Source of the DNA: Kallipyga gabonensis
GTDB taxonomy: Bacteria > Bacillota > Clostridia > Tissierellales > Peptoniphilaceae
Direction of reading: 5' to 3'
Length of the DNA: 64,000 nucleotides
Assembly: GCF_001286805.1 (NCBI RefSeq)
Contig: NZ_CXYV01000002.1
Span: 62,001 to 126,000, forward strand
Below the pieces are notes generated by a model. It was not told the DNA's origin. It did not search any database and saw nothing but the letters and a program-made list of their open reading frames with translations. The first letter of the stretch is position 1. Every line of letters starts with the position of its first letter. The position numbers were made by a program, and so were the translations under genes. Positions 1 through 64,000 of the stretch are shown piece after piece.

Positions 1-100
1 AATCATCTCCTCATCTGAAATAATAATATCATATAAAACAGTAAAAATTCCATCTGCATTTTTTTGCTTGTATAAGACAATCTTTAATTAAAAAATAGTA

Positions 101-160
101 AAAATAAAAAAAAGCTCCCGTCTCTAAGGACGAGAGCTTGCACTCACGTGTTACCACCTT
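101..160 (-). promoter_or_regulatory. T-box antiterminator/terminator of a leader for a gene beyond the left edge
   Basis: Read on the minus strand, AAGGTGGTAACACG (147-160) matches the T-box consensus AGGGTGGNACCGCG at 11 of 14 positions. It is followed by a strong hairpin (113-138, arms GCTCTCGTCC / GACGGGAGC) and a T-run (101-112), the usual T-box terminator. The regulated gene should be an aminoacyl-tRNA synthetase, amino-acid biosynthesis or transport gene that starts left of base 1. Stem I and the specifier loop would have to overlap the 3' end of the small Cys-rich gene; I could not identify a specifier codon. The flanking DNA (1-110) is very AT-rich and holds no gene. Confidence 0.65.
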
Positions 161-181
161 ATTTCATCTTTTTATCAGGGC

Positions 182-373
182 TTACCGGCAGGAAGATTGA
201 CAAGGAGATTCAGCTGGTTCCTTTCTTCCATGTAGGTTCTCCTGCCTGGACTTCATACAAGTCGAGCAATGGGGGCAGGAGGCACATCCCCCTTGTTTGT
301 GGTCCTTCACGAGTTTACGAACCAGAAAAACCACCAGGAGGGCTACTCCGGCAAGAATAAGAATATCCGGCAT
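182..373 (-). CDS. FeoB-associated Cys-rich membrane protein
   Basis: This 63-aa protein has one N-terminal membrane helix (about residues 3-19), a short basic stretch and a cysteine cluster (CASCPHCSTC). That is the pattern of the small FeoB-associated Cys-rich proteins found next to feoB in many anaerobes, thought to assist ferrous iron transport at the membrane. The start is set by a GAAAGGAGGAAGG ribosome site just upstream of the ATG at 373. It is the last gene of the feo operon, 69 bp after feoB. The last 20 or so residues, after the Cys cluster, are polar with two more Cys and overlap the likely 5' part of the T-box leader, so the tail may not be conserved. Confidence 0.8.
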   Translation of the reverse strand: MPDILILAGVALLVVFLVRKLVKDHKQGGCASCPHCSTCMKSRQENLHGRKEPAESPCQSSCR

Positions 374-390
374 CCTTCCTCCTTTCTAAA

Positions 391-410
391 GGTCGGCTTG
401 CTTGCCGACC
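391..410 (-). other. Stem-loop between feoB and the Cys-rich gene
   Basis: A perfect 7-bp inverted repeat (GGTCGGC / GCCGACC, 6-nt loop) lies between the feoB stop and the ribosome site of the next gene. There is no T-run, so it is more likely an RNA processing or stability element within the operon than a terminator. Confidence 0.4.
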
Positions 411-442
411 GTGATTCATCAAACAGGGTTACGGGTGTTCAG

Positions 443-2629
443 TTACCGGCTCTCTCCATAGGCGGGCTCGCCCTCTAAAAGTTTCTTGGTGGGGTCGGGC
501 CGGAAAAGGAGATAGAGGCCAAAGAGGAGGACGGCCAGGGCGACAATGGTCCAAATAGTGACCCCAGCTCCTGTAAAGAAGAGGGCTCCCTGGTAGAAGA
601 TCAGGGACAGGGAATAGGCGAAGAGGGTTTGGTAGCCCAGGCCCATGAGGGTCCACTTCCGACTGGGCAGCTCCCGGTTCATGGCTCCGATGGCCGCAAA
701 GCAGGGGGCGCAATAGAGGTTAAAGAGGAGGAAGGAGAAGCCGGAGAGGGCGGTATAGTGGGAGGTGATGGGGGCCAGGGCCTGCCAATCTCCCGCTTCG
801 ATGAGGTCGAGGGCATCGCCCGAGACACCGAAGATGATGCCCACGATGGACATGAGGTTCTCCTTAGCCACCAGGCCGGAGACCGTACCTACTGCGGACT
901 CCCAGTTGTCGAAGCCCAGGGGCTTGAAAATCCAAGCGAAGGACCGGCCGATGGCGGCCAAGATGGATTCATCAACGGCTTCATCCACCCATCCTAAGCC
1001 CTCGGGGGTAAAGCCCACATGGAGGAGGGTGGTGATGACAATGGAGGAGAGGAGGATGATGGTCCCCGCCTTTTTCACGAAAGCGGCGCAGCGTTCCCAA
1101 ACCGACCGGAGGATGCCGGACAGGCTGGGCAGACGGTATTCCGGCAACTCCATAACAAAGGGAGAGGGGTCGCCGGCAAAGCGCTTAGTTTTCTTTAAGA
1201 TAATTCCGGAAACAATAACAGAGCCAATCCCGATGAAGTAGAAGATCGGGCCAAACCACCAAGCACCGCCGAAGAGGGCGCCGCCGAAGAAGGCGATGAT
1301 AGGGAGCTTGGCTCCGCAAGGCATAAAGGAGGTCGTGATGGCTGTCATGTAGCGGTCTTTATCATTTTCGATGGTCCGGGAGCCCATGATGGCAGGAACG
1401 GAGCACCCGGTTCCGATCAGCATGGGGATGAAGGACTTGCCGGACAAGCCGAATCTCCGGAATATCCGGTCCAGGATAAAGGCAATCCGGGCCATATAGC
1501 CAGTTTGTTCCAAGAAGGCCAGGCAGAGGAAGAGGACCGCCATCTGGGGGATAAAGCCCAAAACAGCACCCACGCCGGCGATCACGCCGTCAACGATCAT
1601 TCCGATCAGCCAGGCGGAAACGCCTATATTTTCCAGGAATGTTTGGGTCCCTCCCTGGAGCCATTCAGCGACGAAGACGTCGTTGACCCAGTCGGTTCCG
1701 AAGGTGCCAACAGTGGAGATGGAGAGATAGTAGACCAGGAAGATGACCAGGGCAAAGATAGGCAGGGCCAAAATCCGGTTGGTCACAATCTGATCAATCC
1801 GGTCTGTTAGGGACTTCTTTCCGGGATTCTTTTCTTTATAGACCCCGTCCAGAATCTTAGCAATCTCGCTATAGCGGGCAGCAGAAATGATGGACTGGCT
1901 GTCATCATCCTCCTCATCTTCAAAGGCCAGGATTCGGTCTTCCATCGCCTTGGGGATGGTGACCTCCTTCAGGGTCTCTTCATCCATCTCCAGGGCCTTG
2001 ATGGTCAGCCAGCGGTCACTGATGGCATCGAACTTCTTCTTGGCTTCCGGCTCGATGGTGACGGTAGAAAGTTCCTTATGGACTTGTTCGATGGCCTCTT
2101 CGATTTCCGGACGGAAGGTCATGGGGCTGGGTGCTTTCCCGGTCAGAAGGCTGGCGTTTACTGCGTTGACCAGTTCAGGGATTCCCTCCTCTTTTAAGGC
2201 AGAAATCTCCACCACGGGAAGGCCCAGACGGGCGGAGAGGGCCTGGGTATCCAGCTGGTCGCCCGATTTCTCGACCATATCCATCATGTTGCAGGCCAGG
2301 ACAACCGGAATCCCCATGTCCATGACCTGGCTGGTAAGGTAGAGGTTTCTCTCCAGGTTGGATGCGTCAACGATATTGATAATGCAGTCCGGTTTCTCAT
2401 CCAGGAGATACTTCCGGGCAATGACCTCTTCCATGGTATAGGGGGAGAGGGAATAAATTCCCGGAAGGTCAACCAGGCTCAAGTCCTTATTCTTTCGGAT
2501 CTGGCCCACTTTCTTTTCTACGGTGACACCGGGCCAGTTTCCCACATGGGCAGAGGCCCCGGTGAGGAGGTTGAATAGGGTGGTTTTTCCGGAATTCGGA
2601 TTGCCCACCAAGGCAATGGTCTTCTTCAT
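443..2629 (-). CDS. feoB: Ferrous iron transport GTPase/permease FeoB
   Basis: FeoB is the inner-membrane Fe(II) transporter. The 728-aa product has the N-terminal G domain with G1 GNPNSGKT (residues 9-16), G3 DLPG and a G4-like NMMD, then a GDI-like helical region to about residue 260, then the polytopic membrane core containing two Gate motifs, recognisable around GTGCSVPAIMG and AKENLMSIVG. Length is normal for the family. It is third in the minus-strand operon after two feoA genes, with a 101-bp gap upstream that carries its own candidate operator (2683-2698), so it may also be transcribed separately. Its ribosome site is weak (AAAGAGTG). Confidence 0.97.
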   Translation of the reverse strand: MKKTIALVGNPNSGKTTLFNLLTGASAHVGNWPGVTVEKKVGQIRKNKDLSLVDLPGIYSLSPYTMEEVIARKYLLDEKPDCIINIVDASNLERNLYLTSQVMDMGIPVVLACNMMDMVEKSGDQLDTQALSARLGLPVVEISALKEEGIPELVNAVNASLLTGKAPSPMTFRPEIEEAIEQVHKELSTVTIEPEAKKKFDAISDRWLTIKALEMDEETLKEVTIPKAMEDRILAFEDEEDDDSQSIISAARYSEIAKILDGVYKEKNPGKKSLTDRIDQIVTNRILALPIFALVIFLVYYLSISTVGTFGTDWVNDVFVAEWLQGGTQTFLENIGVSAWLIGMIVDGVIAGVGAVLGFIPQMAVLFLCLAFLEQTGYMARIAFILDRIFRRFGLSGKSFIPMLIGTGCSVPAIMGSRTIENDKDRYMTAITTSFMPCGAKLPIIAFFGGALFGGAWWFGPIFYFIGIGSVIVSGIILKKTKRFAGDPSPFVMELPEYRLPSLSGILRSVWERCAAFVKKAGTIILLSSIVITTLLHVGFTPEGLGWVDEAVDESILAAIGRSFAWIFKPLGFDNWESAVGTVSGLVAKENLMSIVGIIFGVSGDALDLIEAGDWQALAPITSHYTALSGFSFLLFNLYCAPCFAAIGAMNRELPSRKWTLMGLGYQTLFAYSLSLIFYQGALFFTGAGVTIWTIVALAVLLFGLYLLFRPDPTKKLLEGEPAYGESR

Positions 2630-2682
2630 TTTCTACACTCTTTCTATGTATCCGATCTCGTCCCCTCTTCTTGAGCGGTTTC

Positions 2683-2698
2683 GTTAGTATATGCTAAC
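2683..2698. promoter_or_regulatory. 16-bp palindrome upstream of feoB, candidate metal-repressor operator
   Basis: GTTAGTATATGCTAAC is a near-perfect palindrome (7 of 8 base pairs). It shares the pattern GTTARTANNTGCTAAC with sites in front of feoA. The half-site GTTAG/CTAAC resembles DtxR/MntR-family operators. The regulator is an inference. Confidence 0.5.
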
Positions 2699-2730
2699 TC
2701 CAAGGGAAAAAGAAAGGGCTCCAGCCCGAC

Positions 2731-2958
2731 TTAGATGCTCTTTACCTCAATATCCTTTCCATCTTCCTTACGGATAGTCAGGTTATAGCCTTTAATTACA
2801 ATTTCGACAGGGTCACCCAAAGGAGCAACCTTAACTACCTCAAAAACACTGCCTTTAATCAGGCCCATGTCCTGAAAACGCCTCTTCAAAGGACCACGTC
2901 CGTGGATCCGGACCACCTCAGCCCGGTCCCCCGGTTTCAGGTCAAGTAAAGTTTTCAC
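2731..2958 (-). CDS. feoA: FeoA-type SH3-like protein (second copy)
   Basis: This 75-aa protein is a stand-alone FeoA domain, a cytoplasmic SH3-like beta-barrel thought to bind FeoB and tune its GTPase. The family signature is clear: LKPGDRAEVV, then RRFQDMGLIKGSVFEVVK and a C-terminal IRKEDGKDIEV. The start is GTG at 2958, chosen because GGAGGAATATTTC precedes it. It overlaps the upstream feoA by 17 bp, so the two are translationally coupled. Two unequal feoA copies before feoB are common in anaerobic Firmicutes. Confidence 0.92.
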   Translation of the reverse strand: MKTLLDLKPGDRAEVVRIHGRGPLKRRFQDMGLIKGSVFEVVKVAPLGDPVEIVIKGYNLTIRKEDGKDIEVKSI

Positions 2959-3217
2959 GAAATATTCCTCCTTGAATTTCTGTCTCCGCTCCCGCAGATT
3001 CCTGAAGATGGACTTGAACCTTGTCCAAGAGCTCTCGGGAAACTCCCAAACGGGTCTGGTTCAGTAAAATAATATAGTTTTGGTGAAGAGAAGAGAGAAG
3101 CTGGACATTCGCACCAGGTACCAGACCCATGTTGGCCAACTGGCGTTGAACCTTGTCCCTTCCCCGTATGCTGTCAACGATGTAGGCTCTGCCCACATCC
3201 GCCATAGATAAGTTCAT
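2942..3217 (-). CDS. feoA: FeoA-type SH3-like protein (first copy)
   Basis: This 91-aa protein is the first gene of the feo operon. MADVGRAYIVDSIRG and RQLANMGLVPGANVQLLSS match the FeoA fold, here with a longer polar tail (residues 76-91) that overlaps the next gene. GAGGAGGAAAGA precedes the ATG at 3217. It is only distantly similar to the second copy, which suggests different partners or a heteromeric arrangement on FeoB; that is inference. Two candidate operators lie within 90 bp upstream. Confidence 0.9.
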   Translation of the reverse strand: MNLSMADVGRAYIVDSIRGRDKVQRQLANMGLVPGANVQLLSSLHQNYIILLNQTRLGVSRELLDKVQVHLQESAGAETEIQGGIFRENFT

Positions 3218-3256
3218 TCTTTCCTCCTCTCTATATCTGAAATCCTATGTACTATC

Positions 3257-3272
3257 GTAAGCCTATATTAAC
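3257..3272. promoter_or_regulatory. Candidate metal-repressor operator 1 upstream of feoA
   Basis: On the minus strand this reads GTTAATATAGGCTTAC. It agrees with the pattern at the other sites (GTTARTANNTGCTAAC) except at two positions. It sits where the feoA promoter should be. Confidence 0.4.
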
Positions 3273-3288
3273 ATATGATTATCCTTTT

Positions 3289-3304
3289 GTTAATAGCTGC
3301 TAAC
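3289..3304. promoter_or_regulatory. Candidate metal-repressor operator 2 upstream of feoA
   Basis: GTTAATAGCTGCTAAC keeps both GTTA and CTAAC ends and matches the feoB-proximal site at 12 of 16 positions. With the site at 3257 it would place two repressor dimers over the feo promoter, 32 bp apart centre to centre. Confidence 0.45.
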
Positions 3305-3315
3305 TGAAAAAATGA

Positions 3316-3378
3316 CAAAAAAAATTGGCATGGATATCCATGCCAATGTCAGCATTGATTTTTGCCCTTTGTCAAGGG
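3316..3378 (-). terminator. Double hairpin terminator of the 56-aa gene
   Basis: A perfect 24-nt palindrome (3324-3347, arms ATTGGCATGGAT / ATCCATGCCAAT) is followed on the minus strand by TTTTTTTT. A second hairpin (3363-3378, GCCCTTTGTCAAGGGC) precedes it. Together they separate the small gene from the feo operon. Confidence 0.85.
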
Positions 3379-3385
3379 CTTTTTC

Positions 3386-3556
3386 TTATTGGTTAATGGC
3401 GTGCATGGGGGAAATAACGATGACACCGCCAAAATCGCTCATCATGCGAACAGGTTCCTTAAAATCGTGGTTGGAGATGAAACCCATGGATGAGTGCTGG
3501 CTTGCCTTTTTGTTATTCCGCTTATCACTGTCATGACCCAAGAAAAATTTCAACAT
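3386..3556 (-). CDS. Small hypothetical protein, possibly co-regulated with feo
   Basis: I do not recognise this 56-aa protein. The start at 3556 is chosen because GAAAGGAAATCAAA lies directly upstream; a longer version starting at 3604 has no ribosome site. The N-terminus is short and hydrophobic (MLKFFLG), the middle is basic and polar (DSDKRNNKKASQHSS), and the C-terminal half (GFISNHDFKEPVRMMSDFGGVIVIS) looks like a folded segment. There is no signal peptide or cysteine. It has its own double terminator and a palindrome at 3646-3661 resembling the feo operators, so it may be a metal-responsive small protein. That is inference. Confidence 0.6.
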   Translation of the reverse strand: MLKFFLGHDSDKRNNKKASQHSSMGFISNHDFKEPVRMMSDFGGVIVISPMHAINQ

Positions 3557-3645
3557 TTTGATTTCCTTTCTACAAGACTGATTCTTGTCCACCAAAGTTA
3601 ACATTTTTCCCGTTAATCAAGTGATACACAAGTCTACGGGAGATT

Positions 3646-3661
3646 GTTATCTATAACTAAC
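3646..3661. promoter_or_regulatory. Palindrome upstream of the 56-aa gene, weak match to the feo operators
   Basis: GTTATCTATAACTAAC is a 16-bp inverted repeat (6 of 8 pairs) with the same GTTA and CTAAC ends as the three feo sites. The centre differs, so membership in the same regulon is tentative. Confidence 0.35.
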
Positions 3662-3785
3662 AACTTACACCATTACTACTATACCATAATTATTCAAGAA
3701 TACAAGGGGTTTTTAGAAATTTTTCTCGTTTTTTTTATTCCTAATAAAAAATTCGCAAAACCATTACTTCCCTAACAATGCTGAT

Positions 3786-3815
3786 TAAAAAAGTCCCGGG
3801 CCAAGGCCGGGACTT
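3786..3815 (-). terminator. Rho-independent terminator after degV-family gene
   Basis: Arms AAGTCCCGG / CCGGGACTT (3791-3815) with a 6-7 nt loop are followed on the minus strand by a T-run. It closes the glmM-cca-degV transcript. Confidence 0.88.
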
Positions 3816-3859
3816 CGACAAAAAAGCAGACAGTTTTTCGAACAACCAGGATCTAACGA

Positions 3860-4684
3860 CTAATAGGCTACGACCACGCCACCTTCATTAGCGTAAACCG
3901 TTACCAATCCCTTGGCGGAAAGAATCTGTACATCCTTAAACGGAAGGTTCTTGAGCCGGTCTTTAATAAAGTTGGCCCTTTCTTCTGCCTGGACATGAGA
4001 GATGTAAAGGGTTCGTTCAGACCAATCAACCGGGTCATCTTCGATCTTCTGACATAAGGCTTCCAGGGCGGATTTCATCCCCCGTTTGATCGAATCTACC
4101 GCTATCTTCCCTCTTTCCCCTCGACTGATGAGCTTGATGGATAGTCCCTTAGCCAATCGTCCTGCCACTCTGGGCATCCGTCCCGACTTGGATAAGGTGG
4201 AAAGATCATCCAGAACAAACCAGGTCCTCAGGCCATCCACATAGGCCTGGACGGTCTTCCGGATTTCTTCACCGGACATTTCCAAGCCTAAGCATTCCCG
4301 GATCTTACAAGCCACAGCCGTCACTCCCGAGGACGCGGACAGGGAATCAAAGACGTAGACTTCCTTCCCCGATTCTTCGAGCTCTTCAGCGGCAATAAGG
4401 GCATTGGAATAGGTCCCCGAAAGCTTACTGGAAATGGTGACCATATAAACCCGGTCTCTCCCCTGACCTTGGTCGATAAAAAAGCGAGGAGGGACCCCGG
4501 CGGTCTTCGCGGCTTCCTCTGAAGCTCGAATATCCGCACGAAGCTGGGCCAGATCAATGGAATCGTCGTCCACGTAATGATTGCCATTGACATCGATCGA
4601 CAGGGGAACGCTGACGATCGAGCTTGACTCCTTAATGTCTTTATTCATATCGGCTGATGAGTCGGCAATGATTATTGTTTTCAT
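3860..4684 (-). CDS. DegV family fatty-acid-binding protein
   Basis: DegV/FakB proteins bind a fatty acid and present it to a fatty acid kinase for phosphorylation. The 274-aa sequence has the N-terminal IIADSSADM, the ISSKLSGTYSNA and VFDSLSASSG segments that line the ligand pocket, and the basic ISHVQAEE region. The usual TSQPSP motif is replaced by AGVPPRFF, so head-group contacts may differ. AAGGAGATAGA precedes the ATG. It is 26 bp after cca. No FakA kinase gene lies in this window. Confidence 0.9.
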   Translation of the reverse strand: MKTIIIADSSADMNKDIKESSSIVSVPLSIDVNGNHYVDDDSIDLAQLRADIRASEEAAKTAGVPPRFFIDQGQGRDRVYMVTISSKLSGTYSNALIAAEELEESGKEVYVFDSLSASSGVTAVACKIRECLGLEMSGEEIRKTVQAYVDGLRTWFVLDDLSTLSKSGRMPRVAGRLAKGLSIKLISRGERGKIAVDSIKRGMKSALEALCQKIEDDPVDWSERTLYISHVQAEERANFIKDRLKNLPFKDVQILSAKGLVTVYANEGGVVVAY

Positions 4685-4710
4685 TCTATCTCCTTGCCTA
4701 ACCGGCTTGC

Positions 4711-6108
4711 TTACGAAATAGAGCCTTCTCCATCGGAAGACCCTCGAGCCTTTTTTGCATGGGCCATGAGGGCTTCCCGGGTATTTTCAAGCTCTCCTTC
4801 GATGACCAGGTTCAGGAGCTCCTCCAGAGTCTCCCCGATTTGTCTCCCCTGATTATAACCTAAATCCATCAGATCCCGACCTCCAATTGATAAATCGGAA
4901 ATCTGCGTGGGAAGACTGTTCCGCTTTACCGTCCGCACCAAGTCCATGGCCCGGATAATTTCTTCGCGATAGTTCTCCAATCGGGAACCCGGACCCCTTC
5001 TCCGACCAATTTCAGATTTTTTTCTTTCCCGGAAGGCATCCGGCCCCGACTTGCGGAAAAGAAGGTAGGGCGTAGCCATATCTCCCAGGTCTCCGACAAA
5101 GGCTTGGGCATGGGGAAGGTCTTTCGGAAGTTCAAGATCCTCGCGGAGAAGAAGGGCGACCCGATTATGAAGTTCATTAGAGGATTTGAATCTCCTTAAA
5201 ATCTTCTTTGCCCATCGGGACCGGCTATCCCCTTGCTTGGGGGAAACCGAAGAGAGAAGACAGGCCCAACGATAAAAATCTTCGTGTGGAAGGAAGTCGT
5301 AACGCTGCTTTGCCAGGGGCGAGTCGATTTCAGGGATGAGAACTTGAAGAAGGCCCAGGTTTTCCATGGCCTCCATGGCCCGGCCGGCGGACTTATCCAT
5401 CAACATCCGGGTCATCTCCTCCAGACACCGCTCCATAGAAATCTTGTTCAGGTCTTCCTTGTGATTTTCGATCGCTTTCCGGAGGTGGGGTTCCAGGATC
5501 AGACTTAGCCGGGCAGCAAAGCGGACGGCCCGGAGCATCCGAAGGCCATCTTCTTCGATTCGGTCCTCGGGATTTCCTACCGCCCGGAGGAGGCTCTTTT
5601 TGAGATCTTCCCTTCCGTCAAAAGGATCCAGGAGCCCCCTCTCGGGGTGGTAGGCCATAGCGTTCATGGTAAAGTCCCGGCGAAGGAGGTCCTCCTCAAT
5701 CTTGTCCGCATAGGTCACCCGGTCGGGGTGACGGCCATCCCGGTAGCCCTCCTCTGACCGGTAGGTCGTAATTTCATAGGGGAGGTCCTTCCAGACCACC
5801 TTGATCGTGCCGAAGGACTTGCCCACATCGACGGTCTTGCAGTCAGAGAAAACCATCTCGACCTCCTGAGGACGGGCATTTGTGGCAAAGTCAATGTCGT
5901 GGAGGTCAACTCCCTCGCCCCAAACCGGCTCCTCTTCTTTATTATGGAAAAGAGACTTCATCCGGCCCAAGGGGCCCGTTATTTGTCCGGTTTTGATGGG
6001 ATTGGCAGCCAGGTAAGCATCCCGGGCCGCACCTCCTACCACCCAGGCTTCATAACCGGCACTTTCCAAGCGGGCAATGATGTCTCTGGCCGGTTGAGGA
6101 AAGGTCAT
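4711..6108 (-). CDS. cca: CCA tRNA nucleotidyltransferase
   Basis: This enzyme adds or repairs the CCA end of tRNAs. The 465-aa class II protein shows the head motif WVVGGAARDAYL, the catalytic DIDFATNA pair of aspartates, the RRDFTMNAMAY motif and the EDGLRMLRAVRFAARL segment. A small insertion lies between the first two motifs (about residues 44-65). There is no HD domain. Its ATG overlaps the glmM stop by 4 bp (ATGA), so it is translationally coupled. The tRNA genes in this window do not encode CCA, which fits a need for the enzyme. Confidence 0.96.
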   Translation of the reverse strand: MTFPQPARDIIARLESAGYEAWVVGGAARDAYLAANPIKTGQITGPLGRMKSLFHNKEEEPVWGEGVDLHDIDFATNARPQEVEMVFSDCKTVDVGKSFGTIKVVWKDLPYEITTYRSEEGYRDGRHPDRVTYADKIEEDLLRRDFTMNAMAYHPERGLLDPFDGREDLKKSLLRAVGNPEDRIEEDGLRMLRAVRFAARLSLILEPHLRKAIENHKEDLNKISMERCLEEMTRMLMDKSAGRAMEAMENLGLLQVLIPEIDSPLAKQRYDFLPHEDFYRWACLLSSVSPKQGDSRSRWAKKILRRFKSSNELHNRVALLLREDLELPKDLPHAQAFVGDLGDMATPYLLFRKSGPDAFRERKKSEIGRRRGPGSRLENYREEIIRAMDLVRTVKRNSLPTQISDLSIGGRDLMDLGYNQGRQIGETLEELLNLVIEGELENTREALMAHAKKARGSSDGEGSIS

Positions 6109-7466
6109 GCCAGGAGCCCCGCTTGACTGATGGCCTCAACAATATCATCGACAGCCTGCTGGCAGACATCCGGATTCAGATGCTCCGCCATGACCCGAAG
6201 GACGGGTTCGGTTCCGGAGGGCCGGACAAGGGTTCTCCCTTCTTCACCCAGGCCCGTCTTAACCCGATCAATGGCTGCGAGAACCGCATCGTTATGAAGA
6301 ACAGTCTTCTTGTCTTTGACCCGGACATTTTCCAGAACCTGGGGATAGGCTTTAAGAGGGGCATGGAGGCTGGCTAAGTCGGTCTTCTCCTCCACCATAA
6401 TTTCCGCCAGACGAATAGCGGTCAGGATCCCGTCGCCTGTTGTCGCATACTTGGAGAAGATGATATGTCCCGACTGCTCACCGCCAATGGAGTAGCCATG
6501 ATCCATGAGTTCCTTTGCCACAAACTTATCCCCTACCTTAGTCTGAATATAATCAATGCCGGATGCCTCCAAGGCCTTGTAAAGGCCGAAGTTGGACATG
6601 ACGGTGGTGACCACCATGTTCTTATGCAGTTGCCCCCGGTCTTTGAGGTAGTTTCCGGCGATGTAAAGGATGGCATCCCCATCGACCACTTCCCCATTGT
6701 TATCAACGGCAATACAACGGTCGGCGTCCCCATCGAAGGCAAAGCCCACATCCAATCCCTCACTTTTGACAAATTCAACCAGCTGGTGGATATGGGTGGA
6801 TCCGGCATCCCGGTTGATATTGACCCCGTTGGGCTTATTGTTAATCACATAGGTTTCTGCCCCCAGAGCATCAAAAACGTTCTTGGCGATCATGAAGGAG
6901 GCACCATTAGCACAGTCCAGACCGACCTTTACCCGCTTAAAGGACCGGAGGGCAGTGGAAATCAGGTAGCCCGTATAGCGGTTTCTACCAACGACATAAT
7001 CTCGAACTTCCCCGATCTCCCCCTGTTCGGCCAGGGGAAGGTCGTCCTCGTCCCGATCAATGTAATCCTCGATCTCTTGGAGAATATCCTCCTCCATCTT
7101 GGCCCCTTCTTCCCCAATAAGCTTGATCCCATTGTCATAAAAGGGGTTGTGACTGGCCGAGATCATAATCCCGCAGGCAAAGTCGTCCGCCTGGACGCAG
7201 TAGGATACGCTGGGGGTTGTTGTCACATGGAGAAGATAGGCATCCGAGCCGGAAGAAGTGATCCCTGCGGACAGGGCCATCTCCAGCATATAAGAGGAAC
7301 GCCGGGTATCTTTCCCGATCACGATCCGGGGACGGGGATTGGCTTCATCCCCTTCAAAATTCTTTTTATAATAATCGCCCAGGAAACGCCCGATTCGATA
7401 GGCATGGGCTGCTGTCAGCTCCTTATTGGCTTCCCCACGGAAACCATCTGTTCCAAAGTATTTCAT
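6105..7466 (-). CDS. glmM: Phosphoglucosamine mutase
   Basis: GlmM converts glucosamine-6-phosphate to glucosamine-1-phosphate on the way to UDP-GlcNAc and peptidoglycan. The 453-aa protein begins MKYFGTDGFRG, has the phosphoserine loop ISASHNPFYDNGIK, the metal loop AFDGDADRC, the sugar loop GGEQSGH and the phosphate-binding RPSGTEPVLRV. The start at 7466 is preferred over an upstream ATG because GGAGGAAAGG lies right in front of it. It is first in the glmM-cca-degV transcript, after the terminator of the cell-wall gene upstream. Confidence 0.97.
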   Translation of the reverse strand: MKYFGTDGFRGEANKELTAAHAYRIGRFLGDYYKKNFEGDEANPRPRIVIGKDTRRSSYMLEMALSAGITSSGSDAYLLHVTTTPSVSYCVQADDFACGIMISASHNPFYDNGIKLIGEEGAKMEEDILQEIEDYIDRDEDDLPLAEQGEIGEVRDYVVGRNRYTGYLISTALRSFKRVKVGLDCANGASFMIAKNVFDALGAETYVINNKPNGVNINRDAGSTHIHQLVEFVKSEGLDVGFAFDGDADRCIAVDNNGEVVDGDAILYIAGNYLKDRGQLHKNMVVTTVMSNFGLYKALEASGIDYIQTKVGDKFVAKELMDHGYSIGGEQSGHIIFSKYATTGDGILTAIRLAEIMVEEKTDLASLHAPLKAYPQVLENVRVKDKKTVLHNDAVLAAIDRVKTGLGEEGRTLVRPSGTEPVLRVMAEHLNPDVCQQAVDDIVEAISQAGLLA

Positions 7467-7561
7467 CCTTTCCTCCATTCGCCGGTACAAAATTCCATGT
7501 CAGGATTTCCCTTTCTGCAAAAGGAATCCCGAATGGGAGTCAACCTATTTTACCTCAAATC

Positions 7562-7600
7562 AAAAAATCCTGTCAGATCGGCGAACCAATCTGACAGGAT
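7562..7600 (-). terminator. Rho-independent terminator after the 3D-domain gene
   Basis: Twelve-bp arms ATCCTGTCAGAT / ATCTGACAGGAT (7567-7600) are followed on the minus strand by TTTTTT, between the 3D-domain gene and glmM. Confidence 0.9.
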
Positions 7601-7622
7601 CTTCATCGTGTTGGGCTTTTTC

Positions 7623-8594
7623 TTATCGAATGTAGACATCCAGGTGGTTGCCCACGGTTCCCCGATCATAGATCTTTCCGGGCCCACCGAATGGTGTGGG
7701 ATAAACCGTTCCTTTGGGTGCAGAACCGGCCAAAACAATGTAGCCGTTCCCGTCGCAGACATAGCCGGCCCCGTTGACGTGCCTTCCGGGAATTCGGAGT
7801 CCGTAGCCGGGAAGGACGGATTGAGAATAGTAAGTAAAGCGGTAACCGCCCCAATTGATCACGCCCTTATGCATGAACTGGCCCAGAGTGTAGGCTGCAG
7901 AAGAACTCCCTGCGGCTGCCGGAGCCTTCTTCGTACCTTGAATGACAATTTTTTTGACCGGCTCGCTGGTGATCTCATTGCTCAGCTCGGTTTCCTTGAC
8001 CAGGTCTCCATTTTTATAGATCCGTTCTGTGGTGATGGTCCGCTGCCCCTTCTTTCCTTCCTGCTCCACCTTACTTTTTCCCCTATAGAGCTTGTCGGAT
8101 TTCCGGGTTTCCACGTCAAAGGCAATCTCCTCGACTTCCTCATCCACCTTCCGATCGATGTGGTCAAGAGAAACTTTTATCCCATCTTCCAGCTTGGCCA
8201 ACCGAGCCGGTTCAATTTCATCATCCCGGTCAAATTGGGCATTTTCTTCATCAAGGAATTCCCCCACTGTCGCTGCGTAACTCGTGCAGGTCTTGGTCTC
8301 TTTGCCATCGCGGAAATGGACAATTTTTTTTGTCTCCACTTCAACTTCCATCCCATCTTCCACAGAGGCATCCAGGTCAAGCGAAGAATGAGCGTCTTCT
8401 AAATTCGTATATCCGGCTTCGATAAGGGCTTCCCTGAGTGTTGCTTGCTCCGTCCGGATTTCCATCTCTTCACCGTCCAAGTTGACAGAGATATCCTTAG
8501 GCCGGTTGGCGTAGGCCCATGTTCCAAAAATGACGGAAAGGGCGAATATTGCCACAAAGAGTAGAATTTGTTTTCTTAAAGAGTAGTCTCTCAT
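7623..8594 (-). CDS. YabE-like cell-wall protein (DUF348, G5, diverged 3D domain)
   Basis: The 323-aa product has a signal anchor (about residues 9-29), two ubiquitin-like DUF348 modules (residues 35-150), a G5-type region (about 150-225) and a C-terminal domain resembling the 3D domain of YabE/Rpf2/YocH-type cell-wall hydrolases. In that last domain the end (IYDRGTVGNHLDVYIR) fits the family, but the first part is shifted to NGAGYVCDGNGYIVLAG with a Cys. GGAGGACTA precedes the ATG at 8594. It probably acts outside the membrane on peptidoglycan. A good promoter and a WalR-like box lie upstream, fitting control by the cell-wall two-component system. Confidence 0.85.
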   Translation of the reverse strand: MRDYSLRKQILLFVAIFALSVIFGTWAYANRPKDISVNLDGEEMEIRTEQATLREALIEAGYTNLEDAHSSLDLDASVEDGMEVEVETKKIVHFRDGKETKTCTSYAATVGEFLDEENAQFDRDDEIEPARLAKLEDGIKVSLDHIDRKVDEEVEEIAFDVETRKSDKLYRGKSKVEQEGKKGQRTITTERIYKNGDLVKETELSNEITSEPVKKIVIQGTKKAPAAAGSSSAAYTLGQFMHKGVINWGGYRFTYYSQSVLPGYGLRIPGRHVNGAGYVCDGNGYIVLAGSAPKGTVYPTPFGGPGKIYDRGTVGNHLDVYIR

Positions 8595-8615
8595 TAGTCC
8601 TCCAAAATTTGCTTT

Positions 8616-8632
8616 TGTAACTATTTTGTTAC
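8616..8632. promoter_or_regulatory. WalR (YycF)-like direct repeat
   Basis: TGTAAC-TATTT-TGTTAC on the plus strand fits the WalR consensus TGTWAH-N5-TGTWAH at every fixed position. It lies between the promoter (8650-8678) and the start of a 3D-domain cell-wall gene, a position that suggests repression. Confidence 0.5.
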
Positions 8633-8649
8633 CGATAGTTGACTTGTTA

Positions 8650-8678
8650 ATGATACATAGGCCGCTTGAGGCTTTCAA
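8650..8678 (-). promoter_or_regulatory. SigA-type promoter of the 3D-domain gene
   Basis: On the minus strand TTGAAA (8673-8678) and TATCAT (8650-8655) are separated by 17 bp, about 55 bp upstream of the ATG. Confidence 0.6.
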
Positions 8679-8713
8679 GTCTTTTTCAAGCTTTTGGAGG
8701 GATTTGCCCGTAT

Positions 8714-9553
8714 TTATTTCATTTTTGTAATATTTAGAGCTTCCTGATAGAGGTCATTTTTAGCCAGGCCTGACCATTCGGCTACTTCCTTGACCGCATC
8801 CTTGGTCGACCAACCCTGGTCGATCAGGGTCTGCAGGCGGTCGACCACCCTGTCCATGTCAGGGGCTTCTTCCTCCGGATCCCGGCCTTCCAGGACCAAA
8901 ACAAACTCTCCCTTTTCGACAAGGTCAATCTCTTCAACTTCCTTGCCCAGGAAAGATAAGCGTTCTTCATGGGCCTTGGTCCATTCACGAAGGAGGGCCA
9001 TCCTCCGCTCCGGCCAGCGTTTACCGAATTCATCTACAGTCTTCCGAATCCTGTGGGGAGCCTCATAGATGACTGCAGCCATTTCCATCCGGTCAAGATT
9101 TTCCAGGGCTTCCTGACGCTCTCTCCCTTTTCGTGGAAGAAAACCCAAAAAGGCATAGGTCCCCCGACCCAATCCTGATGCCACAAAGCAGGCATCTGCT
9201 GCAGAAGGCCCGGGCAAAACGGTAAAAGGAAGGCCGCGGTCGATGGCGTGACGGATAAGAATTGAACCGGGGTCTGAAATCCCCGGCATTCCCGCATCGG
9301 AGATCAGGCAGACCTTCTTTCCCTCCGCCACCCGGTCCAATATTTCCTGAGACCGGGTTTCTTCATTAAATTTTTCATAAGAAATCAAAGGGGCATGGAC
9401 CTCATAGTAGTCCATAAGGGGACCGGAATGTCGGGTGTCCTCACAGGCAATAAGGTCTGCCTCCCGTAGAACCTTAAGGCTACGCAGAGTAATATCCTCC
9501 CTATTCCCTATTGGGGTAGGGACAACAATAAGGACGCCCATATTCTCAGGCAT
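8714..9553 (-). CDS. rsmI: 16S rRNA (cytidine1402-2'-O)-methyltransferase
   Basis: RsmI methylates C1402 of 16S rRNA using SAM. The 279-aa tetrapyrrole-methylase fold shows VVPTPIGNREDITLR, ACEDTRHS, CLISDAGMPGISDPG and LPGPSAA, all family hallmarks. The ATG at 9553 is chosen over an upstream TTG because GGAGGAGACT precedes it. The C-terminal extension (STKDAVKEVAEWSGLAKNDLY) is usual in Firmicutes. It is downstream of the ricT cluster, as in Bacillus, but separated from it by a ferredoxin gene and its terminator. Confidence 0.95.
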   Translation of the reverse strand: MPENMGVLIVVPTPIGNREDITLRSLKVLREADLIACEDTRHSGPLMDYYEVHAPLISYEKFNEETRSQEILDRVAEGKKVCLISDAGMPGISDPGSILIRHAIDRGLPFTVLPGPSAADACFVASGLGRGTYAFLGFLPRKGRERQEALENLDRMEMAAVIYEAPHRIRKTVDEFGKRWPERRMALLREWTKAHEERLSFLGKEVEEIDLVEKGEFVLVLEGRDPEEEAPDMDRVVDRLQTLIDQGWSTKDAVKEVAEWSGLAKNDLYQEALNITKMK

Positions 9554-9572
9554 AGTCTCCTCCTTTTTCAAT

Positions 9573-9600
9573 AAAAAAAGGCTCCCCCGGAAGGGGAGCC
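9573..9600 (-). terminator. Terminator after ferredoxin gene
   Basis: GGCTCCCC / GGGGAGCC (9580-9600) with a 5-nt loop is followed on the minus strand by seven T. Confidence 0.85.
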
Positions 9601-9614
9601 CGATGACCTACTGA

Positions 9615-9788
9615 CTAGTCTTCGTCAGGAATGATGGAGTCTGTGGGGCAAACACCCGCGCAAGCACCGCAATCGATGCAGACATCCGGATTGATTTCAT
9701 AGATGTCGCCTTCAGAAATTGCACCGGTGGGGCATTCGTCCATGCAGGTCCCGCAAGCAATGCAGGTGTCCAAGATTTTATAAGCCAT
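9615..9788 (-). CDS. 2[4Fe-4S] ferredoxin
   Basis: This short gene encodes 57 aa starting MAYKILDTC. Two clostridial-type cluster motifs are complete: CIACGTCMDECP (Cys 9, 12, 15, 19) and CIDCGACAGVCP (Cys 37, 40, 43, 47). The first three Cys of each motif plus the last of the other bind the clusters. It is a low-potential electron carrier for anaerobic metabolism. A GAGGAGGAAATTT ribosome site precedes the ATG. It lies 136 bp after ricT and has its own terminator, so it is probably a single-gene unit. Confidence 0.95.
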   Translation of the reverse strand: MAYKILDTCIACGTCMDECPTGAISEGDIYEINPDVCIDCGACAGVCPTDSIIPDED

Positions 9789-9924
9789 AAATTTCCTCCT
9801 CTTTTATGTAAGGTTTTCTAGCCAAACCTTCATGCCTTGTTACAAATTCATCATACCAGAAAGTGGCTGAATGTCAAGAAAAAGACATGGACTTCCATCC
9901 TCATCAGCCTCTTCCTGTTCGTCC

Positions 9925-11133
9925 TTACTTCCTCCTCCGTCTCCGGCCCATCTTTCTTCTTTTTGGCTTCACTCTCCCTTTCGCCGCGTAAGGTTCCTGG
10001 AAAGGACGAGTTTCTTCTGTTTTCTTTTCCGGAGAATGTTTTTCTTCTTCATCGTCACCGTCTTCCGGCAACTTTTCCTCTATAAAATCCTCTTTTCCCC
10101 CAATCTCCGGATCTTGTTCAGAAATAGCCCCCGAATCTTCCTCTTCCCGGCGACAAGGACAGGGGCAGGTTCGGGTAATTTCTTCATCCGATTCCTCCTC
10201 GTCATCCGCCCTGTTCGCTGCCAGTTCTTCCTCACGGAGGGCCTTTTTCTCCCCTTCCGTCACAAAGTCATGATCCTCCATGCCTTCCCAAAGGTCAGGT
10301 TTGGAGTGACCTTTTTTCCGCTTTTGAAGGATTTCAATAGCATCTACACTATAGTATTTTTCATCCTCCGTCCCGTCATCTTTATAGACATGGACTCGGA
10401 CTCGGGTCTGAAGAACATCCCGGTCCACAACGTGGCCCTGACCGTCTTCCGTTAGGACCAAAGTTCCCTTGGGAGGGACTTTTTTTGTATTGGCCTGGTA
10501 GACTTCCTGCTCATAATTCAGGCAGCACATGAGCCGGCCGCAGATACCGGAGATCTTGGTGGGATTGAGAGATAGACCCTGGGTCTTGGCCATCTTGATG
10601 GAAACAGGGTCGAAATCCCGCATGAAACGGTGGCAGCAAAACTCCTGGCCACAAGGGCCGATCCCGCCCAAAAGTTTAGCCTGGTCCCGGACCCCGATCT
10701 GGCGGAGTTCGATCCGAGTGTGGAAATTCTGTGCCAATTCTCGAACCAGTTTACGAAAGTCCACCCGGTGGTCAGCGGTAAAGTAAAAAATGAGTTTGGA
10801 CCGGTCAAAGGTGAATTCCGCCCCGACCAGGTTCATTTCCAATTTTTCTTCTGCAATTTTTACCTTACAAAATTCGATGGCTTCTTTTGCACGATCGACA
10901 TTATCTTCATGGATTCTCAGGTCTTCTTCCGTAGCCTTCCGAACCAATTCGGGAATCTCATCGGGCAGGAGGTCATCCGGCAGGCTAATATTCGAAAGAG
11001 CCACATGACCGAACTCCAATCCATGGTCAGAAGGACAGATGGCCCCCTCATCCAAACGGAAAACTTCCTTTCCGGGGCGGTAATATTCCAACCTCCCGGT
11101 GGCCTTAAATCGGACACCGATGACTTCTTGCAT
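9925..11133 (-). CDS. ricT: RicT/YaaT (PSP1 domain) protein with extended tail
   Basis: RicT belongs to the RicAFT complex that carries Fe-S clusters and controls RNase Y activity and sporulation or competence in Bacillus. The 402-aa protein has the PSP1 domain with the conserved cysteines CGQEFCCHRF and GICGRLMCCLNYE. After about residue 265 it carries an acidic tail with an unusual CPCPC motif (about residues 319-324) and then a basic end rich in Arg and Lys. GAGGAGGAAAGT precedes the ATG, 11 bp after holB. RicA and RicF are not in the window. Confidence 0.93.
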   Translation of the reverse strand: MQEVIGVRFKATGRLEYYRPGKEVFRLDEGAICPSDHGLEFGHVALSNISLPDDLLPDEIPELVRKATEEDLRIHEDNVDRAKEAIEFCKVKIAEEKLEMNLVGAEFTFDRSKLIFYFTADHRVDFRKLVRELAQNFHTRIELRQIGVRDQAKLLGGIGPCGQEFCCHRFMRDFDPVSIKMAKTQGLSLNPTKISGICGRLMCCLNYEQEVYQANTKKVPPKGTLVLTEDGQGHVVDRDVLQTRVRVHVYKDDGTEDEKYYSVDAIEILQKRKKGHSKPDLWEGMEDHDFVTEGEKKALREEELAANRADDEEESDEEITRTCPCPCRREEEDSGAISEQDPEIGGKEDFIEEKLPEDGDDEEEKHSPEKKTEETRPFQEPYAAKGRVKPKRRKMGRRRRRK

Positions 11134-11144
11134 ACTTTCCTCCT

Positions 11145-12026
11145 CTATATAGAAACGCCCTGTTTCCCTGCTAAATGAAGGCAGAGATCCTCAAGGGCAA
11201 GTTTTGGGTTCCAGTTTTTTTCCAGGCCCTGACGGGTTTTCTCAATGGAAAGTAGGGCGCGACTGATCCTGTCGATGTTGGTTGCTTGTGCCAAATCGAT
11301 CAGGTTTGACCGGCAGGAGATAGGCCCCGGCAATTCTCCGCTTCCCGATTGATAGGCCATAATTTCATGTAAATAATACATCCAGGCATCTAAAAGGGCA
11401 GAATAATCCTCCTGCCAATTTTCTAAAAGTGCTTTAGAGAGGAATATCCCCTCTACCTTCCCCGTCAGAAGGTCTCCCAGAAGATCTAAGGCTAAGGGGT
11501 CATCGACCGCAGTGTCTTCCCTGCCCAGAGAAAGGATCCGAAGCCGTGACTGTACGGTTAAAAGAAGCTTTGACCGCTGCCCTGCTCCCAAAATCCAGAC
11601 AACATGGCCGGGAGGCTCTTCCAGAGACTTTAAGAGGGCGTTCTGGGCCGGTCCCTGCATGGTATCCGCCTTTTCCAAAAAGATGACTTTATAGTCCCCC
11701 TGGATGGGCTTTTGATACATGAGAGCGGTGAGTTGGCGAACCCGGTCGATGGATATTTTGTCCTCTCCCTCGAAGAAAAGATCCGCTGCCGATCCCGAAA
11801 GGATACGGTCCCTATCGACCCCGCCAAAATCTACCATGATGCGGAGAATCAGAGCCCGGGCTACTTTTCGGACCCTTTTGCGGCCCCCTTCCAAAAGAAA
11901 GGCATGGGCAAGGTGGTCCCGGTCAAAAAATAAACCGGATTGACGGAGAATCTCTCTTTCCTCTTCCCTGCTTCCCTCGTAGGAATCAAAAAGGCCGGTA
12001 AAAAGCTTGTCTTGTCGCTTTGCCAT
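11145..12026 (-). CDS. holB: DNA polymerase III delta' subunit
   Basis: The delta' subunit is part of the clamp loader. The 293-aa protein has AHAFLLEGGRKR in place of a Walker A (delta' does not bind ATP), the YKVIFLEKADTMQGPAQNALLKSLEEPP core and QSRLRIL at the position of the SRC motif. It is short and lacks the zinc-binding cysteines. The gene sits between darA and ricT, the order found in Bacillus, and has short gaps (11 bp) on each side. Confidence 0.92.
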   Translation of the reverse strand: MAKRQDKLFTGLFDSYEGSREEEREILRQSGLFFDRDHLAHAFLLEGGRKRVRKVARALILRIMVDFGGVDRDRILSGSAADLFFEGEDKISIDRVRQLTALMYQKPIQGDYKVIFLEKADTMQGPAQNALLKSLEEPPGHVVWILGAGQRSKLLLTVQSRLRILSLGREDTAVDDPLALDLLGDLLTGKVEGIFLSKALLENWQEDYSALLDAWMYYLHEIMAYQSGSGELPGPISCRSNLIDLAQATNIDRISRALLSIEKTRQGLEKNWNPKLALEDLCLHLAGKQGVSI

Positions 12027-12037
12027 GCCCGCCCTTC

Positions 12038-12364
12038 CTAGAGTCGGTACATGGTATCAATATCGAGCTGGAAGATGGTTGCTCCGCCCACTTCAACCTC
12101 CACAGGGATGGAAGGATACATGCCGGGATCCAATTGGGGGTTCATGATAGGGGTAACGGCGGTTCGTCTGGAGCAATTTTTATTGATGACGGCCAGGGCC
12201 GAATCCACTTCGTTATCTTCCACCCCTAAAAAGAGGGTGGTATTTCCGCTCTTTAGAAAGCCACCGGTGGAAGAAAGCTTAGTCACCCGAAAAGAATTCT
12301 CCACTAACTCTTCCATCAAGCTGGCGGCATCTCCATCTTGGACGATACAAATCAATAGCTTCAT
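12038..12364 (-). CDS. darA: c-di-AMP receptor, PII-like (DarA/PstA)
   Basis: The 108-aa protein is a PII-like trimer former that binds cyclic di-AMP. MKLLICIVQDGDAASLMEEL, the STGGFLKSGNTTLFLGVED segment and the C-terminal VEVGGATIFQLDID are characteristic. The start at 12364 is chosen because its ATG overlaps the tmk stop (ATGA). The position directly after tmk is conserved. YaaR, normally next, is missing. Confidence 0.93.
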   Translation of the reverse strand: MKLLICIVQDGDAASLMEELVENSFRVTKLSSTGGFLKSGNTTLFLGVEDNEVDSALAVINKNCSRRTAVTPIMNPQLDPGMYPSIPVEVEVGGATIFQLDIDTMYRL

Positions 12365-12987
12365 GATAATGCCTCGATTCTTTCTAATATTGTTTGCCAA
12401 CAAGCCTCCAGAATTTCCTCCGGAGGAGCCAGAGCATCCACCCGGTAGACCTGGTTGCTGGCTTCGATCGCCTTTTCATACCCCTCCCGGATCCTCCGGA
12501 AAAAGTCCATGCCCGACTTTTCCAGCCGGTCTGTTTCCCCCTGATTTTCCTTCCTTTTCAAAAGGTCAAGAGGGTCGGCATCCATGTATAAAATTAAATC
12601 CGGCCGGAGACCTCCGGTGGCAAAATCGTTGATAGCCTCCACCTCCGGAATCCCCAAATCCCGGGCATAGCCCTGGTAGGCCAAAGAGGATAGGACGAAG
12701 CGTTCCGTAAAAACGTGCCGGCCCCGGTCCAGGTTGGGACGGATGCGTTGGGACGTGTGCTGGGCCCTGGCTGCGGCATACAAGAGGGCTTCGCAATGAG
12801 GGTCCATCTCCGTGTTTCGGTTATCCAGGAGGATGTCCCGGATTTCTTCACCGATGGGGGTCCCGCCCGGCTCCCGGGTGAAGTCCATATCCAGTCCGGC
12901 CTGACGAACTCTTTCCCTCAGGCCATGGACCAGGGTCGATTTTCCTGACCCGTCGGATCCCTCTAAAGAAATAAAGATTCCTCGCAT
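12361..12987 (-). CDS. tmk: Thymidylate kinase
   Basis: This enzyme phosphorylates dTMP to dTDP. The 208-aa protein has the P-loop GSDGSGKS (residues 10-17), the TREPGGTPIGE motif and RHVFTERFVLSSLAYQG, where the usual DR(Y/F) is ER(F). The P-loop lacks the arginine of eukaryotic type enzymes. It leads the tmk-darA-holB-ricT run, 84 bp after nadE. Confidence 0.96.
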   Translation of the reverse strand: MRGIFISLEGSDGSGKSTLVHGLRERVRQAGLDMDFTREPGGTPIGEEIRDILLDNRNTEMDPHCEALLYAAARAQHTSQRIRPNLDRGRHVFTERFVLSSLAYQGYARDLGIPEVEAINDFATGGLRPDLILYMDADPLDLLKRKENQGETDRLEKSGMDFFRRIREGYEKAIEASNQVYRVDALAPPEEILEACWQTILERIEALS

Positions 12988-13071
12988 GATTGACTCATTT
13001 CTAATTTATTTTATCACATTACTATCATTGAAGATGAAAAATCGATTTCTCTATTGATACCCGATCCTCGT

Positions 13072-14898
13072 CTATTTTTCACCTTCCAGGAGGGCATCCA
13101 CCTCTTCGAGGAAAACTCGCCCGTCCAAATCCGAGGCCATGGTCCAATTCCCTCTGGGAGACAAAGAAACCGGGCTGGCCTGTGGGCCATCGGGCATGGC
13201 TGACCGCTTAAACTGATTCTTGAAAAAACGGTCATAGAAAATCCGGAGGCAGGCCAGGATTTCCTTCCGGCTGTATTCCTCAAAAGCCCGGTCGGCATAG
13301 TCCAAAATCCGCCGGGGACCGGCCCCATAGAGAGCGAAGTAATAGAGGAAAAAGTCATGAAGGTCATAAGGTCCGATAATTTCTTCAGTCTTCTGGGCAA
13401 TTTCCCCATCCTTTGGAGGAAGGAGCTCCGGAGAAACCGGGGTCTCCACCACATCCAGGAGAACCCGGGCCAATTCCTCTTCCCCTTTTTCCCGGAAACT
13501 ATCCGCCTCATAGCGAACCAGTGCCCTGGCCAGGGTCTTGGGAATGGAGGCATTGACCCCATAGGAGGACATCTGGTCCCCGTTGTAGGTGGCCCAGCCC
13601 AGGGCAATTTCGGAAAGGTCCCCTGTCCCCAGGACCAGACCCCCATGAAGGTTGGCCAGGTCGAAAAGAATTTGGGTCCGCTCCCGGGCCTGGGCATTCT
13701 CAAAAGCCAGGGACCGATCTCCTTCCTCCAGGCCAATGTCTCGGAAGTGGATCCGGAGAACCTCCTCCAGGTCAATCTCCCGGAAGTCCAAGTCCAGGGA
13801 CCGTGCCAACTTTCGGGCATTTCCCTTGGTTTTCTCCGAGGATCCGAAGGCCGGCATGGAAACCGCATGGATCCCTTTACCCTCCAAGCCCAGGCGGTTG
13901 AAGGTCCGGAGGGCGACCAGAAGAGCCAGGGTAGAATCCAGCCCCCCTGAAATTCCGATCCAGACATCCCTGGTCCCTATGGCTGACATTCTCTGGGCCA
14001 AACCAAGGGCCTGGATGGACAGGGTCTCTTCCAAACCCTCCTCATCTTCCGGCAAAAAAGGGTGTTTGGGATAGGTCCGGCTTGTCGTCTGATGGAAGGG
14101 CGGGTCCATCTCCTCCTCCGTGTCCGTCTGAACCCGAGGCAAGAGAAGGCGGGACCGGTATCTCTCTCGGGCTTTCTTCAGGAGGAAGGGGTCCAGGTCG
14201 GCATAGATGAAGCCTTCTCCCTCTCCTTCCTTCTTCTCGGCCAGGATATGGCCATTTTCCGCGATGAGGGCCTGGGTGGAATAAACCCGGTCTGTAGTGG
14301 ACTCACCCGGACAGGCCGAGACCATGGCCAGGGCCAGGCCGTCTGCCGTCAGGACCTCCAGGGCCTTCCTCCGAGCCTTAGCCTTCCCCGGAAGGAAGGG
14401 CCGGGCTTGAGCCAGGAGAAAAAGGTCGGTCGCTTCCGAGATTCTGTCCGGAGAGAGGCGGGCGGCCTGGTCATCCGAGATAGAGGCCAGGGAGAGGGAT
14501 TTGAAGGTATGGCCGGCCTCCTCCAAAAAGAAGGGGGATTCTTCCGGGGGCTCCGGACCCCTCTTTCCCAGGACAATGAGGTCCCCCCGGTAAGCCAGGA
14601 CCATGGCCCAATAGGCTCCCCCACCGGAAATAAGAGGAAGACCAAAGACCAGGGCCAGGTCCAAGTCCTGCGTTCGGTCGGCTAAAGACTCCGCCTCCTC
14701 CCAGGCCCGCTGACAGAAAAACTCCTGACCGGAAAGATCTCCGACCGTATGACCGGTCAGGGTTCCCTCCGGAAACAGGGCTAAATCCACTTCTTCCCGG
14801 GCCATGACCCGAGCCATCTCCTCCATCGCTTGCCGGTTGAGATCCATCCTCCCCAGGCGGATCTTTGGCATGCCGCAAGCGAGTCGAAACAATTCCAT
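13072..14898 (-). CDS. nadE: Glutamine-dependent NAD+ synthetase
   Basis: NadE makes NAD from nicotinate adenine dinucleotide with glutamine as amide donor. The 608-aa protein has an N-terminal nitrilase-type glutaminase domain (LFPEGTLTGH near residue 42; likely nucleophile Cys in ACPGES near residue 194) and a C-terminal synthetase with the pyrophosphate loop GISGGLDSTLAL (near 318) and GTGDLSEIALGW. GGAGGGGAT precedes the ATG. The nucleophile context (ACPGES) differs from the common CEDLW form. Confidence 0.95.
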   Translation of the reverse strand: MELFRLACGMPKIRLGRMDLNRQAMEEMARVMAREEVDLALFPEGTLTGHTVGDLSGQEFFCQRAWEEAESLADRTQDLDLALVFGLPLISGGGAYWAMVLAYRGDLIVLGKRGPEPPEESPFFLEEAGHTFKSLSLASISDDQAARLSPDRISEATDLFLLAQARPFLPGKAKARRKALEVLTADGLALAMVSACPGESTTDRVYSTQALIAENGHILAEKKEGEGEGFIYADLDPFLLKKARERYRSRLLLPRVQTDTEEEMDPPFHQTTSRTYPKHPFLPEDEEGLEETLSIQALGLAQRMSAIGTRDVWIGISGGLDSTLALLVALRTFNRLGLEGKGIHAVSMPAFGSSEKTKGNARKLARSLDLDFREIDLEEVLRIHFRDIGLEEGDRSLAFENAQARERTQILFDLANLHGGLVLGTGDLSEIALGWATYNGDQMSSYGVNASIPKTLARALVRYEADSFREKGEEELARVLLDVVETPVSPELLPPKDGEIAQKTEEIIGPYDLHDFFLYYFALYGAGPRRILDYADRAFEEYSRKEILACLRIFYDRFFKNQFKRSAMPDGPQASPVSLSPRGNWTMASDLDGRVFLEEVDALLEGEK

Positions 14899-14913
14899 AT
14901 CCCCTCCTTATCG

Positions 14914-14938
14914 AAAAAACCGCCGGACGGCCGGCGGT
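14914..14938 (-). terminator. Terminator after the SH3-domain gene
   Basis: ACCGCCGG / CCGGCGGT (14919-14938) with a 4-nt loop is followed on the minus strand by six T, just ahead of nadE. Confidence 0.88.
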
Positions 14939-14944
14939 CTCCCC

Positions 14945-15550
14945 TTATTCTTCAACCGGGTCGGCATCCAAAGACCAACCGTAAATCCAGCCTTCAAAGG
15001 TCTCCCCATTCTCCCGTTTGATCTGGCCATGGCACCAAACGGAATCTGCCTCCATCTTTGCTTCCCTTACGGTGATGGTATTGCCCGGATTGGCCGCATT
15101 GATGATGGTTGACCCCGTGCCCGGCCCTGATCGGACATTGGACCTGGCGTTGACTTGAAAGGTCTTTCCCACCCAAGTTTTGGGTTCGGCATAGTCGCCG
15201 GGTCCTTCCGTCAAAGGCTCAGGGGCTTCTTCCATGGAATCTCTCCTGCTTCCTTCCGCCTGCATATCATAACCGGAGTTGTCCTCATTTTCATCCTCAT
15301 CCGATTCCTCCTCGGAGGCCGACTCGAGAGCCGTCAGGTCTTCAGAAGATTCGATGGCTGGCTGGTCTTCATAGGATGACCCGCCCATAACCCGGATGAA
15401 CTGCTTGGTTACAAACCAGATAATCAGCAAAAGCAGGGCAACCACAATGACCACGGTAAAAATGGTCGACTTGTCCGGGTCCGGCTTATTCGCTTTTTTC
15501 TTTTTATATTTCTTCGGCGTTTCCTGCCGGTAGCGATCTTCGTACTCCAT
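14945..15550 (-). CDS. Membrane-anchored bacterial SH3-domain protein
   Basis: The 201-aa protein has a lysine-rich cytoplasmic start, one membrane helix (about residues 29-48), an acidic Ser/Glu/Asp-rich linker (to about 120) and a C-terminal SH3b domain (NARSNVRSGPGTGSTIINAANPG). Such proteins are extracytoplasmic and usually contact peptidoglycan. No catalytic domain is present. The start at 15550 is chosen for GAGGAGAATGTCATT upstream. The exact role is unknown. Confidence 0.8.
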   Translation of the reverse strand: MEYEDRYRQETPKKYKKKKANKPDPDKSTIFTVVIVVALLLLIIWFVTKQFIRVMGGSSYEDQPAIESSEDLTALESASEEESDEDENEDNSGYDMQAEGSRRDSMEEAPEPLTEGPGDYAEPKTWVGKTFQVNARSNVRSGPGTGSTIINAANPGNTITVREAKMEADSVWCHGQIKRENGETFEGWIYGWSLDADPVEE

Positions 15551-15652
15551 AATGACATTCTCCTCTATCTTGAAAATGGAAGGACTTTCCTTCCGCACTT
15601 CTTCTTAAATCTTATCATAATGTTCCCCCAAGTCGTAATAATAATGATATAC

Positions 15653-15676
15653 TTAGGTGAGAACGATTTCACCTTA
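15653..15676. promoter_or_regulatory. Inverted repeat in the glgB / SH3-gene divergent region
   Basis: TTAGGTGA and TCACCTTAA flank an 8-bp centre. The site follows a possible TATACT -10 box on the plus strand and lies 64 bp before glgB. It could be an operator for glgB; the binding protein is unknown. Confidence 0.35.
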
Positions 15677-15739
15677 ACCCGATCAAGATCCGTGATCCAT
15701 ATCAAAAAACCGGCATCCCCCGGATAGTAGGAGGCTCAC

Positions 15740-17896
15740 ATGAATAAAGACCCCATTCAAGAGGCTGTCGCCCGTGCCATTGACCTGGACCCCTGGTTGG
15801 CTGACTATGAGGACGACCTGATCCTTCGGCAAAATAACTACCTGACAAAAAAGAAAGAAATCCAAAACACAGTCTCTTCCCTGTCGGAATTTGCCAATGG
15901 ACACCACTACTATGGTTTCCACCGGGTGGAAGACGGCTGGGTTTACCGGGAATGGGCCCCGGCTGCCGCTCACCTTTTCCTGGTTGGCGATTTCAATGAC
16001 TGGCAGCCCTATACCCATCCCCTCCGGGCCATGGGAAACGGGGACTGGGAAATCTGCCTAAAGGGAAAAGATGCCCTCAAGCACGGTCAAAGGATCAAGG
16101 TTCTTCTCCAATACCAAAACCAGGACCATTATAAAATCCCCCTCTATATAAAAAGAGTCATTCAGGAAGTCCGTGAGGACGGATCCATCGACTGGCTCGG
16201 TCAAATCTGGGACCCGGAGGAGGACTATGAGTGGAAGACTCCTCACTTCAAGCTTTCCCGCCACGTTCCCCCCTTTATCTATGAAGCTCATATCGGCATC
16301 GCCCAGGAAGAAGGTAAGGTCTCTTCCTTCCGTGAATTTGCTGACCTCACTTTGCCCAGGATCAAAAAATCCGGCTATAACGTCATCCAGCTCATGGCCA
16401 TCATGCAACACCCCTATTACGGGTCCTTCGGCTACCATGTTTCCAACTTTTTCGCTGTCTCCTCCTGGTTCGGGACCCCGGAAGACCTCAAGTACCTGAT
16501 CGACAAGGCTCACTCCATGGGCATGGGGGTCCTCATGGACCTGGTTCACTCCCATGCCGTCAAGAACCAGGCCGAGGGTCTGGCCTTCTTTGACGGAAGT
16601 CAAGAGCAATTCTTTGTTCCCGGCCCTCGCGGCTTCCACGAAACCTGGGATTCCATGTGTTTCAATTACGGAAAGATGGACGTTATCCACTTCCTCCTCT
16701 CCAACCTCAAGTTCTGGATGGAAGAATATCATTTTGACGGTTTCCGTTTCGATGGCATTACCTCCATGCTCTACTGGGACCACGGCATGGGAACAGCTTT
16801 CACGGATTACAGCAAGTACTTTTCGCTCAATACCAATACCGATGCGGTTACCTACCTGACCCTGGCTTCCGACTTGATCCACACCCTCTCCCCCAATGCC
16901 CTGCTGGTAGCGGAAGATATGTCCGGCATGCCCGGACTCTGCCTGCCAATCGACCGCTGCGGGATCGGCTTTGACTACCGCCTCTCCATGGGGGTCCCTG
17001 ACCTCTGGATTAAAAACATGAAAAAGGATGACCATGACTGGTCGGTCAATGACATCTATTACGAAGTGACCACCCACCGGCCCATGGAAAAGCGGATCAA
17101 TTATGCAGAGAGTCATGACCAGGCTCTTGTAGGGGATAAAACCCTCTTCTTCTGGCTGACGGACCAGGAAGCCTACTGGCACATGAGCAAGGATGACGAC
17201 AACTACATCATCGACAGGGCCATCGCCCTCCACAAGATGATCCGCTTTATTACCCTGACCACCGGGGCCGATGGTTATTTGAATTTTATCGGCAATGAAT
17301 TCGGCCATCCTGAATGGATCGACTTCCCCCGTTTGGAAAACGGCTGGTCCTACCACTATGCCCGCCGCCAGTGGCACCTGGCGGACGATGACCTCCTGAA
17401 ATACTCCTATCTTCTGGAATTTGACCGGGCCATGATCCGGTTCGCTAAGAAGACCGGGATTATGGGTCCCAAGAATGTCCAACTCCTCTGGATGGACGAG
17501 CACCGTAAAATTGTGGCCTACCGGAATAATGCCTACATCTTCCTTTTTAACTTCCACCCCACCGATTCCGTAGAAAACTTCGTCCTCCCCATCTACCAGG
17601 AAGGAGGCTACCGCGTAGTCTTCTCTTCCGACCGGAAAGAATTCGGAGGATTCGGCCGGATCGACGAAGATTATATTTACCAAACCAAGACCATGGAGAT
17701 GGCCGATTTTGACCAGGGAATCCAGATCTACTCACCGGCCCGGACGGTCCTGGTTCTAAAAAAAGTGGCGAACAGCGAAGGTGATGAGGTTGATGCTGAA
17801 GCCAGGGATGCCATCGACCAAATGGTGGCTGCTGAAGCCAAGGCCCAACAGGCCCTGGTCATCCAACAGATGAAAAAATCCATGGACCGGAAGTAA
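15740..17896 (+). CDS. glgB: 1,4-alpha-glucan branching enzyme, eukaryote-like (GH13_8 type)
   Basis: The enzyme introduces alpha-1,6 branches in glycogen. The 718-aa protein has an N-terminal carbohydrate module (about 45-150) and a GH13 barrel with DLVHSHAV, the nucleophile in GFRFDGITSML (Asp338), acid/base in AEDMSG (Glu392) and the transition-state Asp in ESHDQ (Asp460). GFRFDGITSMLYWDHG and GNEFGHPEWIDFPR are typical of the plant/animal/Bacteroidetes branch rather than the usual Firmicutes GlgB. The C-terminal tail is charged. No other glycogen gene is nearby, so it may have been acquired alone. Confidence 0.93.
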   Translation: MNKDPIQEAVARAIDLDPWLADYEDDLILRQNNYLTKKKEIQNTVSSLSEFANGHHYYGFHRVEDGWVYREWAPAAAHLFLVGDFNDWQPYTHPLRAMGNGDWEICLKGKDALKHGQRIKVLLQYQNQDHYKIPLYIKRVIQEVREDGSIDWLGQIWDPEEDYEWKTPHFKLSRHVPPFIYEAHIGIAQEEGKVSSFREFADLTLPRIKKSGYNVIQLMAIMQHPYYGSFGYHVSNFFAVSSWFGTPEDLKYLIDKAHSMGMGVLMDLVHSHAVKNQAEGLAFFDGSQEQFFVPGPRGFHETWDSMCFNYGKMDVIHFLLSNLKFWMEEYHFDGFRFDGITSMLYWDHGMGTAFTDYSKYFSLNTNTDAVTYLTLASDLIHTLSPNALLVAEDMSGMPGLCLPIDRCGIGFDYRLSMGVPDLWIKNMKKDDHDWSVNDIYYEVTTHRPMEKRINYAESHDQALVGDKTLFFWLTDQEAYWHMSKDDDNYIIDRAIALHKMIRFITLTTGADGYLNFIGNEFGHPEWIDFPRLENGWSYHYARRQWHLADDDLLKYSYLLEFDRAMIRFAKKTGIMGPKNVQLLWMDEHRKIVAYRNNAYIFLFNFHPTDSVENFVLPIYQEGGYRVVFSSDRKEFGGFGRIDEDYIYQTKTMEMADFDQGIQIYSPARTVLVLKKVANSEGDEVDAEARDAIDQMVAAEAKAQQALVIQQMKKSMDRK

Positions 17897-17956
17897 TCAC
17901 GTCATCCCGCCGGAGGTAATCAAGTCGTCCCAATAAAAAAGCACCGCTCTCTAGAA

Positions 17957-18000
17957 TGCCCCCCTAAAGTTGGATTTTTTGGTCCAACTTTAGGGGGGCA
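17957..18000. repeat. 44-bp palindromic element, copy 1
   Basis: TGCCCCCCTAAAGTTGGA is followed by an 8-nt centre (TTTTTTGG) and the exact inverted arm. The same 44-bp unit occurs at 32043-32086 with its centre inverted. TG...CA ends and the sequence resemble terminal repeats of IS3-family elements, so this may be a minimal palindromic (MITE/PATE-like) element. It lies between the convergent glgB and DUF3825 genes and can fold as a very stable hairpin. Confidence 0.75.
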
Positions 18001-18084
18001 GCTCAATTCTCTAAAATAGCAGGGAAGGGCTTCCCTTGGAGGCGGCGGAATCATGGCCTTACCTAGGGACGGGCTTCCCCGGGA

Positions 18085-19176
18085 TTAATACTCATCATCC
18101 TCATTCTCATCGTCTTCATAAGAAAGGATGTTGATGGAATCCGTATTGAGCCAGTCACTGTCGGGGCGGGAGACCAGGCGGGAGTTGCTGTAGGCCAGGA
18201 AGAGGGGAAGGATAGTTTCTCCCTGATAGGAACCGGAAGGATGACGGACGACCACCAGGGCCAGGTCGACCCGGTTGTCATCCATCAGGCAAAGGGGGAG
18301 AAGGAGGGAGCCCTTGTTGGACCGGGGGTTATACATGGGGATGGCGGTCTTGTAGTTCCACTCAACCCGCTTGATCGCCAGATCCACGGCATCTTGTAAG
18401 CGATTCTTGAGCCGGTTGAAGACCCTCTGATTGTCCTCGATTTTCTCGCCCAACTTCTGGAAGAAAATCTTGGACCGGTAGCGGTCGGAGGATTGGTAGG
18501 CCTCTTGGAGAGTCATGCCGTCAATCTCCATCATGTCCCGGGCAAGATTATCTTCCAGAAATTCCATGGGCAATCGACGGGTCCGCTCGACGATAATATG
18601 GGGGTAGTCACAGGAGAGTTCGCCCGTAGAGGAGTCATAGAGCATGTTCTCGACCTTATTTTCAAAATAGTCCGCCCGGCCAGGTAAGGGATTGAAAACC
18701 CGAACCAGGGTCTTACCCACATTTTCCCCGGCCACGACAAAGTCCAAGAGATACCAGAAGGAAGACTCAAACTTCGTATTTTGCTTAAAGAGGGCGTAGA
18801 TATCATCATATTTTCGGTCAACTAGCCCGGTGTTAAAGGCCGCATAGGTCTCCTGGGGCGGGGTATCCTTGGTGATGCGAATCTTCTTCTCCTCGCGAAC
18901 GAGGCGCTTAAAGGTGTAGTTCAGGTAGTTTTTAAGAAGGGGAACTTTATTATTCTTTGGGGGCGTGTCCCCATAATACCATTTTTCCGGCAGGGCCAGT
19001 TCAGCCAATTTATCATACTTATGGAAGTTAATGAAGGCCCAGTCCTCCAGGGCATCCTGGGGCTTGGGGTATTTCCCCTCGATCTCCACCAGGTCCTTTT
19101 CTGGCAAGGGGGAGGATCCAGTCGGCTGGTCGGCCAAGGGGCCTTCTTGTCCCCTTTCATATTGTTCATATACCAT
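18085..19176 (-). CDS. DUF3825 domain protein
   Basis: The 363-aa cytoplasmic protein matches what I know of the DUF3825 family: FINFHKYDKLAELALPEKWYY near residue 50, LKNYLNYTFKRL and AAFNTGLVDRKYDDIYALF. Its biochemical function is unknown. The C-terminus is very acidic. The ATG at 19176 is used because AAGGAAGGAATGTTT spaces correctly; one 6 bp upstream is too close. It is last of a three-gene operon, 18 bp after the ATP-grasp gene, which links it to the thiol-ligase genes by context only. Confidence 0.8.
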   Translation of the reverse strand: MVYEQYERGQEGPLADQPTGSSPLPEKDLVEIEGKYPKPQDALEDWAFINFHKYDKLAELALPEKWYYGDTPPKNNKVPLLKNYLNYTFKRLVREEKKIRITKDTPPQETYAAFNTGLVDRKYDDIYALFKQNTKFESSFWYLLDFVVAGENVGKTLVRVFNPLPGRADYFENKVENMLYDSSTGELSCDYPHIIVERTRRLPMEFLEDNLARDMMEIDGMTLQEAYQSSDRYRSKIFFQKLGEKIEDNQRVFNRLKNRLQDAVDLAIKRVEWNYKTAIPMYNPRSNKGSLLLPLCLMDDNRVDLALVVVRHPSGSYQGETILPLFLAYSNSRLVSRPDSDWLNTDSINILSYEDDENEDDEY

Positions 19177-19194
19177 AAACATTCCTTCCTTTCT

Positions 19195-20559
19195 TCAACC
19201 TTCTTCCTCAAAACGATCAGCGGCTTTTAGTTTAACCCGATAGGCGGGGGCGGCAAAATAGTCCCTGGCTCCGGAAATGATTCCCGACTGACCGATCCGG
19301 GCATAGATGCCGGCAAATTTCTCCATGTACATAAAGAGGCCGATAACATGACTGAACTTTCTCACCTTAAATTCATAATCTTCCATATGAAGGAAGGGGG
19401 TAGGATCAACCTCAACAAACTCCTGATAAACATACTCGTCCAGGGCCAATGCATCCACAATCTCATCCCAATCTTCCTGGCTATGTTCCCGTCCCAAAAG
19501 GATCCCCTGGGAAGCGTAAGAGTTATAGGGTTTAAGAATCCAATCATCTTTTTCTGATTTCACCCGGTTTTTATCCTCCCGGGTTAAGATTTCCCTGGTC
19601 AAAGGAACATGTGCCCTGACGAAATCTCTTTCCATGGGACTAAGAATCTCCAGGGTTGCCGGATCATGGAGAACCTTAAAGATCATCTTGGAATGCATAA
19701 TCTGGGAACGGAAAGATCCCATCATGATAAAAGCCTGGTCCTGATAAGCCTGGAGAAAATCTCCACACTCCTCCATCCGGTCCAGGAAATCCGAAGTCAC
19801 CATCCGGCGGTAAACCAGGTCAATGGCTGCCTCCCTGCCCGTGTAGGGATCCGTTCCATAAAGAACCCCATCCCGGTATTCCATGGTCCGGGGGTCAGTC
19901 AGGGTACAATCGAAGCCTTCTTTTTCAAAGACTTCGTGGAAGTGACGAAACTCCTTTTCCGTCATTTTATCATCGAAATCGACGATGGCCACCGTTTGGG
20001 GAAGTTTACCTTTTAATCTCTTATATTCCTGGGTCAAGGCATGGACCAGGGGACGGAAAAGAGGGTAACGGGAGATCTCCCAATTCCGGGACATGGCTTC
20101 CATGGCTTTTGACCGGAGGAGGAGCTTACCTAAAACCCGGTCCTCATTCATCGCTGAGGATCCGTCAGTATTGAGCTCGCAAAATTTGAAATCTCCCTCT
20201 CCATTATAAAAAATATCATAACGACCGACAGGAACCGGGGTTGTATAGCCCGGATCGATCAGGATCAGGTCTTCCAAAGGGGCAGAAAAGCGGAAAGCCT
20301 TCCGGTAGGATGGGTCCTCCAAAAATTTATCGGTCACCTTTTGTCCGATGGAGGCCATGGTGCGGAGAATAGAGGCAAAAAAAGCCTCATCCTTTTCCTC
20401 AAAATAAAAGCCCTGGTAGGTCATGGGAACAGGATTACCGTGGATCAGTCTTCGCTTATTCTCCGACCTCTCCATGATTCCCCGGTAGTCTTCTTCAAAA
20501 ATCCGAGCTTGGTCCATGACCATTCGGATATAGTCTTCAGTAAATTGATTCGTAAACAT
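19195..20559 (-). CDS. Glutathionylspermidine-synthase-like (permuted ATP-grasp) ligase
   Basis: The 454-aa protein resembles the C-terminal ligase of glutathionylspermidine synthase: LILIDPGYTTPVPVGRYDIFY, FCELNTDGSSAMNED (metal/substrate region), then WILKPYNSYASQGILLG (ATP phosphate loop) and DEYVYQEFVEVDP. Such ATP-grasp enzymes join a carboxylate to an amine through an acyl phosphate. AGGAGTTCC precedes the chosen ATG at 20559. It follows a glutamate-cysteine ligase gene by about 40 bp, so the likely substrate is gamma-glutamylcysteine or a related peptide; the acceptor (glycine, polyamine or other) cannot be read from the sequence. Confidence 0.75.
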   Translation of the reverse strand: MFTNQFTEDYIRMVMDQARIFEEDYRGIMERSENKRRLIHGNPVPMTYQGFYFEEKDEAFFASILRTMASIGQKVTDKFLEDPSYRKAFRFSAPLEDLILIDPGYTTPVPVGRYDIFYNGEGDFKFCELNTDGSSAMNEDRVLGKLLLRSKAMEAMSRNWEISRYPLFRPLVHALTQEYKRLKGKLPQTVAIVDFDDKMTEKEFRHFHEVFEKEGFDCTLTDPRTMEYRDGVLYGTDPYTGREAAIDLVYRRMVTSDFLDRMEECGDFLQAYQDQAFIMMGSFRSQIMHSKMIFKVLHDPATLEILSPMERDFVRAHVPLTREILTREDKNRVKSEKDDWILKPYNSYASQGILLGREHSQEDWDEIVDALALDEYVYQEFVEVDPTPFLHMEDYEFKVRKFSHVIGLFMYMEKFAGIYARIGQSGIISGARDYFAAPAYRVKLKAADRFEEEG

Positions 20560-20601
20560 GGAACTCCTATCTATTTCTCTGAGCCCGGTCATTGAATGGA
20601 A

Positions 20602-21927
20602 TTATCTCACTCCTTCTTTCCTCCGTGCAAGAAGAATTCGGCGTAGGCCTTCCCATCCCTCTTCTTCCTCTATTTTTTCATAAGAAATCCGAGGCGTTTC
20701 CAAGTGGGACCAGAGATTACGGAGGGGGGCTAAATAGGCCTTTTCCTCTTCAGAAAGCCCTTCTTGAGCCAGATCCAAGAGCTTGATTCCCCAGTTGGCA
20801 AAGTAGTCGGAAAGATAATAGCCGTGAATCCCGTTATCTCGTCCGGAATCCATCCCTCGCTCAACCAGGTCGATAGAGACCGTCTTAAACTTACGGTCCA
20901 GTCGATCCAGATTATTCATATCATAGAAAAGCCCCTTGATCATCGCTGTGACCGCCAAAGAAAGGTCAAGCGGAAGGGCATCCATGGGTCGGATTTCCAA
21001 AAATCCTTTAACCCGAATATCCGGAAAGACAATGCCTAAAGCCTGGTCAATGAGCCCACTCCACTCTTCTTCAGATTCCGCCTGATCCATGGCCTGGGAC
21101 AAAGTTATATCCCCGGTTTCAACTTCCTTTTCCCCTTCCAGGCGGAAGAGGATGACCCGGTCAAGCAGCCAATCTGCATAAGAAGCAAAAGAAAAATCCT
21201 CCTCAAAGCTGGTAGGAATCAAGCCGGTCCGGTCCGGATCTGTCCCCCGCCAAATTTCCTGTCGGGCATTGAACTTATCCAACTTGTTTCCACTAAGCCG
21301 GGAGACAGTATCCGTCAGGGTATAGAGGATAGGAACCATGGCGGTTAGGATGCGGTATTTTTTCTGAAAATCTTCGGGTCCAAAGTAGTCGATGGAGACT
21401 TGCAGGGCACAGGAAAGCCGCATCATCTTCCGGGAATGGGAACCGTGGGCTCCTAGCCAATTGTTCATAATCCGGTAGCGTTCCTTGGCGATAATCGGAA
21501 CATCCAGGGCTTGATTATCAGGATCAGCCCCCAAAGCCATCATACCGTAGCCGTATTTTTCAAGGACAGGAAGAAGGAGGTTGTAGCCCTTTTGTGCACG
21601 TTCTTCCAGGGTTTTGATGTCCCTTGCCTGAGGGATGGAGAGTTCAAACTGAGCCCCGGGCTCAATGGATACGGCCATATCCTCATTGCGAACTCCGGCA
21701 ATATGGCCATTGATACGAACCGGTTCCAAGCCCGGCATTCGAGCTAACTCCTCCAGGATTTCCAGGACACCGGGCTGACCTTCATAGAAAATTCGCCGTC
21801 CGGTCTCCCGATCGACAATCATATGCTCCATCTCGATACCCAGTTGACCTTGTCCCGGCTTTTTGTCGGACTTGATCCGGTCAACAATCCGGTCAATCTT
21901 TTCCTGTCTTGTCCTTTTCATCCTCAT
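20602..21927 (-). CDS. Glutamate-cysteine ligase (GCS2 family)
   Basis: The 441-aa protein has the GCS2 layout: LGIEMEHMIVDRETG at the N-terminus (metal-binding Glu pair), EPGAQFELSIPQ, MMRLSCALQVSIDY and FLEIRPMDALPLDLS. This family forms the gamma-glutamyl bond to cysteine or related amines. GAAGGAAGGGACG precedes the ATG at 21927; a GTG upstream is less likely. It is the first gene of the operon with the permuted ATP-grasp ligase and DUF3825, and is divergent from a metallo-beta-lactamase-fold gene. The fused GshF found in many Firmicutes is absent here. Confidence 0.82.
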   Translation of the reverse strand: MRMKRTRQEKIDRIVDRIKSDKKPGQGQLGIEMEHMIVDRETGRRIFYEGQPGVLEILEELARMPGLEPVRINGHIAGVRNEDMAVSIEPGAQFELSIPQARDIKTLEERAQKGYNLLLPVLEKYGYGMMALGADPDNQALDVPIIAKERYRIMNNWLGAHGSHSRKMMRLSCALQVSIDYFGPEDFQKKYRILTAMVPILYTLTDTVSRLSGNKLDKFNARQEIWRGTDPDRTGLIPTSFEEDFSFASYADWLLDRVILFRLEGEKEVETGDITLSQAMDQAESEEEWSGLIDQALGIVFPDIRVKGFLEIRPMDALPLDLSLAVTAMIKGLFYDMNNLDRLDRKFKTVSIDLVERGMDSGRDNGIHGYYLSDYFANWGIKLLDLAQEGLSEEEKAYLAPLRNLWSHLETPRISYEKIEEEEGWEGLRRILLARRKEGVR

Positions 21928-22070
21928 CGTCCCTTCCTTCACAATATGGATACTTTCTTTATGTTATACCCAGGATTGAGAAAAGATTGCACTCTCTACC
22001 GACTTGATCTAATAGAGGAATGGAGGGGTATATAAAGAGAATAAATGATGAAAAAATCAAAGGAGGTCAT

Positions 22071-22829
22071 ATGCCAACGGTTATTACCCTCACCTATCTT
22101 TATAATTCCGGATTTTCCCTGGACTTCCCCGACCGCTTCCTGGTTGTGGATTATATCCAGGGTCCCTTACCCCTTCCCAAGGATAAACCCATCACTTTCA
22201 TTGTTACTCATGCCCACAGCGACCACTATAACCCTCGAATTTTCACTATGAAAGGGGCGGAGAATGCGACCTTTGTCCTGTCCACGGATGTGGAAGAGTC
22301 TTCATCTGACGGCAAGTTCATCCAGCTCTCCTCGACCGTGGAAGAAACCCGTCGCAAAAAAATCATCTATGATCCAAGCCGAACTCTTCGCCTGGAACCC
22401 GGTGATAGCCAAAGCTTTCAAGACATCCATTGGACGGCCTTCGGATCCACCGATCAAGGCATTTCCATCCTCTTTGAACTAGGCGGGATTTCCTTCTTCC
22501 ACGCCGGTGATCTCAACGCCTGGAAATGGCCGGATTGGCCGGAGGAAGATCAGGACCGGGAAGTCAGTGACTTTATGGAAATCCTGGATGACCTGGAAAA
22601 ATTCCCTGTCGACATTCTCTTTGCTCCTTTAGACCCCCGCTTGGAAGGAAACGCCTTCCTCGGCCCCATGGCCATGATCCAACGGCTCAAGCCCCAGATG
22701 TTCATCCCCATGCATTTCCGGGAGAAAATGGACATCACCCAATTTTTCAGGGACCACTACCAGGCTCAAACAAAAACCTTCCTCACAGAGATCACAGGAA
22801 AAGGCCAGCAGATCCGGATCCGGAGCTAG
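22071..22829 (+). CDS. Metallo-beta-lactamase-fold hydrolase
   Basis: The 252-aa cytoplasmic protein has the metal motif THAHSDHYNP near residues 45-53, a second histidine in FFHAGDLNAWKWP and a last one in FIPMHFREK. These give a complete binuclear site. AAAGGAGGTCAT precedes the ATG at 22071. It is divergent from the glutamate-cysteine ligase operon with about 140 bp between, so a thioester or thiol-conjugate substrate is conceivable but unproven. Confidence 0.85.
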   Translation: MPTVITLTYLYNSGFSLDFPDRFLVVDYIQGPLPLPKDKPITFIVTHAHSDHYNPRIFTMKGAENATFVLSTDVEESSSDGKFIQLSSTVEETRRKKIIYDPSRTLRLEPGDSQSFQDIHWTAFGSTDQGISILFELGGISFFHAGDLNAWKWPDWPEEDQDREVSDFMEILDDLEKFPVDILFAPLDPRLEGNAFLGPMAMIQRLKPQMFIPMHFREKMDITQFFRDHYQAQTKTFLTEITGKGQQIRIRS

Positions 22830-22952
22830 ACCAGGGGGGCTCATAGCGGAATCCGGGGCCTTGTCAGAACAAAGCTTCCTTAGGAAACCTCATGATCCGC
22901 CATCTCCCGGGCCCCCGCAGAACTAAAAACCCTACCAATTAAGAAATTCATG

Positions 22953-23244
22953 AGAATATCAGGGCCAGGATCCCTGACAATTCGTAGAACCTCAAAAAAA
23001 TCAGGGTCAAAAAATCCCTGATAAATGAGCAGATTGAAAGATTATCAGGGGATGAAACCCTCTCAAATTGGAAAATTTCAAGAATATCAGGGCAAAAAAT
23101 GGCCCTGTTATTTTGGCAGATAGCAAAAATGTCAGGGCCTCTCAACCCTGACATTTTGTTTAATCCTGAGAATATCAGGGGCCAGGATCCCTGACAATCT
23201 GCCTATTCCCAGACAATCAGGGTCAAAGATCCCCAGCGTACAGC
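22953..23244. repeat. Tandem hairpin array 1 (seven units, about 43 bp period)
   Basis: The 506-bp gap between the MBL-fold gene and ackA has no credible gene. It carries seven inverted repeats of the form ATCAGGG-loop-CCCTGAT. TCAGGG starts at 22959, 23001, 23045, 23087, 23132, 23175 and 23217, a spacing of 42-45 bp. Units 1 and 6 are nearly identical over about 27 bp; unit 5 has 12-bp perfect arms (AAAATGTCAGGG / CCCTGACATTTT); unit 7 is degenerate on its right arm. DNA between the hairpins is unrelated. The bases before the array (22830-22950) hold only minor inverted repeats. Confidence 0.85.
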
Positions 23245-23273
23245 AAAACTTAAACTCCTGAATGCTACAATGC

Positions 23274-23322
23274 AAAAAAAGGCTGTGCCGGAACAAACAA
23301 ACTGTTCCGGCACAGCCTTTTT
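23274..23322. terminator. Bidirectional terminator after ackA
   Basis: Fifteen-bp perfect arms (GGCTGTGCCGGAACA and complement, 23281-23317) are flanked by an A-run and a T-run, so it can work on both strands. It is related in sequence to the terminators at 26819 and 57513. Confidence 0.92.
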
Positions 23323-23335
23323 AATTTCCTTCCGC

Positions 23336-24538
23336 TTATTTTCCTTCAACCAGACGCTTGGTGTCCCGGGCAATCATGAGCTCTTCGTCAGTAGGAATCA
23401 CCATAACCTTGATCGCGGAATCTTCGGCAGAGATGGTCTTCTCCTTGGGCTTACGCTGGTTGTTGATTTCCTTATCCAACTTTACCCCGATAATCTCCAG
23501 GCCGTCACAGATAGCTTCCCGGTCCTTGGATCCGTTCTCGCCAATGCCGCCGGTGAAGGTGATGGCATCAATCCGGCCGCCCATCATGGTGGCGTAGGCA
23601 CCGATGGTTTCCCGGCAGCGGGAGTGGAAGATCTTGAGAGCCAGCTGGCAGGCTTCATCCCCCGATTCCGCCCCCTTCTCCAGGTCTCTGAAGTCGGAGG
23701 AAAGGCCGGAAATGCCCAGAACGCCGGATTCTTTATTGAGAACCTTGTCCACTTCTTCAGGACTCATACCCAGCTGCTTAATCATATAGATGATAATGGA
23801 GGGATCGAGGTCACCGGACCGGGTCCCCATGGGGAGGCCGGCTAAGGGAGTCAGGCCCATGGAGGTCATAATGGATTTGCCGTTTTTGACGGCGGTGATG
23901 GAAGACCCGTTGCCCAGGTGGCAGGAGATGAGGTTCACTTCCTCTACCGGCTTGCCCAGGAGTTCAGCCGCCCGGTTGGTGATGAAATTGTGGGAAGTTC
24001 CGTGGAAGCCGTAGCGACGGATGCCCTGATCCTTATAGTAGGAAAGAGGAATGGGATAAACAAAGTTTTCCTTAGGCATGGTCTGGTGGAAAGCAGTGTC
24101 AAAGACAGCGACCTGGGGCTTGCCTTCAAGGAGAGAGGAGCAGGCCTGGATTCCCTGAAGATTAGCGGGGTTGTGGAGGGGAGAAAAGGGAACCACTTCT
24201 TTGATGGCATCCAACACTTCCTGGTCGATGATGGTGGATTTGGTGACTTTTTCTCCGCCATGGACCACCCGGTGACCGACAGCATCAATTTCCTTAAGGT
24301 CCTTGATGACCCCATGGTCCGGAGAAGTCAGAGCATCGAAGACCAGCTCAACCGCCGTCTTATGGTCGGGAATAGCCGTCTCCAGCTCAAATTCTCCCTT
24401 ATCACTTTCCTGCTCGATGCGGGAACCTTCAATGGCAATTCTTTCAACGAGGCCCTTGGCCAGAACCTTTTCCCCATCCATGTCGAAAAGTTGGTATTTC
24501 AACGAAGATGATCCGCAGTTAATCACTAAAACTTTCAT
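23336..24538 (-). CDS. ackA: Acetate kinase
   Basis: AckA makes ATP from acetyl phosphate in fermentation. The 400-aa protein starts MKVLVINCGSSSLKYQ and has HRVVHGG, YGFHGTSHNF, SCHLGNGSS, MGTRSGDLDP and FTGGIGENG, all ASKHA acetokinase motifs. The start at 24538 is supported by GAGGAGGATAGG; a longer reading frame upstream is not needed. No phosphotransacetylase gene is adjacent. Confidence 0.97.
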   Translation of the reverse strand: MKVLVINCGSSSLKYQLFDMDGEKVLAKGLVERIAIEGSRIEQESDKGEFELETAIPDHKTAVELVFDALTSPDHGVIKDLKEIDAVGHRVVHGGEKVTKSTIIDQEVLDAIKEVVPFSPLHNPANLQGIQACSSLLEGKPQVAVFDTAFHQTMPKENFVYPIPLSYYKDQGIRRYGFHGTSHNFITNRAAELLGKPVEEVNLISCHLGNGSSITAVKNGKSIMTSMGLTPLAGLPMGTRSGDLDPSIIIYMIKQLGMSPEEVDKVLNKESGVLGISGLSSDFRDLEKGAESGDEACQLALKIFHSRCRETIGAYATMMGGRIDAITFTGGIGENGSKDREAICDGLEIIGVKLDKEINNQRKPKEKTISAEDSAIKVMVIPTDEELMIARDTKRLVEGK

Positions 24539-24621
24539 CCTATCCTCCTCATTATTCTTTCCGTTCAAGCTTATTCTTTTTCGTTTCCAATACGCACATT
24601 CCAATGAATATATTACCCTCT

Positions 24622-25545
24622 TTACTCCCTCCAAAGCGGCGACGGATAAGTTCCCTCTTCCACCTTCCGGGTAAAGCCTTCTCGGACTCTGGCCTTATCT
24701 TCCTGATAGGTTACCCCCATCCATGCCTGATCCGTGGTCAGGACCCGAACCCGGGCATCCCCCTCTTTCAGTTGTCGGGTGATAACCGAAGGCAGGTAAC
24801 ACTCCGCTTTCAATGGATTCTCGGGGACTTCCTTATTGATAAAAGACAGAAGCTCATCTTCAATGGCCCCCATGAAAGAAGGCCGAAAGCCCCAGAAATT
24901 CATGGACACAGGGCTGTCTCCGGCGAGGAGGATTTCCCGATCTTTTCCGTCTTCACCGGCGACCAGGGACCTCCCATCTTCCCCTTCCTGGAAAATTCGA
25001 GTGTGCTCCACTACGCGGGCAAGGTAACCCCCCTCCACCTGGCAGACCCCTCGGGAAACCGACCCGTTGGCCGTCAGGGTCTTGTTGAGCTTGTAGGCCA
25101 CCATGGCGTGAGTGGGGATGTCGGCTCCCGGATCCTGAGCCAAAAAATCATAAATTAAGGAAAAAGCCCGGTCACCGTAGTAATCATCCGCATTGATGAC
25201 GGCAAAGGGGCCATCGATTAGACCTCGAGCCGCATAGACGGCCTGGGCGGTTCCCCAGGGTTTGGTCCTTCCATCGGGAACCTCTCCCCCCGGCATATCC
25301 CGGAGATCCTGGAAGGCAAAATCCGCCTTCATGTCCCGGGGCAAGTGGCCGACCACGGCCTCACGGAAAACCTCCTCATGCTCCCTTCGAATGATGAAGA
25401 TGGTCCGACGGAAGCCTGCCCGGTAAGCATCATAGAGGGAGTAGTCCATGATGACCTCCCCTCCCGGTCCCACCGGATCGACCTGTTTGAGGCCCCCGTA
25501 GCGGGACCCCATGCCCGCCGCCATAATGACAAGAATTGGATCCAT
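24622..25545 (-). CDS. NDP-sugar nucleotidyltransferase family protein
   Basis: The 307-aa protein has the nucleotidyltransferase signature MAAGMGSRYGGLKQ near the N-terminus, PWGTAQAVYAARG and the metal-binding FAVINADDYYG. It probably transfers a nucleotide to a sugar phosphate. The substrate cannot be told from sequence; the family is not GlmU- or GalU-like in length or C-terminus. GGAGGTTGCT precedes the ATG. It is 83 bp upstream of ackA on the same strand. Confidence 0.8.
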   Translation of the reverse strand: MDPILVIMAAGMGSRYGGLKQVDPVGPGGEVIMDYSLYDAYRAGFRRTIFIIRREHEEVFREAVVGHLPRDMKADFAFQDLRDMPGGEVPDGRTKPWGTAQAVYAARGLIDGPFAVINADDYYGDRAFSLIYDFLAQDPGADIPTHAMVAYKLNKTLTANGSVSRGVCQVEGGYLARVVEHTRIFQEGEDGRSLVAGEDGKDREILLAGDSPVSMNFWGFRPSFMGAIEDELLSFINKEVPENPLKAECYLPSVITRQLKEGDARVRVLTTDQAWMGVTYQEDKARVREGFTRKVEEGTYPSPLWRE

Positions 25546-25638
25546 AGCAACCTCCTTGTATGCACTCTTTCAATTATACCAAAGATGGTCCGCCTATGAT
25601 AAAATACCAGGGAAGAACGACTAGAGCGGAGGTGGCCC

Positions 25639-26805
25639 ATGCGGTTTACAAAAGAAGAAAAGCAGCAGATTAAACTGATCCTGTTCATTATTACCTGTTC
25701 CATCCTCATTTTTATGCTTCTTTCCCATTTTAATGCCATTTGGAATGGCTTCACCTACCTCCTGGGTATGATCTCCCCCTTTATGATGGCCATCATGGTC
25801 TCCTTCCTGGTCAACATGTTTATGTCCGTCATCGAAAACAAGATCCTGGATAAGCTCCCCATTGGCCGTGGCGGCAAGAGGGCCCTGGCCATCCTCCTTT
25901 CTTTTATCCTCATCATCGCCATCCTGGTCCTGATCTTCTCCCTGATCCTCCCTCAACTTTTTAATTCCCTCCGGACCATCATCCTGGCGATTCCGGATTT
26001 CCTGGATAAGCTCTCCGCCTTCCTCAAAGACGCCAAGTGGATGGGTCCGGTTCAAAAGCCCCTCATCGAAGGTTTGGATAATCTCCAATCCATCTCCCTC
26101 CCCAACTATCTCTGGCGGTATATCAGCCCCCGGGGGAATTTATCCTTTAGCTCCTTCATCCAATCGGTCCTCCCCACCATCAATGCCGTTTTTTCCGGCC
26201 TTCTCAATGCCTTCCTGGTCCTGGTCTTTACCATCTACATGCTGGCCGCCAAGGAAACCCTGGGCACCCAGGCCAAGCAACTCCTCTATGCCAGCCTGCC
26301 GGAGAGTATCGTCGACAAGTTTATGTACGTCTTCTATACGGCTTATGACAACTTCTATAACTTTTTCACCGGCCAGTTCCGAGAAGCCCTGACCCTGGGC
26401 TTCATGTGCTTCGTCGGCATGAAGATCCTGGGCCTTCCCCTGGCCCTGGCCGTCTCGGTTCTCATCGCCTTCGGTGCCCTCATTCCTATGGTGGGTGCTG
26501 TCCTCGCCGGTCTTATCGGGACGCTAACCATCTCTTCTATCTCCCTGACCCAGGGTCTGGGCTTTATGGTTTATATCTTCGTCCTACAGCAGTTTGACGG
26601 CAACATCATCTACCCCCGGATTGTTGGGCAATCCGTTGGTCTTCCCGCCATCTGGGTCCTCCTGGCCGTCATCATCGGCGGGTCCACCATGGGGATCTTC
26701 GGCATGCTCCTCTTCCTCCCCATCTTCTCCACCATCTATGACCTTCTCTCCGACTTCAAGACCCGTCGGCTGGCCAAGAAAAACATCAATGTCGCCGAAA
26801 AATAA
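25639..26805 (+). CDS. AI-2E family (PerM-like) transporter
   Basis: The 388-aa membrane protein has two N-terminal helices, a central loop region, and a C-terminal helix group with LVFTIYMLA, LGLPLALAVSVLIAFGALIPMVGAVLAG and IVGQSVGLPAIWVLLAVIIGGSTMGIFGMLLFLP, the conserved core of the family. Members export small molecules or Na+ in exchange for protons. GGAGGTGGCCC precedes the ATG. It is divergent from the nucleotidyltransferase gene and convergent with pepF. The substrate is unknown. Confidence 0.88.
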   Translation: MRFTKEEKQQIKLILFIITCSILIFMLLSHFNAIWNGFTYLLGMISPFMMAIMVSFLVNMFMSVIENKILDKLPIGRGGKRALAILLSFILIIAILVLIFSLILPQLFNSLRTIILAIPDFLDKLSAFLKDAKWMGPVQKPLIEGLDNLQSISLPNYLWRYISPRGNLSFSSFIQSVLPTINAVFSGLLNAFLVLVFTIYMLAAKETLGTQAKQLLYASLPESIVDKFMYVFYTAYDNFYNFFTGQFREALTLGFMCFVGMKILGLPLALAVSVLIAFGALIPMVGAVLAGLIGTLTISSISLTQGLGFMVYIFVLQQFDGNIIYPRIVGQSVGLPAIWVLLAVIIGGSTMGIFGMLLFLPIFSTIYDLLSDFKTRRLAKKNINVAEK

Positions 26806-26818
26806 TTTCTTCCACACA

Positions 26819-26859
26819 CAAAAAGGCTGTGCCGGTTCACTACCGGCACAGCCTTTTTT
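26819..26859. terminator. Bidirectional terminator between the AI-2E gene and pepF
   Basis: AAGGCTGTGCCGG / CCGGCACAGCCTT with a 7-nt loop (26823-26855) has A- and T-runs on both sides. Confidence 0.92.
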
Positions 26860-26874
26860 CCTCTCTTGTGGGGC

Positions 26875-28665
26875 TTATTCCTCCACCAAGCCATCGACCA
26901 ATTCTCCAATATAACGGATTGTGTCTTGAAGAGGCTCTTCCGTCCGAATATCCACTCCGGCCATCTGGGCCAGTTCGACCGGTTTCTTGGATCCTCCCTG
27001 GCGGAGGACCTCCAGCCAATCCTGAACAGCCGGATCCCCTTCCTCCATGATTCGCCGGGCCACCTCTGTCCCGATGGTGAGTCCGGCGGAATAGGTGTAG
27101 GAATAGAGGCCCATGTAGTAGTGGGGCTGACGCATCCAGGTCAGGCAGGATCCCTCCATGATCTTGACCTCCGGTCCCCAGAAGTCGGTCAGAACCTTCC
27201 AATAGATCTCGGACAAGCGGTCAGCATCGAAAGCCCCGCCTTCATCGATAATCCGGTAGACCTCCCGCTGGTAGGCGGCCTCCAGGAGGTGGGTGACAAA
27301 GTTATGGTAGTAGGTCTGGGAAATGATCTGGCCCATAATTTCCTTCTTCACTTCCTTGTCCTCCCCAGCCTTCTTCAGGAGGTAGTTACCCATGATGATC
27401 TCATTAGCGGTCGAAGGGGCTTCCACAAAATACATGGACAGGTAGGTGTTGAGGATGTTCTGGTTCTTGTTGGTGAGAATGTCCTGGCCCGCATGGCCCA
27501 GCTCATGGGAGAGCGTGATGACCTCGTTGATCTGGCGGTTGAAGGAGGTCAAAATATAGGGGTGGACATTGTAGGAGGAGGCGCAGAAGGCCCCCGTGGA
27601 CTTCCCTTCATTTTCCGCATAGTCAATCCAGCGTTCATGAAAGGCCTGGTCCAACATGGCCACATAGTCGGGCCCTAAGAGGGAGAGACCGTCCTTGATA
27701 TATTCACCGGCCTCCTGGAAGGAAATCTCTTCCGATTCCCCGGAGGTTGGTGGAGCCTTGAGGTCGAAGGAGGTCATCTCCTCCAGGCCGTATAGGTCCT
27801 TGAGATAGCGGGCATACTTCTGCATGACCGGGGCGAGATCCCGCATAATGACATCGATCTGGCGATTATAGAGGTCCCGGTCCACATCCTGGAGATCCAA
27901 AAGGAAGTCAAAAACCGAATCATAGCCCCGGAGGGAGGCCTCAATTTTATCCCGCCGGACCTGGGTCAGGTAGGCCGATGCCGTCCCCGACTTGTATTTA
28001 TCCAGCTGGTCATAGAAAACCCGGGAGGCCTTCCGGCGAAGGGTCGTATCGGCCGAGGTCTCAAAAGAATTCTCAAAGGCGTTGTAGGTCATGTGGACCT
28101 CTTCCCCGTCCACTTCAAAGGCCGGGAAGCGGATGTCTCCCTGTTTGATGTCCGCATACATCTGGTAGGGGGCATCCAAAACGGGACCCATAGCGGCTAA
28201 AATGCCTTCTTCCTTGTCAGACAGGAGGTGGTCCTTCTTCCGAATCATCTTGTCCAGATAGTTGGTATAGGATGGATCCTGGATCCCTGCCTCCTTGAGG
28301 ACTTCCTTGGACAGGGCTGCCAACTCCGGCTCCAGGAAAGACAGATCCTGCTCAAACCCCGCCATAAGATCGGTGAAGCGTTGGGACCGGGCCATATGGA
28401 CCGGATTCCGGGTATCCGCCTCTTCATGGAGGGAAACGTAGTTACTCAAATCATCCAGGTCCATGAGGAGGGCCTCATAGGCCTTGAGGGCTTCTACCAC
28501 ATCTGCGGCAGCCTTGATTTTCCCCCGGTAGTCTTCCCGGAAGGCCTTTGCTCCGTCCAGAGTCTTTTTCAACACTTCCTCGTAGGACTCCTCATTGGGG
28601 TAAATGTCCGTCAAATTCCAAGTCTCTTCAAGGGGGACCTGGTCCCGCTTCAATACTTTCGCCAT
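26875..28665 (-). CDS. pepF: Oligoendopeptidase F (M3B)
   Basis: PepF is a cytoplasmic zinc metallopeptidase that degrades peptides of about 7-17 residues. The 596-aa protein shows the N-terminal WNLTDIYPNEESYEE, and the zinc motif ITLSHELGHAGQ with HELGH near residue 385. YNVHPYILTSFN and the C-terminal YSYTYSAGLTIG complete the family pattern. AAAGGATGAGCC precedes the ATG. Transcribed divergently from an M29 aminopeptidase, suggesting a shared peptide catabolism role. Confidence 0.96.
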   Translation of the reverse strand: MAKVLKRDQVPLEETWNLTDIYPNEESYEEVLKKTLDGAKAFREDYRGKIKAAADVVEALKAYEALLMDLDDLSNYVSLHEEADTRNPVHMARSQRFTDLMAGFEQDLSFLEPELAALSKEVLKEAGIQDPSYTNYLDKMIRKKDHLLSDKEEGILAAMGPVLDAPYQMYADIKQGDIRFPAFEVDGEEVHMTYNAFENSFETSADTTLRRKASRVFYDQLDKYKSGTASAYLTQVRRDKIEASLRGYDSVFDFLLDLQDVDRDLYNRQIDVIMRDLAPVMQKYARYLKDLYGLEEMTSFDLKAPPTSGESEEISFQEAGEYIKDGLSLLGPDYVAMLDQAFHERWIDYAENEGKSTGAFCASSYNVHPYILTSFNRQINEVITLSHELGHAGQDILTNKNQNILNTYLSMYFVEAPSTANEIIMGNYLLKKAGEDKEVKKEIMGQIISQTYYHNFVTHLLEAAYQREVYRIIDEGGAFDADRLSEIYWKVLTDFWGPEVKIMEGSCLTWMRQPHYYMGLYSYTYSAGLTIGTEVARRIMEEGDPAVQDWLEVLRQGGSKKPVELAQMAGVDIRTEEPLQDTIRYIGELVDGLVEE

Positions 28666-28698
28666 GGCTCATCCTTTCTTTGATACAATAGACTGTGT

Positions 28699-28715
28699 CA
28701 CTTCCCTGGGAAGTG
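28699..28715. promoter_or_regulatory. 17-bp perfect palindrome in the pepF / M29 divergent region
   Basis: CACTTCCC-T-GGGAAGTG lies between two divergent peptidase genes. A second inverted repeat (CAAGGG-TCCAA-CCCTTG) follows at about 28735-28751. Either could be an operator shared by both genes; the regulator is unknown. Confidence 0.35.
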
Positions 28716-28809
28716 CTTGTCACCGGTTTTTATCCAAGGGTCCAACCCTTGTGACCGGCCTATCTGATTTTTCCATTATACCATTGCTCGAAATAGAAAA
28801 GAGGTTGTT

Positions 28810-30054
28810 ATGGACCAACATCCTGTTGACCAACGTTTGATCGACTACGCCCGCCTTGTGGTGGAGGTCGGTGTCAATGTACAAAAAGGGGAACCCGTTG
28901 TTATCAATGCTCCCGTAGAAGCTTTGGACTTTGTCCGCCTCCTTACCCGCTTTGCCTACGAAAGAGAGGCCAGCGAAGTTGTTGTCGATTGGCGGGACCA
29001 GGAGATCTCCAAGATGACCTATGACCATGCCCCCATGGAGGTCCTGGAGACCGTCCCTGACTTTATTTATGACAAGGATGAATACTATTACAAGCGGGGA
29101 GCCAACATGATCTCCGTTGCCTCCAGCGATCCCGACGCCTTTGCCCAAACGGATCCGGAAAGACTGGCTGCCGCCTCCCGGGCCTTCAATAAGAAAATGA
29201 AGCCCCTGGACCACTACACCATGAATGATGAAGTGGCCTGGTGCGTGGCCGCCTACCCCAATGTTAAATGGGCCCGGAAGGTCTTCCCTAAGGCCCAATC
29301 CGATGATGAGGCCTATGCCCTCCTCATGGAGGCCATCCTCAAGATGTCCCGGATGGAAAATACCGATCCCGTTCAGGCCTGGAAGGACCATATCGCCCGT
29401 CTTTCCGCCCGGGCGAAAATCCTTAACGACTACCAGTTTGATAAGGTCCATTACCGGTCCGAAAACGGAACCGACCTCACGGTCCACCTCCCTCATGGCC
29501 ATATCTGGATGGCTGCCTCCTCCCTGGATGACAAGGGCAATGAGTTCGTCCCCAACATCCCCACCGAGGAAATCTTCTCCCTCCCCCATGCGGATAAGGT
29601 GGACGGAACCCTCGTGGCTTCCAAACCCCTGGTCTACCATGGCCAGGTCATCAACAATTTCTCCTTCACTTTCAAAGACGGAGCGGTGACCGACTTCCGG
29701 GCCGAACAAGGACAGGAAGTCCTCAAGAACCTCCTCGATGAGGATGAAGGCTCCTGCCGGCTTGGCGAGATCGCCCTGGTCCCCTACGCCTCCCCCATCT
29801 CCGAATCCGGCATCCTCTTCTACAACACCCTCTTCGATGAGAATGCCTCCTGCCACTTCGCCCTCGGTGCCTGCTATCCCACCTGCCTCGAAGGCGGGGC
29901 CGACATGACCTCTGATCAAGTCCGGGCCCACGGCGGCAACGACTCTGCCGTCCACGTCGACTTCATGGTCGGTACCAAAGACCTCTCTATCATCGGCACC
30001 ACCAAAGATGGCCAGGAAGTCCCTATCTTTAAGGAAGGCAACTTCTGCTTCTAA
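28810..30054 (+). CDS. M29-family aminopeptidase (AmpS/PepS-like)
   Basis: The 414-aa protein matches the M29 thermophilic aminopeptidase family: N-terminal YARLVVEVGVNVQKGEPVVINAP, NIPTEEIFSLPH (metal-binding Glu), ASCHFALGACYP, and the C-terminal GGNDSAVHVDFMVG with the His/Asp ligands. It is a cytoplasmic metalloenzyme releasing N-terminal amino acids. GAGGTTGTT precedes the ATG. A hairpin with weak T content (30077-30119) follows the stop. Confidence 0.94.
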   Translation: MDQHPVDQRLIDYARLVVEVGVNVQKGEPVVINAPVEALDFVRLLTRFAYEREASEVVVDWRDQEISKMTYDHAPMEVLETVPDFIYDKDEYYYKRGANMISVASSDPDAFAQTDPERLAAASRAFNKKMKPLDHYTMNDEVAWCVAAYPNVKWARKVFPKAQSDDEAYALLMEAILKMSRMENTDPVQAWKDHIARLSARAKILNDYQFDKVHYRSENGTDLTVHLPHGHIWMAASSLDDKGNEFVPNIPTEEIFSLPHADKVDGTLVASKPLVYHGQVINNFSFTFKDGAVTDFRAEQGQEVLKNLLDEDEGSCRLGEIALVPYASPISESGILFYNTLFDENASCHFALGACYPTCLEGGADMTSDQVRAHGGNDSAVHVDFMVGTKDLSIIGTTKDGQEVPIFKEGNFCF

Positions 30055-30076
30055 GAAGTTAGGACATCGCTTAAAA

Positions 30077-30119
30077 ACCGCCCCCGAAACCGGGACATTT
30101 TCGTCCAGGTCTCGGGGGC
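30077..30119 (+). terminator. Possible terminator after the M29 gene
   Basis: GCCCCCGA / CTCGGGGGC arms with inner GGGAC / GTCC pairing form a strong stem, but only a pyrimidine-rich stretch follows, not a clean T-run. Confidence 0.5.
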
Positions 30120-30211
30120 CTTCTCCTTCCCACAATACTCCAGACCCCTTCTTTTCCTCAACTTCTTCTTATGCTATAATGAAAAAGCACAAATCCCCTT
30201 GTTCTTGTCTG

Positions 30212-30240
30212 TTGACGAAAGATTTCAGGGTAACTAAAGA
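30212..30240 (+). promoter_or_regulatory. Possible promoter of tRNA-Arg(CCT)
   Basis: TTGACG (30212-30217) and TAAAGA (30235-30240) are spaced 17 bp, 25 bp ahead of the tRNA. A TATAAT at 30175-30180 is an alternative -10 box further upstream. Confidence 0.4.
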
Positions 30241-30264
30241 CCCTGTTCTGGGGAAAGAGTTTGG

Positions 30265-30338
30265 GCAGCATTAGCTCAGATGGATAGAGCGTCCCCCTCC
30301 TAAGGGGAAGGCCTGGGGTTCAAATCCTCAATGCTGCG
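30265..30338 (+). tRNA. tRNA-Arg (anticodon CCT)
   Basis: GCAGCAT / ATGCTGC form the acceptor stem, GCTC/GAGC the D stem, and TCCCC-CTCCTAA-GGGGA the anticodon arm with CCT at positions 34-36. The T loop is TTCAAAT. CCA is not encoded. It reads the AGG codon. Confidence 0.95.
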
Positions 30339-30341
30339 TTT

Positions 30342-30368
30342 GAAGAGTCGCGTCTTGCGGCTCTTTTT
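30342..30368 (+). terminator. Terminator after tRNA-Arg(CCT)
   Basis: GAAGAGTCGC and GCGGCTCTT pair across a GTCTT loop and are followed by T7. Confidence 0.85.
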
Positions 30369-30471
30369 TTATGAGAAGGAAAAAAATACGCAATTCCTCC
30401 AAAAAATGAGCACAAAAGCTACAAAAGTTTCGGGTATTCTTGCATAGAATAAAAAATCATTGGAGGTTCCT

Positions 30472-31035
30472 ATGAAAAAACTGCTCTTACCTGCTGCTTG
30501 TCTTATGCTTTCCTTCTCCCTCGTGGCTTGTCAGCCCCAGGTGAATGGACCCACTCCGGAAAAGCCGGGAACGTCCTCAGAAGCTTCCTCATCAGAAGCC
30601 CCTTCCACCAAGCCCCAGAATGGTGAAAAGCTGACCGACCTGATCGGCAAGATCGTCGAGGGGGCGGAACTCCCTCCGGCGGATACCATCGATTTTGATG
30701 CCAAGAACTTTGAGGATTACTCCTTCATTCCCTGGCGGGATGGGATTGAGGCGGTGGGCTCCGAAGGATCCACCTCATCCGCTGCCCACTCCCTGGTCCT
30801 GGTCCGGTCCAAAGAAGGCAAGGCAGAAGACCTGGCCAAAGAAATGGCGGATAAGGTGGATGCCCAAAAATGGATTTGTGTTCAACCTGAGGTAGCTAAA
30901 GTTCTTTATACTAAAAACTATGTACTGATGGCCATGACCTTTGAAAAAACCTATAACACGGTCAAGGAGAACTTCCAGAAAATGGTGGACGGGGAAACGG
31001 TCCAGGAATTAGACATCAAATCCTTATCCAAATAG
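30472..31035 (+). CDS. Lipoprotein, DUF4358-like
   Basis: The 187-aa protein has a lipoprotein signal with lipobox LVAC (Cys at about residue 20), a Ser/Pro/Glu-rich linker and a C-terminal globular part containing KWICVQPEVAKVL and KNYVLMAMTF. That part looks like DUF4358, a family of clostridial lipoproteins of unknown role. GGAGGTTCCT precedes the ATG at 30472. It sits 25 bp before an acyltransferase gene and may share its transcript. Confidence 0.72.
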   Translation: MKKLLLPAACLMLSFSLVACQPQVNGPTPEKPGTSSEASSSEAPSTKPQNGEKLTDLIGKIVEGAELPPADTIDFDAKNFEDYSFIPWRDGIEAVGSEGSTSSAAHSLVLVRSKEGKAEDLAKEMADKVDAQKWICVQPEVAKVLYTKNYVLMAMTFEKTYNTVKENFQKMVDGETVQELDIKSLSK

Positions 31036-31060
31036 GGGCTTTTCAGCTAAGGTATAACCC

Positions 31061-32017
31061 ATGACCCTAAAAAAAACAAAACCCGCCATTATGGCCCTGG
31101 CCGGTTTAGCTGTCCTTGCCTACCACCTCCTCCCCTGGCCCAGGGGAGGAGGATTTCCCGAAGAGTTTGTCCGCTATTTGCTTCTGACCGCCTATATCGG
31201 TGTCGATATTTTCTTTTTCATGGCGGGCTATATGGCCTACTTTTCAAAAACTCATCCCTATCTCGCTTACATCAGGCGAAAATGTGCCCGGATTTACCCC
31301 CCCTTCCTCTTTTTTTGCCTCCTGGCCCTCTTGGCGGATAAGCTGGATTCCGGGCGGTTTCTCCAAGCCCTGGTTGGCCTGGACTTACTGAATCGAGGGG
31401 GCGGATCCTTCCTCTGGTTCCTCCCGGCCCTTCTCCTGGTTTACCTGATTCTGCCTCTCTATGTCGGCCTGATCAAAAAGCGGGGAAAAGTTCCGGGGCT
31501 ACTTATTGCCATGGTCACCTGGTCCATAGCCATGTTTCTCCTGGTTCGGCTCTTCGGAGACCTTCGGATCAACATCCTTCTCTGCCGTCTGCCCCTGGTT
31601 TTTATTGGGGGCTTCCTGGCCACATATGAAGGGAGTTGGGAGAAAAAGAAACAGACTCTTTTGGGCTTAGCCCTTCTCCTACCCGGATTATGGCTAACCT
31701 GGACCTGGGGCTCCTTTACGAAACCCGATTTTCTCATCAAAGATGTCTTCTACATCCTGGCCATTCCCCACACTCTGGGACTGGTCCTCCTGCTTGACCT
31801 GGCCTTCCGGGCAAAAGTTCCGGCCGCCTTGGCCTGGATCGGAGGACTGACCCTTGAACTATATGCCTGGCAGATGGTGGTTGGACCCGACCTGGTGGCT
31901 TACTTCACCTCATTGATGGGAAACGGGTATTTTGCCTTCCTTCTCTCCTCAGCCCTTATTTTTGCCCTCTCCTTCCTCACCCAAAGAGGGCAAGAAAAAA
32001 TCCTGTCTCGTTTATAA
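31061..32017 (+). CDS. Acyltransferase 3 family membrane protein
   Basis: The 318-aa protein has about nine or ten membrane helices. AYHLLPWPRGG near the N-terminus carries the usual His, followed by YIGVDIFFFMAGYMAYF and YIRRKCARIYPPF, hallmarks of OafA/YrhL-like acyltransferases. These O-acylate surface polysaccharides or other envelope molecules. The acceptor is unknown. AAGGTATAACCC precedes the ATG. Confidence 0.85.
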   Translation: MTLKKTKPAIMALAGLAVLAYHLLPWPRGGGFPEEFVRYLLLTAYIGVDIFFFMAGYMAYFSKTHPYLAYIRRKCARIYPPFLFFCLLALLADKLDSGRFLQALVGLDLLNRGGGSFLWFLPALLLVYLILPLYVGLIKKRGKVPGLLIAMVTWSIAMFLLVRLFGDLRINILLCRLPLVFIGGFLATYEGSWEKKKQTLLGLALLLPGLWLTWTWGSFTKPDFLIKDVFYILAIPHTLGLVLLLDLAFRAKVPAALAWIGGLTLELYAWQMVVGPDLVAYFTSLMGNGYFAFLLSSALIFALSFLTQRGQEKILSRL

Positions 32018-32111
32018 AAAAAATGGAAGCGGCATACGAGAGTGACCCCCTAAAGTTGGACCAAAAATTCCAACTTTAGGGGGTCAGTTCAAAACCGCTC
32101 CCACTTTTTTA
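32016..32111. terminator. Bidirectional terminator split by the 44-bp palindrome
   Basis: An A-run plus GGAAGCGG (32016-32032) can pair with CCGCTCC plus a T-run (32095-32111). The 44-bp palindromic element lies in the loop. It serves the convergent acyltransferase and zinc-ribbon genes. Confidence 0.65.
32043..32086. repeat. 44-bp palindromic element, copy 2
   Basis: TGACCCCCTAAAGTTGGA is followed by an 8-nt centre (CCAAAAAT) and the exact inverted arm. Compared with copy 1 (17957-18000) the arms differ by one compensated base pair (A/T for C/G at position 3) and the centre is reversed. No target-site duplication is visible. Confidence 0.75.
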
Positions 32112-32131
32112 TTACCCTGAGCCCGGAAATC

Positions 32132-33169
32132 TTAGTAGCTCCAGGGATCGTACATATTGCGTATTCCTCCCATGGCCGAGGAGGCAACCATGAAGGTAAA
32201 GATCAAGATCAGAATGAAGATAAAAATGCCAATAAATAGGGTGGCGACCACCAGAGAATAAATCTGGCGGGATTCCTCCAGGTCAGTCATATTCATATAG
32301 GCTTTGAGAATGGTGAAGGCACTGACCAACATGGCAAAACCGGAAAAGAGGGATCCCAGGAAGCCCAATCGGACAATACCGAGAACCAGGGAGACTCCGG
32401 ATCCCAAAACGCCCCAAAAGGCGACGGACGCAATCACCCCGGTCCATTCATAGAGAGAGATGGGCGAGCCGAAAATCTTGGCTGCGAAGAAATAAGCGAA
32501 GATGCTTGCGGCATCAAAGAGGATCATGAAAACGAGGAATTTGAAGAAAATCCCAACAGGGTCTACGCCCAGAAACTTCATGGCATTACCCAGGACCGCG
32601 TCCGATCCGTAATTAACCCTGGCCATGGTGATGGCAGTAAAGAAAGCCAGGATAACATCCTTAATAAGCAGGATAAGGAGGTTTGACCGGCGGTATTCCT
32701 CTTTTCTGAACTCCTTACAGAGTTCAAAGGGGTGGGTCATGGTCCGGGTGACCATCATTCTGATTTGCTGACCCAATATGGATTGACTGAATTGCTTGAA
32801 AGCACCGGCTGTGGACAAGGGCTGTCCACACCGGCTGCAGTTGGCTGCACCGGCAGGGTTACGTGCCCCACACTTGGAACAAAAAACAACTTCCTGACGA
32901 GGGCCAGGTTGACGGGGGTCTTCCCGGTGCGGACCATCCTGATGGTCTCCCTCACCAGGGGTACCCTCTTCAAAGGGATCGGGAGTCTCCTTGGGTGCAA
33001 AGGCCGAAGGAGCTTCTTCAAACTCGGCCTTCAATCTTTCGGGACCCTCATCATGAACGTCTTCGGTTTTTGATGGTTCCGGGGACGGGGCTAGGTCCAC
33101 AGGCCGTCCGCAACGAATGCAAAACTTAGCATTTTCACGAAGCTCTGCCCCACAATTTTTACACTGCAT
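32132..33169 (-). CDS. Double zinc-ribbon membrane protein (Yip1-like C-terminus)
   Basis: The 345-aa protein starts with a zinc ribbon (CKNCG...CIRCG, residues 3-21), a Pro/Glu-rich linker, a second ribbon (CSKCG...CSRCG, about 97-115) and a C-terminal membrane domain of about five helices from residue 165 on. The layout is like zinc-ribbon/Yip1-family proteins of unknown function in Firmicutes. AGAAGGTAGAT precedes the ATG. It follows another zinc-ribbon gene on the same strand by 86 bp. Confidence 0.75.
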   Translation of the reverse strand: MQCKNCGAELRENAKFCIRCGRPVDLAPSPEPSKTEDVHDEGPERLKAEFEEAPSAFAPKETPDPFEEGTPGEGDHQDGPHREDPRQPGPRQEVVFCSKCGARNPAGAANCSRCGQPLSTAGAFKQFSQSILGQQIRMMVTRTMTHPFELCKEFRKEEYRRSNLLILLIKDVILAFFTAITMARVNYGSDAVLGNAMKFLGVDPVGIFFKFLVFMILFDAASIFAYFFAAKIFGSPISLYEWTGVIASVAFWGVLGSGVSLVLGIVRLGFLGSLFSGFAMLVSAFTILKAYMNMTDLEESRQIYSLVVATLFIGIFIFILILIFTFMVASSAMGGIRNMYDPWSY

Positions 33170-33255
33170 ATCTACCTTCTTTCTGGCCTTATGCCTTCAG
33201 GAAACATCGATTGAATTCTTTTATCTCCCGTCTTATCGTCCCTACTGAAGAGTCC

Positions 33256-34521
33256 TCATTGGACATACTCCAAAGGAACAAGGAGCCCCAGGTCAGTCTG
33301 CTTGATGGATCCGTTTTCTTCCTGAAAATGAATAACCAGATCCCTTTGCCCCCGGGTTTCTCTGATGACCAAGTCATTATTTCCGGAAATCTTATAATAG
33401 TGCACGCGATAATCTATGGAAATATAGACCTGTTTCTCTTCCATGTCCAGACGAGTGTCCATGGACCGGACTTCAAAGGACTGGATAAAGGGCGACATCT
33501 CATAATTGACAAATGCATCCTCATAATCCTTTTTTATCTCGTCAACCCGGTCTTCAGCAAAAAGCGAGCTTATCGAAGAGAAGGAACCCTGTTCGATAAA
33601 GGTCTTGGCAATTTTTTCCGTGTTTTGCCGAATCGTCTCCAGGATCGCTTCCGAGTCGGGAGTATCGTCAACAGGATCCAAGTCCATGCGGATCGTCTTA
33701 TTCTCCCGGTCAACATAGTAATTGGTGACAGTGGTCGCCTCATCCTCTGTTGTGACTTCCAGCTTGTGGATGCCGGTAAAGGCCTGGGGGATGACATAGC
33801 AAATATGGTCCCCCTCTTTCCTTGACCCTTCAAAAGGCGGTTCCTCTCCATCCAAGCGAACAGAAAGACCTTGGGGCACAATCACTTCAAGGTTCTCCAC
33901 AGTAAAAAGGTCGGAAGACAGCTTCCAGGGATTATCCAGGATAAAGGCCGAGGGATCTTTGACCATAGTAAAGATGATGTCGTGGTCCCCACCAAGGGCA
34001 TTCGAAGTATAGGCAATGGGAATGTCCACCTTGTCTTCCTCCTGACCTGACCCCTGATCCTTAGGATTCGCCATTCGATAGGAAGTTACCTGGTCGAATG
34101 CCCAGCTATGCCATGCCCTTCTGAGATTGTCCGGCCGGGTAAAAGGACTATCCTCCACACTCATGTGTCGAAGAGCTTCTTCCATATTCCCATTGGTCAA
34201 AGCGACAAAGGTCTTCTCCGCTGCCAGACGGGGAGAAGAGGTTTCCCCCAGATTGAGGAAAAGAATGACCAGGAGAATAGCCAGAACAACCCCCTCCAAA
34301 ATCAAGGAAATCCCAAGGATGGACCTCTTTTTCTCCGCTTCAGATGGGGGTGGCGGAGAAAAATCCAAAGTCCGGTCAACATCTTCATCGAATTGACCGG
34401 CATAAGTGTCCTCCCAGACCACCTTCTCGGTTGGGTCGGTCATGTCGCGGAGGTCCTCGCCGCAATGCTCACAAAACAAAGCATGATCAAGATTCTTTTT
34501 GCCACATTTGGGACAATACAT
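33256..34521 (-). CDS. Zinc-ribbon, single-pass membrane protein (TcaA-like)
   Basis: The 421-aa protein has a zinc ribbon (CPKCG...CEHCG, residues 3-21), an acidic linker, one membrane helix (about 70-92) and a long extracytoplasmic part. That order is like TcaA of Staphylococcus, which influences glycopeptide susceptibility and wall stress. The C-terminal third (KTFIEQGSFSSISSLFAEDRVDEIKKDY) looks like an NTF2-type or TcaA repeat fold. AAGGAGGTCCACC precedes the ATG at 34521. It is in the same run as YARHG, amidase and D,D-carboxypeptidase genes. Confidence 0.72.
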   Translation of the reverse strand: MYCPKCGKKNLDHALFCEHCGEDLRDMTDPTEKVVWEDTYAGQFDEDVDRTLDFSPPPPSEAEKKRSILGISLILEGVVLAILLVILFLNLGETSSPRLAAEKTFVALTNGNMEEALRHMSVEDSPFTRPDNLRRAWHSWAFDQVTSYRMANPKDQGSGQEEDKVDIPIAYTSNALGGDHDIIFTMVKDPSAFILDNPWKLSSDLFTVENLEVIVPQGLSVRLDGEEPPFEGSRKEGDHICYVIPQAFTGIHKLEVTTEDEATTVTNYYVDRENKTIRMDLDPVDDTPDSEAILETIRQNTEKIAKTFIEQGSFSSISSLFAEDRVDEIKKDYEDAFVNYEMSPFIQSFEVRSMDTRLDMEEKQVYISIDYRVHYYKISGNNDLVIRETRGQRDLVIHFQEENGSIKQTDLGLLVPLEYVQ

Positions 34522-34534
34522 GGTGGACCTCCTT

Positions 34535-35182
34535 CTAGCGATAATTCTTGACGATAAAGTCAATGTTTTTCTTTTCCGTCTCGCTGAGCCGGGTCATAAC
34601 CTTGTCCATATCCTTTTCATAATCATCTCGGTCCCGGTACCAGTCCTTAGCCAGAAAATAGTCCAGAATATCCTTATTTTTGAACCGGTAGCCATGGCGG
34701 GCTAAAATCTCATTGATGATCATTTGGGGAACATTGGATGAGGAAGGAACGAGAGCCCGGAATTGGACTTTGGCTTCCTCCACATCATCTGCAGTAATCA
34801 GGCGAACATCGGAATCCGGGATGATTTCATCCTCTGACTCTTCCGAATCTCCGGGACCGAATTGACTGATGGCTTTTTCCATATATTCCTTGGTCCGGAC
34901 CTCGTTTACCACGGTAAAACCCTGAAGCCGGGTTCCCTCCCCAGATTCCGACTCTTCCGCCGGTTGAGTCACGAGATCCCTCCCATTGGCGTAAACAAAG
35001 GAGCTTTCAAGATCAGTGCCCATTTCGGTCTTCTCCACCGGATTCAGTTTAGGGACCGAAGCCTGGTAAAAAATCTTGTAGAGGCTGAATATGGCCAGGC
35101 AAATCAACATAAGGAATAGGATATTGAAAATAACCAAGGGATTTTTTTTCGCCTTGTTCTTCTTTTGATCAGGCTGATTCAT
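34535..35182 (-). CDS. YARHG-domain membrane protein
   Basis: The 215-aa protein has a basic N-terminus, one membrane helix (about residues 18-38), a long acidic spacer and a C-terminal YARHG domain (INEILARHGYRFKNKDILDYFLAKDWY). YARHG is an extracellular domain often found with peptidase or zinc-ribbon proteins. The start at 35182 follows GGGGGAAGATC. It is 13 bp before the TcaA-like gene and 16 bp after the amidase gene. Confidence 0.8.
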   Translation of the reverse strand: MNQPDQKKNKAKKNPLVIFNILFLMLICLAIFSLYKIFYQASVPKLNPVEKTEMGTDLESSFVYANGRDLVTQPAEESESGEGTRLQGFTVVNEVRTKEYMEKAISQFGPGDSEESEDEIIPDSDVRLITADDVEEAKVQFRALVPSSSNVPQMIINEILARHGYRFKNKDILDYFLAKDWYRDRDDYEKDMDKVMTRLSETEKKNIDFIVKNYR

Positions 35183-35198
35183 GATCTTCCCCCTTTTT

Positions 35199-36086
35199 CT
35201 ATTGAAAATCCGACTTATCTTTGAAATAAGCATCCAGACCGTCAGCTAAGCCCTGTGCCATCTTTTCTTGAAATTCAGGATCCAGCAAGATCAACTCTTC
35301 CTGAGGATTGGATAAAAAACCCATCTCAAAGAGAACAGCCGTTCCCTCTGCCCAGTTGAGCCCGGTCATCGTGTCCGTAGCCCAAGGCTCGCGGGCCTCA
35401 AGTCCAGTCGCTCGGGTATATCCCTCGACCAGGGCTTGGCCCAACTGATAAGAAGCATCGAAATTCTCCGGATGGAAGGGGTTTTTCGGCGAAATGGTCA
35501 CCGCCATGGCTCCCCTTGCTCCGGGATCATCGGATCCGTCGCAGTGGAGACGGAGGAAGACATCCGCTCCGGCCTCATTCGCCATCCGAGCCCTTTCTAC
35601 ATTCCCGATCAAAACGTCCTGGCTTTCTCGGGTCATGAGTACCCGGTAGCCCCGCTTTTTCAACTCCTTCCGGAGGAGGATGGCCACATCCAAGTTGACC
35701 TCATACTCCCCCACTCCGGAATGAACACCGGCAGAACCCAAGGTAGCCATCCTCTTCATTTCCCTCGCCCCCGGTCCAATAGGCTCGCCCTTTTCAGAGG
35801 CATAGGCTGAGTGGCCGGGATCCAGGCAGACCAAAATGTTCCGGCGAAAGTTCTTCTCTTCGACTGTCCACGACCCAGAGTTCCGAGAAGTGGAAGTCGC
35901 ATCGCCGTCCGGTCCGGGAAAAAGAGGTGAAGGCGGTTGAAGATCAACCTCTTCGGAAGGTCGCCTTTCTTTCTCATAGGAAGAAGTCCCTCCGGAAACC
36001 TCATCATTGCCCGGGCGGCAAGCGGTAAAAAGAGCAAGCCCAACCAGGAGGAAGGTGGCGAGTTTTCGGGATAACTGATGGATCAT
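35199..36086 (-). CDS. N-acetylmuramoyl-L-alanine amidase (Amidase_3), lipoprotein
   Basis: This zinc amidase cleaves the bond between MurNAc and the stem peptide. The 295-aa protein has a lipoprotein signal (lipobox LFTAC), a disordered linker, and an Amidase_3 domain with the zinc and catalytic residues in LDPGH, GVGEYEVN, LRLHCDGS and VLFEMGFLSN. The first His, the Glu, the second His and the last Glu are all present, so it should be active. It is between dacA and the YARHG gene, with gaps of 17 and 16 bp. Confidence 0.92.
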   Translation of the reverse strand: MIHQLSRKLATFLLVGLALFTACRPGNDEVSGGTSSYEKERRPSEEVDLQPPSPLFPGPDGDATSTSRNSGSWTVEEKNFRRNILVCLDPGHSAYASEKGEPIGPGAREMKRMATLGSAGVHSGVGEYEVNLDVAILLRKELKKRGYRVLMTRESQDVLIGNVERARMANEAGADVFLRLHCDGSDDPGARGAMAVTISPKNPFHPENFDASYQLGQALVEGYTRATGLEAREPWATDTMTGLNWAEGTAVLFEMGFLSNPQEELILLDPEFQEKMAQGLADGLDAYFKDKSDFQ

Positions 36087-36103
36087 AGAATCATCCTAAA
36101 TCG

Positions 36104-37408
36104 CTAAGACACCAGGCCGAAAAGGAAGGTGAAGAAGGTCTCCACTCCCCGTGAAAACTTGGTCCATAGGCCGGCTGACTGGGTGGGCGTATGGGAAACG
36201 ATGGGTATCTCATCTAAGGGCTTTCCATCCCGAGAAATATGGATGGTTCCGAATACTTCTTCTTCAGCGGTCGGAGCCTTCTTGGTCCGGTCAATGGTGT
36301 AGGAAACATCAAAGTTGGCATTGGCGTAGGTGAAAACGTGATAAGACTTTGCCGGATAGAGGATCACGGAACCTTCCCGGGAATCCGGCATATCCAGTCT
36401 TTCGATCGGTTGGGATCCGTCCACCACCGTGTGGGGGGCGAAGGATCCTTGAGCGATGTCCACCAGCTCCTTCGTCGTCCTCCATCGGGCATCGTTGATG
36501 GGAGCACCCAAAACAATGGTGACGATGTCGTAGGTCTGGTCCATCTTGGCTGATTTTACCTGAAAAAGACCGGCAAAGCATGACCCGGCTTCCACCGAAG
36601 TCCCTGTTTTAATTCCCTTCAATCCGGGAATGCCCGACATAAATTCTTTGAGGGTGGTCTCCTTCTTAAAATCTCGCTCCGGCTCATCCACCAAGGTGGG
36701 CTGGGCATAGTCCAAAAGTTCAGGATACTTTTTCATCAGGGTCAGGATAAAGGAATAGAGGTCACGGGCAGAAGACTGGTTGTAACTTTTATTCTCTTCA
36801 GTCAGGCCGGAAGCATTGACATAATGCATGCTTCCATAGCCCAGATCGGCAGCAGCCTTGTTCATTCTTTCGACAAAAGCCGACTCGCTTCCCGCCACGC
36901 CTTCAGCGATCGCACAGGCGGCATCGTTCCCTGAAACTGTCATCATGCCGAAGAGGAGCTTTTCCAGAGACATGGTCATCTTTTCTTTCAGTCCATAGTT
37001 GGATGAACCGGGAGCATTCAGTTTCGCTGCTTTTGCGGATACCGTAACCGTATCCTTAAGAGATATTTCTCCCGCCCGGACAGCCTCCATGGCCACATAA
37101 TAGGTCATGAGCTTGGAGATGGAGGCAATGGCCCGAGGTTGGTCCACCCCCTTTCCCATAATGATCTGGTTGTCTTCGGCTAAGCCGATCATGAGAACCG
37201 GGACATCATCATAGTAGGTGATGAGATTTTTCAGGGATTCGGCCGTTTCTTCCTCCGGTCCGGCCAGGACATAAGGGCTAAATAAGCCGGTGAGGACTAG
37301 GGTCAGAGCCAGGAAAAGAGGTAAAATCCGGGACCATGTCTTTATCTTTGGCTCTTTTCCTTCTTTGGAATACAAGGCTTTTTTCCCGGCATTTTCAGGC
37401 TTCGTCAT
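36104..37408 (-). CDS. D-alanyl-D-alanine carboxypeptidase (DacA/PBP5-like)
   Basis: The enzyme trims the terminal D-Ala of peptidoglycan stems. The 434-aa protein has a membrane signal, the active-site SISK (SxxK), SGN (SxN) and KTG motifs in ASISKLMT, VSGNDA and IKTGTS, a beta-rich domain and a C-terminal amphipathic helix (WTKFSRGVETFFTFLFGLV) that anchors it to the membrane face. The ATG at 37408 is used because GGAAGGAAATGAT precedes it; it overlaps the upstream stop by 4 bp. Confidence 0.93.
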   Translation of the reverse strand: MTKPENAGKKALYSKEGKEPKIKTWSRILPLFLALTLVLTGLFSPYVLAGPEEETAESLKNLITYYDDVPVLMIGLAEDNQIIMGKGVDQPRAIASISKLMTYYVAMEAVRAGEISLKDTVTVSAKAAKLNAPGSSNYGLKEKMTMSLEKLLFGMMTVSGNDAACAIAEGVAGSESAFVERMNKAAADLGYGSMHYVNASGLTEENKSYNQSSARDLYSFILTLMKKYPELLDYAQPTLVDEPERDFKKETTLKEFMSGIPGLKGIKTGTSVEAGSCFAGLFQVKSAKMDQTYDIVTIVLGAPINDARWRTTKELVDIAQGSFAPHTVVDGSQPIERLDMPDSREGSVILYPAKSYHVFTYANANFDVSYTIDRTKKAPTAEEEVFGTIHISRDGKPLDEIPIVSHTPTQSAGLWTKFSRGVETFFTFLFGLVS

Positions 37409-38253
37409 ATCATTTCCTTCCATATTTGTCGAAACATCTTCATCATCTCCACATCTAATTTCCGGGGATAGTCAAAGGAGGTTCCCTGGTCGATAGCCAG
37501 GCCCACCTTGCGGAAAAGGATGCAGGATTGGAAGAGGGCATCCCAGAGGTTATCCATGTCCGTGTTGGCATAGGTCCTCTGAAGACTTTCATATTGGTTG
37601 GGGTCCATGTAGGCACCCATATTTCTCATATCTTCACCCAGGTTGATGGAATAGCCGTTGGACCGAGCGACTGCCGTCTCCGTCAAGCGAAGGAGGATTT
37701 TCCTTCCCCGGTCAAGGGCCTGCTGGGCCGGAAAGAGTTCTCTCCCCTGTAAATAAAAAGCCATATCGGACATTTCACGGAAGAAGTTGCCCGGAAGGAG
37801 CTTGAGCTCCTCCATATCCGGTGACTTGGTCCTGTGGCTAATATCTGAGGTTACCCGCTCCTCCCTGATTCGGTCATCCTTGTCCAGCCGGACTTCGATC
37901 AGACTATCCGACTCCATCCGTTTGATTAAAGCCTCCGGCCGGTCCACCATGAAATCCAACCTCATCCGGTTGGGAAGGAGAACCCGGTAACGGAGAGGGG
38001 TCAAGGACAGAAGGGAAGATTGGATAATGGGCTGACCCAAAAAGTTTTCAAAAGAAAATACCTGCCAATCGTCCAAATCCTCACTTCCCAGCCACCACCG
38101 GTAGGGTGAATCCTTATCCGCCGTCGCCGCCGGATTGATCCACCGCCCTGTACGAAGAAGGAGGCGGACTTGGTCCATCTGACCCAATTTATTCTCGACC
38201 CATTCAACAATCTCTTTCGGTTTTCTTGTGTCCGATCTTTCCTGTTCGTCCAT
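37405..38253 (-). CDS. Aminoglycoside 6-adenylyltransferase-like protein without the catalytic motif
   Basis: The 282-aa protein looks like the AadK/ANT(6) family by length and by segments such as MRLDFMVDRPEALIKRMESDSL, RKILLRLTETAVA and NLWDALFQSCILFRKV. The usual GSRAN...DYD metal-binding motif is replaced (TGRWINPA...SPYRWW, about residues 34-54), so nucleotidyl transfer is unlikely. It is translationally coupled to dacA (ATGA overlap), which suggests an envelope role rather than resistance. GGGAGGAGCTT precedes the ATG. Family assignment is from memory of motifs. Confidence 0.6.
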   Translation of the reverse strand: MDEQERSDTRKPKEIVEWVENKLGQMDQVRLLLRTGRWINPAATADKDSPYRWWLGSEDLDDWQVFSFENFLGQPIIQSSLLSLTPLRYRVLLPNRMRLDFMVDRPEALIKRMESDSLIEVRLDKDDRIREERVTSDISHRTKSPDMEELKLLPGNFFREMSDMAFYLQGRELFPAQQALDRGRKILLRLTETAVARSNGYSINLGEDMRNMGAYMDPNQYESLQRTYANTDMDNLWDALFQSCILFRKVGLAIDQGTSFDYPRKLDVEMMKMFRQIWKEMI

Positions 38254-38313
38254 AAGCTCCTCCCTTGCTGGTATCTATTATCCTTATTATATAAAACTTA
38301 GCCCTTTCTGACT

Positions 38314-38349
38314 ACAAAAAGGCCTGCTCGGTTCATCCAAGCAGGCCTC
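38314..38349 (-). terminator. Terminator after the surface adhesin gene
   Basis: AGGCCTGCT / AGCAGGCCT with a 10-nt loop (38320-38348) is followed on the minus strand by TTTTTG. Confidence 0.82.
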
Positions 38350-38370
38350 TTGCCTATTCTTCACCAATCA

Positions 38371-40260
38371 TTATTTACGCTTCTTCTGTCGGACGAGACA
38401 AAAAAGTCCTAAGCCTGACAGTCCGCCCCCGAAAGCGAAGGGCAGAAGTGCCATTTCTTCGCCGGTGTTCGGGCTCTTTGATGATTTCCGGGAGCTTCCT
38501 GTCTTGCGACCTCCTCCACTCTTCTCCTTCCATAGGTTGTCCTCAGAGTCGGGATCATAGTATTTGGCATAAGCCCACCAATCATCCTTGAGCTTCCCAT
38601 CCGGTCCCAGGGGAGAAAAGGTTCCTCCCGGCTGACCCATCCACTCTCTGGGAGAATCTCCTTCCGATGGAGTGGCTTTATCCGGATCCTTCTTTTCTGA
38701 CGATGGGGTCTTGTCTCTTCCGGATTTATCCGGATCCTGGGTCTCAGGAGGTTGTTCGGGCTCTTTGTCCTTTCCGGCATTGCTGTCTTTGTCGGGATCA
38801 TTCGGTTTCTCATCATCGCTGCCGGTGTTTCCACCTCCGGGTGGGTCCTCTTTGGGAGGATCCTCTTCAGAGGTTTTGGGATCTTCCTCAGAGATCTTAG
38901 GATCTTCCTCAGAGGTCTTAGGGTCTTCCTCAGAAGTCTTGGGATCCTCCTCAGAGGTCTTTGGATCTTCCTCAGAGGTAGTTGGATCACCCTCAGAGGT
39001 TTTAGGGTCTTCTTCAGAGGTCTTGGGATCCTCTTCAGAGGTCTTTGGATCTTCTTCAGAGGTCTTGGGATCCTCTTCGGAAGAACCACCGGCATCTTCG
39101 ACCGGAGACAAGGTCACGACATCCTCCTGGTCAATAATCGAAGTAACGGGTTTGCCGATAAGCTGTTCGCTTTCCTTTAAGGTCACCTCGGGGCTTCCAT
39201 AAATCACCCATTCCTGGTCCATAGCATAGTTTGGACGGATAATTTTGACAGGGATATCCTCAATTTTTTTCCCTTTTTCTAAGCGAATGCGGAGGGGGTA
39301 TTGGCCGGTGTTGACCATGGGATTGTCCCTCTCCAAAGGCTTGGTAAACTTATCATCAATCTTAGCTCCTGACCCATCCGGAATCTCCGTATACATGCCG
39401 GGAACGGCAAACCCCTTGGCATTCTTCAACTCATAAGATCCATCGCCTAAGGAAACGAAAGAAAGGTCAGGATGATTCTTCGACCGCAGACCCATCAGGT
39501 GGGCTTCGGTTGTCATAGAATAAATCGTTTTGTTGCCATCGGGAATATAACTTATGGTGCCGTCATCATAGATCGTTTCGGGAAGGTCATAAGGCTTGAG
39601 CAGATTATCCAGATGATCGTCAGGCCCTTTTGCCAACTGAAGCTTTTCCCTCTCCGCCACCTGACCCAGATTGACCCACATGGCATACTGGCGGACATAA
39701 CCTGATGAACCATCATCCGGCAGATACCGATCCAGATAAGCATCCGTCCGACCGGCAAAATTTAAGACCTCCTCATCCGCATAGTATTCCTTTTTCAATA
39801 TGTCCAGTCCCTCCGGTGTCCGGTCCCTGTAATTGTGAAAGGGTCTTATCTCATCAATCTCTTCATTGGGTTCCAGGCAAAAGATAATGCGATCAAGATA
39901 GGCATTTTCTCGCAAGGGATCTACCCACTCCTTGTCTCCTTGGGGGGCAAAAATGCCGATCGTCTCGGTCGGATACCACTTAATATAAAAGGCATCCATG
40001 GCATAGAAATCATTGGAAGCTTTACTTTTCGGTCTTCTGGTATAATTTAGTCCCTTAAGAGAATAAGCCATGATATCGAAATAAGAATTGTCGGTAAATA
40101 CTGCATAAATCGTTTTTGGCGGCTTCTTCGGTGCCGGCTCATCCAGTCCCCTCGCCCAAGCCGTACCTGAAGGGAGGACAAGTAAGCCAATCATCATGGC
40201 CAAAGCAATGACCAGGGCCATGGTCCGCGGGACCAGCATAAGTGTAGGTTTTTTCTCCAT
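38371..40260 (-). CDS. Sortase-anchored surface protein with predicted thioester domain
   Basis: The 629-aa protein has a signal peptide (about residues 1-36), a domain of about 300 aa, a stalk of repeated SEEDPKT units, a Pro/Asp/Lys-rich region and a sorting signal SPNTGEE, a membrane helix and a basic tail RQKKRK. The domain resembles TQXA/thioester domains: Cys128 in IIFCLEP and Gln191 in RQYAMW can form an internal Cys-Gln thioester that binds host amines. The sorting motif has Ser in the first position of LPXTG. AAAGGAGAGAATT precedes the ATG. It is probably a host adhesin. Confidence 0.8.
   Translation of the reverse strand: MEKKPTLMLVPRTMALVIALAMMIGLLVLPSGTAWARGLDEPAPKKPPKTIYAVFTDNSYFDIMAYSLKGLNYTRRPKSKASNDFYAMDAFYIKWYPTETIGIFAPQGDKEWVDPLRENAYLDRIIFCLEPNEEIDEIRPFHNYRDRTPEGLDILKKEYYADEEVLNFAGRTDAYLDRYLPDDGSSGYVRQYAMWVNLGQVAEREKLQLAKGPDDHLDNLLKPYDLPETIYDDGTISYIPDGNKTIYSMTTEAHLMGLRSKNHPDLSFVSLGDGSYELKNAKGFAVPGMYTEIPDGSGAKIDDKFTKPLERDNPMVNTGQYPLRIRLEKGKKIEDIPVKIIRPNYAMDQEWVIYGSPEVTLKESEQLIGKPVTSIIDQEDVVTLSPVEDAGGSSEEDPKTSEEDPKTSEEDPKTSEEDPKTSEGDPTTSEEDPKTSEEDPKTSEEDPKTSEEDPKISEEDPKTSEEDPPKEDPPGGGNTGSDDEKPNDPDKDSNAGKDKEPEQPPETQDPDKSGRDKTPSSEKKDPDKATPSEGDSPREWMGQPGGTFSPLGPDGKLKDDWWAYAKYYDPDSEDNLWKEKSGGGRKTGSSRKSSKSPNTGEEMALLPFAFGGGLSGLGLFCLVRQKKRK
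38855..39086 (-). repeat. 21-bp tandem repeat encoding SEEDPKT
   Basis: About eleven in-frame 7-codon units (residues about 392-468 of the surface protein) differ at a few codons (EGDPTT, EDPKIS). Synonymous changes between the Pro, Lys and Ser codons show they are not freshly copied. The unit number could vary between strains. Confidence 0.9.
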
Positions 40261-40379
40261 AATTCTCTCCTTTATTCAGTGTCATTCTTCCGGTAGCAAC
40301 CATCCACTTCTACTATAAATATTTCAAATCCCGCCTGTGTCCGCCTTTCCAGGGTATCCGGCCCACAAACGTCCCAAAA

Positions 40380-40418
40380 CAAAAAAATCCCCGGCGAACC
40401 CAAGGTTCACCGGGGATA
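40380..40418 (-). terminator. Terminator of the tRNA cluster
   Basis: ATCCCCGG-GAACC and GGTTC-CCGGGGAT arms around a CAAG loop are followed on the minus strand by a T-run, downstream of tRNA-Leu. Confidence 0.85.
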
Positions 40419-40431
40419 GAAGAGCTAAGAA

Positions 40432-40513
40432 TGCGGGAAAAGGGATTTGAACCCCCACGCCCGAAGGCACTAGATCCTAAGTCTAGCGCGTCTGCCAATT
40501 CCGCCATTCCCGC
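40432..40513 (-). tRNA. tRNA-Leu (anticodon TAG)
   Basis: Acceptor GCGGGAA / TTCCCGC with A73, a D loop AATTGGCA, anticodon arm CTAGA-CTTAGGA-TCTAG with TAG, a long variable arm (TGCCTTCGGGCGT) and T arm GGGGGTTCAAATCCC. It is the last gene of the three-tRNA unit. CCA is not encoded. Confidence 0.96.
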
Positions 40514-40523
40514 ATAAAAAAAA

Positions 40524-40599
40524 GGTGGATGACGGGAGTCGAACCCGCGACCTCCAGAGCCACAATCTGGCGCCCTAGACCAACTAGGCCACATCCACC
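40524..40599 (-). tRNA. tRNA-His (anticodon GTG)
   Basis: GGTGGAT / ATCCACC ends with an extra 5' G, anticodon arm CCAGA-TTGTGGC-TCTGG with GTG, T arm GCGGGTTCGACTCCCGT. It lies 10 bp before tRNA-Leu on the same transcript. Confidence 0.95.
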
Positions 40600-40671
40600 A
40601 CATAAAAGAAGTGATGCCATCTTTGCGAAAAGACAAAGGCCTTTCGAAAGAAGGCACCCTTCCGATTATAA

Positions 40672-40743
40672 CGTGCCATCAGGGATTCGAACCCCGGACC
40701 TCCACTTCCGGAGAGTGGCGCGCTTCCACTGCGCTAATGGCAC
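40672..40743 (-). tRNA. tRNA-Arg (anticodon CCG)
   Basis: GTGCCAT / ATGGCAC acceptor, D arm GCGC-loop-GCGC, anticodon arm CCACT-CTCCGGA-AGTGG with CCG, T arm CGGGGTTCGAATCCCTG. It is first of the tRNA unit. Confidence 0.95.
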
Positions 40744-40775
40744 TTAAATTTTCACGAGAACAAGCTCGTCTTTGT

Positions 40776-40804
40776 ATTATAGGATAAAAAAAACAGAATA
40801 TCAA
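40776..40804 (-). promoter_or_regulatory. Strong promoter of the tRNA cluster
   Basis: TTGATA (40799-40804) and a consensus TATAAT (40776-40781) are separated by 17 bp, about 30 bp ahead of tRNA-Arg(CCG). Confidence 0.8.
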
Positions 40805-40900
40805 GTCCTCTATCATTTTTATACGTCAGCCTATGTAGAGATACAATTGATGTGAGACCAAGAAGAAAAAACAATTTAATATAAAGAAGACTCCTGCTTC

Positions 40901-41156
40901 CGTAGTGGTGGTTTTGCTATTATTAGCGAACCACCACTATGTTTTTTCTGCCTCAATCGTGGTGGTTTTGCTGTTTTCGGGGAATCACCACTATTTTTTT
41001 CCGTCCCCAATAGTGGTAGTTTTGAGATTTTCTTCAAACCAACACTATTATTGACCACAAAAAATAGTGTTGATTTCTAAATTTCTTCAAATCAACACTA
41101 TTCTAAGATGAAATTACAAGTGGTAGTTTCCCGTTTTTGTCAAAACCAACACTATT
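40901..41156. repeat. Tandem hairpin array 2 (five units, about 54 bp period)
   Basis: The 446-bp gap between the tRNA cluster and the phosphoesterase gene carries five inverted repeats built from ten alternating half-sites of consensus AATAGTGKTGRTTT. The 5' arms begin at 40904, 40959, 41013, 41067 and 41120, a spacing of 53-55 bp. Between unit A (GTGGTGG/CCACCAC) and unit D (GTGTTGA/TCAACAC) two positions changed on both arms, keeping pairing. Units A and B are followed by T-runs on the plus strand and unit D by one on the minus strand. Confidence 0.85.
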
Positions 41157-41189
41157 GGACGGAATATCTCTTGCCACCACGCTTCCCCC

Positions 41190-41681
41190 TTACAAAATTA
41201 CCCTCTCCACACCCATCCCTCCATCGTCATCCAGGGTCAGGATGACATAGGATTTCTTCCCATCTCCACCCCGGGGCCATGAACAGGACCCGGGATTAAT
41301 CAGACGAATGCCGTCCACAACCCGGTCGTCAAAGGCATGGGTATGACCGAAAAAAGCCAGGTCGCAGTCCAGTGATTTTGCATAAGCGGCAAGTTTTTCC
41401 AAACCGTAGTAGACACCAAAAAGATGGCCATGAGAAAGATAGGCTTTATGGCCCCCGGAGAGGGCGATGACACTATCATAAGGGATGGTATAGGAAAGAA
41501 AATCATTGTTCCCCTTGACCTTGAGAATGGTCCGGCCGACAATCCCCTCCAACTCCTCAGCATCCCGGGCATGGTCGCCCAGGTGGATGATCCGGGTCAG
41601 GCCCGGGGTTGTCATGATTTCCAAAGCGATAGTGTCGATATGCCCATGGGTGTCGGAGCAGATAAGGATCTTATCAGGCAT
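41190..41681 (-). CDS. YfcE-like metallophosphoesterase
   Basis: The 163-aa protein has the metallophosphoesterase motifs LICSDTHGH, IIHLGDHARD, VKGNND and LSHGHLFG, FFGHTHAF in order. Small enzymes of this type (YfcE/MJ0936) are phosphodiesterases. The start at 41681 overlaps the end of rdgB by 8 bp and follows GGAGGACCTCC; an upstream ATG in frame lies inside rdgB and is not used. It ends the long tsaE...rdgB run. Confidence 0.9.
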   Translation of the reverse strand: MPDKILICSDTHGHIDTIALEIMTTPGLTRIIHLGDHARDAEELEGIVGRTILKVKGNNDFLSYTIPYDSVIALSGGHKAYLSHGHLFGVYYGLEKLAAYAKSLDCDLAFFGHTHAFDDRVVDGIRLINPGSCSWPRGGDGKKSYVILTLDDDGGMGVERVIL

Positions 41682-42285
41682 GGAGGTCCTCCAGGAAGGC
41701 CCGGTAGGCCCTGCCTCGGTGGGAAATCTTGTTTTTCTCCTCGGGGCTGAGCTGGGCCAGGGACTTACCCACTTCATCGACAAAAAAGATGGGGTCATAG
41801 CCGAAGCCCCCCTTGCCTTGGCGGGCAGTCAGGATATGGCCCTCCAGCCGGCCCTCATATTCATGGATAGTCCCGTGGGCCCAGAAGGCGATGACGGTGG
41901 AGAAATGAGCCCCGCGGCGGGCTTCCTCCACCCCCTCCATAGCATGAAGAAGCTTATCCACATTGTCATCATAGGTGACGTCTTCCCCGGCGTAGCGGGC
42001 CGAGTAGACCCCGGGGGCGCCATCCAGAGCGTCGACAAAAAGGCCGGTATCGTCAGCCAGAATCCAGTAATCATCGGGATTCTTTCCGGTTTCTTTCAGG
42101 GCACGAACCAGACCCTCCACCTTAAGGTCGGCGTTTTCCCGAAGGGTCTCCCCTGTTTCTTCGACTTCAAAGTCGGCCAGTCCCAGGTCGTCCTTGGAGA
42201 AAAGTTCAAACCGGGTCGGGTCGACCAGGCGGGTCAGCTCCCTGATCTTATCTTTATTTCCTGTGGATAGGGCAATTTTCTGCAT
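41674..42285 (-). CDS. rdgB: XTP/dITP diphosphatase (RdgB/HAM1)
   Basis: The enzyme hydrolyses non-canonical purine triphosphates (XTP, dITP) to keep them out of nucleic acids. The 203-aa protein has LSTGNKDKIREL at the N-terminus, ADDTGLFVDALDGAPGVYSARYAG and GKGGFGYDPIFF, all family motifs. AAGGCAGACT precedes the ATG. It sits directly after ligA (18 bp) and is coupled to the phosphoesterase gene. Confidence 0.96.
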   Translation of the reverse strand: MQKIALSTGNKDKIRELTRLVDPTRFELFSKDDLGLADFEVEETGETLRENADLKVEGLVRALKETGKNPDDYWILADDTGLFVDALDGAPGVYSARYAGEDVTYDDNVDKLLHAMEGVEEARRGAHFSTVIAFWAHGTIHEYEGRLEGHILTARQGKGGFGYDPIFFVDEVGKSLAQLSPEEKNKISHRGRAYRAFLEDLHA

Positions 42286-42303
42286 AGTCTGCCTTCTTTC
42301 TAC

Positions 42304-44322
42304 TTAGCGAAAATACCGGTCCAGGATCTTGTCCAATTCAGAACCTTCCAGGACCTTAACTCCATTGTCCAGGGCCTTTTGCCGCTTGGATCCGGCCGAC
42401 TCCCCGGCCAGGACCAGGTCAGTCTTCCCGGATACCGACCCCGTGGCCTTTCCCCCCAGGACCCGGATCCTTTCCTCCATGTCTTTTCGGGTCAGGCCTT
42501 CCATGGTCCCGGTGACCACCAAAGTCATCCCCTCAAAAGGAAGGGAGCCCCCCTCATCCCCTGCCCGTGCTTGGGCCGCGGAAGCCTGGACTTCAATCCC
42601 CTGGGCCAGGAGGTCATCCAGAGCCTGCTTGATGTGGGAATCTTGGAAGAAATCCACCATGTTTTGGGCGGTGATTGGCCCGATGTCTTCCACCTGAGCC
42701 AAATCTTCCGGGTCGGCCCGGCGGAGCTTGTCCAGGGAGCCGAAGTAATCGGCCAGGTCCCGGGAAGCTGTCACACCGACCCCCGGAATCCCCAGAGCGT
42801 TAATAAAGGCGGAGAGGGCGGGATGCTTGGAGCCCTGAATGGCATCCAGGAGATTTTGGGCCTTCTTCTCCCCGAAACCCTCCAATTCCAGAAGGTCCTC
42901 CTTAGTTAACCGGTAGAGGTCGGCCATCTGGTCCACCTCCCGGTCCACCAACTTATCTAAAGTCTTGACAGACAGGCCCTCGATATCCATGGCCTCCCGG
43001 GAGCAGAAGTGGTTGAGCTGGCGGACCAGCTGGGGCTTGCAGGAAAGGGAGTTGGGGCAGTAGATATGGACCTTGTCGTAAACCAGGTCGGTCCCGCAGG
43101 CCGGGCAGTGGGTGGGCTTGTCGATGGGCCGGGTAACCAGGCCCTCATCCGGCATGGTCCCCAGGATTTCCGGAATCACCTCGTTAGACCGGCGAATGAG
43201 GACCCGGGCCCCCAGGGCCACCCCCTTGCGGATGATGTCGTCGTAGTTGTTGAGGGTGGCCCGTGAGACGGTGGCCCCGCCGATCTCCACGGGGTCCAGG
43301 AGGGCGGTCGGGGTGATCTTCCCCGTCCGGCCCACATTCCACTCCACCGACCGGAGGATGGTGGTGACCTCCTCGGCCTCAAACTTATAGGCCATGGCCC
43401 AGCGGGGAAACTTGGCCGTGAAGCCCAGGACCTCCCGGGTCCGGAGGTCGTTGATCTTGATGACCACCCCATCGGTCAGGACGTCCAGGCTGTGGCGGAG
43501 GCCTTCCACCTCATCAATGGCCCCCTCCACCTCATCAATCGTCCGGCAGAAGCGGGAAAAGGGGTGGACCTGGAAGCCGTTTTTCCGGAGGAAGTCAAAG
43601 ATAGCCTCCTGACTGTCGAAAATATCCTCCTCATAGTAGCCCACATTGTAGGCATAGGCGGCCAGCATTCGGGACCGGGTTACCGCCGGATCCAGGTTCC
43701 GGATGGCCCCGGCCGCCCCGTTTCGTGCGTTCTTCAAGGGAACCTCAGCCCTGGCGTTGTACTTTTCCAGGGCCGAAAGAGGCATGACCCCCTCCCCCTG
43801 GACTTCGATCTTCCCTTGGTAAGGAATCGTCAGGGGAACCGTCTGGATGGTCCGGATCTGGGCCAGGACCTCCTCCCCCACCCGGCCATTCCCCCGTGTG
43901 GCCGCCATGACCAGCTTGCCCCCGTCATAGGTCAGGTTGATGGTCAATCCGTCAAACTTAAACTCGCAGACAAAGGCCAGGTCCGGGAGAGGATCTTCCG
44001 GGTGGGCCATGTTATAGGACGAAATCTGCCTTTGGCAGCGGTCCACCCAGGCCTCCACCTCTTCACGAGACCGGACCTTGTTTAAGGAATAGAGAGGACC
44101 CAGGTGGGTATGCTTTTCAAACTCCTCCAGGACCTCTCCGCCCACCCGTTGGCTGGGCGAATCGGGCAGGACCTGGCCCGTTTCTTTCTCCAGGTCCAGG
44201 AGCTCCCGGTAGGCCCGGTCCCACTCCTCGTCGGACACCGAAGGATTGTCCAGGGTATAGTATTCCCTATTCCAACGATTCAGGCTTTCCACCAAGTCCT
44301 TCATCCGCTTTACGGGGTCCAT
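42304..44322 (-). CDS. ligA: NAD+-dependent DNA ligase
   Basis: LigA seals nicks using NAD+. The 672-aa protein has the Ia domain (NREYYTLDNPSVSDEEWDR), the adenylated Lys in CEFKFDGL, an OB domain, a zinc finger (CPAC...CPNSLSC), helix-hairpin-helix repeats and a C-terminal BRCT domain (LPFEGMTLVVTGTMEGLTRKD). Length is standard. It follows pcrA by 30 bp, the usual order in Firmicutes. Confidence 0.98.
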   Translation of the reverse strand: MDPVKRMKDLVESLNRWNREYYTLDNPSVSDEEWDRAYRELLDLEKETGQVLPDSPSQRVGGEVLEEFEKHTHLGPLYSLNKVRSREEVEAWVDRCQRQISSYNMAHPEDPLPDLAFVCEFKFDGLTINLTYDGGKLVMAATRGNGRVGEEVLAQIRTIQTVPLTIPYQGKIEVQGEGVMPLSALEKYNARAEVPLKNARNGAAGAIRNLDPAVTRSRMLAAYAYNVGYYEEDIFDSQEAIFDFLRKNGFQVHPFSRFCRTIDEVEGAIDEVEGLRHSLDVLTDGVVIKINDLRTREVLGFTAKFPRWAMAYKFEAEEVTTILRSVEWNVGRTGKITPTALLDPVEIGGATVSRATLNNYDDIIRKGVALGARVLIRRSNEVIPEILGTMPDEGLVTRPIDKPTHCPACGTDLVYDKVHIYCPNSLSCKPQLVRQLNHFCSREAMDIEGLSVKTLDKLVDREVDQMADLYRLTKEDLLELEGFGEKKAQNLLDAIQGSKHPALSAFINALGIPGVGVTASRDLADYFGSLDKLRRADPEDLAQVEDIGPITAQNMVDFFQDSHIKQALDDLLAQGIEVQASAAQARAGDEGGSLPFEGMTLVVTGTMEGLTRKDMEERIRVLGGKATGSVSGKTDLVLAGESAGSKRQKALDNGVKVLEGSELDKILDRYFR

Positions 44323-44352
44323 GTCATCCTCCCATCCTGTTTCAGCCCCACC

Positions 44353-46605
44353 CTAGGATTCCTTGGTCAGGGGGGCCAGGGCGGCATTGAGCCGCTTGAT
44401 TCCTTTTTTATCGAAGGTCACGGTCAGCTCGTCCCCGTCCTCCTTGGCCACGACGGAAACCACCGTCCCCAGGCCGAACTTCCGGTGGCGGACCTTATCC
44501 CCCACCCGGTAGGGCGTGTGGAGGGTCTCATCCAACCTCTTCTGCTTCTGGCGGACCAATTCCCGGATCCGCTCCCTCTGGCGGTCGTAGGCTCCCCGGA
44601 TCCGGGCATCCCCGAAGCTCTCCTTGCTGCTATGGGGAGTCCGCCTTCCCGGTGAGGAAGCAAAGCCTCCACCATAGGAAGCGAGATCATCAAGATCCTC
44701 TCCGACCTTCTCCAGGTGGCCCTCCAGCTCGTCGATGAATCGGGAGGGGCGTTTGGGCATGGGGGATCCGAAGACCCGCCGGACCTGGGCCCCGGACAGG
44801 TAGAGCTTCTTCTCCGCTCGGGTGATGGCCACGTACATGAGCCGGCGCTCCTCCTCTAAATGACCCTCCTCCATGGCCCGCTCGGAGGGAGCCAGGCCGT
44901 CCTCCAGGCCCGCCACATAGACGATGGGAAATTCCAGGCCCTTGGCCGAGTGCATGGTCATGAGGGTGACCCCCGACTTCCCTTCCTCGGTCTTGTCCAG
45001 GTCGGACATGAGGGCCAGGTTTTGGAGGTAATCCACGATGGTCCCTTCGGCTTCCTCATCCTGGTATTGGGCGATGGCATCGTAGAAGGCGGCGATGTTT
45101 TCCATCCGGGACCGGTCCTCCACCGCTTGTGACTTCTCCAACATAGCCTCATAGCCCGATTCCCGGTAAACAGCCTGGAAGAAGTCCGTCATGGGGCCTT
45201 GAACCTGACCGGCCAGGGAGCAAAAAAGGTCCAGGAAGGGACGGAATTTTTTCTGGAGAGACGGAGTCAGGCCGGCGAAAAGGTCCCCATCCAAAAGGGT
45301 GTCCATAAGGGAGAGGCCGTTTTCCCTCGCCAGATCCCGGAGGTCTTCCAGGCTCCGATTACCGATCCCTCGCTTGGGCTGGTTGATGATCCGGAGGAAG
45401 GCCACATCATCCGTAGGGTTGATGATGAGGGTCATGTAGGCGACCAGGTCCTTGATTTCCGCCCGGTCGTAGAACTTGAGTCCACCCACCACCCGGTAGG
45501 GGATTCCCTCCCGGATCAGGGCCTCTTCCAGGGGCCGGGACTGAGCGTTGGTCCGGTAGAGGATGGCCTGGCCCTTATAGGGGGTGATTTTGGCCTCTTC
45601 CTGAATCTTTTCCACCAGGCCAACAGCCTCCTCCGATTCCGACTGGAAGAGCCGGTATTGGATGGGAACTCCCTCTTCGTTTTCCGTCCAGAGGTTCTTC
45701 TCTTTTCTTTCCTCATTGTGGCGGATCAGGGCATTGGCGGCCTCCAGGATCCGCTTGGTTGACCGGTAGTTCTGCTCCAAAAGAAGGGTCTTGGGGGACC
45801 GGAAGTCCCGGTCAAAGTGGAGGATGTTGGAAATGTCCGCCCCCCGCCAGCCATAGATGGACTGGTCGGCATCCCCCACCAGAAAAACATGGCTGTCCTG
45901 TCCAACAAAGGACCGAATGAGGTCGTACTGGGCATGGTTGGTATCCTGGTATTCATCCACGAAGACATAGCGGAATTGGTCCCGGTAGCGGTCTCGGACT
46001 TCCGGATACTTGGTCATGAGGGTCAGCATGAATAAAATCAGGTCGTCGAAGTCCAAGGCATTATTCTTTCTCTTGGCCCCCTCATAGGCCCGGTAGACCC
46101 GGGCCACCAGGAGGTCCACCTGGTTATCCGCCCGGTCCAGGGCCTCCTCCACGGGAATCCCCCGGTTTTTCAGTAGAGAGATGGCCGAAAGGATGGCCCG
46201 GGGGCTCATCCCCTGGTCCGCATAATGCCCTTCCTTAAGAATCTGTTTGACCAGGGTGACCTGGTCTCCGGCGTCGTAGATGGTGAAGTTGGAGGCATAG
46301 CCCAGGTGAACGATCTCCCGGCGGAGGAGGCGGGAACAGATGGAGTGGAAGGTCCCGATCCATAGGGAATCCACCGGCCTGTCCAGGGCCATGGCCACCC
46401 GGTCCTTCATTTCCCCGGCGGCCTTGTTGGTGAAGGTAAAGGCCAGAACCTGCCAGGGGGCCACCCCTTTTTCCTGAATGAGATAGGCAATCCGCTGGGT
46501 GAGAACCCGGGTCTTGCCCGATCCTGCCCCCGCCAAAACCAGGAGGGAGGGATCCTCCGAGAGAACCGCTTGTTTTTGTTGGTCGTTTAATCCTTGTAGG
46601 TCCAT
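44353..46605 (-). CDS. pcrA: ATP-dependent DNA helicase PcrA/UvrD
   Basis: This SF1A 3'-5' helicase acts in repair and replication fork processing. The 750-aa protein has Walker A LAGAGSGKT, the VDEYQDTN box, GDADQSIYGWRGA (motif III), RSTKRILEAAN, TMHSAKGLEFPIVYVAG (motif V) and VAITRAEKKLYL (motif VI), and a C-terminal Tudor-like end (YRVGDKVRHRKFGLGTVV) typical of PcrA. ATG at 46605 is used although the ribosome site is weak; a TTG lies two codons upstream. It abuts the PHP gene. Confidence 0.97.
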   Translation of the reverse strand: MDLQGLNDQQKQAVLSEDPSLLVLAGAGSGKTRVLTQRIAYLIQEKGVAPWQVLAFTFTNKAAGEMKDRVAMALDRPVDSLWIGTFHSICSRLLRREIVHLGYASNFTIYDAGDQVTLVKQILKEGHYADQGMSPRAILSAISLLKNRGIPVEEALDRADNQVDLLVARVYRAYEGAKRKNNALDFDDLILFMLTLMTKYPEVRDRYRDQFRYVFVDEYQDTNHAQYDLIRSFVGQDSHVFLVGDADQSIYGWRGADISNILHFDRDFRSPKTLLLEQNYRSTKRILEAANALIRHNEERKEKNLWTENEEGVPIQYRLFQSESEEAVGLVEKIQEEAKITPYKGQAILYRTNAQSRPLEEALIREGIPYRVVGGLKFYDRAEIKDLVAYMTLIINPTDDVAFLRIINQPKRGIGNRSLEDLRDLARENGLSLMDTLLDGDLFAGLTPSLQKKFRPFLDLFCSLAGQVQGPMTDFFQAVYRESGYEAMLEKSQAVEDRSRMENIAAFYDAIAQYQDEEAEGTIVDYLQNLALMSDLDKTEEGKSGVTLMTMHSAKGLEFPIVYVAGLEDGLAPSERAMEEGHLEEERRLMYVAITRAEKKLYLSGAQVRRVFGSPMPKRPSRFIDELEGHLEKVGEDLDDLASYGGGFASSPGRRTPHSSKESFGDARIRGAYDRQRERIRELVRQKQKRLDETLHTPYRVGDKVRHRKFGLGTVVSVVAKEDGDELTVTFDKKGIKRLNAALAPLTKES

Positions 46606-46611
46606 AGACAA

Positions 46612-47340
46612 TTACAGGCTCCGTCCCAAAAGTTTTTCCAGCTTTTTCCAGGAAGTATTGATGATGAGTTCTCCAGGAAAATCCAATTCTTCCAAGACGG
46701 CCCGGGTGTCGGTGAAATCACCCACAGCAGGAGCAATGTGAGAATCGGTGTTGAGGATGACCGGGACTTCTTTGTCCATACAAATCTTCAAAATGGACCG
46801 GATATTTTCCTGAGAATTCACCCGGTAGTTGTCAGGGCCCAGGGAGGAGTTGTTGATTTCCAAGGCCCGGCCCAGGTCCTTGACCGCATCGACCAAGGCC
46901 TCATAGTCAGAAGGATATTGACCGTCATCCACGTGACCCAGGATCTTCACTTCGGGATATTTTTCCAGACAGTGGATGTAGGCATCCGTAAAATCCGTCC
47001 GGCTGCCGGATTCCCTATCGAAAATATGGCCATGGAGGCTGGCGATGGCATAGTCCACCCGGTCAAACAGGTCGGGTTCGATCAGGTCTCCCTGGTGGTT
47101 TTTGATGTTGAGTTCCACCCCCTTCAACAAACGAACTCCCTCTAAGTAATCGGGGAGGACATCGATATTGAGCCAATAGTCACGGTTGGTCGTGTTGGGC
47201 ATCCCGTAAGCGTGGTCGCTGATCCCCATGATCTCAAGGCCCGCTGCCTTAGCAGCTCGAGCATTTTCCGTGACGGTGGAATAGGCATGGACGGAAGCCA
47301 GGGAATGGGTGTGGAGGTCCATGATGAAATTTCTAGCCAT
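46612..47340 (-). CDS. PHP-domain phosphatase (YcdX-like)
   Basis: The 243-aa protein is a single PHP domain: DLHTHSLAS, GISDHAYGMP, GVELNIKN, ASLHG and LNTDSHIAP supply the usual metal ligands. YcdX-type proteins are trinuclear-metal phosphatases. The start at 47340 follows AGAAGGAGATACT. It sits between tsaD and pcrA in the long operon, which does not tell its substrate. Confidence 0.88.
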   Translation of the reverse strand: MARNFIMDLHTHSLASVHAYSTVTENARAAKAAGLEIMGISDHAYGMPNTTNRDYWLNIDVLPDYLEGVRLLKGVELNIKNHQGDLIEPDLFDRVDYAIASLHGHIFDRESGSRTDFTDAYIHCLEKYPEVKILGHVDDGQYPSDYEALVDAVKDLGRALEINNSSLGPDNYRVNSQENIRSILKICMDKEVPVILNTDSHIAPAVGDFTDTRAVLEELDFPGELIINTSWKKLEKLLGRSL

Positions 47341-47351
47341 AGTATCTCCTT

Positions 47352-48356
47352 CTAAAGGCCCAGGTTGGGATCGGCGGTAAAAGCCGGATCCGAGGGGCCT
47401 CGGTTGATATAGTGATAATAACCGGCCGAACCGATCATGGCCGCGTTGTCCGTACAAAGGTCCAAGGGAGGCACATAGAAGTCCACCCCCCTGCTTTGGC
47501 AGGCCTTGACCAGGTTCTCCCGAAGAGGACCGTTGGCAGCCACTCCGCCGGACAGGCAAAGGGTCTTAAAGCCGGTATCCTCCAAAAGATGGATGGATTT
47601 TTGGGTGAGGACATCGATGACCGCATCCTGAAATCCCCTGGCCACATCGGCCTTGTTGATGGGGAGACCCTTTTGATCCTGGTGGTGACAGTAGTTGATG
47701 ACTGCCGTCTTGAGGCCGGAGAAGGAGAAATCGTAGCCGTCTTCCTTCTTCATCATGGCCCGGGGAAAGTCCACGGCACCCGGCCGACCCTCCATGGCCA
47801 GCTGTTGAACCTTAGGACCGCCGGGATAGCCCATGCCCAGGACCCGGGAGACCTTGTCAAAGCTTTCCCCGGCGGCATCATCCCGGGTGGATCCTACGAC
47901 GACATAGTCTGTATACCCATCCACCCGACAAAGGTAGGTGTGGCCGCCGGAAACCACCAGGGCAATGAAGGGGGGCTCCAGGTCAGGGTGTACCAGGTAA
48001 TTGGCACAGATGTGACCCTCCATGTGGTTGACGCCCACAATGGGAATGTCCAAAACAAAGGACATGGCCTTGGCAGCGGAAATGCCCACGAGGAGGGCTC
48101 CGATCAGGCCGGGTCCCCGGGTGACGGAGACCAGGTCGATGTCTCCGGGCTTGAGCCCGGTCTCCTCAAAGGCCATGGCCAGGATCCGATTAACCGCCTC
48201 CAAATGCTTCCGGGAGGCAATTTCCGGCACCACACCACCATAGAGGGCATGGGTGGCGATTTGTGTCGATACCAAATTGCAGAGAACCTTCCGTCCATCC
48301 TCCAGGATGGCTACGGAAGTCTCATCACAAGACGATTCTATGGCCAGTGAAATCAT
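47352..48356 (-). CDS. tsaD: tRNA N6-adenosine threonylcarbamoyltransferase TsaD
   Basis: TsaD transfers the threonylcarbamoyl group to A37 of ANN-decoding tRNAs, together with TsaB and TsaE. The 334-aa ASKHA protein has AIESSCDETSVAI, the metal motif VNHMEGH and SGGHTYLCRVDGY, and SGGVAANGPLREN. Its start overlaps the rimI stop (ATGA). The gene order tsaE-tsaB-rimI-tsaD is conserved across Firmicutes. Confidence 0.98.
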   Translation of the reverse strand: MISLAIESSCDETSVAILEDGRKVLCNLVSTQIATHALYGGVVPEIASRKHLEAVNRILAMAFEETGLKPGDIDLVSVTRGPGLIGALLVGISAAKAMSFVLDIPIVGVNHMEGHICANYLVHPDLEPPFIALVVSGGHTYLCRVDGYTDYVVVGSTRDDAAGESFDKVSRVLGMGYPGGPKVQQLAMEGRPGAVDFPRAMMKKEDGYDFSFSGLKTAVINYCHHQDQKGLPINKADVARGFQDAVIDVLTQKSIHLLEDTGFKTLCLSGGVAANGPLRENLVKACQSRGVDFYVPPLDLCTDNAAMIGSAGYYHYINRGPSDPAFTADPNLGL

Positions 48357-48844
48357 GCCTTCTCCTTCTTTTTTCTCATCACATAGGCATCCACGCCGAT
48401 CTTGGCATAGTAGTTTCGGCGGATGGCCACTTTTTCAAAACCGAATTTTTCATACATAGCAATTGCCGGAAGGTTGTTGACCGCTACTTCCAGAAAGCAG
48501 TCCTCCGACCCCCTGCCAAAGGAGGAGGCGAGGAAATCCTCCAGCAAGCGGGACCCGATCCCCTTCCCCCGAAATTCCAGATCCACCCCGATTTTATTGA
48601 GGGAGGATTCGCCCGCCACGTGCCAGGCGGTATAGTAGCCGACCACCTTACCCTGATAGACGGAAACCAGGCAGGTCGTCCGGCCGTTTTCCACCAGTTC
48701 CTCTTCAAAAAACTCCCGGGTCCAGGGAAAGGGAAAGGACTGTCTTTCGATGAAAAGCACCCGGTCCAGGTCCTCCCTGACCATGGGGCGGATCCGGTTC
48801 TGACTCAAGACGAGGTTGGGGATCGCTGTTTCACCGGTTCTCAT
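48353..48844 (-). CDS. rimI: Ribosomal-protein-alanine N-acetyltransferase RimI
   Basis: RimI is a GNAT enzyme acetylating the N-terminus of ribosomal protein S18. The 163-aa protein has the IRPMVREDLDRVLFIERQSFP start, the acetyl-CoA loop VDLEFRGKGIGSRLLEDFL and LEVAVNNLPAIAMYEKFGFE. It overlaps both neighbours (14 and 4 bp), so translation is tightly coupled with the tsa genes. Confidence 0.94.
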   Translation of the reverse strand: MRTGETAIPNLVLSQNRIRPMVREDLDRVLFIERQSFPFPWTREFFEEELVENGRTTCLVSVYQGKVVGYYTAWHVAGESSLNKIGVDLEFRGKGIGSRLLEDFLASSFGRGSEDCFLEVAVNNLPAIAMYEKFGFEKVAIRRNYYAKIGVDAYVMRKKKEKA

Positions 48845-49610
48845 GCCGACTCCGATCCAATTCGGCCTGGGACTTGCGGAGGTAGTTGGGGGTCAGGTCC
48901 AGGGGAGAATCCGAATGACCCCGGTCCAAACGGGCGGCGGCCAGCCGGGCGATGGACCGAATGGGAGACAGGCGACCCTGACCCTGATAGATGACCGAAG
49001 GAAAATCCGCCCGGTCCACCAGATAGGGATGGGTGGCCATCCCCTTGCCGGAGAAGACCACACCGGAATGGACCCCCTCTTCCACCAGCCGGGTCAGTTT
49101 TTCCAGGAAGTCTTCCTGGTAGTAGAGGGCTTCCGGGATGAGGGGAGCGGACATGAGGTCTGTCTCCTTAGGACTGCCAAATCCCTCCGCTGGAGGCGGA
49201 TAAGCGGCAGCAAAGATTCGGTTGGCCCTGGCGTCGATGACGGGAACCCGGAGGAAGCCCTTGTCCCCATCCGCCTCCATGGCCAGGGCGGCCAGGGAAG
49301 AGATCCCCACTACGGGCTTGCCGGAAAACTGGCCCATAGTCTTGGCCATGGTCACCCCAATCCGGAGGCCGGTAAAGGAGCCCGGTCCCTTGGCACAGGC
49401 AAAGGCATCGATGTCATCAGGAGAAAGCCCCGCCCCCTTGACCATGTCGTCTAAAATCGGGATGAGAGCCTCGGCCTGACGTTGGTCCTCCTCAAGAAGG
49501 GTCACCGCCTCAAAGGTCCCTTCCCGGGATCCCCGGGGAGAGTCCGGCTTCCAGGTGTAAATGGCGGCCCCGGTTGATGAAGTTGTCGTATCAATGGCAA
49601 GCAGTCTCAT
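48831..49610 (-). CDS. tsaB: tRNA t6A biosynthesis protein TsaB
   Basis: TsaB is the inactive ASKHA partner of TsaD. The 259-aa protein begins MRLLAIDTTTSSTGAAIY and has IDAFACAKGPGSFTGLRIGVTMAKTMGQ and VVGISSLAALA, the family markers. It is coupled to tsaE (ATGA overlap) and to rimI (14 bp overlap). Confidence 0.95.
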   Translation of the reverse strand: MRLLAIDTTTSSTGAAIYTWKPDSPRGSREGTFEAVTLLEEDQRQAEALIPILDDMVKGAGLSPDDIDAFACAKGPGSFTGLRIGVTMAKTMGQFSGKPVVGISSLAALAMEADGDKGFLRVPVIDARANRIFAAAYPPPAEGFGSPKETDLMSAPLIPEALYYQEDFLEKLTRLVEEGVHSGVVFSGKGMATHPYLVDRADFPSVIYQGQGRLSPIRSIARLAAARLDRGHSDSPLDLTPNYLRKSQAELDRSRHENR

Positions 49611-50014
49611 CGGATGTCCACCTCCCTTTCTTCACCTTCCCCCTTAGTAATGGAAACCCAAATGGTATGGGGGGGAAGATAGTCCCCGGCCCGGTCGGGC
49701 CATTCTACAAAAGCCAGCCCATGGTCCGAATAGAAGGCCTCCTCGTAGTTGAGGTCCTCGATCTCCTCAGGCTCCTCCAACCGGTAAAGATCCATGTGGT
49801 AGAGGGGACCCCGGTCGGTCTTATAGGCATGGATAAGGTCGAAGGTAGGGGAAGTAATCTGGCCTTCCACCCCCAAAGCCCGGGCAATCCACCGGACCAT
49901 CTGGGTCTTCCCGGCACCCAAATCGCCGTCCAAGGCAACCACCGTTCCCGCTTCCAATCCCTTCAAAAAATCCAGGGTCCATGCCTTCATCTCTTCTTTA
50001 TTTTCAATATGCAT
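49607..50014 (-). CDS. tsaE: tRNA t6A biosynthesis ATPase TsaE
   Basis: TsaE is the ATPase that resets the TsaBD complex. The 135-aa protein has the P-loop DGDLGAGKTQ, SPTFDLIHAY and YHMDLYRLEEPEE, and VEWPDRAGDYLP. The ATG at 50014 follows GAGGAAGCGAGTCATT; the one at 50032 has no ribosome site. It starts the long minus-strand run and is divergent from murJ. Confidence 0.95.
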   Translation of the reverse strand: MHIENKEEMKAWTLDFLKGLEAGTVVALDGDLGAGKTQMVRWIARALGVEGQITSPTFDLIHAYKTDRGPLYHMDLYRLEEPEEIEDLNYEEAFYSDHGLAFVEWPDRAGDYLPPHTIWVSITKGEGEEREVDIR

Positions 50015-50166
50015 AATGACTCGCTTCCTCATTAAAGAAATACAGGATCTCCTCCCCCTTCATTCTGAAAAAAGAGGACCCACTATCTATTATAACCGAC
50101 CGGGCAAGACTTGTTCCTAAAGCCTTCCACTTGTGATACACTCAATGAATCAGAAAAGGAGGGTCT

Positions 50167-51702
50167 ATGGGTTCCATTGCATTTCAATTGATGGTCATCA
50201 CCATCGTTTCCAAGTTTACCGGCCTCTTCCGTGAGGTGTTTTTTGGGGCGGTCTTCGGGACCTCCATCATTAAGGATATCTACGTCATCACCAACTCTCT
50301 GACAGCTATCCTCTTTTCCTATCTTTTTGTTTCCACCCAGACCACCTTCATCCCCATGTATAACAATGTCCTGTCCAAGAAGGACCGGAAGGCCGCCGAC
50401 CACTTCACTTCCAACCTGACCAACACCCTGGTCCTCCTGGCCGGCCTGGTCATCCTCTTAACCTGGATTTTTGCTGGCCCTCTCGCCCGGATCATTGCCC
50501 CCGGTTTCTCCCCGGAAAACATCGCCAGGACCGCCGAATTCCTCCGGATTGTCGTGGTCGGCATCCTCTTCTCCGCCATCAATGCCGCCCCCATCTCCTA
50601 CCTGAACATCTATGACAACTTCGCCACCCCGGCCACCACCGGGATCCTCATGAACATCATCCTGGTGGCCTTTGCCTACGTCGCAGCCAAACAGGATTCC
50701 ATGGTCCTCCTGGCTGTGGGAGCCGTGGCCGCTAAGGGCCTCCAATATGCCTTCTTCCCCCGGGCCATGCGGAAAACCGGCTACCGCCACTCCCGAGTCC
50801 TTGACCCCAAAGACCCCTTTATTCGAGAAGCCCTTCTGATTGCCCTCCCGGCCATTTTCTCCATCCTGGTCAATGACCTCTCGGTTATCATCGACAAGTC
50901 CATCGCCTCCGCCATCGTCTCCGAAGGCGGGGTCTCCGCCATGGACTATGCCGCCAAACTCATCGACTTTGTCCAGGGCATCGTGGTCGTCTCTATTGTC
51001 ACCGCCTCCTACCCCCGGATGTCCCGCCTGGGTCAGGACCGGACCATGCGATCCCGTTTCAAGCGTCTGACCCAGCAGGCCGTCTCCTCCGGCGCCCTCC
51101 TGGTCGTCCCCTCGGTGGCCGGCCTCATGCTCTTTGCCACCCCCATCACCCGTCTCTTCTTCGAACGCGGGGCCTTCACCGCCGAGTCCACCGCCATGGT
51201 CTCCACCATCCTCTTCTGGTATGCCCCCTCCCTCCTCTTCATCCTCTTCTCTCAAGTCTACACCCGAGCCTTCTACTCCCTCAAAGATACCCGAACCCCC
51301 CTGATTGCCGGAGCCATTCAAGTGGCTATCGACATCATTCTGAACTTCATCCTGTCTTACTTCTTCGGCTTGAGCGGTCTGGCCGCCTCCACCACCATCG
51401 GAGCCATCGCCGGATCCCTCCTTCTTATGACCTTCCTCCGAATCAAGATCGGCCCCCTGGGTCTAAGCCGGATGGGGAAGTCCCTGGCCAAGATCTTCAT
51501 GGCCACCCTGGCTATGGGTCTGGCTTCCTGGGCTGTCTATCGCTTCCTCCCCTTGACTTCGGATAACCTCCGCTTCGTCCTCGCCCTCCTGGTCGCCATC
51601 CTGACCTACCTGGTCGTCGTTATCGCCCTCCGGATCCCGGAAGCCCAACACCTGGCCCTCCGGGCTATCGAGCGCCTGGAAGCCCACTTCCCCGACCGGT
51701 AA
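50167..51702 (+). CDS. murJ: Lipid II flippase MurJ
   Basis: MurJ moves lipid II across the membrane for wall synthesis. The 511-aa protein has about 14 helices and the MVF family core: FREVFFGAVFGTS near the N-terminus, AAPISYLNIYDNFATPATTG, KSIASAIVSEGGVSAMDYAAKL and ERGAFTAEST, with FYSLKDTRTPL. The first of the usual N-terminal helices is shorter. AAAGGAGGGTCT precedes the ATG. It is convergent with galE. Confidence 0.93.
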   Translation: MGSIAFQLMVITIVSKFTGLFREVFFGAVFGTSIIKDIYVITNSLTAILFSYLFVSTQTTFIPMYNNVLSKKDRKAADHFTSNLTNTLVLLAGLVILLTWIFAGPLARIIAPGFSPENIARTAEFLRIVVVGILFSAINAAPISYLNIYDNFATPATTGILMNIILVAFAYVAAKQDSMVLLAVGAVAAKGLQYAFFPRAMRKTGYRHSRVLDPKDPFIREALLIALPAIFSILVNDLSVIIDKSIASAIVSEGGVSAMDYAAKLIDFVQGIVVVSIVTASYPRMSRLGQDRTMRSRFKRLTQQAVSSGALLVVPSVAGLMLFATPITRLFFERGAFTAESTAMVSTILFWYAPSLLFILFSQVYTRAFYSLKDTRTPLIAGAIQVAIDIILNFILSYFFGLSGLAASTTIGAIAGSLLLMTFLRIKIGPLGLSRMGKSLAKIFMATLAMGLASWAVYRFLPLTSDNLRFVLALLVAILTYLVVVIALRIPEAQHLALRAIERLEAHFPDR

Positions 51703-51767
51703 TTTCGATCAAACAGAGTTGGGTATTTGGCCCCAAAAAGGCCACTTCGGCCTACCTTCCGGCAAAA

Positions 51768-51807
51768 AAAATAAAGAGGTCAGCCGGAAAAATCCAGCCG
51801 ACCTCAT
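51768..51807 (-). terminator. Terminator after galE
   Basis: GAGGTCGGCTGG and CCGGCTGACCTC (51774-51805) pair with two G-U or mismatched positions and are followed on the minus strand by TTTATTTTTTTT. Confidence 0.75.
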
Positions 51808-51810
51808 CCG

Positions 51811-51839
51811 TCCCCTCCCCCGGGAGGGGATTATTTTTT
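51811..51839 (+). terminator. Terminator after murJ
   Basis: TCCCCTCC / GGAGGGGA with a 4-nt loop is followed by TTATTTTTT on the plus strand. Confidence 0.8.
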
Positions 51840-51840
51840 C

Positions 51841-52842
51841 TTAGTCCCGGGACTGCTGCTGAAATTCCCAGGAGGATTTGCAGGCTTCTTCGATGGAATG
51901 AACCGGCTTCCAGTCCAGTTCCTTCTGGGCCTTGGAGGAATCCGCATAGGTCGTGGCGACATCGCCCGCCCGGCGGCCCTCGATTTCATAGGAAATCTTC
52001 AGGTCATTGGCCTTCTCAAAGGCATGGACCAGTTCAAGGACGGAAGTCCCCTTCCCAGTTCCCAGGTTGTAGGTCAGAACCCCCTTCTCTCCCACCGTGT
52101 TTTCCAGAGCGGCGACATGACCCTGAGCCAGATCCACCACGTGGATGTAGTCCCGGACCCCGGTCCCATCCACGGTATCGTAATCGTCTCCGAAGACGTG
52201 GAGGTAGTCCAGTCGACCGTCTGCCACCTGGCAAATATAGGGCATGAGGTTGTTGGGAATCCCTACCGGAGATTCCCCGATCAGGCCGGATTCGTGGGCT
52301 CCGATGGGGTTGAAATAGCGGAGGAGGATCCCCGTGAAATCCGGATCAGCCACGCAGAGATCCCGGATCATCTGCTCGATCATCCGCTTGGTCTGTCCAT
52401 AGGGGTTGGTTGCCTCTTCCGGCATCCCCTCGACCATGGGGCTTTCATTCTTCGGCGAATATACCGTGGCGGAGGAGGAGAAAATCATGGTCTTGACCCC
52501 GTATTTTTCCATCATCTTGAGGACGACCAGACTGGCATTGAGGTTAACCTCATAGTAGGTCAGGGGTTTCCTGACCGACTCCCCGACCGCTTTGAGGCCG
52601 GCAAAATGCATGACGCAGTCGAAGTCATAGTCCCGGAAAATCCGATCCATCGCTTCTTCATCCTGACAGTCCACCTTGTAAAAATCGATGGCCTTGTGGC
52701 CCAACTTTTCAATTTTTCCTTTAACTTCTTCCTTGGCGTTATAGAGGTTGTCGACAACCACCAAATCATGGTCATGGTGGAGAAGCTCAACACAGGTGTG
52801 GGAGCCGATATAGCCCAAGCCCCCTGTTACCAATACCTTCAT
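51841..52842 (-). CDS. galE: UDP-glucose 4-epimerase
   Basis: GalE interconverts UDP-glucose and UDP-galactose, or the N-acetyl forms. The 333-aa protein has MKVLVTGGLGYIGSHTC (NAD-binding Rossmann loop), MHFAGLKAVGESV, FSSSATVY and the catalytic YGQTK (Tyr and Lys), plus GTGVRDYIHVVDLA. AAAGGGCAAGG precedes the ATG. A pool of UDP-Gal/GalNAc suits surface polysaccharide synthesis; no other such genes are nearby. Confidence 0.96.
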   Translation of the reverse strand: MKVLVTGGLGYIGSHTCVELLHHDHDLVVVDNLYNAKEEVKGKIEKLGHKAIDFYKVDCQDEEAMDRIFRDYDFDCVMHFAGLKAVGESVRKPLTYYEVNLNASLVVLKMMEKYGVKTMIFSSSATVYSPKNESPMVEGMPEEATNPYGQTKRMIEQMIRDLCVADPDFTGILLRYFNPIGAHESGLIGESPVGIPNNLMPYICQVADGRLDYLHVFGDDYDTVDGTGVRDYIHVVDLAQGHVAALENTVGEKGVLTYNLGTGKGTSVLELVHAFEKANDLKISYEIEGRRAGDVATTYADSSKAQKELDWKPVHSIEEACKSSWEFQQQSRD

Positions 52843-52993
52843 CCTTGCCCTTTCTAGCTTTGTAAGCCTTGACCGCCTTATCCTTTAATAAAGCCGCCCA
52901 AAGAAAAAATGGATTTTATCTTGTCCAAACAAACCAATAGGTGCCGGTTACCCGACACCTATAACAACGACGATAGTTGATGACTCCGGCATC

Positions 52994-54046
52994 CTATTGG
53001 ACACCATAGAATACCTCGAGGGTGAGGCCTTCGTTGGAAATGATCGAGGCATCTTCAATACCGATGTAAACGAAGATGGTCGGATCGGCACGGTAGCCGG
53101 TGATGGTCTCCGAGCCTTCCGGATAGCGGAGGACATAGCCATATTCATGGGCATGGTCCTTGAGCCATTTGAAAGCCTCGGTTTTTTCAAACTCATTGTC
53201 CATGCGGGGATCCGTCCCCTCAACATAGAACTTGACGCCCACGCCCGTTTGAAATACGGCGTGTCCGGGTTGGGGGGCATGGGCCGGATTGCCTTCAAGG
53301 ACCAATTCCTTGGCCTCATCAGCGGCTGACCGGTAAGTCGTTGCGACTTCCACCTTGACCCCATCTCTTTCCATGGCCTCGGTCATGACCCGAAGGGCTG
53401 CCGCGGCATCCTCATGAAAGACGGTTTCGTAATTGGTAGCTACCCCGTAGGAGGCGTTGACAATCAGGTGGCCATCCACGACCACAAACTGGGAGGCATC
53501 GGTGATCACATCCAGATATTCATCTCGGATGTAGCCTTCCCGCCCCACAGAGGTGACCTTGGTCCAGCCATCCTGGTGGCCATAGGTCTCCACCACAGTA
53601 TCCTTGGGGAGAGCCGCAACTTCCGTGGATTTGATGGAATCCCGGTTATACAAAATCACATCCTGGTTGGTGACCAGGAAGGTATCTAGCCGGTTTTGAT
53701 AGGTGTCTGCCTGTTTCTTCTCTGTCCGGGGAAGAAGGCGTTTGGATTGGGCTTCCCTGGAAGTCATGTACTTGATTTCCCGGTCCTTGCCGATTGCCTT
53801 CTCTTCCTTAGCCGGATCATCTGTCCCCTGAACAATGGTGATTTGAGACTCCGGTAAAGAGGACTGGGCCGAAGAGTTGTTGGATAGGCGAGAAATAATA
53901 AACCGTCCGGAAAAGAAGACGACAGTTGCTGCTAAAGCAAGAGCAAGAATGCTCCGGCGTTGGCTGCGCTTGCGGCGGAGTCTCCTCCGCTCGTATCTCT
54001 TTGCCCGACGGTCTAATGAGTTGTTGGAAATGGGATTTTTGGCCAT
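52994..54046 (-). CDS. VanY-like protein with SH3 domain, metal ligands lost
   Basis: The 350-aa protein has a very basic N-terminus, one membrane helix (about residues 32-52), an SH3-type domain (about 120-185, NQDVILYNRDSIKSTEVAALPKDTVVETY) and a C-terminal VanY/D,D-carboxypeptidase fold. In active enzymes the motif is PGHSEHQTGLAVD and later EPWHLRYVG. Here these read PGHAVFQTGVGVK (about 258-272) and DPTIFVYIG (about 324-332), so the zinc His and Asp and the catalytic Glu-x-x-His are gone. Probably a non-catalytic wall-binding protein. AAGGACCCCAGC precedes the ATG. Confidence 0.78.
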   Translation of the reverse strand: MAKNPISNNSLDRRAKRYERRRLRRKRSQRRSILALALAATVVFFSGRFIISRLSNNSSAQSSLPESQITIVQGTDDPAKEEKAIGKDREIKYMTSREAQSKRLLPRTEKKQADTYQNRLDTFLVTNQDVILYNRDSIKSTEVAALPKDTVVETYGHQDGWTKVTSVGREGYIRDEYLDVITDASQFVVVDGHLIVNASYGVATNYETVFHEDAAAALRVMTEAMERDGVKVEVATTYRSAADEAKELVLEGNPAHAPQPGHAVFQTGVGVKFYVEGTDPRMDNEFEKTEAFKWLKDHAHEYGYVLRYPEGSETITGYRADPTIFVYIGIEDASIISNEGLTLEVFYGVQ

Positions 54047-54131
54047 GCTGGGGTCCTTAATATAGTAAATCCGAAAAGTCGGATGAAAAAAATCATTTTT
54101 AGAGGAGAAAATGCTCCCCATCTATAGATTG

Positions 54132-54160
54132 ATTATACATGAGGAACCTTGTGGTTTCAA
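54132..54160 (-). promoter_or_regulatory. SigA-type promoter of the VanY-like gene
   Basis: TTGAAA (54155-54160) and TATAAT (54132-54137) are separated by 17 bp on the minus strand, 86 bp ahead of the start codon. Confidence 0.75.
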
Positions 54161-54221
54161 GGTCAGTAATCGCTTTTATCCCCAATATATTGCCTTTTTT
54201 CCACCATTTTATCCACAAAAA

Positions 54222-55055
54222 TTATAGGGTCGAGGCAAGGTAAACGAAGGGGTAGGCCGACTCCATCATCCGCCGGGCTTTTTTCAGCATTCCTTCATCC
54301 TCAAAAAGGCCAAATACCGTTGGTCCGGAGCCGGACACCATGGCCATGTCCGCCCCCAAATCCTTGAGCTCTTTTTTGATTTGCCGAAGCTTGGGTTGGA
54401 GGGTCAGGGTAACCGTTTCCAACTGGTTCTGCATAAGGTCGGATACATGGCCGGCATTGCTGTCGATGGCGTGGGCCAATTCTTCAAGAGGAATCTTTCC
54501 ATAATTCTCCACTTGGCCATAGACATAGGCCGTGGATAGGCCCTCTCCGGGATTGACCAGAAGGACATGGTGGCCATACCAATTCCTCAAGGGGGTTAAG
54601 ATCTCTCCTCTTCCCCTTCCTCTCTGGGTCCCTCCCCGAATAAAAAAGGGAACATCAGAGCCGAGCCCGGCCCCGATTTCTTCCAGTACGTCATCGCTAA
54701 GGTCCAGGTCCCAAAGCTTATTCAGCCCTTTTAAGGTCGCCGCTGCATCCGATGACCCCCCTCCAAGACCCGCCTGGATAGGAATCCTCTTTTCCAGCTC
54801 AATAACCACCGCATTATCTTCCACCCGGTCTTTCATGGCTTCCCAGGCCTTAAAAATCAGATTATTCCGGTCCAGGGCCAAACTCGGGTCATCACAGGTA
54901 AGGGCAAATCCCCCCCTGCCTTCCTCAATCGACAGGGTATCCGCCAGGTCAATTTCCTGAAGGATCATGTCCACCTCGTGAAATCCATCCTCCCTCTCAC
55001 CCAGGACATCAAGAGCTAAATTAATCTTTGCATTTGCCCGCATTTCCACTTCCAT
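54222..55055 (-). CDS. ispE: 4-diphosphocytidyl-2-C-methyl-D-erythritol kinase
   Basis: IspE is the GHMP kinase of the MEP isoprenoid pathway. The 278-aa protein starts MEVEMRANAKINLALDVLGERE, with the ATP loop IQAGLGGGSSDAAATLKGLN and MVSGSGPTVFGLF (GHMP C motif). GGGAGTTGGAC precedes the ATG at 55055; earlier in-frame ATGs lack a ribosome site. It is about 65 bp after veg, the Firmicutes order. Confidence 0.95.
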   Translation of the reverse strand: MEVEMRANAKINLALDVLGEREDGFHEVDMILQEIDLADTLSIEEGRGGFALTCDDPSLALDRNNLIFKAWEAMKDRVEDNAVVIELEKRIPIQAGLGGGSSDAAATLKGLNKLWDLDLSDDVLEEIGAGLGSDVPFFIRGGTQRGRGRGEILTPLRNWYGHHVLLVNPGEGLSTAYVYGQVENYGKIPLEELAHAIDSNAGHVSDLMQNQLETVTLTLQPKLRQIKKELKDLGADMAMVSGSGPTVFGLFEDEGMLKKARRMMESAYPFVYLASTL

Positions 55056-55121
55056 GTCCAACTCCCATCCATTTTCCTGCATAAAAATAGGGAAGGCGGT
55101 CACCTTCCCTGGACGTCTGAT

Positions 55122-55343
55122 CTAGTAGATCGTCATTTTCACGGTTCCGGTCAAGACGTCGGTGTAGGTATAAGATACCGTGGACTCCACGTCAAAGTTA
55201 TTCGTCACCCGAACCGTAAATACATCTTCAAAAGCCCCTTCCAGGACTCCCTCTTTGGTCACAATCCGCTTGCGACCCTTATCCGCCTTGACGACAACGT
55301 TTCTCCCCAAGGCCTCTTCCACTTCTTTTTTGATGGAATTCAT
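55122..55343 (-). CDS. veg: Veg family protein
   Basis: Veg is a small highly expressed protein in Firmicutes, implicated in biofilm formation in Bacillus. The 73-aa product matches along its length: MNSIKKEVEEALGRNVVVKAD, then GRKRIVTKEGVLEGAFEDVFTV and VSYTYTDVLTGTVKMT. The ATG at 55343 has a poor ribosome site; an upstream start is possible but would add residues not seen in the family. Its place before ispE is conserved. Confidence 0.85.
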   Translation of the reverse strand: MNSIKKEVEEALGRNVVVKADKGRKRIVTKEGVLEGAFEDVFTVRVTNNFDVESTVSYTYTDVLTGTVKMTIY

Positions 55344-55534
55344 CGTTTTATTTTCTATCAAGGCACACCAACTTTCCGCATTTCGCTTAACGAGATGGCT
55401 TCGAAATAAAAAAGACTGGAATGTTCCCAATATAAAGGAACTTGATAAATCATTCTAGCACATTAGAGGGATGTCGTCAATGGGCGGTAGGCTGAGAAAC
55501 CGCCATAAGACAGTAAGACAGGCCTGAAGATAAA

Positions 55535-55567
55535 AGCCTGCCCGGGAAAATCTCTCCCGAACAGGCT
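55535..55567 (-). terminator. Terminator after the M18 aminopeptidase gene
   Basis: GCCTGTTCGGGAGA and TTTTCCCGGGCAGGC pair with a small internal bulge and are followed by TTTT on the minus strand. The rest of the gap 55440-55642 has a further short inverted repeat (ATGGTA...TACCAT, 55583-55610) and no gene. Confidence 0.65.
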
Positions 55568-55642
55568 CTTTGAATCACTTCAGATGGTATTTCCTATCGG
55601 ATTTTACCATGTCGGCTTCATCCATGGACCCACTTCTTACGG

Positions 55643-57037
55643 CTAGGCGTTGAAGAAGGCCCGGTAGGCCCGATAGGTTTCGTAGGCATCGGCTTTGGAG
55701 GCGAGTTCGATGGGGGCGTGCATGGAGAGCATACCGGTTCCGCAATCGACCACGTCCATGTTGTATTTGGCCAGGATGTAGGCGATGGTCCCGCCGCCGC
55801 CGGCATCCACCTTTCCAAGTTCACCGGTCTGCCAGATGACTCCTTCTCTGTCAAAAATCTTGCGAATCTCGGCCAGGTATTCCGCATTGGCATCGTTGGA
55901 CCCGCCTTTTCCACCGGATCCGGTGTACTTGGAGACGGTAATTCCACACCCCAGGAGAGAGGAATTTGAGTAGTCGAAGACCTCGGGGAATTGGGGATCA
56001 TAGGCAGCGGTAACGTCAGCGGAAAGAACTCGTGACCGGCCCATGGCCCGCTTAAGATCAAGCTCCGAGTAGGCCTCCTTCATGGTGGAAAGGATGTCGG
56101 CGACAGCGTATTCGAAGAAGTTGGAGGTCATCCCGGTGGAGCCGACAGAACCGATCTCTTCTTTGTCTACGAAGAGGGCAACCTTGGTCCGGTCAGGTAC
56201 CCCTTCTTTCCGATCCAGGAGGCCGCGAAGGTTGGCGAAGGAGCAGATCCGGTCATCGTGGCCATGGCCCGCGATGAGGGACCGGTCGAAGCCCACTTCT
56301 CTGGCTGGACCGGCAGGAACAACTTCAATTTCCGCACACTGGAAGTCGTCTTCTTCGATCCCGTATTCCTTCTTCAGATAGGCTAAAATGTTGGCCTTGA
56401 TGGGTTCCTTTACCTTGTCGTCCTGACCGGAGGAGTCCGTCCCGATGACGACTTGGAGCTGCTCGCCTTCAATCACGGTATCAGCCTTCTTTTCCAGCTG
56501 CTTACGGGAGAGGTGGATGAGGAGGTCGTTGATATAGAAGACCGGATCATCCTCTTTCTCACCGATGTGGATGTCCACCTTTTCTCCCTCCTTGGTGAAA
56601 ACAACCCCATGAAGGGCAAGGGGAAGGTTGGTCCAGTGGTATTTCTTGACCCCGCCGTAATAGTGGGTTTTCAGGTAGGCCATGTTGACTTTATCATCTT
56701 CCGCCAGGGGAAGGGGCTTGAGGTCCAGACGAGGCACATCGATGTGAGAGCCCACGATGTCCATGCCCAGGGTCAGGTCCTGACCCACAACAAAGAGGAC
56801 GACCATCTTATTCTTGTTGACCCGGTAGACCTTGTCACCCGGCTTGATCCCCTCCTCCATGGCCATGGAGAGGTCACGGAAACCGGCTTTCTCCGCCTCC
56901 TCAACGATGATGTCCACAGCCATCCGCTCAGTCTTGGCCGTGGAAAGAAAGTCCATATAGTCCCGGGAATAGTCTTCCAGTAACTCCCTCTCCCGGTCGG
57001 AGATCACTTCATACACTTTTTGTTTCTTGAATGTCAT
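55643..57037 (-). CDS. apeB: M18-family aminopeptidase
   Basis: The 464-aa enzyme is a zinc aminopeptidase of the M18 (aspartyl aminopeptidase) family, forming large cytoplasmic tetrahedral complexes. Metal ligands are in VGSHIDVPRLDL (His), VDKEEIGSVGSTG (Glu), and CGTGMLSMHAPIELASKAD (His). ALFVDKEE and SSLLGCGITVSKYTGSGGKGG are typical. GGAGGCAAT precedes the ATG. With pepF and the M29 gene it makes three peptidases in the window. Confidence 0.92.
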   Translation of the reverse strand: MTFKKQKVYEVISDRERELLEDYSRDYMDFLSTAKTERMAVDIIVEEAEKAGFRDLSMAMEEGIKPGDKVYRVNKNKMVVLFVVGQDLTLGMDIVGSHIDVPRLDLKPLPLAEDDKVNMAYLKTHYYGGVKKYHWTNLPLALHGVVFTKEGEKVDIHIGEKEDDPVFYINDLLIHLSRKQLEKKADTVIEGEQLQVVIGTDSSGQDDKVKEPIKANILAYLKKEYGIEEDDFQCAEIEVVPAGPAREVGFDRSLIAGHGHDDRICSFANLRGLLDRKEGVPDRTKVALFVDKEEIGSVGSTGMTSNFFEYAVADILSTMKEAYSELDLKRAMGRSRVLSADVTAAYDPQFPEVFDYSNSSLLGCGITVSKYTGSGGKGGSNDANAEYLAEIRKIFDREGVIWQTGELGKVDAGGGGTIAYILAKYNMDVVDCGTGMLSMHAPIELASKADAYETYRAYRAFFNA

Positions 57038-57211
57038 ATTGCCTCCTTCACTTGATTGGTTTACATTCTCACCTAGTATACACCTCTATAGGATTTTACT
57101 GAAAGACCTGTCTTCTTTTATTGACTCAAATCAAAGATAAAGGTAGCCCTTTTGGGTATTATATAGACCACATTGGTGATAAAATCCAGAGATGGAAAGC
57201 AAGGAGGTAGT

Positions 57212-57475
57212 ATGTTTAATAAAGAAAACCTGCAAGGCCAGGATGTCAATACAGACCATGGAAGGGATGAGGGCAAAAAAGATGAACTTGTCATCACCAA
57301 GGATATGCTGATTTCCGAAGTCATCCAACGGAAGCCCCGGACCATCGAGCTCCTCATGATGGTGGGTTTAGGTTGTATCGGTTGCCCGGCCTCCATGATG
57401 GAATCCATCGAACAAGGGGCCATGACCCACGGGATCGACCCGGATGTCCTGGTTCAAAAGCTTAACGAATATTAA
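57212..57475 (+). CDS. DUF1858 redox-disulfide protein
   Basis: The 87-aa protein has an acidic-basic N-terminal extension of about 33 residues, then a DUF1858 domain: ITKDMLISEVIQRKPRTIELLMMVGLGCIGCPASMMESIEQGAMTHGID. Cys55 and Cys58 form the CxxC pair. Such proteins accompany hybrid cluster proteins or are found alone in anaerobes, with a presumed redox role. AAGGAGGTAGT precedes the ATG at 57212; an earlier in-frame ATG is not used. Confidence 0.85.
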   Translation: MFNKENLQGQDVNTDHGRDEGKKDELVITKDMLISEVIQRKPRTIELLMMVGLGCIGCPASMMESIEQGAMTHGIDPDVLVQKLNEY

Positions 57476-57512
57476 TGGCCTGAGCTTCGGATGAAATTTC
57501 GGGGTCGGTAAA

Positions 57513-57560
57513 TAAAAAAAGGCTGTACCGAACGAGTCCATCGTTCGGTACAGCCTTTTT
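57513..57560. terminator. Bidirectional terminator between DUF1858 and ABC permease genes
   Basis: GGCTGTACCGAACGA and its complement (57521-57555) around a 5-nt loop, with A- and T-runs on either side. Confidence 0.92.
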
Positions 57561-57569
57561 CTTGCTGAT

Positions 57570-58445
57570 CTACCGGTCCAGTTTTTCCCAATAGCGTTGG
57601 GCAAGGGTGAAAAAAACCAGGGCAAGGACCAGAACGAAAACATATGAAGAAAGAGAGTAACCGGCCTTCTCACCGATTTTCCCTCCGGATTCTTTCAAAA
57701 AACCCACTCCGTTGTGGTAGATTCGCTCGACAGCCAGGATTTTATCAGACGTTTTCTCTGCCAGATGAAGGTCCATACTCCTCTTATCGATATAGAGGGG
57801 GAGGAGGCGGTTGGCCCCATAGATGGCCCAGTCCAGACAGAAGATTCCCAGAAAAAAGACCAGGGGTTGAGAGAAAGAGAGAGACAGGGCCCAGGCCTTC
57901 CTTCGATAACCGTAGTAGAGCCTCGTCCAGGTGAAGGCCCCGAAAAAATAAACCATAGTCCACCAAAGGACAAAATAAAGAAGGGCAAGGCCATCCATCT
58001 CAAACCAGCCCCAAACCAGGCCCAAGAACAGTCCCCGATCCAACATAGCCGTCCGAATTTTTTCATAAAGGGGCCTGAAAGACATATCCTGGATAAATAT
58101 TGAGGATGCCCGGGTTAATAGATAAAAAACCAGACAAAGGAAGAGGAGGGCCAGGTATTTAGACAAAATAATCTTCCAACCGGGCATGGGGGTCAGGAAA
58201 GTTTTAATCCCCTCCCGGCTGGTCAGCTCTTTGGAAAAGTTATAGGAAATCAGGATGCCCAGGGCAACCAGGAGAGCGACCTGGATGAGGTAGGAAAGGA
58301 GGAGGTAGAGCTCACTCGTTTCCACAGACCTTCCTTTCAGAGAAATAAAGGCAAGACCGGCCAGATGGGAAAGGAGAAAAATGAAATAGAAGACAGCCAT
58401 GACCGGAAAAAAATCCCGAATTTCATGTCGTATGCGTTTCATCAT
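57570..58445 (-). CDS. ABC transporter permease subunit (second)
   Basis: The 291-aa protein has about six membrane helices, starting at residues 13-33 and ending near 265-285, with a cytoplasmic RIRHEIRDFF start and the loop ISYNFSKELTSREGIKTFLTPMPGWKIILSKYLA that resembles ABC-2 type permeases. GGAGGTTATT precedes the ATG. It is last in the gntR-ATPase-permease-permease operon. The substrate is unknown. Confidence 0.78.
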   Translation of the reverse strand: MMKRIRHEIRDFFPVMAVFYFIFLLSHLAGLAFISLKGRSVETSELYLLLSYLIQVALLVALGILISYNFSKELTSREGIKTFLTPMPGWKIILSKYLALLFLCLVFYLLTRASSIFIQDMSFRPLYEKIRTAMLDRGLFLGLVWGWFEMDGLALLYFVLWWTMVYFFGAFTWTRLYYGYRRKAWALSLSFSQPLVFFLGIFCLDWAIYGANRLLPLYIDKRSMDLHLAEKTSDKILAVERIYHNGVGFLKESGGKIGEKAGYSLSSYVFVLVLALVFFTLAQRYWEKLDR

Positions 58446-58454
58446 AATAACCTC

Positions 58455-59237
58455 CTAATCGTCAATCCGATCTTCCGCCAAGACAGCACTGGCAGTGAAG
58501 AGCAAAACCGTAGCTAAGATGACCAGGGCTAAAGGAAGAGCCCAAAGTCCCTCTTCTCCTTCAAAAAGACCCACTGTATCGGATCCCCGACAGGCATAGG
58601 TCCATAGAAAGCGGCTGACGGAAGTCCAGGCTTCCGGCTCCCACATCTGAAGGGAAAAGGAAGCCGGAGAGAATACTACCGGCAGACGGGGAACCAGAAT
58701 ATCCGCACCCAGAGCCAACCCGCCAATCAAGGGGACAAGGATCACATAGTCAAGCAAGAGTTGCAGGGAAGGGTTCCTCTTCTTCCATGGTCCCATGGCC
58801 AGACGACCCAGGGTTTGGAGGAAAAAGAGGAGGGCGAGAACAAAAGCAACTTGAACGAGGATGGCTATAACCAGGGAGAAAGACAAGACCTCATCAGAAA
58901 AGAGGGAAGCGGCTGTTTCTCCCCTGCCTAAGGCCCGGGCCATCTTCCCTCCCCCTGCTACCAGGGTCAAGGCGAGAAAAGCGGTAAAAAGAACGGAGAG
59001 GAATCGGCCTCCAAATTCCTTTGCCCGGGAAAGGGGGACAAGGTGGAGGGCCGGTCCGGCTTCCGGCCCAAAGTATTCCCCCAAAGCCTCCCAAGCCTCC
59101 AGGAGAAGGACCAGGCCCAAGGGAAGGAAGGCGAATTGGACCCGGTCGATTGTCCAAAAAAGAGCCAGAGCCATGGCAAAAAGGCCCCACCGTCTTCCCC
59201 ATTTATGCCGTCTCTGTTGGGTAAATACACGCCACAT
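58455..59237 (-). CDS. ABC transporter permease subunit (first)
   Basis: The 260-aa protein has about six helices and a charged loop PALHLVPLSRAKEFGGRFLSVLFTAFLAL, a permease feature where the coupling helix meets the ATPase. It is Leu- and Arg-rich and weakly conserved. AGGAGGACCT precedes the ATG. It follows the ATPase by 8 bp and precedes the second permease by 9 bp, so all three are one unit. Confidence 0.75.
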   Translation of the reverse strand: MWRVFTQQRRHKWGRRWGLFAMALALFWTIDRVQFAFLPLGLVLLLEAWEALGEYFGPEAGPALHLVPLSRAKEFGGRFLSVLFTAFLALTLVAGGGKMARALGRGETAASLFSDEVLSFSLVIAILVQVAFVLALLFFLQTLGRLAMGPWKKRNPSLQLLLDYVILVPLIGGLALGADILVPRLPVVFSPASFSLQMWEPEAWTSVSRFLWTYACRGSDTVGLFEGEEGLWALPLALVILATVLLFTASAVLAEDRIDD

Positions 59238-59245
59238 AGGTCCTC

Positions 59246-60181
59246 CTAGCGGTAGATCTTTTTATACAGGTCGTCCATGGACAAGCCCTCCTCCATCCGG
59301 AGGACCTCCGCCGGTCCCTGCTTGACGATCTTCCCCTTGTCCAAGAAAATGACCTCATCGAAAATGGATTCGATGTCCCGGACCCTCTGGCTGGTGATAA
59401 TAAACGAGGCCTGGCCGCCCACGGACTCCACCAGGAGGTCGATGATGTCGTCCCGGACCAGGGGGTCCAGGTTGCCCAAGGGCTCATCCAGGAGGTAGAG
59501 GTCGGCCTCCCGGCTCAAACAGAGGGCCATGGACAAGCGGACCCGGTAGCCGATGGAGAGGTGGCCCACCCGCTTTTCGGGAATCTTGAAGCGGTCAACT
59601 AAGTAGTCGAACCGGTCCTTGTCGAAGTCCGGGAAGAACTTGACAAAGAAGGACCGGGCCGAGGATACCGACTCCCCAAAGCCGACCAGGCCTCCTTCGG
59701 GGAAGTAGGAGACCATCCCCTTGGTTTTCAGGCCCACCGGCTCCCCATTGACCGTCACTGTCCCCTTGGTCGGGTGGAAGAGACCCGCCAGGATCCGGAG
59801 GAGGGTAGATTTTCCCGCCCCGTTGGGGCCCATGAGGCCCAGGACCCGGCCTTCTGCCAGGTCGAAAGAGAGATCATCCAGAATGACCTGGTTGGCCAGG
59901 GACTTGGTCAGGTTCTTGACCACCAGGCGGGGCTTATAGACAAAAGGAGCAGGCGTTTCTTCCGGCGTGGCATTCTCCATCGGCTCATCAGGCGTCTCCA
60001 CGACCTCTTCCGGCTCCTCATCGATCTCGCCCGGCGTCTCCGGAATCTCCACTTCGGGAATCACCTGCATTTCCACCGCCTTGGCCTTGTCTTTTTTCTT
60101 TTTCCTCTTTTTTGGGGAAGACTTCTCTTTTTTCTCCGTCTTCTCCAGTTCCTCCCGGATCCTATCCTCTAGCTTGGTCAT
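59246..60181 (-). CDS. ABC transporter ATPase with charged N-terminal extension
   Basis: The 311-aa protein has an unusual N-terminal tail of about 85 residues, Lys-rich then Glu/Pro-rich, before the ATPase. Walker A is GPNGAGKST (near 117), the signature is LSIGYRVRL instead of LSGGQ, Walker B is DLYLLDEPLG. The switch His is replaced by Gln in ITSQRVRDIE (near 264). Together with YtrA-like GntR it resembles the ytr-type operon. AAAGGAGGATTCC precedes the ATG. Confidence 0.88.
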   Translation of the reverse strand: MTKLEDRIREELEKTEKKEKSSPKKRKKKKDKAKAVEMQVIPEVEIPETPGEIDEEPEEVVETPDEPMENATPEETPAPFVYKPRLVVKNLTKSLANQVILDDLSFDLAEGRVLGLMGPNGAGKSTLLRILAGLFHPTKGTVTVNGEPVGLKTKGMVSYFPEGGLVGFGESVSSARSFFVKFFPDFDKDRFDYLVDRFKIPEKRVGHLSIGYRVRLSMALCLSREADLYLLDEPLGNLDPLVRDDIIDLLVESVGGQASFIITSQRVRDIESIFDEVIFLDKGKIVKQGPAEVLRMEEGLSMDDLYKKIYR

Positions 60182-60527
60182 GGAATCCTCCTTTATTCAG
60201 AACAAACCGCCGGATCTCCCCATCGTCCATGCCCAGCTTTCGGGCCCGGTCGAGGAAGTCTTGGAAGTGGCCTTGGACCAGGTCCTCACGGGCCAGGGCA
60301 ATGCGGTCCCGGTCCCGGGTGAAGGCCAGGCCCTCTCCCTCCCGGCGGATCAATCCACGGGCCTCCAGGCCCTGGATGGCCCGGTCGATGGTTTCGGTAT
60401 TGGTCCGGAAGGCCATCCGCAGGCTCTCCCGGTCGGGGACCGGGTCCCCGGCTTGGTAGACTCCCGAAAGAAGGTCCCCCAGGATTTGGTCTTGAACGGT
60501 TTCAAACACCGCCTTGGTCTTTGTCAT
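60162..60527 (-). CDS. GntR-family (YtrA-type) transcriptional regulator
   Basis: The 121-aa protein has an N-terminal winged helix (TVQDQILGDLLSGVYQAGDPVPDRESLRMAFRTNTETIDRAIQGLEARGLI) and a short C-terminal helix pair, the YtrA subfamily layout, which senses antibiotics or wall stress and represses its own ABC operon. It overlaps the ATPase gene by 20 bp and is divergent from folA. Confidence 0.9.
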   Translation of the reverse strand: MTKTKAVFETVQDQILGDLLSGVYQAGDPVPDRESLRMAFRTNTETIDRAIQGLEARGLIRREGEGLAFTRDRDRIALAREDLVQGHFQDFLDRARKLGMDDGEIRRFVLNKGGFHDQARG

Positions 60528-60574
60528 GAAAACACCCTCCCAACTTGTTCAAAAGCGACCGGATGCGTAAAATG

Positions 60575-60582
60575 GGTATACC
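60575..60582. promoter_or_regulatory. Candidate GntR operator core
   Basis: The perfect 8-bp palindrome GGTATACC sits in the gntR/folA divergent region, 48 bp before gntR. YtrA-type regulators bind their own promoters; the match to a specific site is not established. Confidence 0.3.
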
Positions 60583-60650
60583 ACCGTGTATGATTTTTGT
60601 TTCCACCATTTTACCATGATTGCCCCATGAAGAAAGGGGGAGGAGGAATT

Positions 60651-61163
60651 ATGATCTTGATCTTTATCGTGGATGAGAACTTCGCCATCGGCTACCAAAA
60701 TGACATGGTCCATCACATCAGCCGGGACCAAAAGCGTTTTAAGGAGGTCACGACCGGGAACATCATCGTCTGTGGCCGGAAGACCCTGGAAACCTTCCCG
60801 GGAGGCCGCCCCCTCCCCAACCGGGACAATATCGTCATGTCCCGCCAGGACCTCCCGCCCCAGAAGGGGATGACCTTGGTCCACGACCGGGAGGGGCTCA
60901 TGAAGGCCATCCAGGAACTCAACCCCAACGGGACAAAAAAAGTCTTTTTGGCCGGCGGAGGCCAGCTGGTCGAGGCCCTTTGGGACCTGGCCGATGAGGC
61001 GGATATTTCCATGATCCACCATGCCTTTGACAAGGCGGATGTCTGGATCCCCAACCTCCGCGAGGATCCCGAATGGGTCCTGACGGATGAGTCCGAACCC
61101 ATGTCCGACGGGGAATATACTTTCACCTACCAGAAGTACAAGCGGGTTACTCCGGACAAGTAG
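60651..61163 (+). CDS. folA: Dihydrofolate reductase
   Basis: DHFR reduces dihydrofolate with NADPH. The 170-aa protein has FIVDENFAIGYQNDMVHHISRDQKRFKEVT, IIVCGRKTLETFPGGRPLPNRDNIVMS and VFLAGGGQLVEALWDLADE, in the right order. The usual LPWH is changed to MVHH, so folate-site contacts may differ. GGAGGAATT precedes the ATG at 60651. The last 17 bp overlap the convergent helicase gene. No thyA is nearby. Confidence 0.88.
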   Translation: MILIFIVDENFAIGYQNDMVHHISRDQKRFKEVTTGNIIVCGRKTLETFPGGRPLPNRDNIVMSRQDLPPQKGMTLVHDREGLMKAIQELNPNGTKKVFLAGGGQLVEALWDLADEADISMIHHAFDKADVWIPNLREDPEWVLTDESEPMSDGEYTFTYQKYKRVTPDK

Positions 61164-64000
61164 GTGTCCACTCCCCTATGGTCCTCATCTTGTAGCAGAA
61201 GGGGGCCATGGAGCAGGTCCGGCAGGCTTCCCTATCCCGGGCCATAGCCCCGAAGTCACCCGCCTGAATTTCCGCCACCAGCCGGTCCATGGTCCCTTTC
61301 CAAGCCTCCAGGTCTTCCTCATCCAAGGGGAAGGCCCGGAGGCTTTCTTTTTCCCGGGCCGCCGACAGGTCATAGAGGAAGTTCTGCCCCTTTCCCTTAG
61401 CAGCCGGACCCGGCCAATGGGCATCCAGGAGGATCCGGTAGACGGCCAGCTGGTGGATATAGGTCTCGAGAAGGTCGGATTTTTCAGGAATGTGGGCCTT
61501 GAAGTCGATCAGGGTCCCATCGTCCAGAACCAAGTCCAGGCTCCCGAAGAGGCGGTAGTTTCCCATGGAGAGGGCCAGGTCTTTTTCGGCCCAAAGAAGC
61601 CGGGGCAATACCCGGTCCTTTTCTCGGCTCATGTAAGCCAGGATCCGGTCCCTGGCTTGGTCGAGGCTTTCCGGGTTGATGCCTTCTCCCCCGGCAGCCA
61701 GACCCCCGGCCACAGAAGCCAGAATCTTGTCCAGGTCCTCATCTGAAACCCGGCCTCCTTTCCGGTTGACGGCCTCCAGGGCCCGGTGGAGGAAGGTCCC
61801 CTCCGCCATAGCCCGGCTCTTCCGGGGCGGAAAGCCCAGGATCCGGAAGAAGAAGTAGGACCGGGGGCAGGTCCGGTAGAGGGCCAGGTCGGAGGTGTAG
61901 GCATAGCTTTCCTGGACCCCCTCGCCTCTATCTTCGGAGGGGGTGATGTGGGCCAGGGCCTCCTCCATCTCCAGGGTGGCCAGGCTCATGTTGAGGCGGA
62001 GGAAGGGGGGCCAAAGGGCCCTGGGGCCTCGGGGTCCCTGACTTTCGTCCGGGCCGGCCGTTAGGACCAGGAGGTCCTTGGCCCGGGTCATGGCGGTATA
62101 GTATTGGCGGACGGTATCCAAGTCCTGGGCCAGGTCAGGGGCCGGCTGGTGGCCCAGGAGGGGATTGGCCGGAAGGAGGTCCTCCCCCTGGGAAGGTCTC
62201 CGGAAAGTGTACTTCTCTCGCCCTTCCTCCAGGATGACCAGGGAAAATTCCAGGCCCTTGGACTGGTGGATGGTCATGACCCGGACGGCATCCTCCACCT
62301 CCCTTTGGTCGGGGTCGATATAGTCCAGGTGGCCTTGCTGGAGCTTGATCCAGTGGTCCAGGAAAAGGAGGGTGGCCTTGCCTCGGGTCCCCTGGCTGAT
62401 CTCCGGCCTTTGGACCAAGCCGGACATCTCATCCAGGTAGGCCATAAAAGCGGCCAGGGCCAGGGCGGGGTCCCGGTCCTCATCTCGGCCATCCAGGGCT
62501 TTAGCCAGAGCCCCTTCGAAAGGCGGAAGGCCCAGGAAAGACAGGGCGACCTCCCCCAACCGGACCTTCTTCCCTTCTTTCCAAAAGCTGTCCCAAGCCC
62601 GGAAGATCTCTTCCCTCTCCTCCCTTCCTTTCCGGGGAAGACTTTCGACAAGGGTCCTGGCGGGATTTTGGGCCATGAGGTCGGCGGCCCGTCCCCCGGC
62701 TGACTTTCCCCCTTCGGTCAGGAGGGTAACCAGGAGGCAGGCGGCCAGATGGCGGACGAGGCTTACCCCGGCCAGGCTCTCCGTCTTGGAGGATTGGCAG
62801 GGGATCCCCTCCGCCTCCATGGCCCGGAGGATCCGGCGGATGGAGGGGTTGTAGCCGGGGTTAACGGAGTGGGAGAGGATGGCCATATCCCGATAGGCCA
62901 GGCCCTTGCCGTGGGCTTCCTTGACCAGGTGGACCAGCTTTTGGGCCCATCTGTCGGGATCCTCCTCGATCCATTTGTAGACGCCTCCCTCCGGCCTTTC
63001 CGGGGGGACGGTAATGGCCTTGGGGAAGCGGTTATCCCGGATAGCCCGGTCCCGGTCGGTCCCAAAGGGCCGGTCAATGAAGGCTCCGGCGGTGGCCATA
63101 ATCCGCCGGCCGGACCGGTAGTTGGTGGTCAGATAGAGGGTCCGGCTCCCGGGATAGCGGCGGGGGGAGGCCAGAAGGGTTTTTACGGTCGCCCCCCGGA
63201 AGCGGTAGAGGGACTGGTCGTCATCCCCCACCACGCAGAGCTTGCCGGTCTCCCGGGCCAGCCGGGAGAGGATGGCCTCCTGGACGGGGTTGGTATCCTG
63301 GTACTCATCCACCATGAGGTATTTGGCCCGGGTCTGGACATGAGCCAGGACCTCGGGGTCTTCCAAAAGCTCCATGGTCTGGTAGAGGACTTCGGAGTGG
63401 TCCATGATATTGTAGTGGCGGAGCATGGCCCGGAAGCGGTCCAGGAGGAGGCGGGCGGCCCGGGTCTCGGGACAGTCGACGGTCAGGTCGGCGAAGCCCT
63501 CACGAACCCGGTCCATAAGCCGGAGGTAATCCTTCTTCCGGTAGGTCAGGGTTCGGGGGTCCCGGGGGTTGTGGCGGGGAAAGAGGAGGGCCATGGCAGC
63601 GGCCAGGTCCTCCCGGACCATCTCTCTTTCCGGACTTAGGCCCGTCAGGGCGGGCCAGGACCGGTCGACCAGGTAGGCGATAGCGACCTCACCCACCCGC
63701 CGGAAGCCGGGGAGGTAGGCCGTCTTGTCGATGTTTTCTTCGATGATGGACTGGCCGATCTGGTGGAAGTTGCCTACATTGACCTGGCCGGCCAGGGAGG
63801 CCAGACTCCCGGCAGAACCGGCTTGTTCGCCCGGATCCCCTTCCTCCCGGCCCAGCCGGGTCAGGACTTCCGCCTTGGCCTTTCGGGTGAAGGTGGTCAC
63901 CATGATTTCTTCCGGCCGGGCCAGGCCTTGTTCCAAAATGTACCGGACCCGTCCCACCATCGTCCGGGTCTTTCCCGTACCCGGCCCGGCGATGATTAAT
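61147..64000 (-). CDS. UvrD-type helicase with C-terminal RecB-like nuclease (partial)
   Basis: The 5' end is cut by the right edge; the last bases still give Walker A IIAGPGTGKTRT. Motifs follow: VDEYQDTNPVQ, VGDDDQSLYRFRG, TIHQSKGLEFSLVIL and YYTAMTRAKDLLVL. The C-terminal 260 or so residues are a PD-(D/E)XK nuclease: YRTCPRSYFF, GSLDLVLDDGTLIDFKA and QLAVYR, with CRTCSMAPFC completing a four-Cys iron-sulfur site. It is a repair helicase-nuclease in the AddAB/AdnAB range. The in-frame ATG at 63960 is not the start. Confidence 0.9.
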   Translation of the reverse strand, partial: LIIAGPGTGKTRTMVGRVRYILEQGLARPEEIMVTTFTRKAKAEVLTRLGREEGDPGEQAGSAGSLASLAGQVNVGNFHQIGQSIIEENIDKTAYLPGFRRVGEVAIAYLVDRSWPALTGLSPEREMVREDLAAAMALLFPRHNPRDPRTLTYRKKDYLRLMDRVREGFADLTVDCPETRAARLLLDRFRAMLRHYNIMDHSEVLYQTMELLEDPEVLAHVQTRAKYLMVDEYQDTNPVQEAILSRLARETGKLCVVGDDDQSLYRFRGATVKTLLASPRRYPGSRTLYLTTNYRSGRRIMATAGAFIDRPFGTDRDRAIRDNRFPKAITVPPERPEGGVYKWIEEDPDRWAQKLVHLVKEAHGKGLAYRDMAILSHSVNPGYNPSIRRILRAMEAEGIPCQSSKTESLAGVSLVRHLAACLLVTLLTEGGKSAGGRAADLMAQNPARTLVESLPRKGREEREEIFRAWDSFWKEGKKVRLGEVALSFLGLPPFEGALAKALDGRDEDRDPALALAAFMAYLDEMSGLVQRPEISQGTRGKATLLFLDHWIKLQQGHLDYIDPDQREVEDAVRVMTIHQSKGLEFSLVILEEGREKYTFRRPSQGEDLLPANPLLGHQPAPDLAQDLDTVRQYYTAMTRAKDLLVLTAGPDESQGPRGPRALWPPFLRLNMSLATLEMEEALAHITPSEDRGEGVQESYAYTSDLALYRTCPRSYFFFRILGFPPRKSRAMAEGTFLHRALEAVNRKGGRVSDEDLDKILASVAGGLAAGGEGINPESLDQARDRILAYMSREKDRVLPRLLWAEKDLALSMGNYRLFGSLDLVLDDGTLIDFKAHIPEKSDLLETYIHQLAVYRILLDAHWPGPAAKGKGQNFLYDLSAAREKESLRAFPLDEEDLEAWKGTMDRLVAEIQAGDFGAMARDREACRTCSMAPFCYKMRTIGEWTPTCPE

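Follow-up and report, generated by a model that had tools for sequence, protein, structure and literature searches.

What kind of element occupies the gap between the 3' ends of two convergent genes in the window, that is, the whole 64,000-nucleotide stretch of Kallipyga gabonensis DNA that was analysed? The original prediction placed seven hairpins there, built from 14 half-sites of alternating orientation at a spacing of 42–45 bp, and considered a protein-binding array, a structured non-coding RNA or a decayed mobile repeat. The array is real, its position between the convergent 3' ends is as described, and both the half-sites and their spacing are borne out. The register is different. Each CAGGG had been paired with the CCCTG that follows it, whereas the constant unit is a 35-bp dyad, CCCTG-N25-CAGGG. 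Seven of these units span 22930–23222, with linkers of 7–10 bp between them (Table 1). The first half-site, CCCTA at 22930, falls outside the span originally assigned to the array, and the last clear half-site is CAGGG at 23218–23222; the seventh of the predicted hairpins would require a degenerate half-site near 23232.

Table 1. Units and linkers of the array and the features that flank it, in window coordinates.
Feature	Position	Strand	Description
Left neighbour, metallo-beta-lactamase-fold protein (Lactamase_B_3)	22020..22829	+	3' end faces array
Dyad unit 1	22930..22964	no strand	CCCTA-N25-CAGGG, one mismatch
Dyad unit 2	22972..23006	no strand	CCCTG-N25-CAGGG, exact
Dyad unit 3	23016..23050	no strand	CCCTG-N25-CAGGG, exact
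Dyad unit 4	23058..23092	no strand	First word CCCTC, one mismatch
Dyad unit 5	23103..23137	no strand	CCCTG-N25-CAGGG, exact
Dyad unit 6	23146..23180	no strand	CCCTG-N25-CAGGG, exact
Dyad unit 7	23189..23222	no strand	34 bp, interior 24; read from sequence
Linker-bearing span	22965..23188	no strand	Six linkers: 7, 9, 7, 10, 8, 8 bp
Linkers 1–3	22965–22971, 23007–23015, 23051–23057	no strand	7, 9, 7 bp
Linkers 4–6	23093–23102, 23138–23145, 23181–23188	no strand	10, 8, 8 bp (last read from sequence)
Terminator-like hairpin of convergent gap, 20-bp stem	23276..23322	no strand	Outside array
Right neighbour, acetate kinase	23336..24634	-	3' end faces array

The hairpin pattern as first drawn has 4 matches in the window against 0.59 expected, a count reached in one of 100 shuffles. 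A pattern for the single unit, with up to two mismatches allowed, is no commoner in the window than chance (57 matches, 63.9 expected); thus, the significance of the array rests on the tandem order of its units. Chance is excluded mainly by recurrence, since a two-unit pattern gave 46 forward matches in the window genome (G000; 1.62 Mb, two contigs) and its reversed control gave none. Growth by duplication and a block common to units 1 and 6 had also been proposed. The block is present, as 20 bp at the junction of units 6 and 7 repeat identically those at the junction of units 1 and 2, 217 bp apart. Duplication is supported both by this block and by a five-unit higher-order repeat in Murdochiella arrays, a pattern that the window block fits.

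Relatives of the array were identified by blastn at many places in the window genome and in both of its genus-mates, Kallipyga massiliensis ph2 (G001) and the MAG SUG1733 (G002), amounting to three of 21 genomes; none was identified in the 18 other relatives. When the two-unit pattern was searched against 249 genomes of the order, seven matched and the reversed-pattern control gave 0. The three Kallipyga genomes contained 46, 103 and 32 matches, and three of five genomes of genus g40, taken as Murdochiella, contained 85, 103 and 122. A single pair in G010 sits within spanning ORFs and was set aside. The TCAGGG arrays that were to be sought in related genomes lie scattered through intergenic DNA in three Kallipyga genomes and are also found in Murdochiella, where the longest have 26 units. 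A three-unit pattern searched against a collection of 84,980 species returned 51 stretches: 18 from K. massiliensis, 8 from SUG1733, 20 from Murdochiella (two records) and five others, distant matches that proved to be ordinary tandem repeats with near-identical or nested units. G119 and G121 are closely related to each other and to the two named Murdochiella records. A strict unit that includes the centre motif occurred in 6 of 130 genomes of the family, with controls at 0, and on the strength of this restriction to six genomes the idea of a lone ancestral operator elsewhere in the family was rejected. Iteration of an nhmmer profile confused the registers of these near-palindromic arrays, and parsing with a fixed geometry was used instead.

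Within the array spans of the two genera, 391 of 415 adjacent CCCTG..CAGGG pairs enclose exactly 25 bp (154/162 in Kallipyga, 237/253 in Murdochiella), and interiors that deviate measure 24, 26 or 67–68 bp. Among distinct units, 179 from Kallipyga and 254 from Murdochiella, every word position is 94–100% constant, a pyrimidine occupies position 7 in 99% and 95%, respectively, and positions 16–20 tend to RAWTY in both genera. Families of CCCTGA type and CCCTGG type (type-2) coexist in one genome and have CCCTG/CAGGG in common. Nine orthologous array pairs were aligned and six were counted; left out were L040–L078, which are too alike, and L074–L088 and L075–L089, which have decayed to two units and one unit. 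Between G000 and G001, the words of the six differ at 15 of 365 sites (4%), the interiors at 233 of 910 (26%) and the linkers at 73 of 249 (29%), with 22 reference columns against gaps (15 of them in interiors) and 17 columns representing insertions. Fourfold-degenerate sites in 62 ortholog gene pairs of the analysed regions differ at 2765 of 8813 (31%). Divergence of the words is thus roughly one-eighth of that at fourfold sites, a figure biased somewhat towards conserved words by the one-mismatch definition of a unit. By this comparison, interiors and linkers are close to neutral, whereas the words and the length of the unit are maintained.

The linkers fall into discrete classes. Between consecutive exact units, Kallipyga has 163 linkers of 6–10 bp, 0 of 11–16 bp and 11 of 17–21 bp, and Murdochiella has 185 of 6–10 bp, 0 of 11–17 bp and 31 of 18–19 bp. 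Longer linkers number 21 and 39, respectively, and mostly measure 48–53 bp (15 and 34), a length that fits one skipped degenerate unit; Kallipyga linkers of 38, 57 and 61 bp lie outside both classes and do not fit a skipped unit. The mean fitted period is 43.22 bp for 22 Kallipyga arrays and 42.73 bp for 14 Murdochiella arrays. A straight lattice was superior to permuted linkers in all 36 eligible arrays, with a largest deviation of 1.46 bp, where eligibility required at least five units, no skipped units and unequal linkers. These conditions left 22 of 35 arrays in Kallipyga and 14 of 22 in Murdochiella, from spans located by a fixed-spacing search that is biased towards regular arrays. Neighbouring linkers alternate between long and short (correlation −0.87 and −0.52). 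The minority of CCCTG linkers in the 17–21 bp class give a period of 53–54 bp, as in a type-2 array of the window genome (L061 1219–1682). The unit steps of about 43 bp, or about 53–54 bp with the longer linker, differ by roughly one helical turn, and the linker classes together with a lattice of about 43 bp held within 1.5 bp constitute helical phasing. Part of this regularity is inherited through higher-order repeats, so the arrays are not independent: the identity of units at lag 5 is 0.80, 0.68 and 0.75 in three Murdochiella arrays, demonstrating a five-unit higher-order repeat that is absent from the fourth array tested (L142).

A similar frame carries other words elsewhere. The Murdochiella-genus genome G120 has no CCCTG matches by either the two-unit or the strict-unit pattern, and its arrays are composed of TACAGT-N25-ACTGTA with N16 between, at a period of 53. 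At three loci from the fixed-spacing finder, the interior is 25 in 28 of 28 cases and the gap is N16 in 25 of 25; with 23–27 and 14–18 allowed genome-wide, all 30 listed matches are 59 bp (gaps total 41 bp). The TACAGT..ACTGTA pattern has 43 forward and 46 reverse matches, in one of 130 genomes. At L194–L197 of G120, 38-bp near-perfect palindromes, mostly ACCGT-N26-ACGGT and read by eye, recur with a period of 64–65 bp, and all four of these arrays lie between convergent genes. G123, whose main arrays are CCCTG, contains a four-unit TAGAG-N25-CTCTA array with a period of 53 (L228 1395–1588). When units are aligned on the dyad centre, CCCTG and ACAGT both occupy −17..−13, followed by A or R and then Y. 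The AT fraction at −10..−8 is 0.94, 0.92 and 0.90 in Kallipyga, 0.69, 0.84 and 0.71 in Murdochiella and 1.00, 1.00 and 0.98 in G120, where the richness extends over −10..−7; a variable stretch follows and then the centre, with AT fractions of 0.92, 0.98 and 0.96. The units are thus characterized by AT-rich blocks about 8–10 bp from the dyad centre and by an AT-rich centre.

The pattern GACA-N25-TGTC-N19 was chosen in the light of Table 1 of PMC8161180, and its N25 gap is thus no independent discovery; it occurred in one of 398 Bacillota genomes sampled, a distant one, with 543 forward matches and 0 in the control, and another genome gave a single control match per strand. Its 27 distinct units are AT-rich at −10..−8 (0.98, 1.00, 0.81) and at the centre (0.85), blocks that were not part of the selection. 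An inverted-word scan of the 24 consensuses in that table gave mixed gaps, with 25 in lito42, 26 in therm30, 23 in coag8 (5-base word) and other values or none in most; such mixed gaps alone do not support one frame for all 52-nt families. In 247 kb of G641, a free-spacing finder detected three arrays whose words are spaced differently (d 22, 36, 43), and the dyad finder also caught other spacings such as GGACA with d 34 and a period of 62 in L139. Dyad arrays were not found in G003 (99 kb), G004, G006 and G017 (100 kb each) or G010 (116 kb), which are soft negatives given that the exact-word finder returned 0 arrays in the window itself, where two units have one mismatch each. From 302 kb of G122, the finder retrieved two repeats, both of which were flagged as lying within ORFs.

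It had been supposed that no element of this design was described, which is not quite right. Bacterial tandem repeats of constant size (52 and 20–21 nt) and variable sequence have been published (Subirana and Messeguer 2021, PMC8161180). Their describers call these satellites enigmatic, the size being kept and the sequence not, and propose one or more proteins that polymerise on the DNA repeats, with short signals that are species-specific. The present arrays resemble them in being non-coding, in forming many short arrays per genome and several sequence families of the same size, in short signals that often occur with their own reverse within one repeat, and in partial conservation among strains. 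Periods of 52–54 bp in G120, G641 and the minority of CCCTG arrays come near to the published size. In contrast, the main period here averages about 43 bp and lies outside the 20–21 or 51–53 nt that define constant-size repeats, and the 35-bp dyad frame, the quantised linkers and the selection on words go beyond a description that includes no internal frame. The CCCTG arrays are a new size class, with a defined frame, of constant-size variable-sequence repeats. Prokaryotic satellites are likewise tandem repeats scattered in few prokaryotes, and dispersal of a non-coding family is given as rare, with cases in Leptospira interrogans and Methanocella conradii, in the abstract of PMC6749651; its text does not name Kallipyga or Murdochiella. 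In the K. massiliensis genome paper (PMC3910704), a term search found neither "CRISPR" nor "palindrom", and "repeat" once, for bootstrapping. Among the literature matches listed, judged by title and the start of the abstract and mostly outside subscription journals, none concerned these arrays in Kallipyga or Murdochiella.

With respect to genomic context, 0 of 57 arrays have more than half their length within a gene, as predicted with a simple script. Of the 56 gaps that hold arrays, 26 are convergent, compared with 35 of the 258 other gaps that measure 80 bp or more (Fisher p 2e-7, an optimistic value because orthologous loci are counted more than once). Full type-1 arrays at nine independent loci in tandem gaps, a count that leaves out one partial array (L085), have the A-rich strand along the genes in five cases and against them in four. 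A link to one gene was rejected, as few families recur among the array neighbours of both genera. Units lie 3' of a permease-family gene in 6 of 10 genomes searched, in both genera (G000 one exact, G001 six, G002 two, G119 and G121 twenty, G123 seven), and none do so in G120, G122, G003 and G010; the association is compatible with chance or old ancestry. Clustering at the origin was dropped: Kallipyga arrays looked nearer dnaA, but the G123 arrays listed (100 of 122 forward matches) did not.

The array is probably a satellite-like set of phased binding sites for a putative twofold-symmetric DNA-binding protein, and acts at the level of DNA. The protein-binding option of the original prediction is strengthened by the conserved words, the fixed N25 and the helical linkers. 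A dimer of a putative architectural protein would read one word with each half, and the DNA between may be bent or wrapped. Dimers at adjacent sites would face the same side of the helix and could form a cooperative filament or bridge. The role may be architectural, either in organising the nucleoid or in insulating gene ends. Such a role would agree with the bias of the arrays towards convergent gaps and with the absence of strand bias and of any neighbour gene that recurs. Arrays would expand and shrink by whole units and by blocks of units, and species would change the word and keep the frame.

Were the array transcribed, it might instead serve as a multi-hairpin non-coding RNA or a protein sponge in which the words form stems, a reading that is quite unlikely. 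The inverted words give short stems in either register, the window array, folded as RNA, outscores shuffled sequences (z −4.8), as expected of any inverted-word array, and the 52-nt repeats of B. coagulans are transcribed according to PMC8161180 and PMC8625621. Beyond the words, however, pairing is at or below the shuffled level at most positions: there is no general excess across the dyad in 433 units of both genera or in 196 oriented type-1 units. At 9–27 and 13–23, Watson-Crick pairs are scarcer than in shuffles in both genera. Among the exceptions, pair 6–30 is raised in both genera (z 4.6 and 4.2) and shows no excess in the oriented units with G-U allowed, and pair 15–21 is raised in Kallipyga only (z 4.8) and reaches z 5.3 in the oriented units with G-U allowed, on either strand. 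Pair 12–24 is raised in Murdochiella (z 2.9), pairs 11–25 and 12–24 are weakly raised in the oriented units with G-U allowed (z up to 2.8), and the across-linker pairs 30|6 and 28|8 are raised in Kallipyga (z 3.7 and 3.0). Stem covariation, the suggested check for a structured RNA, thus appears weak or absent, and that option is weakened, with exceptions at 6–30, 15–21, 12–24 and 11–25. An RNA would have no need for interiors of exactly 25 nt or for linkers quantised by about one turn, nor would the five-to-four split of the A-rich strand be expected of it. Of 20 Rfam matches listed for 22700–23500 of the window, none reaches its gathering score.

A selfish satellite or non-autonomous, BIME-like mobile repeat, spread by a palindrome-recognising transposase or recombinase without host function, is an unlikely explanation. 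In its favour, a six-unit block with unit-specific linkers is dispersed across the three Kallipyga genomes, the gap of the window array holds CCCTGG-type (type-2) units in K. massiliensis, a species that is alone in having a full array at a nearby gap, and orthologous arrays vary in their number of whole units, with one in L075 where L089 has six. Dispersal and unit gain and loss therefore agree with the "decayed mobile repeat" first suggested, but decay does not, since the end words are far more conserved than fourfold sites, unlike those of dead copies. Mobility also offers no evident reason for helical quantisation, and the two-unit pattern has 0 matches in 2.9 million viral contigs. REPs are similarly short palindromes grouped in intergenic DNA and carry a GTAG or CGTC tag, the GTAG class being associated with RAYT transposases, according to PMC3733652; unlike in REPs, those letters occur within 6 bp of an end in 0 of the 179 units from Kallipyga and in 38 of the 276 from Murdochiella. 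The RAYT-type domain Y1_Tnp (PF01797) was present in 7 of 21 genomes searched and in none of the three Kallipyga genomes. The regular spacing and fixed length could also bring to mind a decayed CRISPR or other adaptive array with fixed-length inserts, but this is highly improbable: the supposed repeat would have only 5+5 conserved bases, interiors are related between units (lag-5 identity 0.68–0.80 in three of four Murdochiella arrays) and between orthologous arrays, there are many arrays per genome, and the sole Rfam CRISPR match scores 15.9 against a gathering score of 36.

The reading as phased protein-binding sites may be extended, tentatively and with considerable doubt, beyond the CCCTG arrays. 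Satellite-rich Bacillota might share one architectural scaffold that measures a dyad of about 35 bp (words at −17..−13, AT-rich −10..−8 and an AT-rich centre) and forms polymers along lattices with a step of about 4, 5 or 6 helical turns. The word (CCCTG, ACAGT, ACCGT, GACA) would change fast and co-evolve with the arrays, and the 52-nt repeats would be the five-turn version. The protein itself, its role and any unity with all 52-nt repeats are inferred. By analogy, such a scaffold could be regarded as a bacterial parallel to centromeric satellites. In eukaryotic alpha-satellite with CENP-B boxes, diverged monomers arranged in higher-order repeats keep a short protein-binding word and turn over in a species-specific manner. 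The present arrays share the higher-order repeats, the diverged units with a conserved short word and the species-specific turnover; unlike alpha-satellite, they are tiny (2–26 units), scattered over the chromosome and, among the arrays listed for G123, not tied to the origin. The frame may explain the constant size, as a fixed dyad and linkers set by helical turns would determine length while the main sequence kept is a short species-specific word. The puzzle then becomes a biochemical question of which protein binds the 35-bp dyad, and the answer would reveal a new nucleoid protein family.

Several further observations concern neighbouring DNA and related arrays. At about 17953–18024 of the window, a perfect inverted repeat (TGCCCCCCTAAAGTTGGA...TCCAACTTTAGGGGGGCA) adjoins a lone AATAGCAGGG half-site (about 18014–18024). 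At the matching gap, a full six-unit array is present only in K. massiliensis (L076 5839–6088), and the window copy was possibly lost near an insertion-sequence remnant. Elsewhere in the window genome (L069 6263–7919), two genes, which we take to resemble an IS3-type transposase pair, separate two pieces of a type-1 array. The adjacent genes at 19195–21942 of the window, one a CP_ATPgrasp_2 match below the curated cut-off and the other a glutamate-cysteine ligase (GCS2), could possibly belong to a gamma-glutamyl peptide pathway. Near-identical arrays with a period of 53 bp lie 1.6 kb apart at L198 of G120 (14702–14942 and 16333–16573), which suggests a recent duplication. At L188 of G122, 3' of the permease-family gene, the repeated words GTGTGGGCAA and TTGCCCACACG were seen by eye together with a GC-rich tandem repeat, and these words possibly represent another word family of similar arrays.
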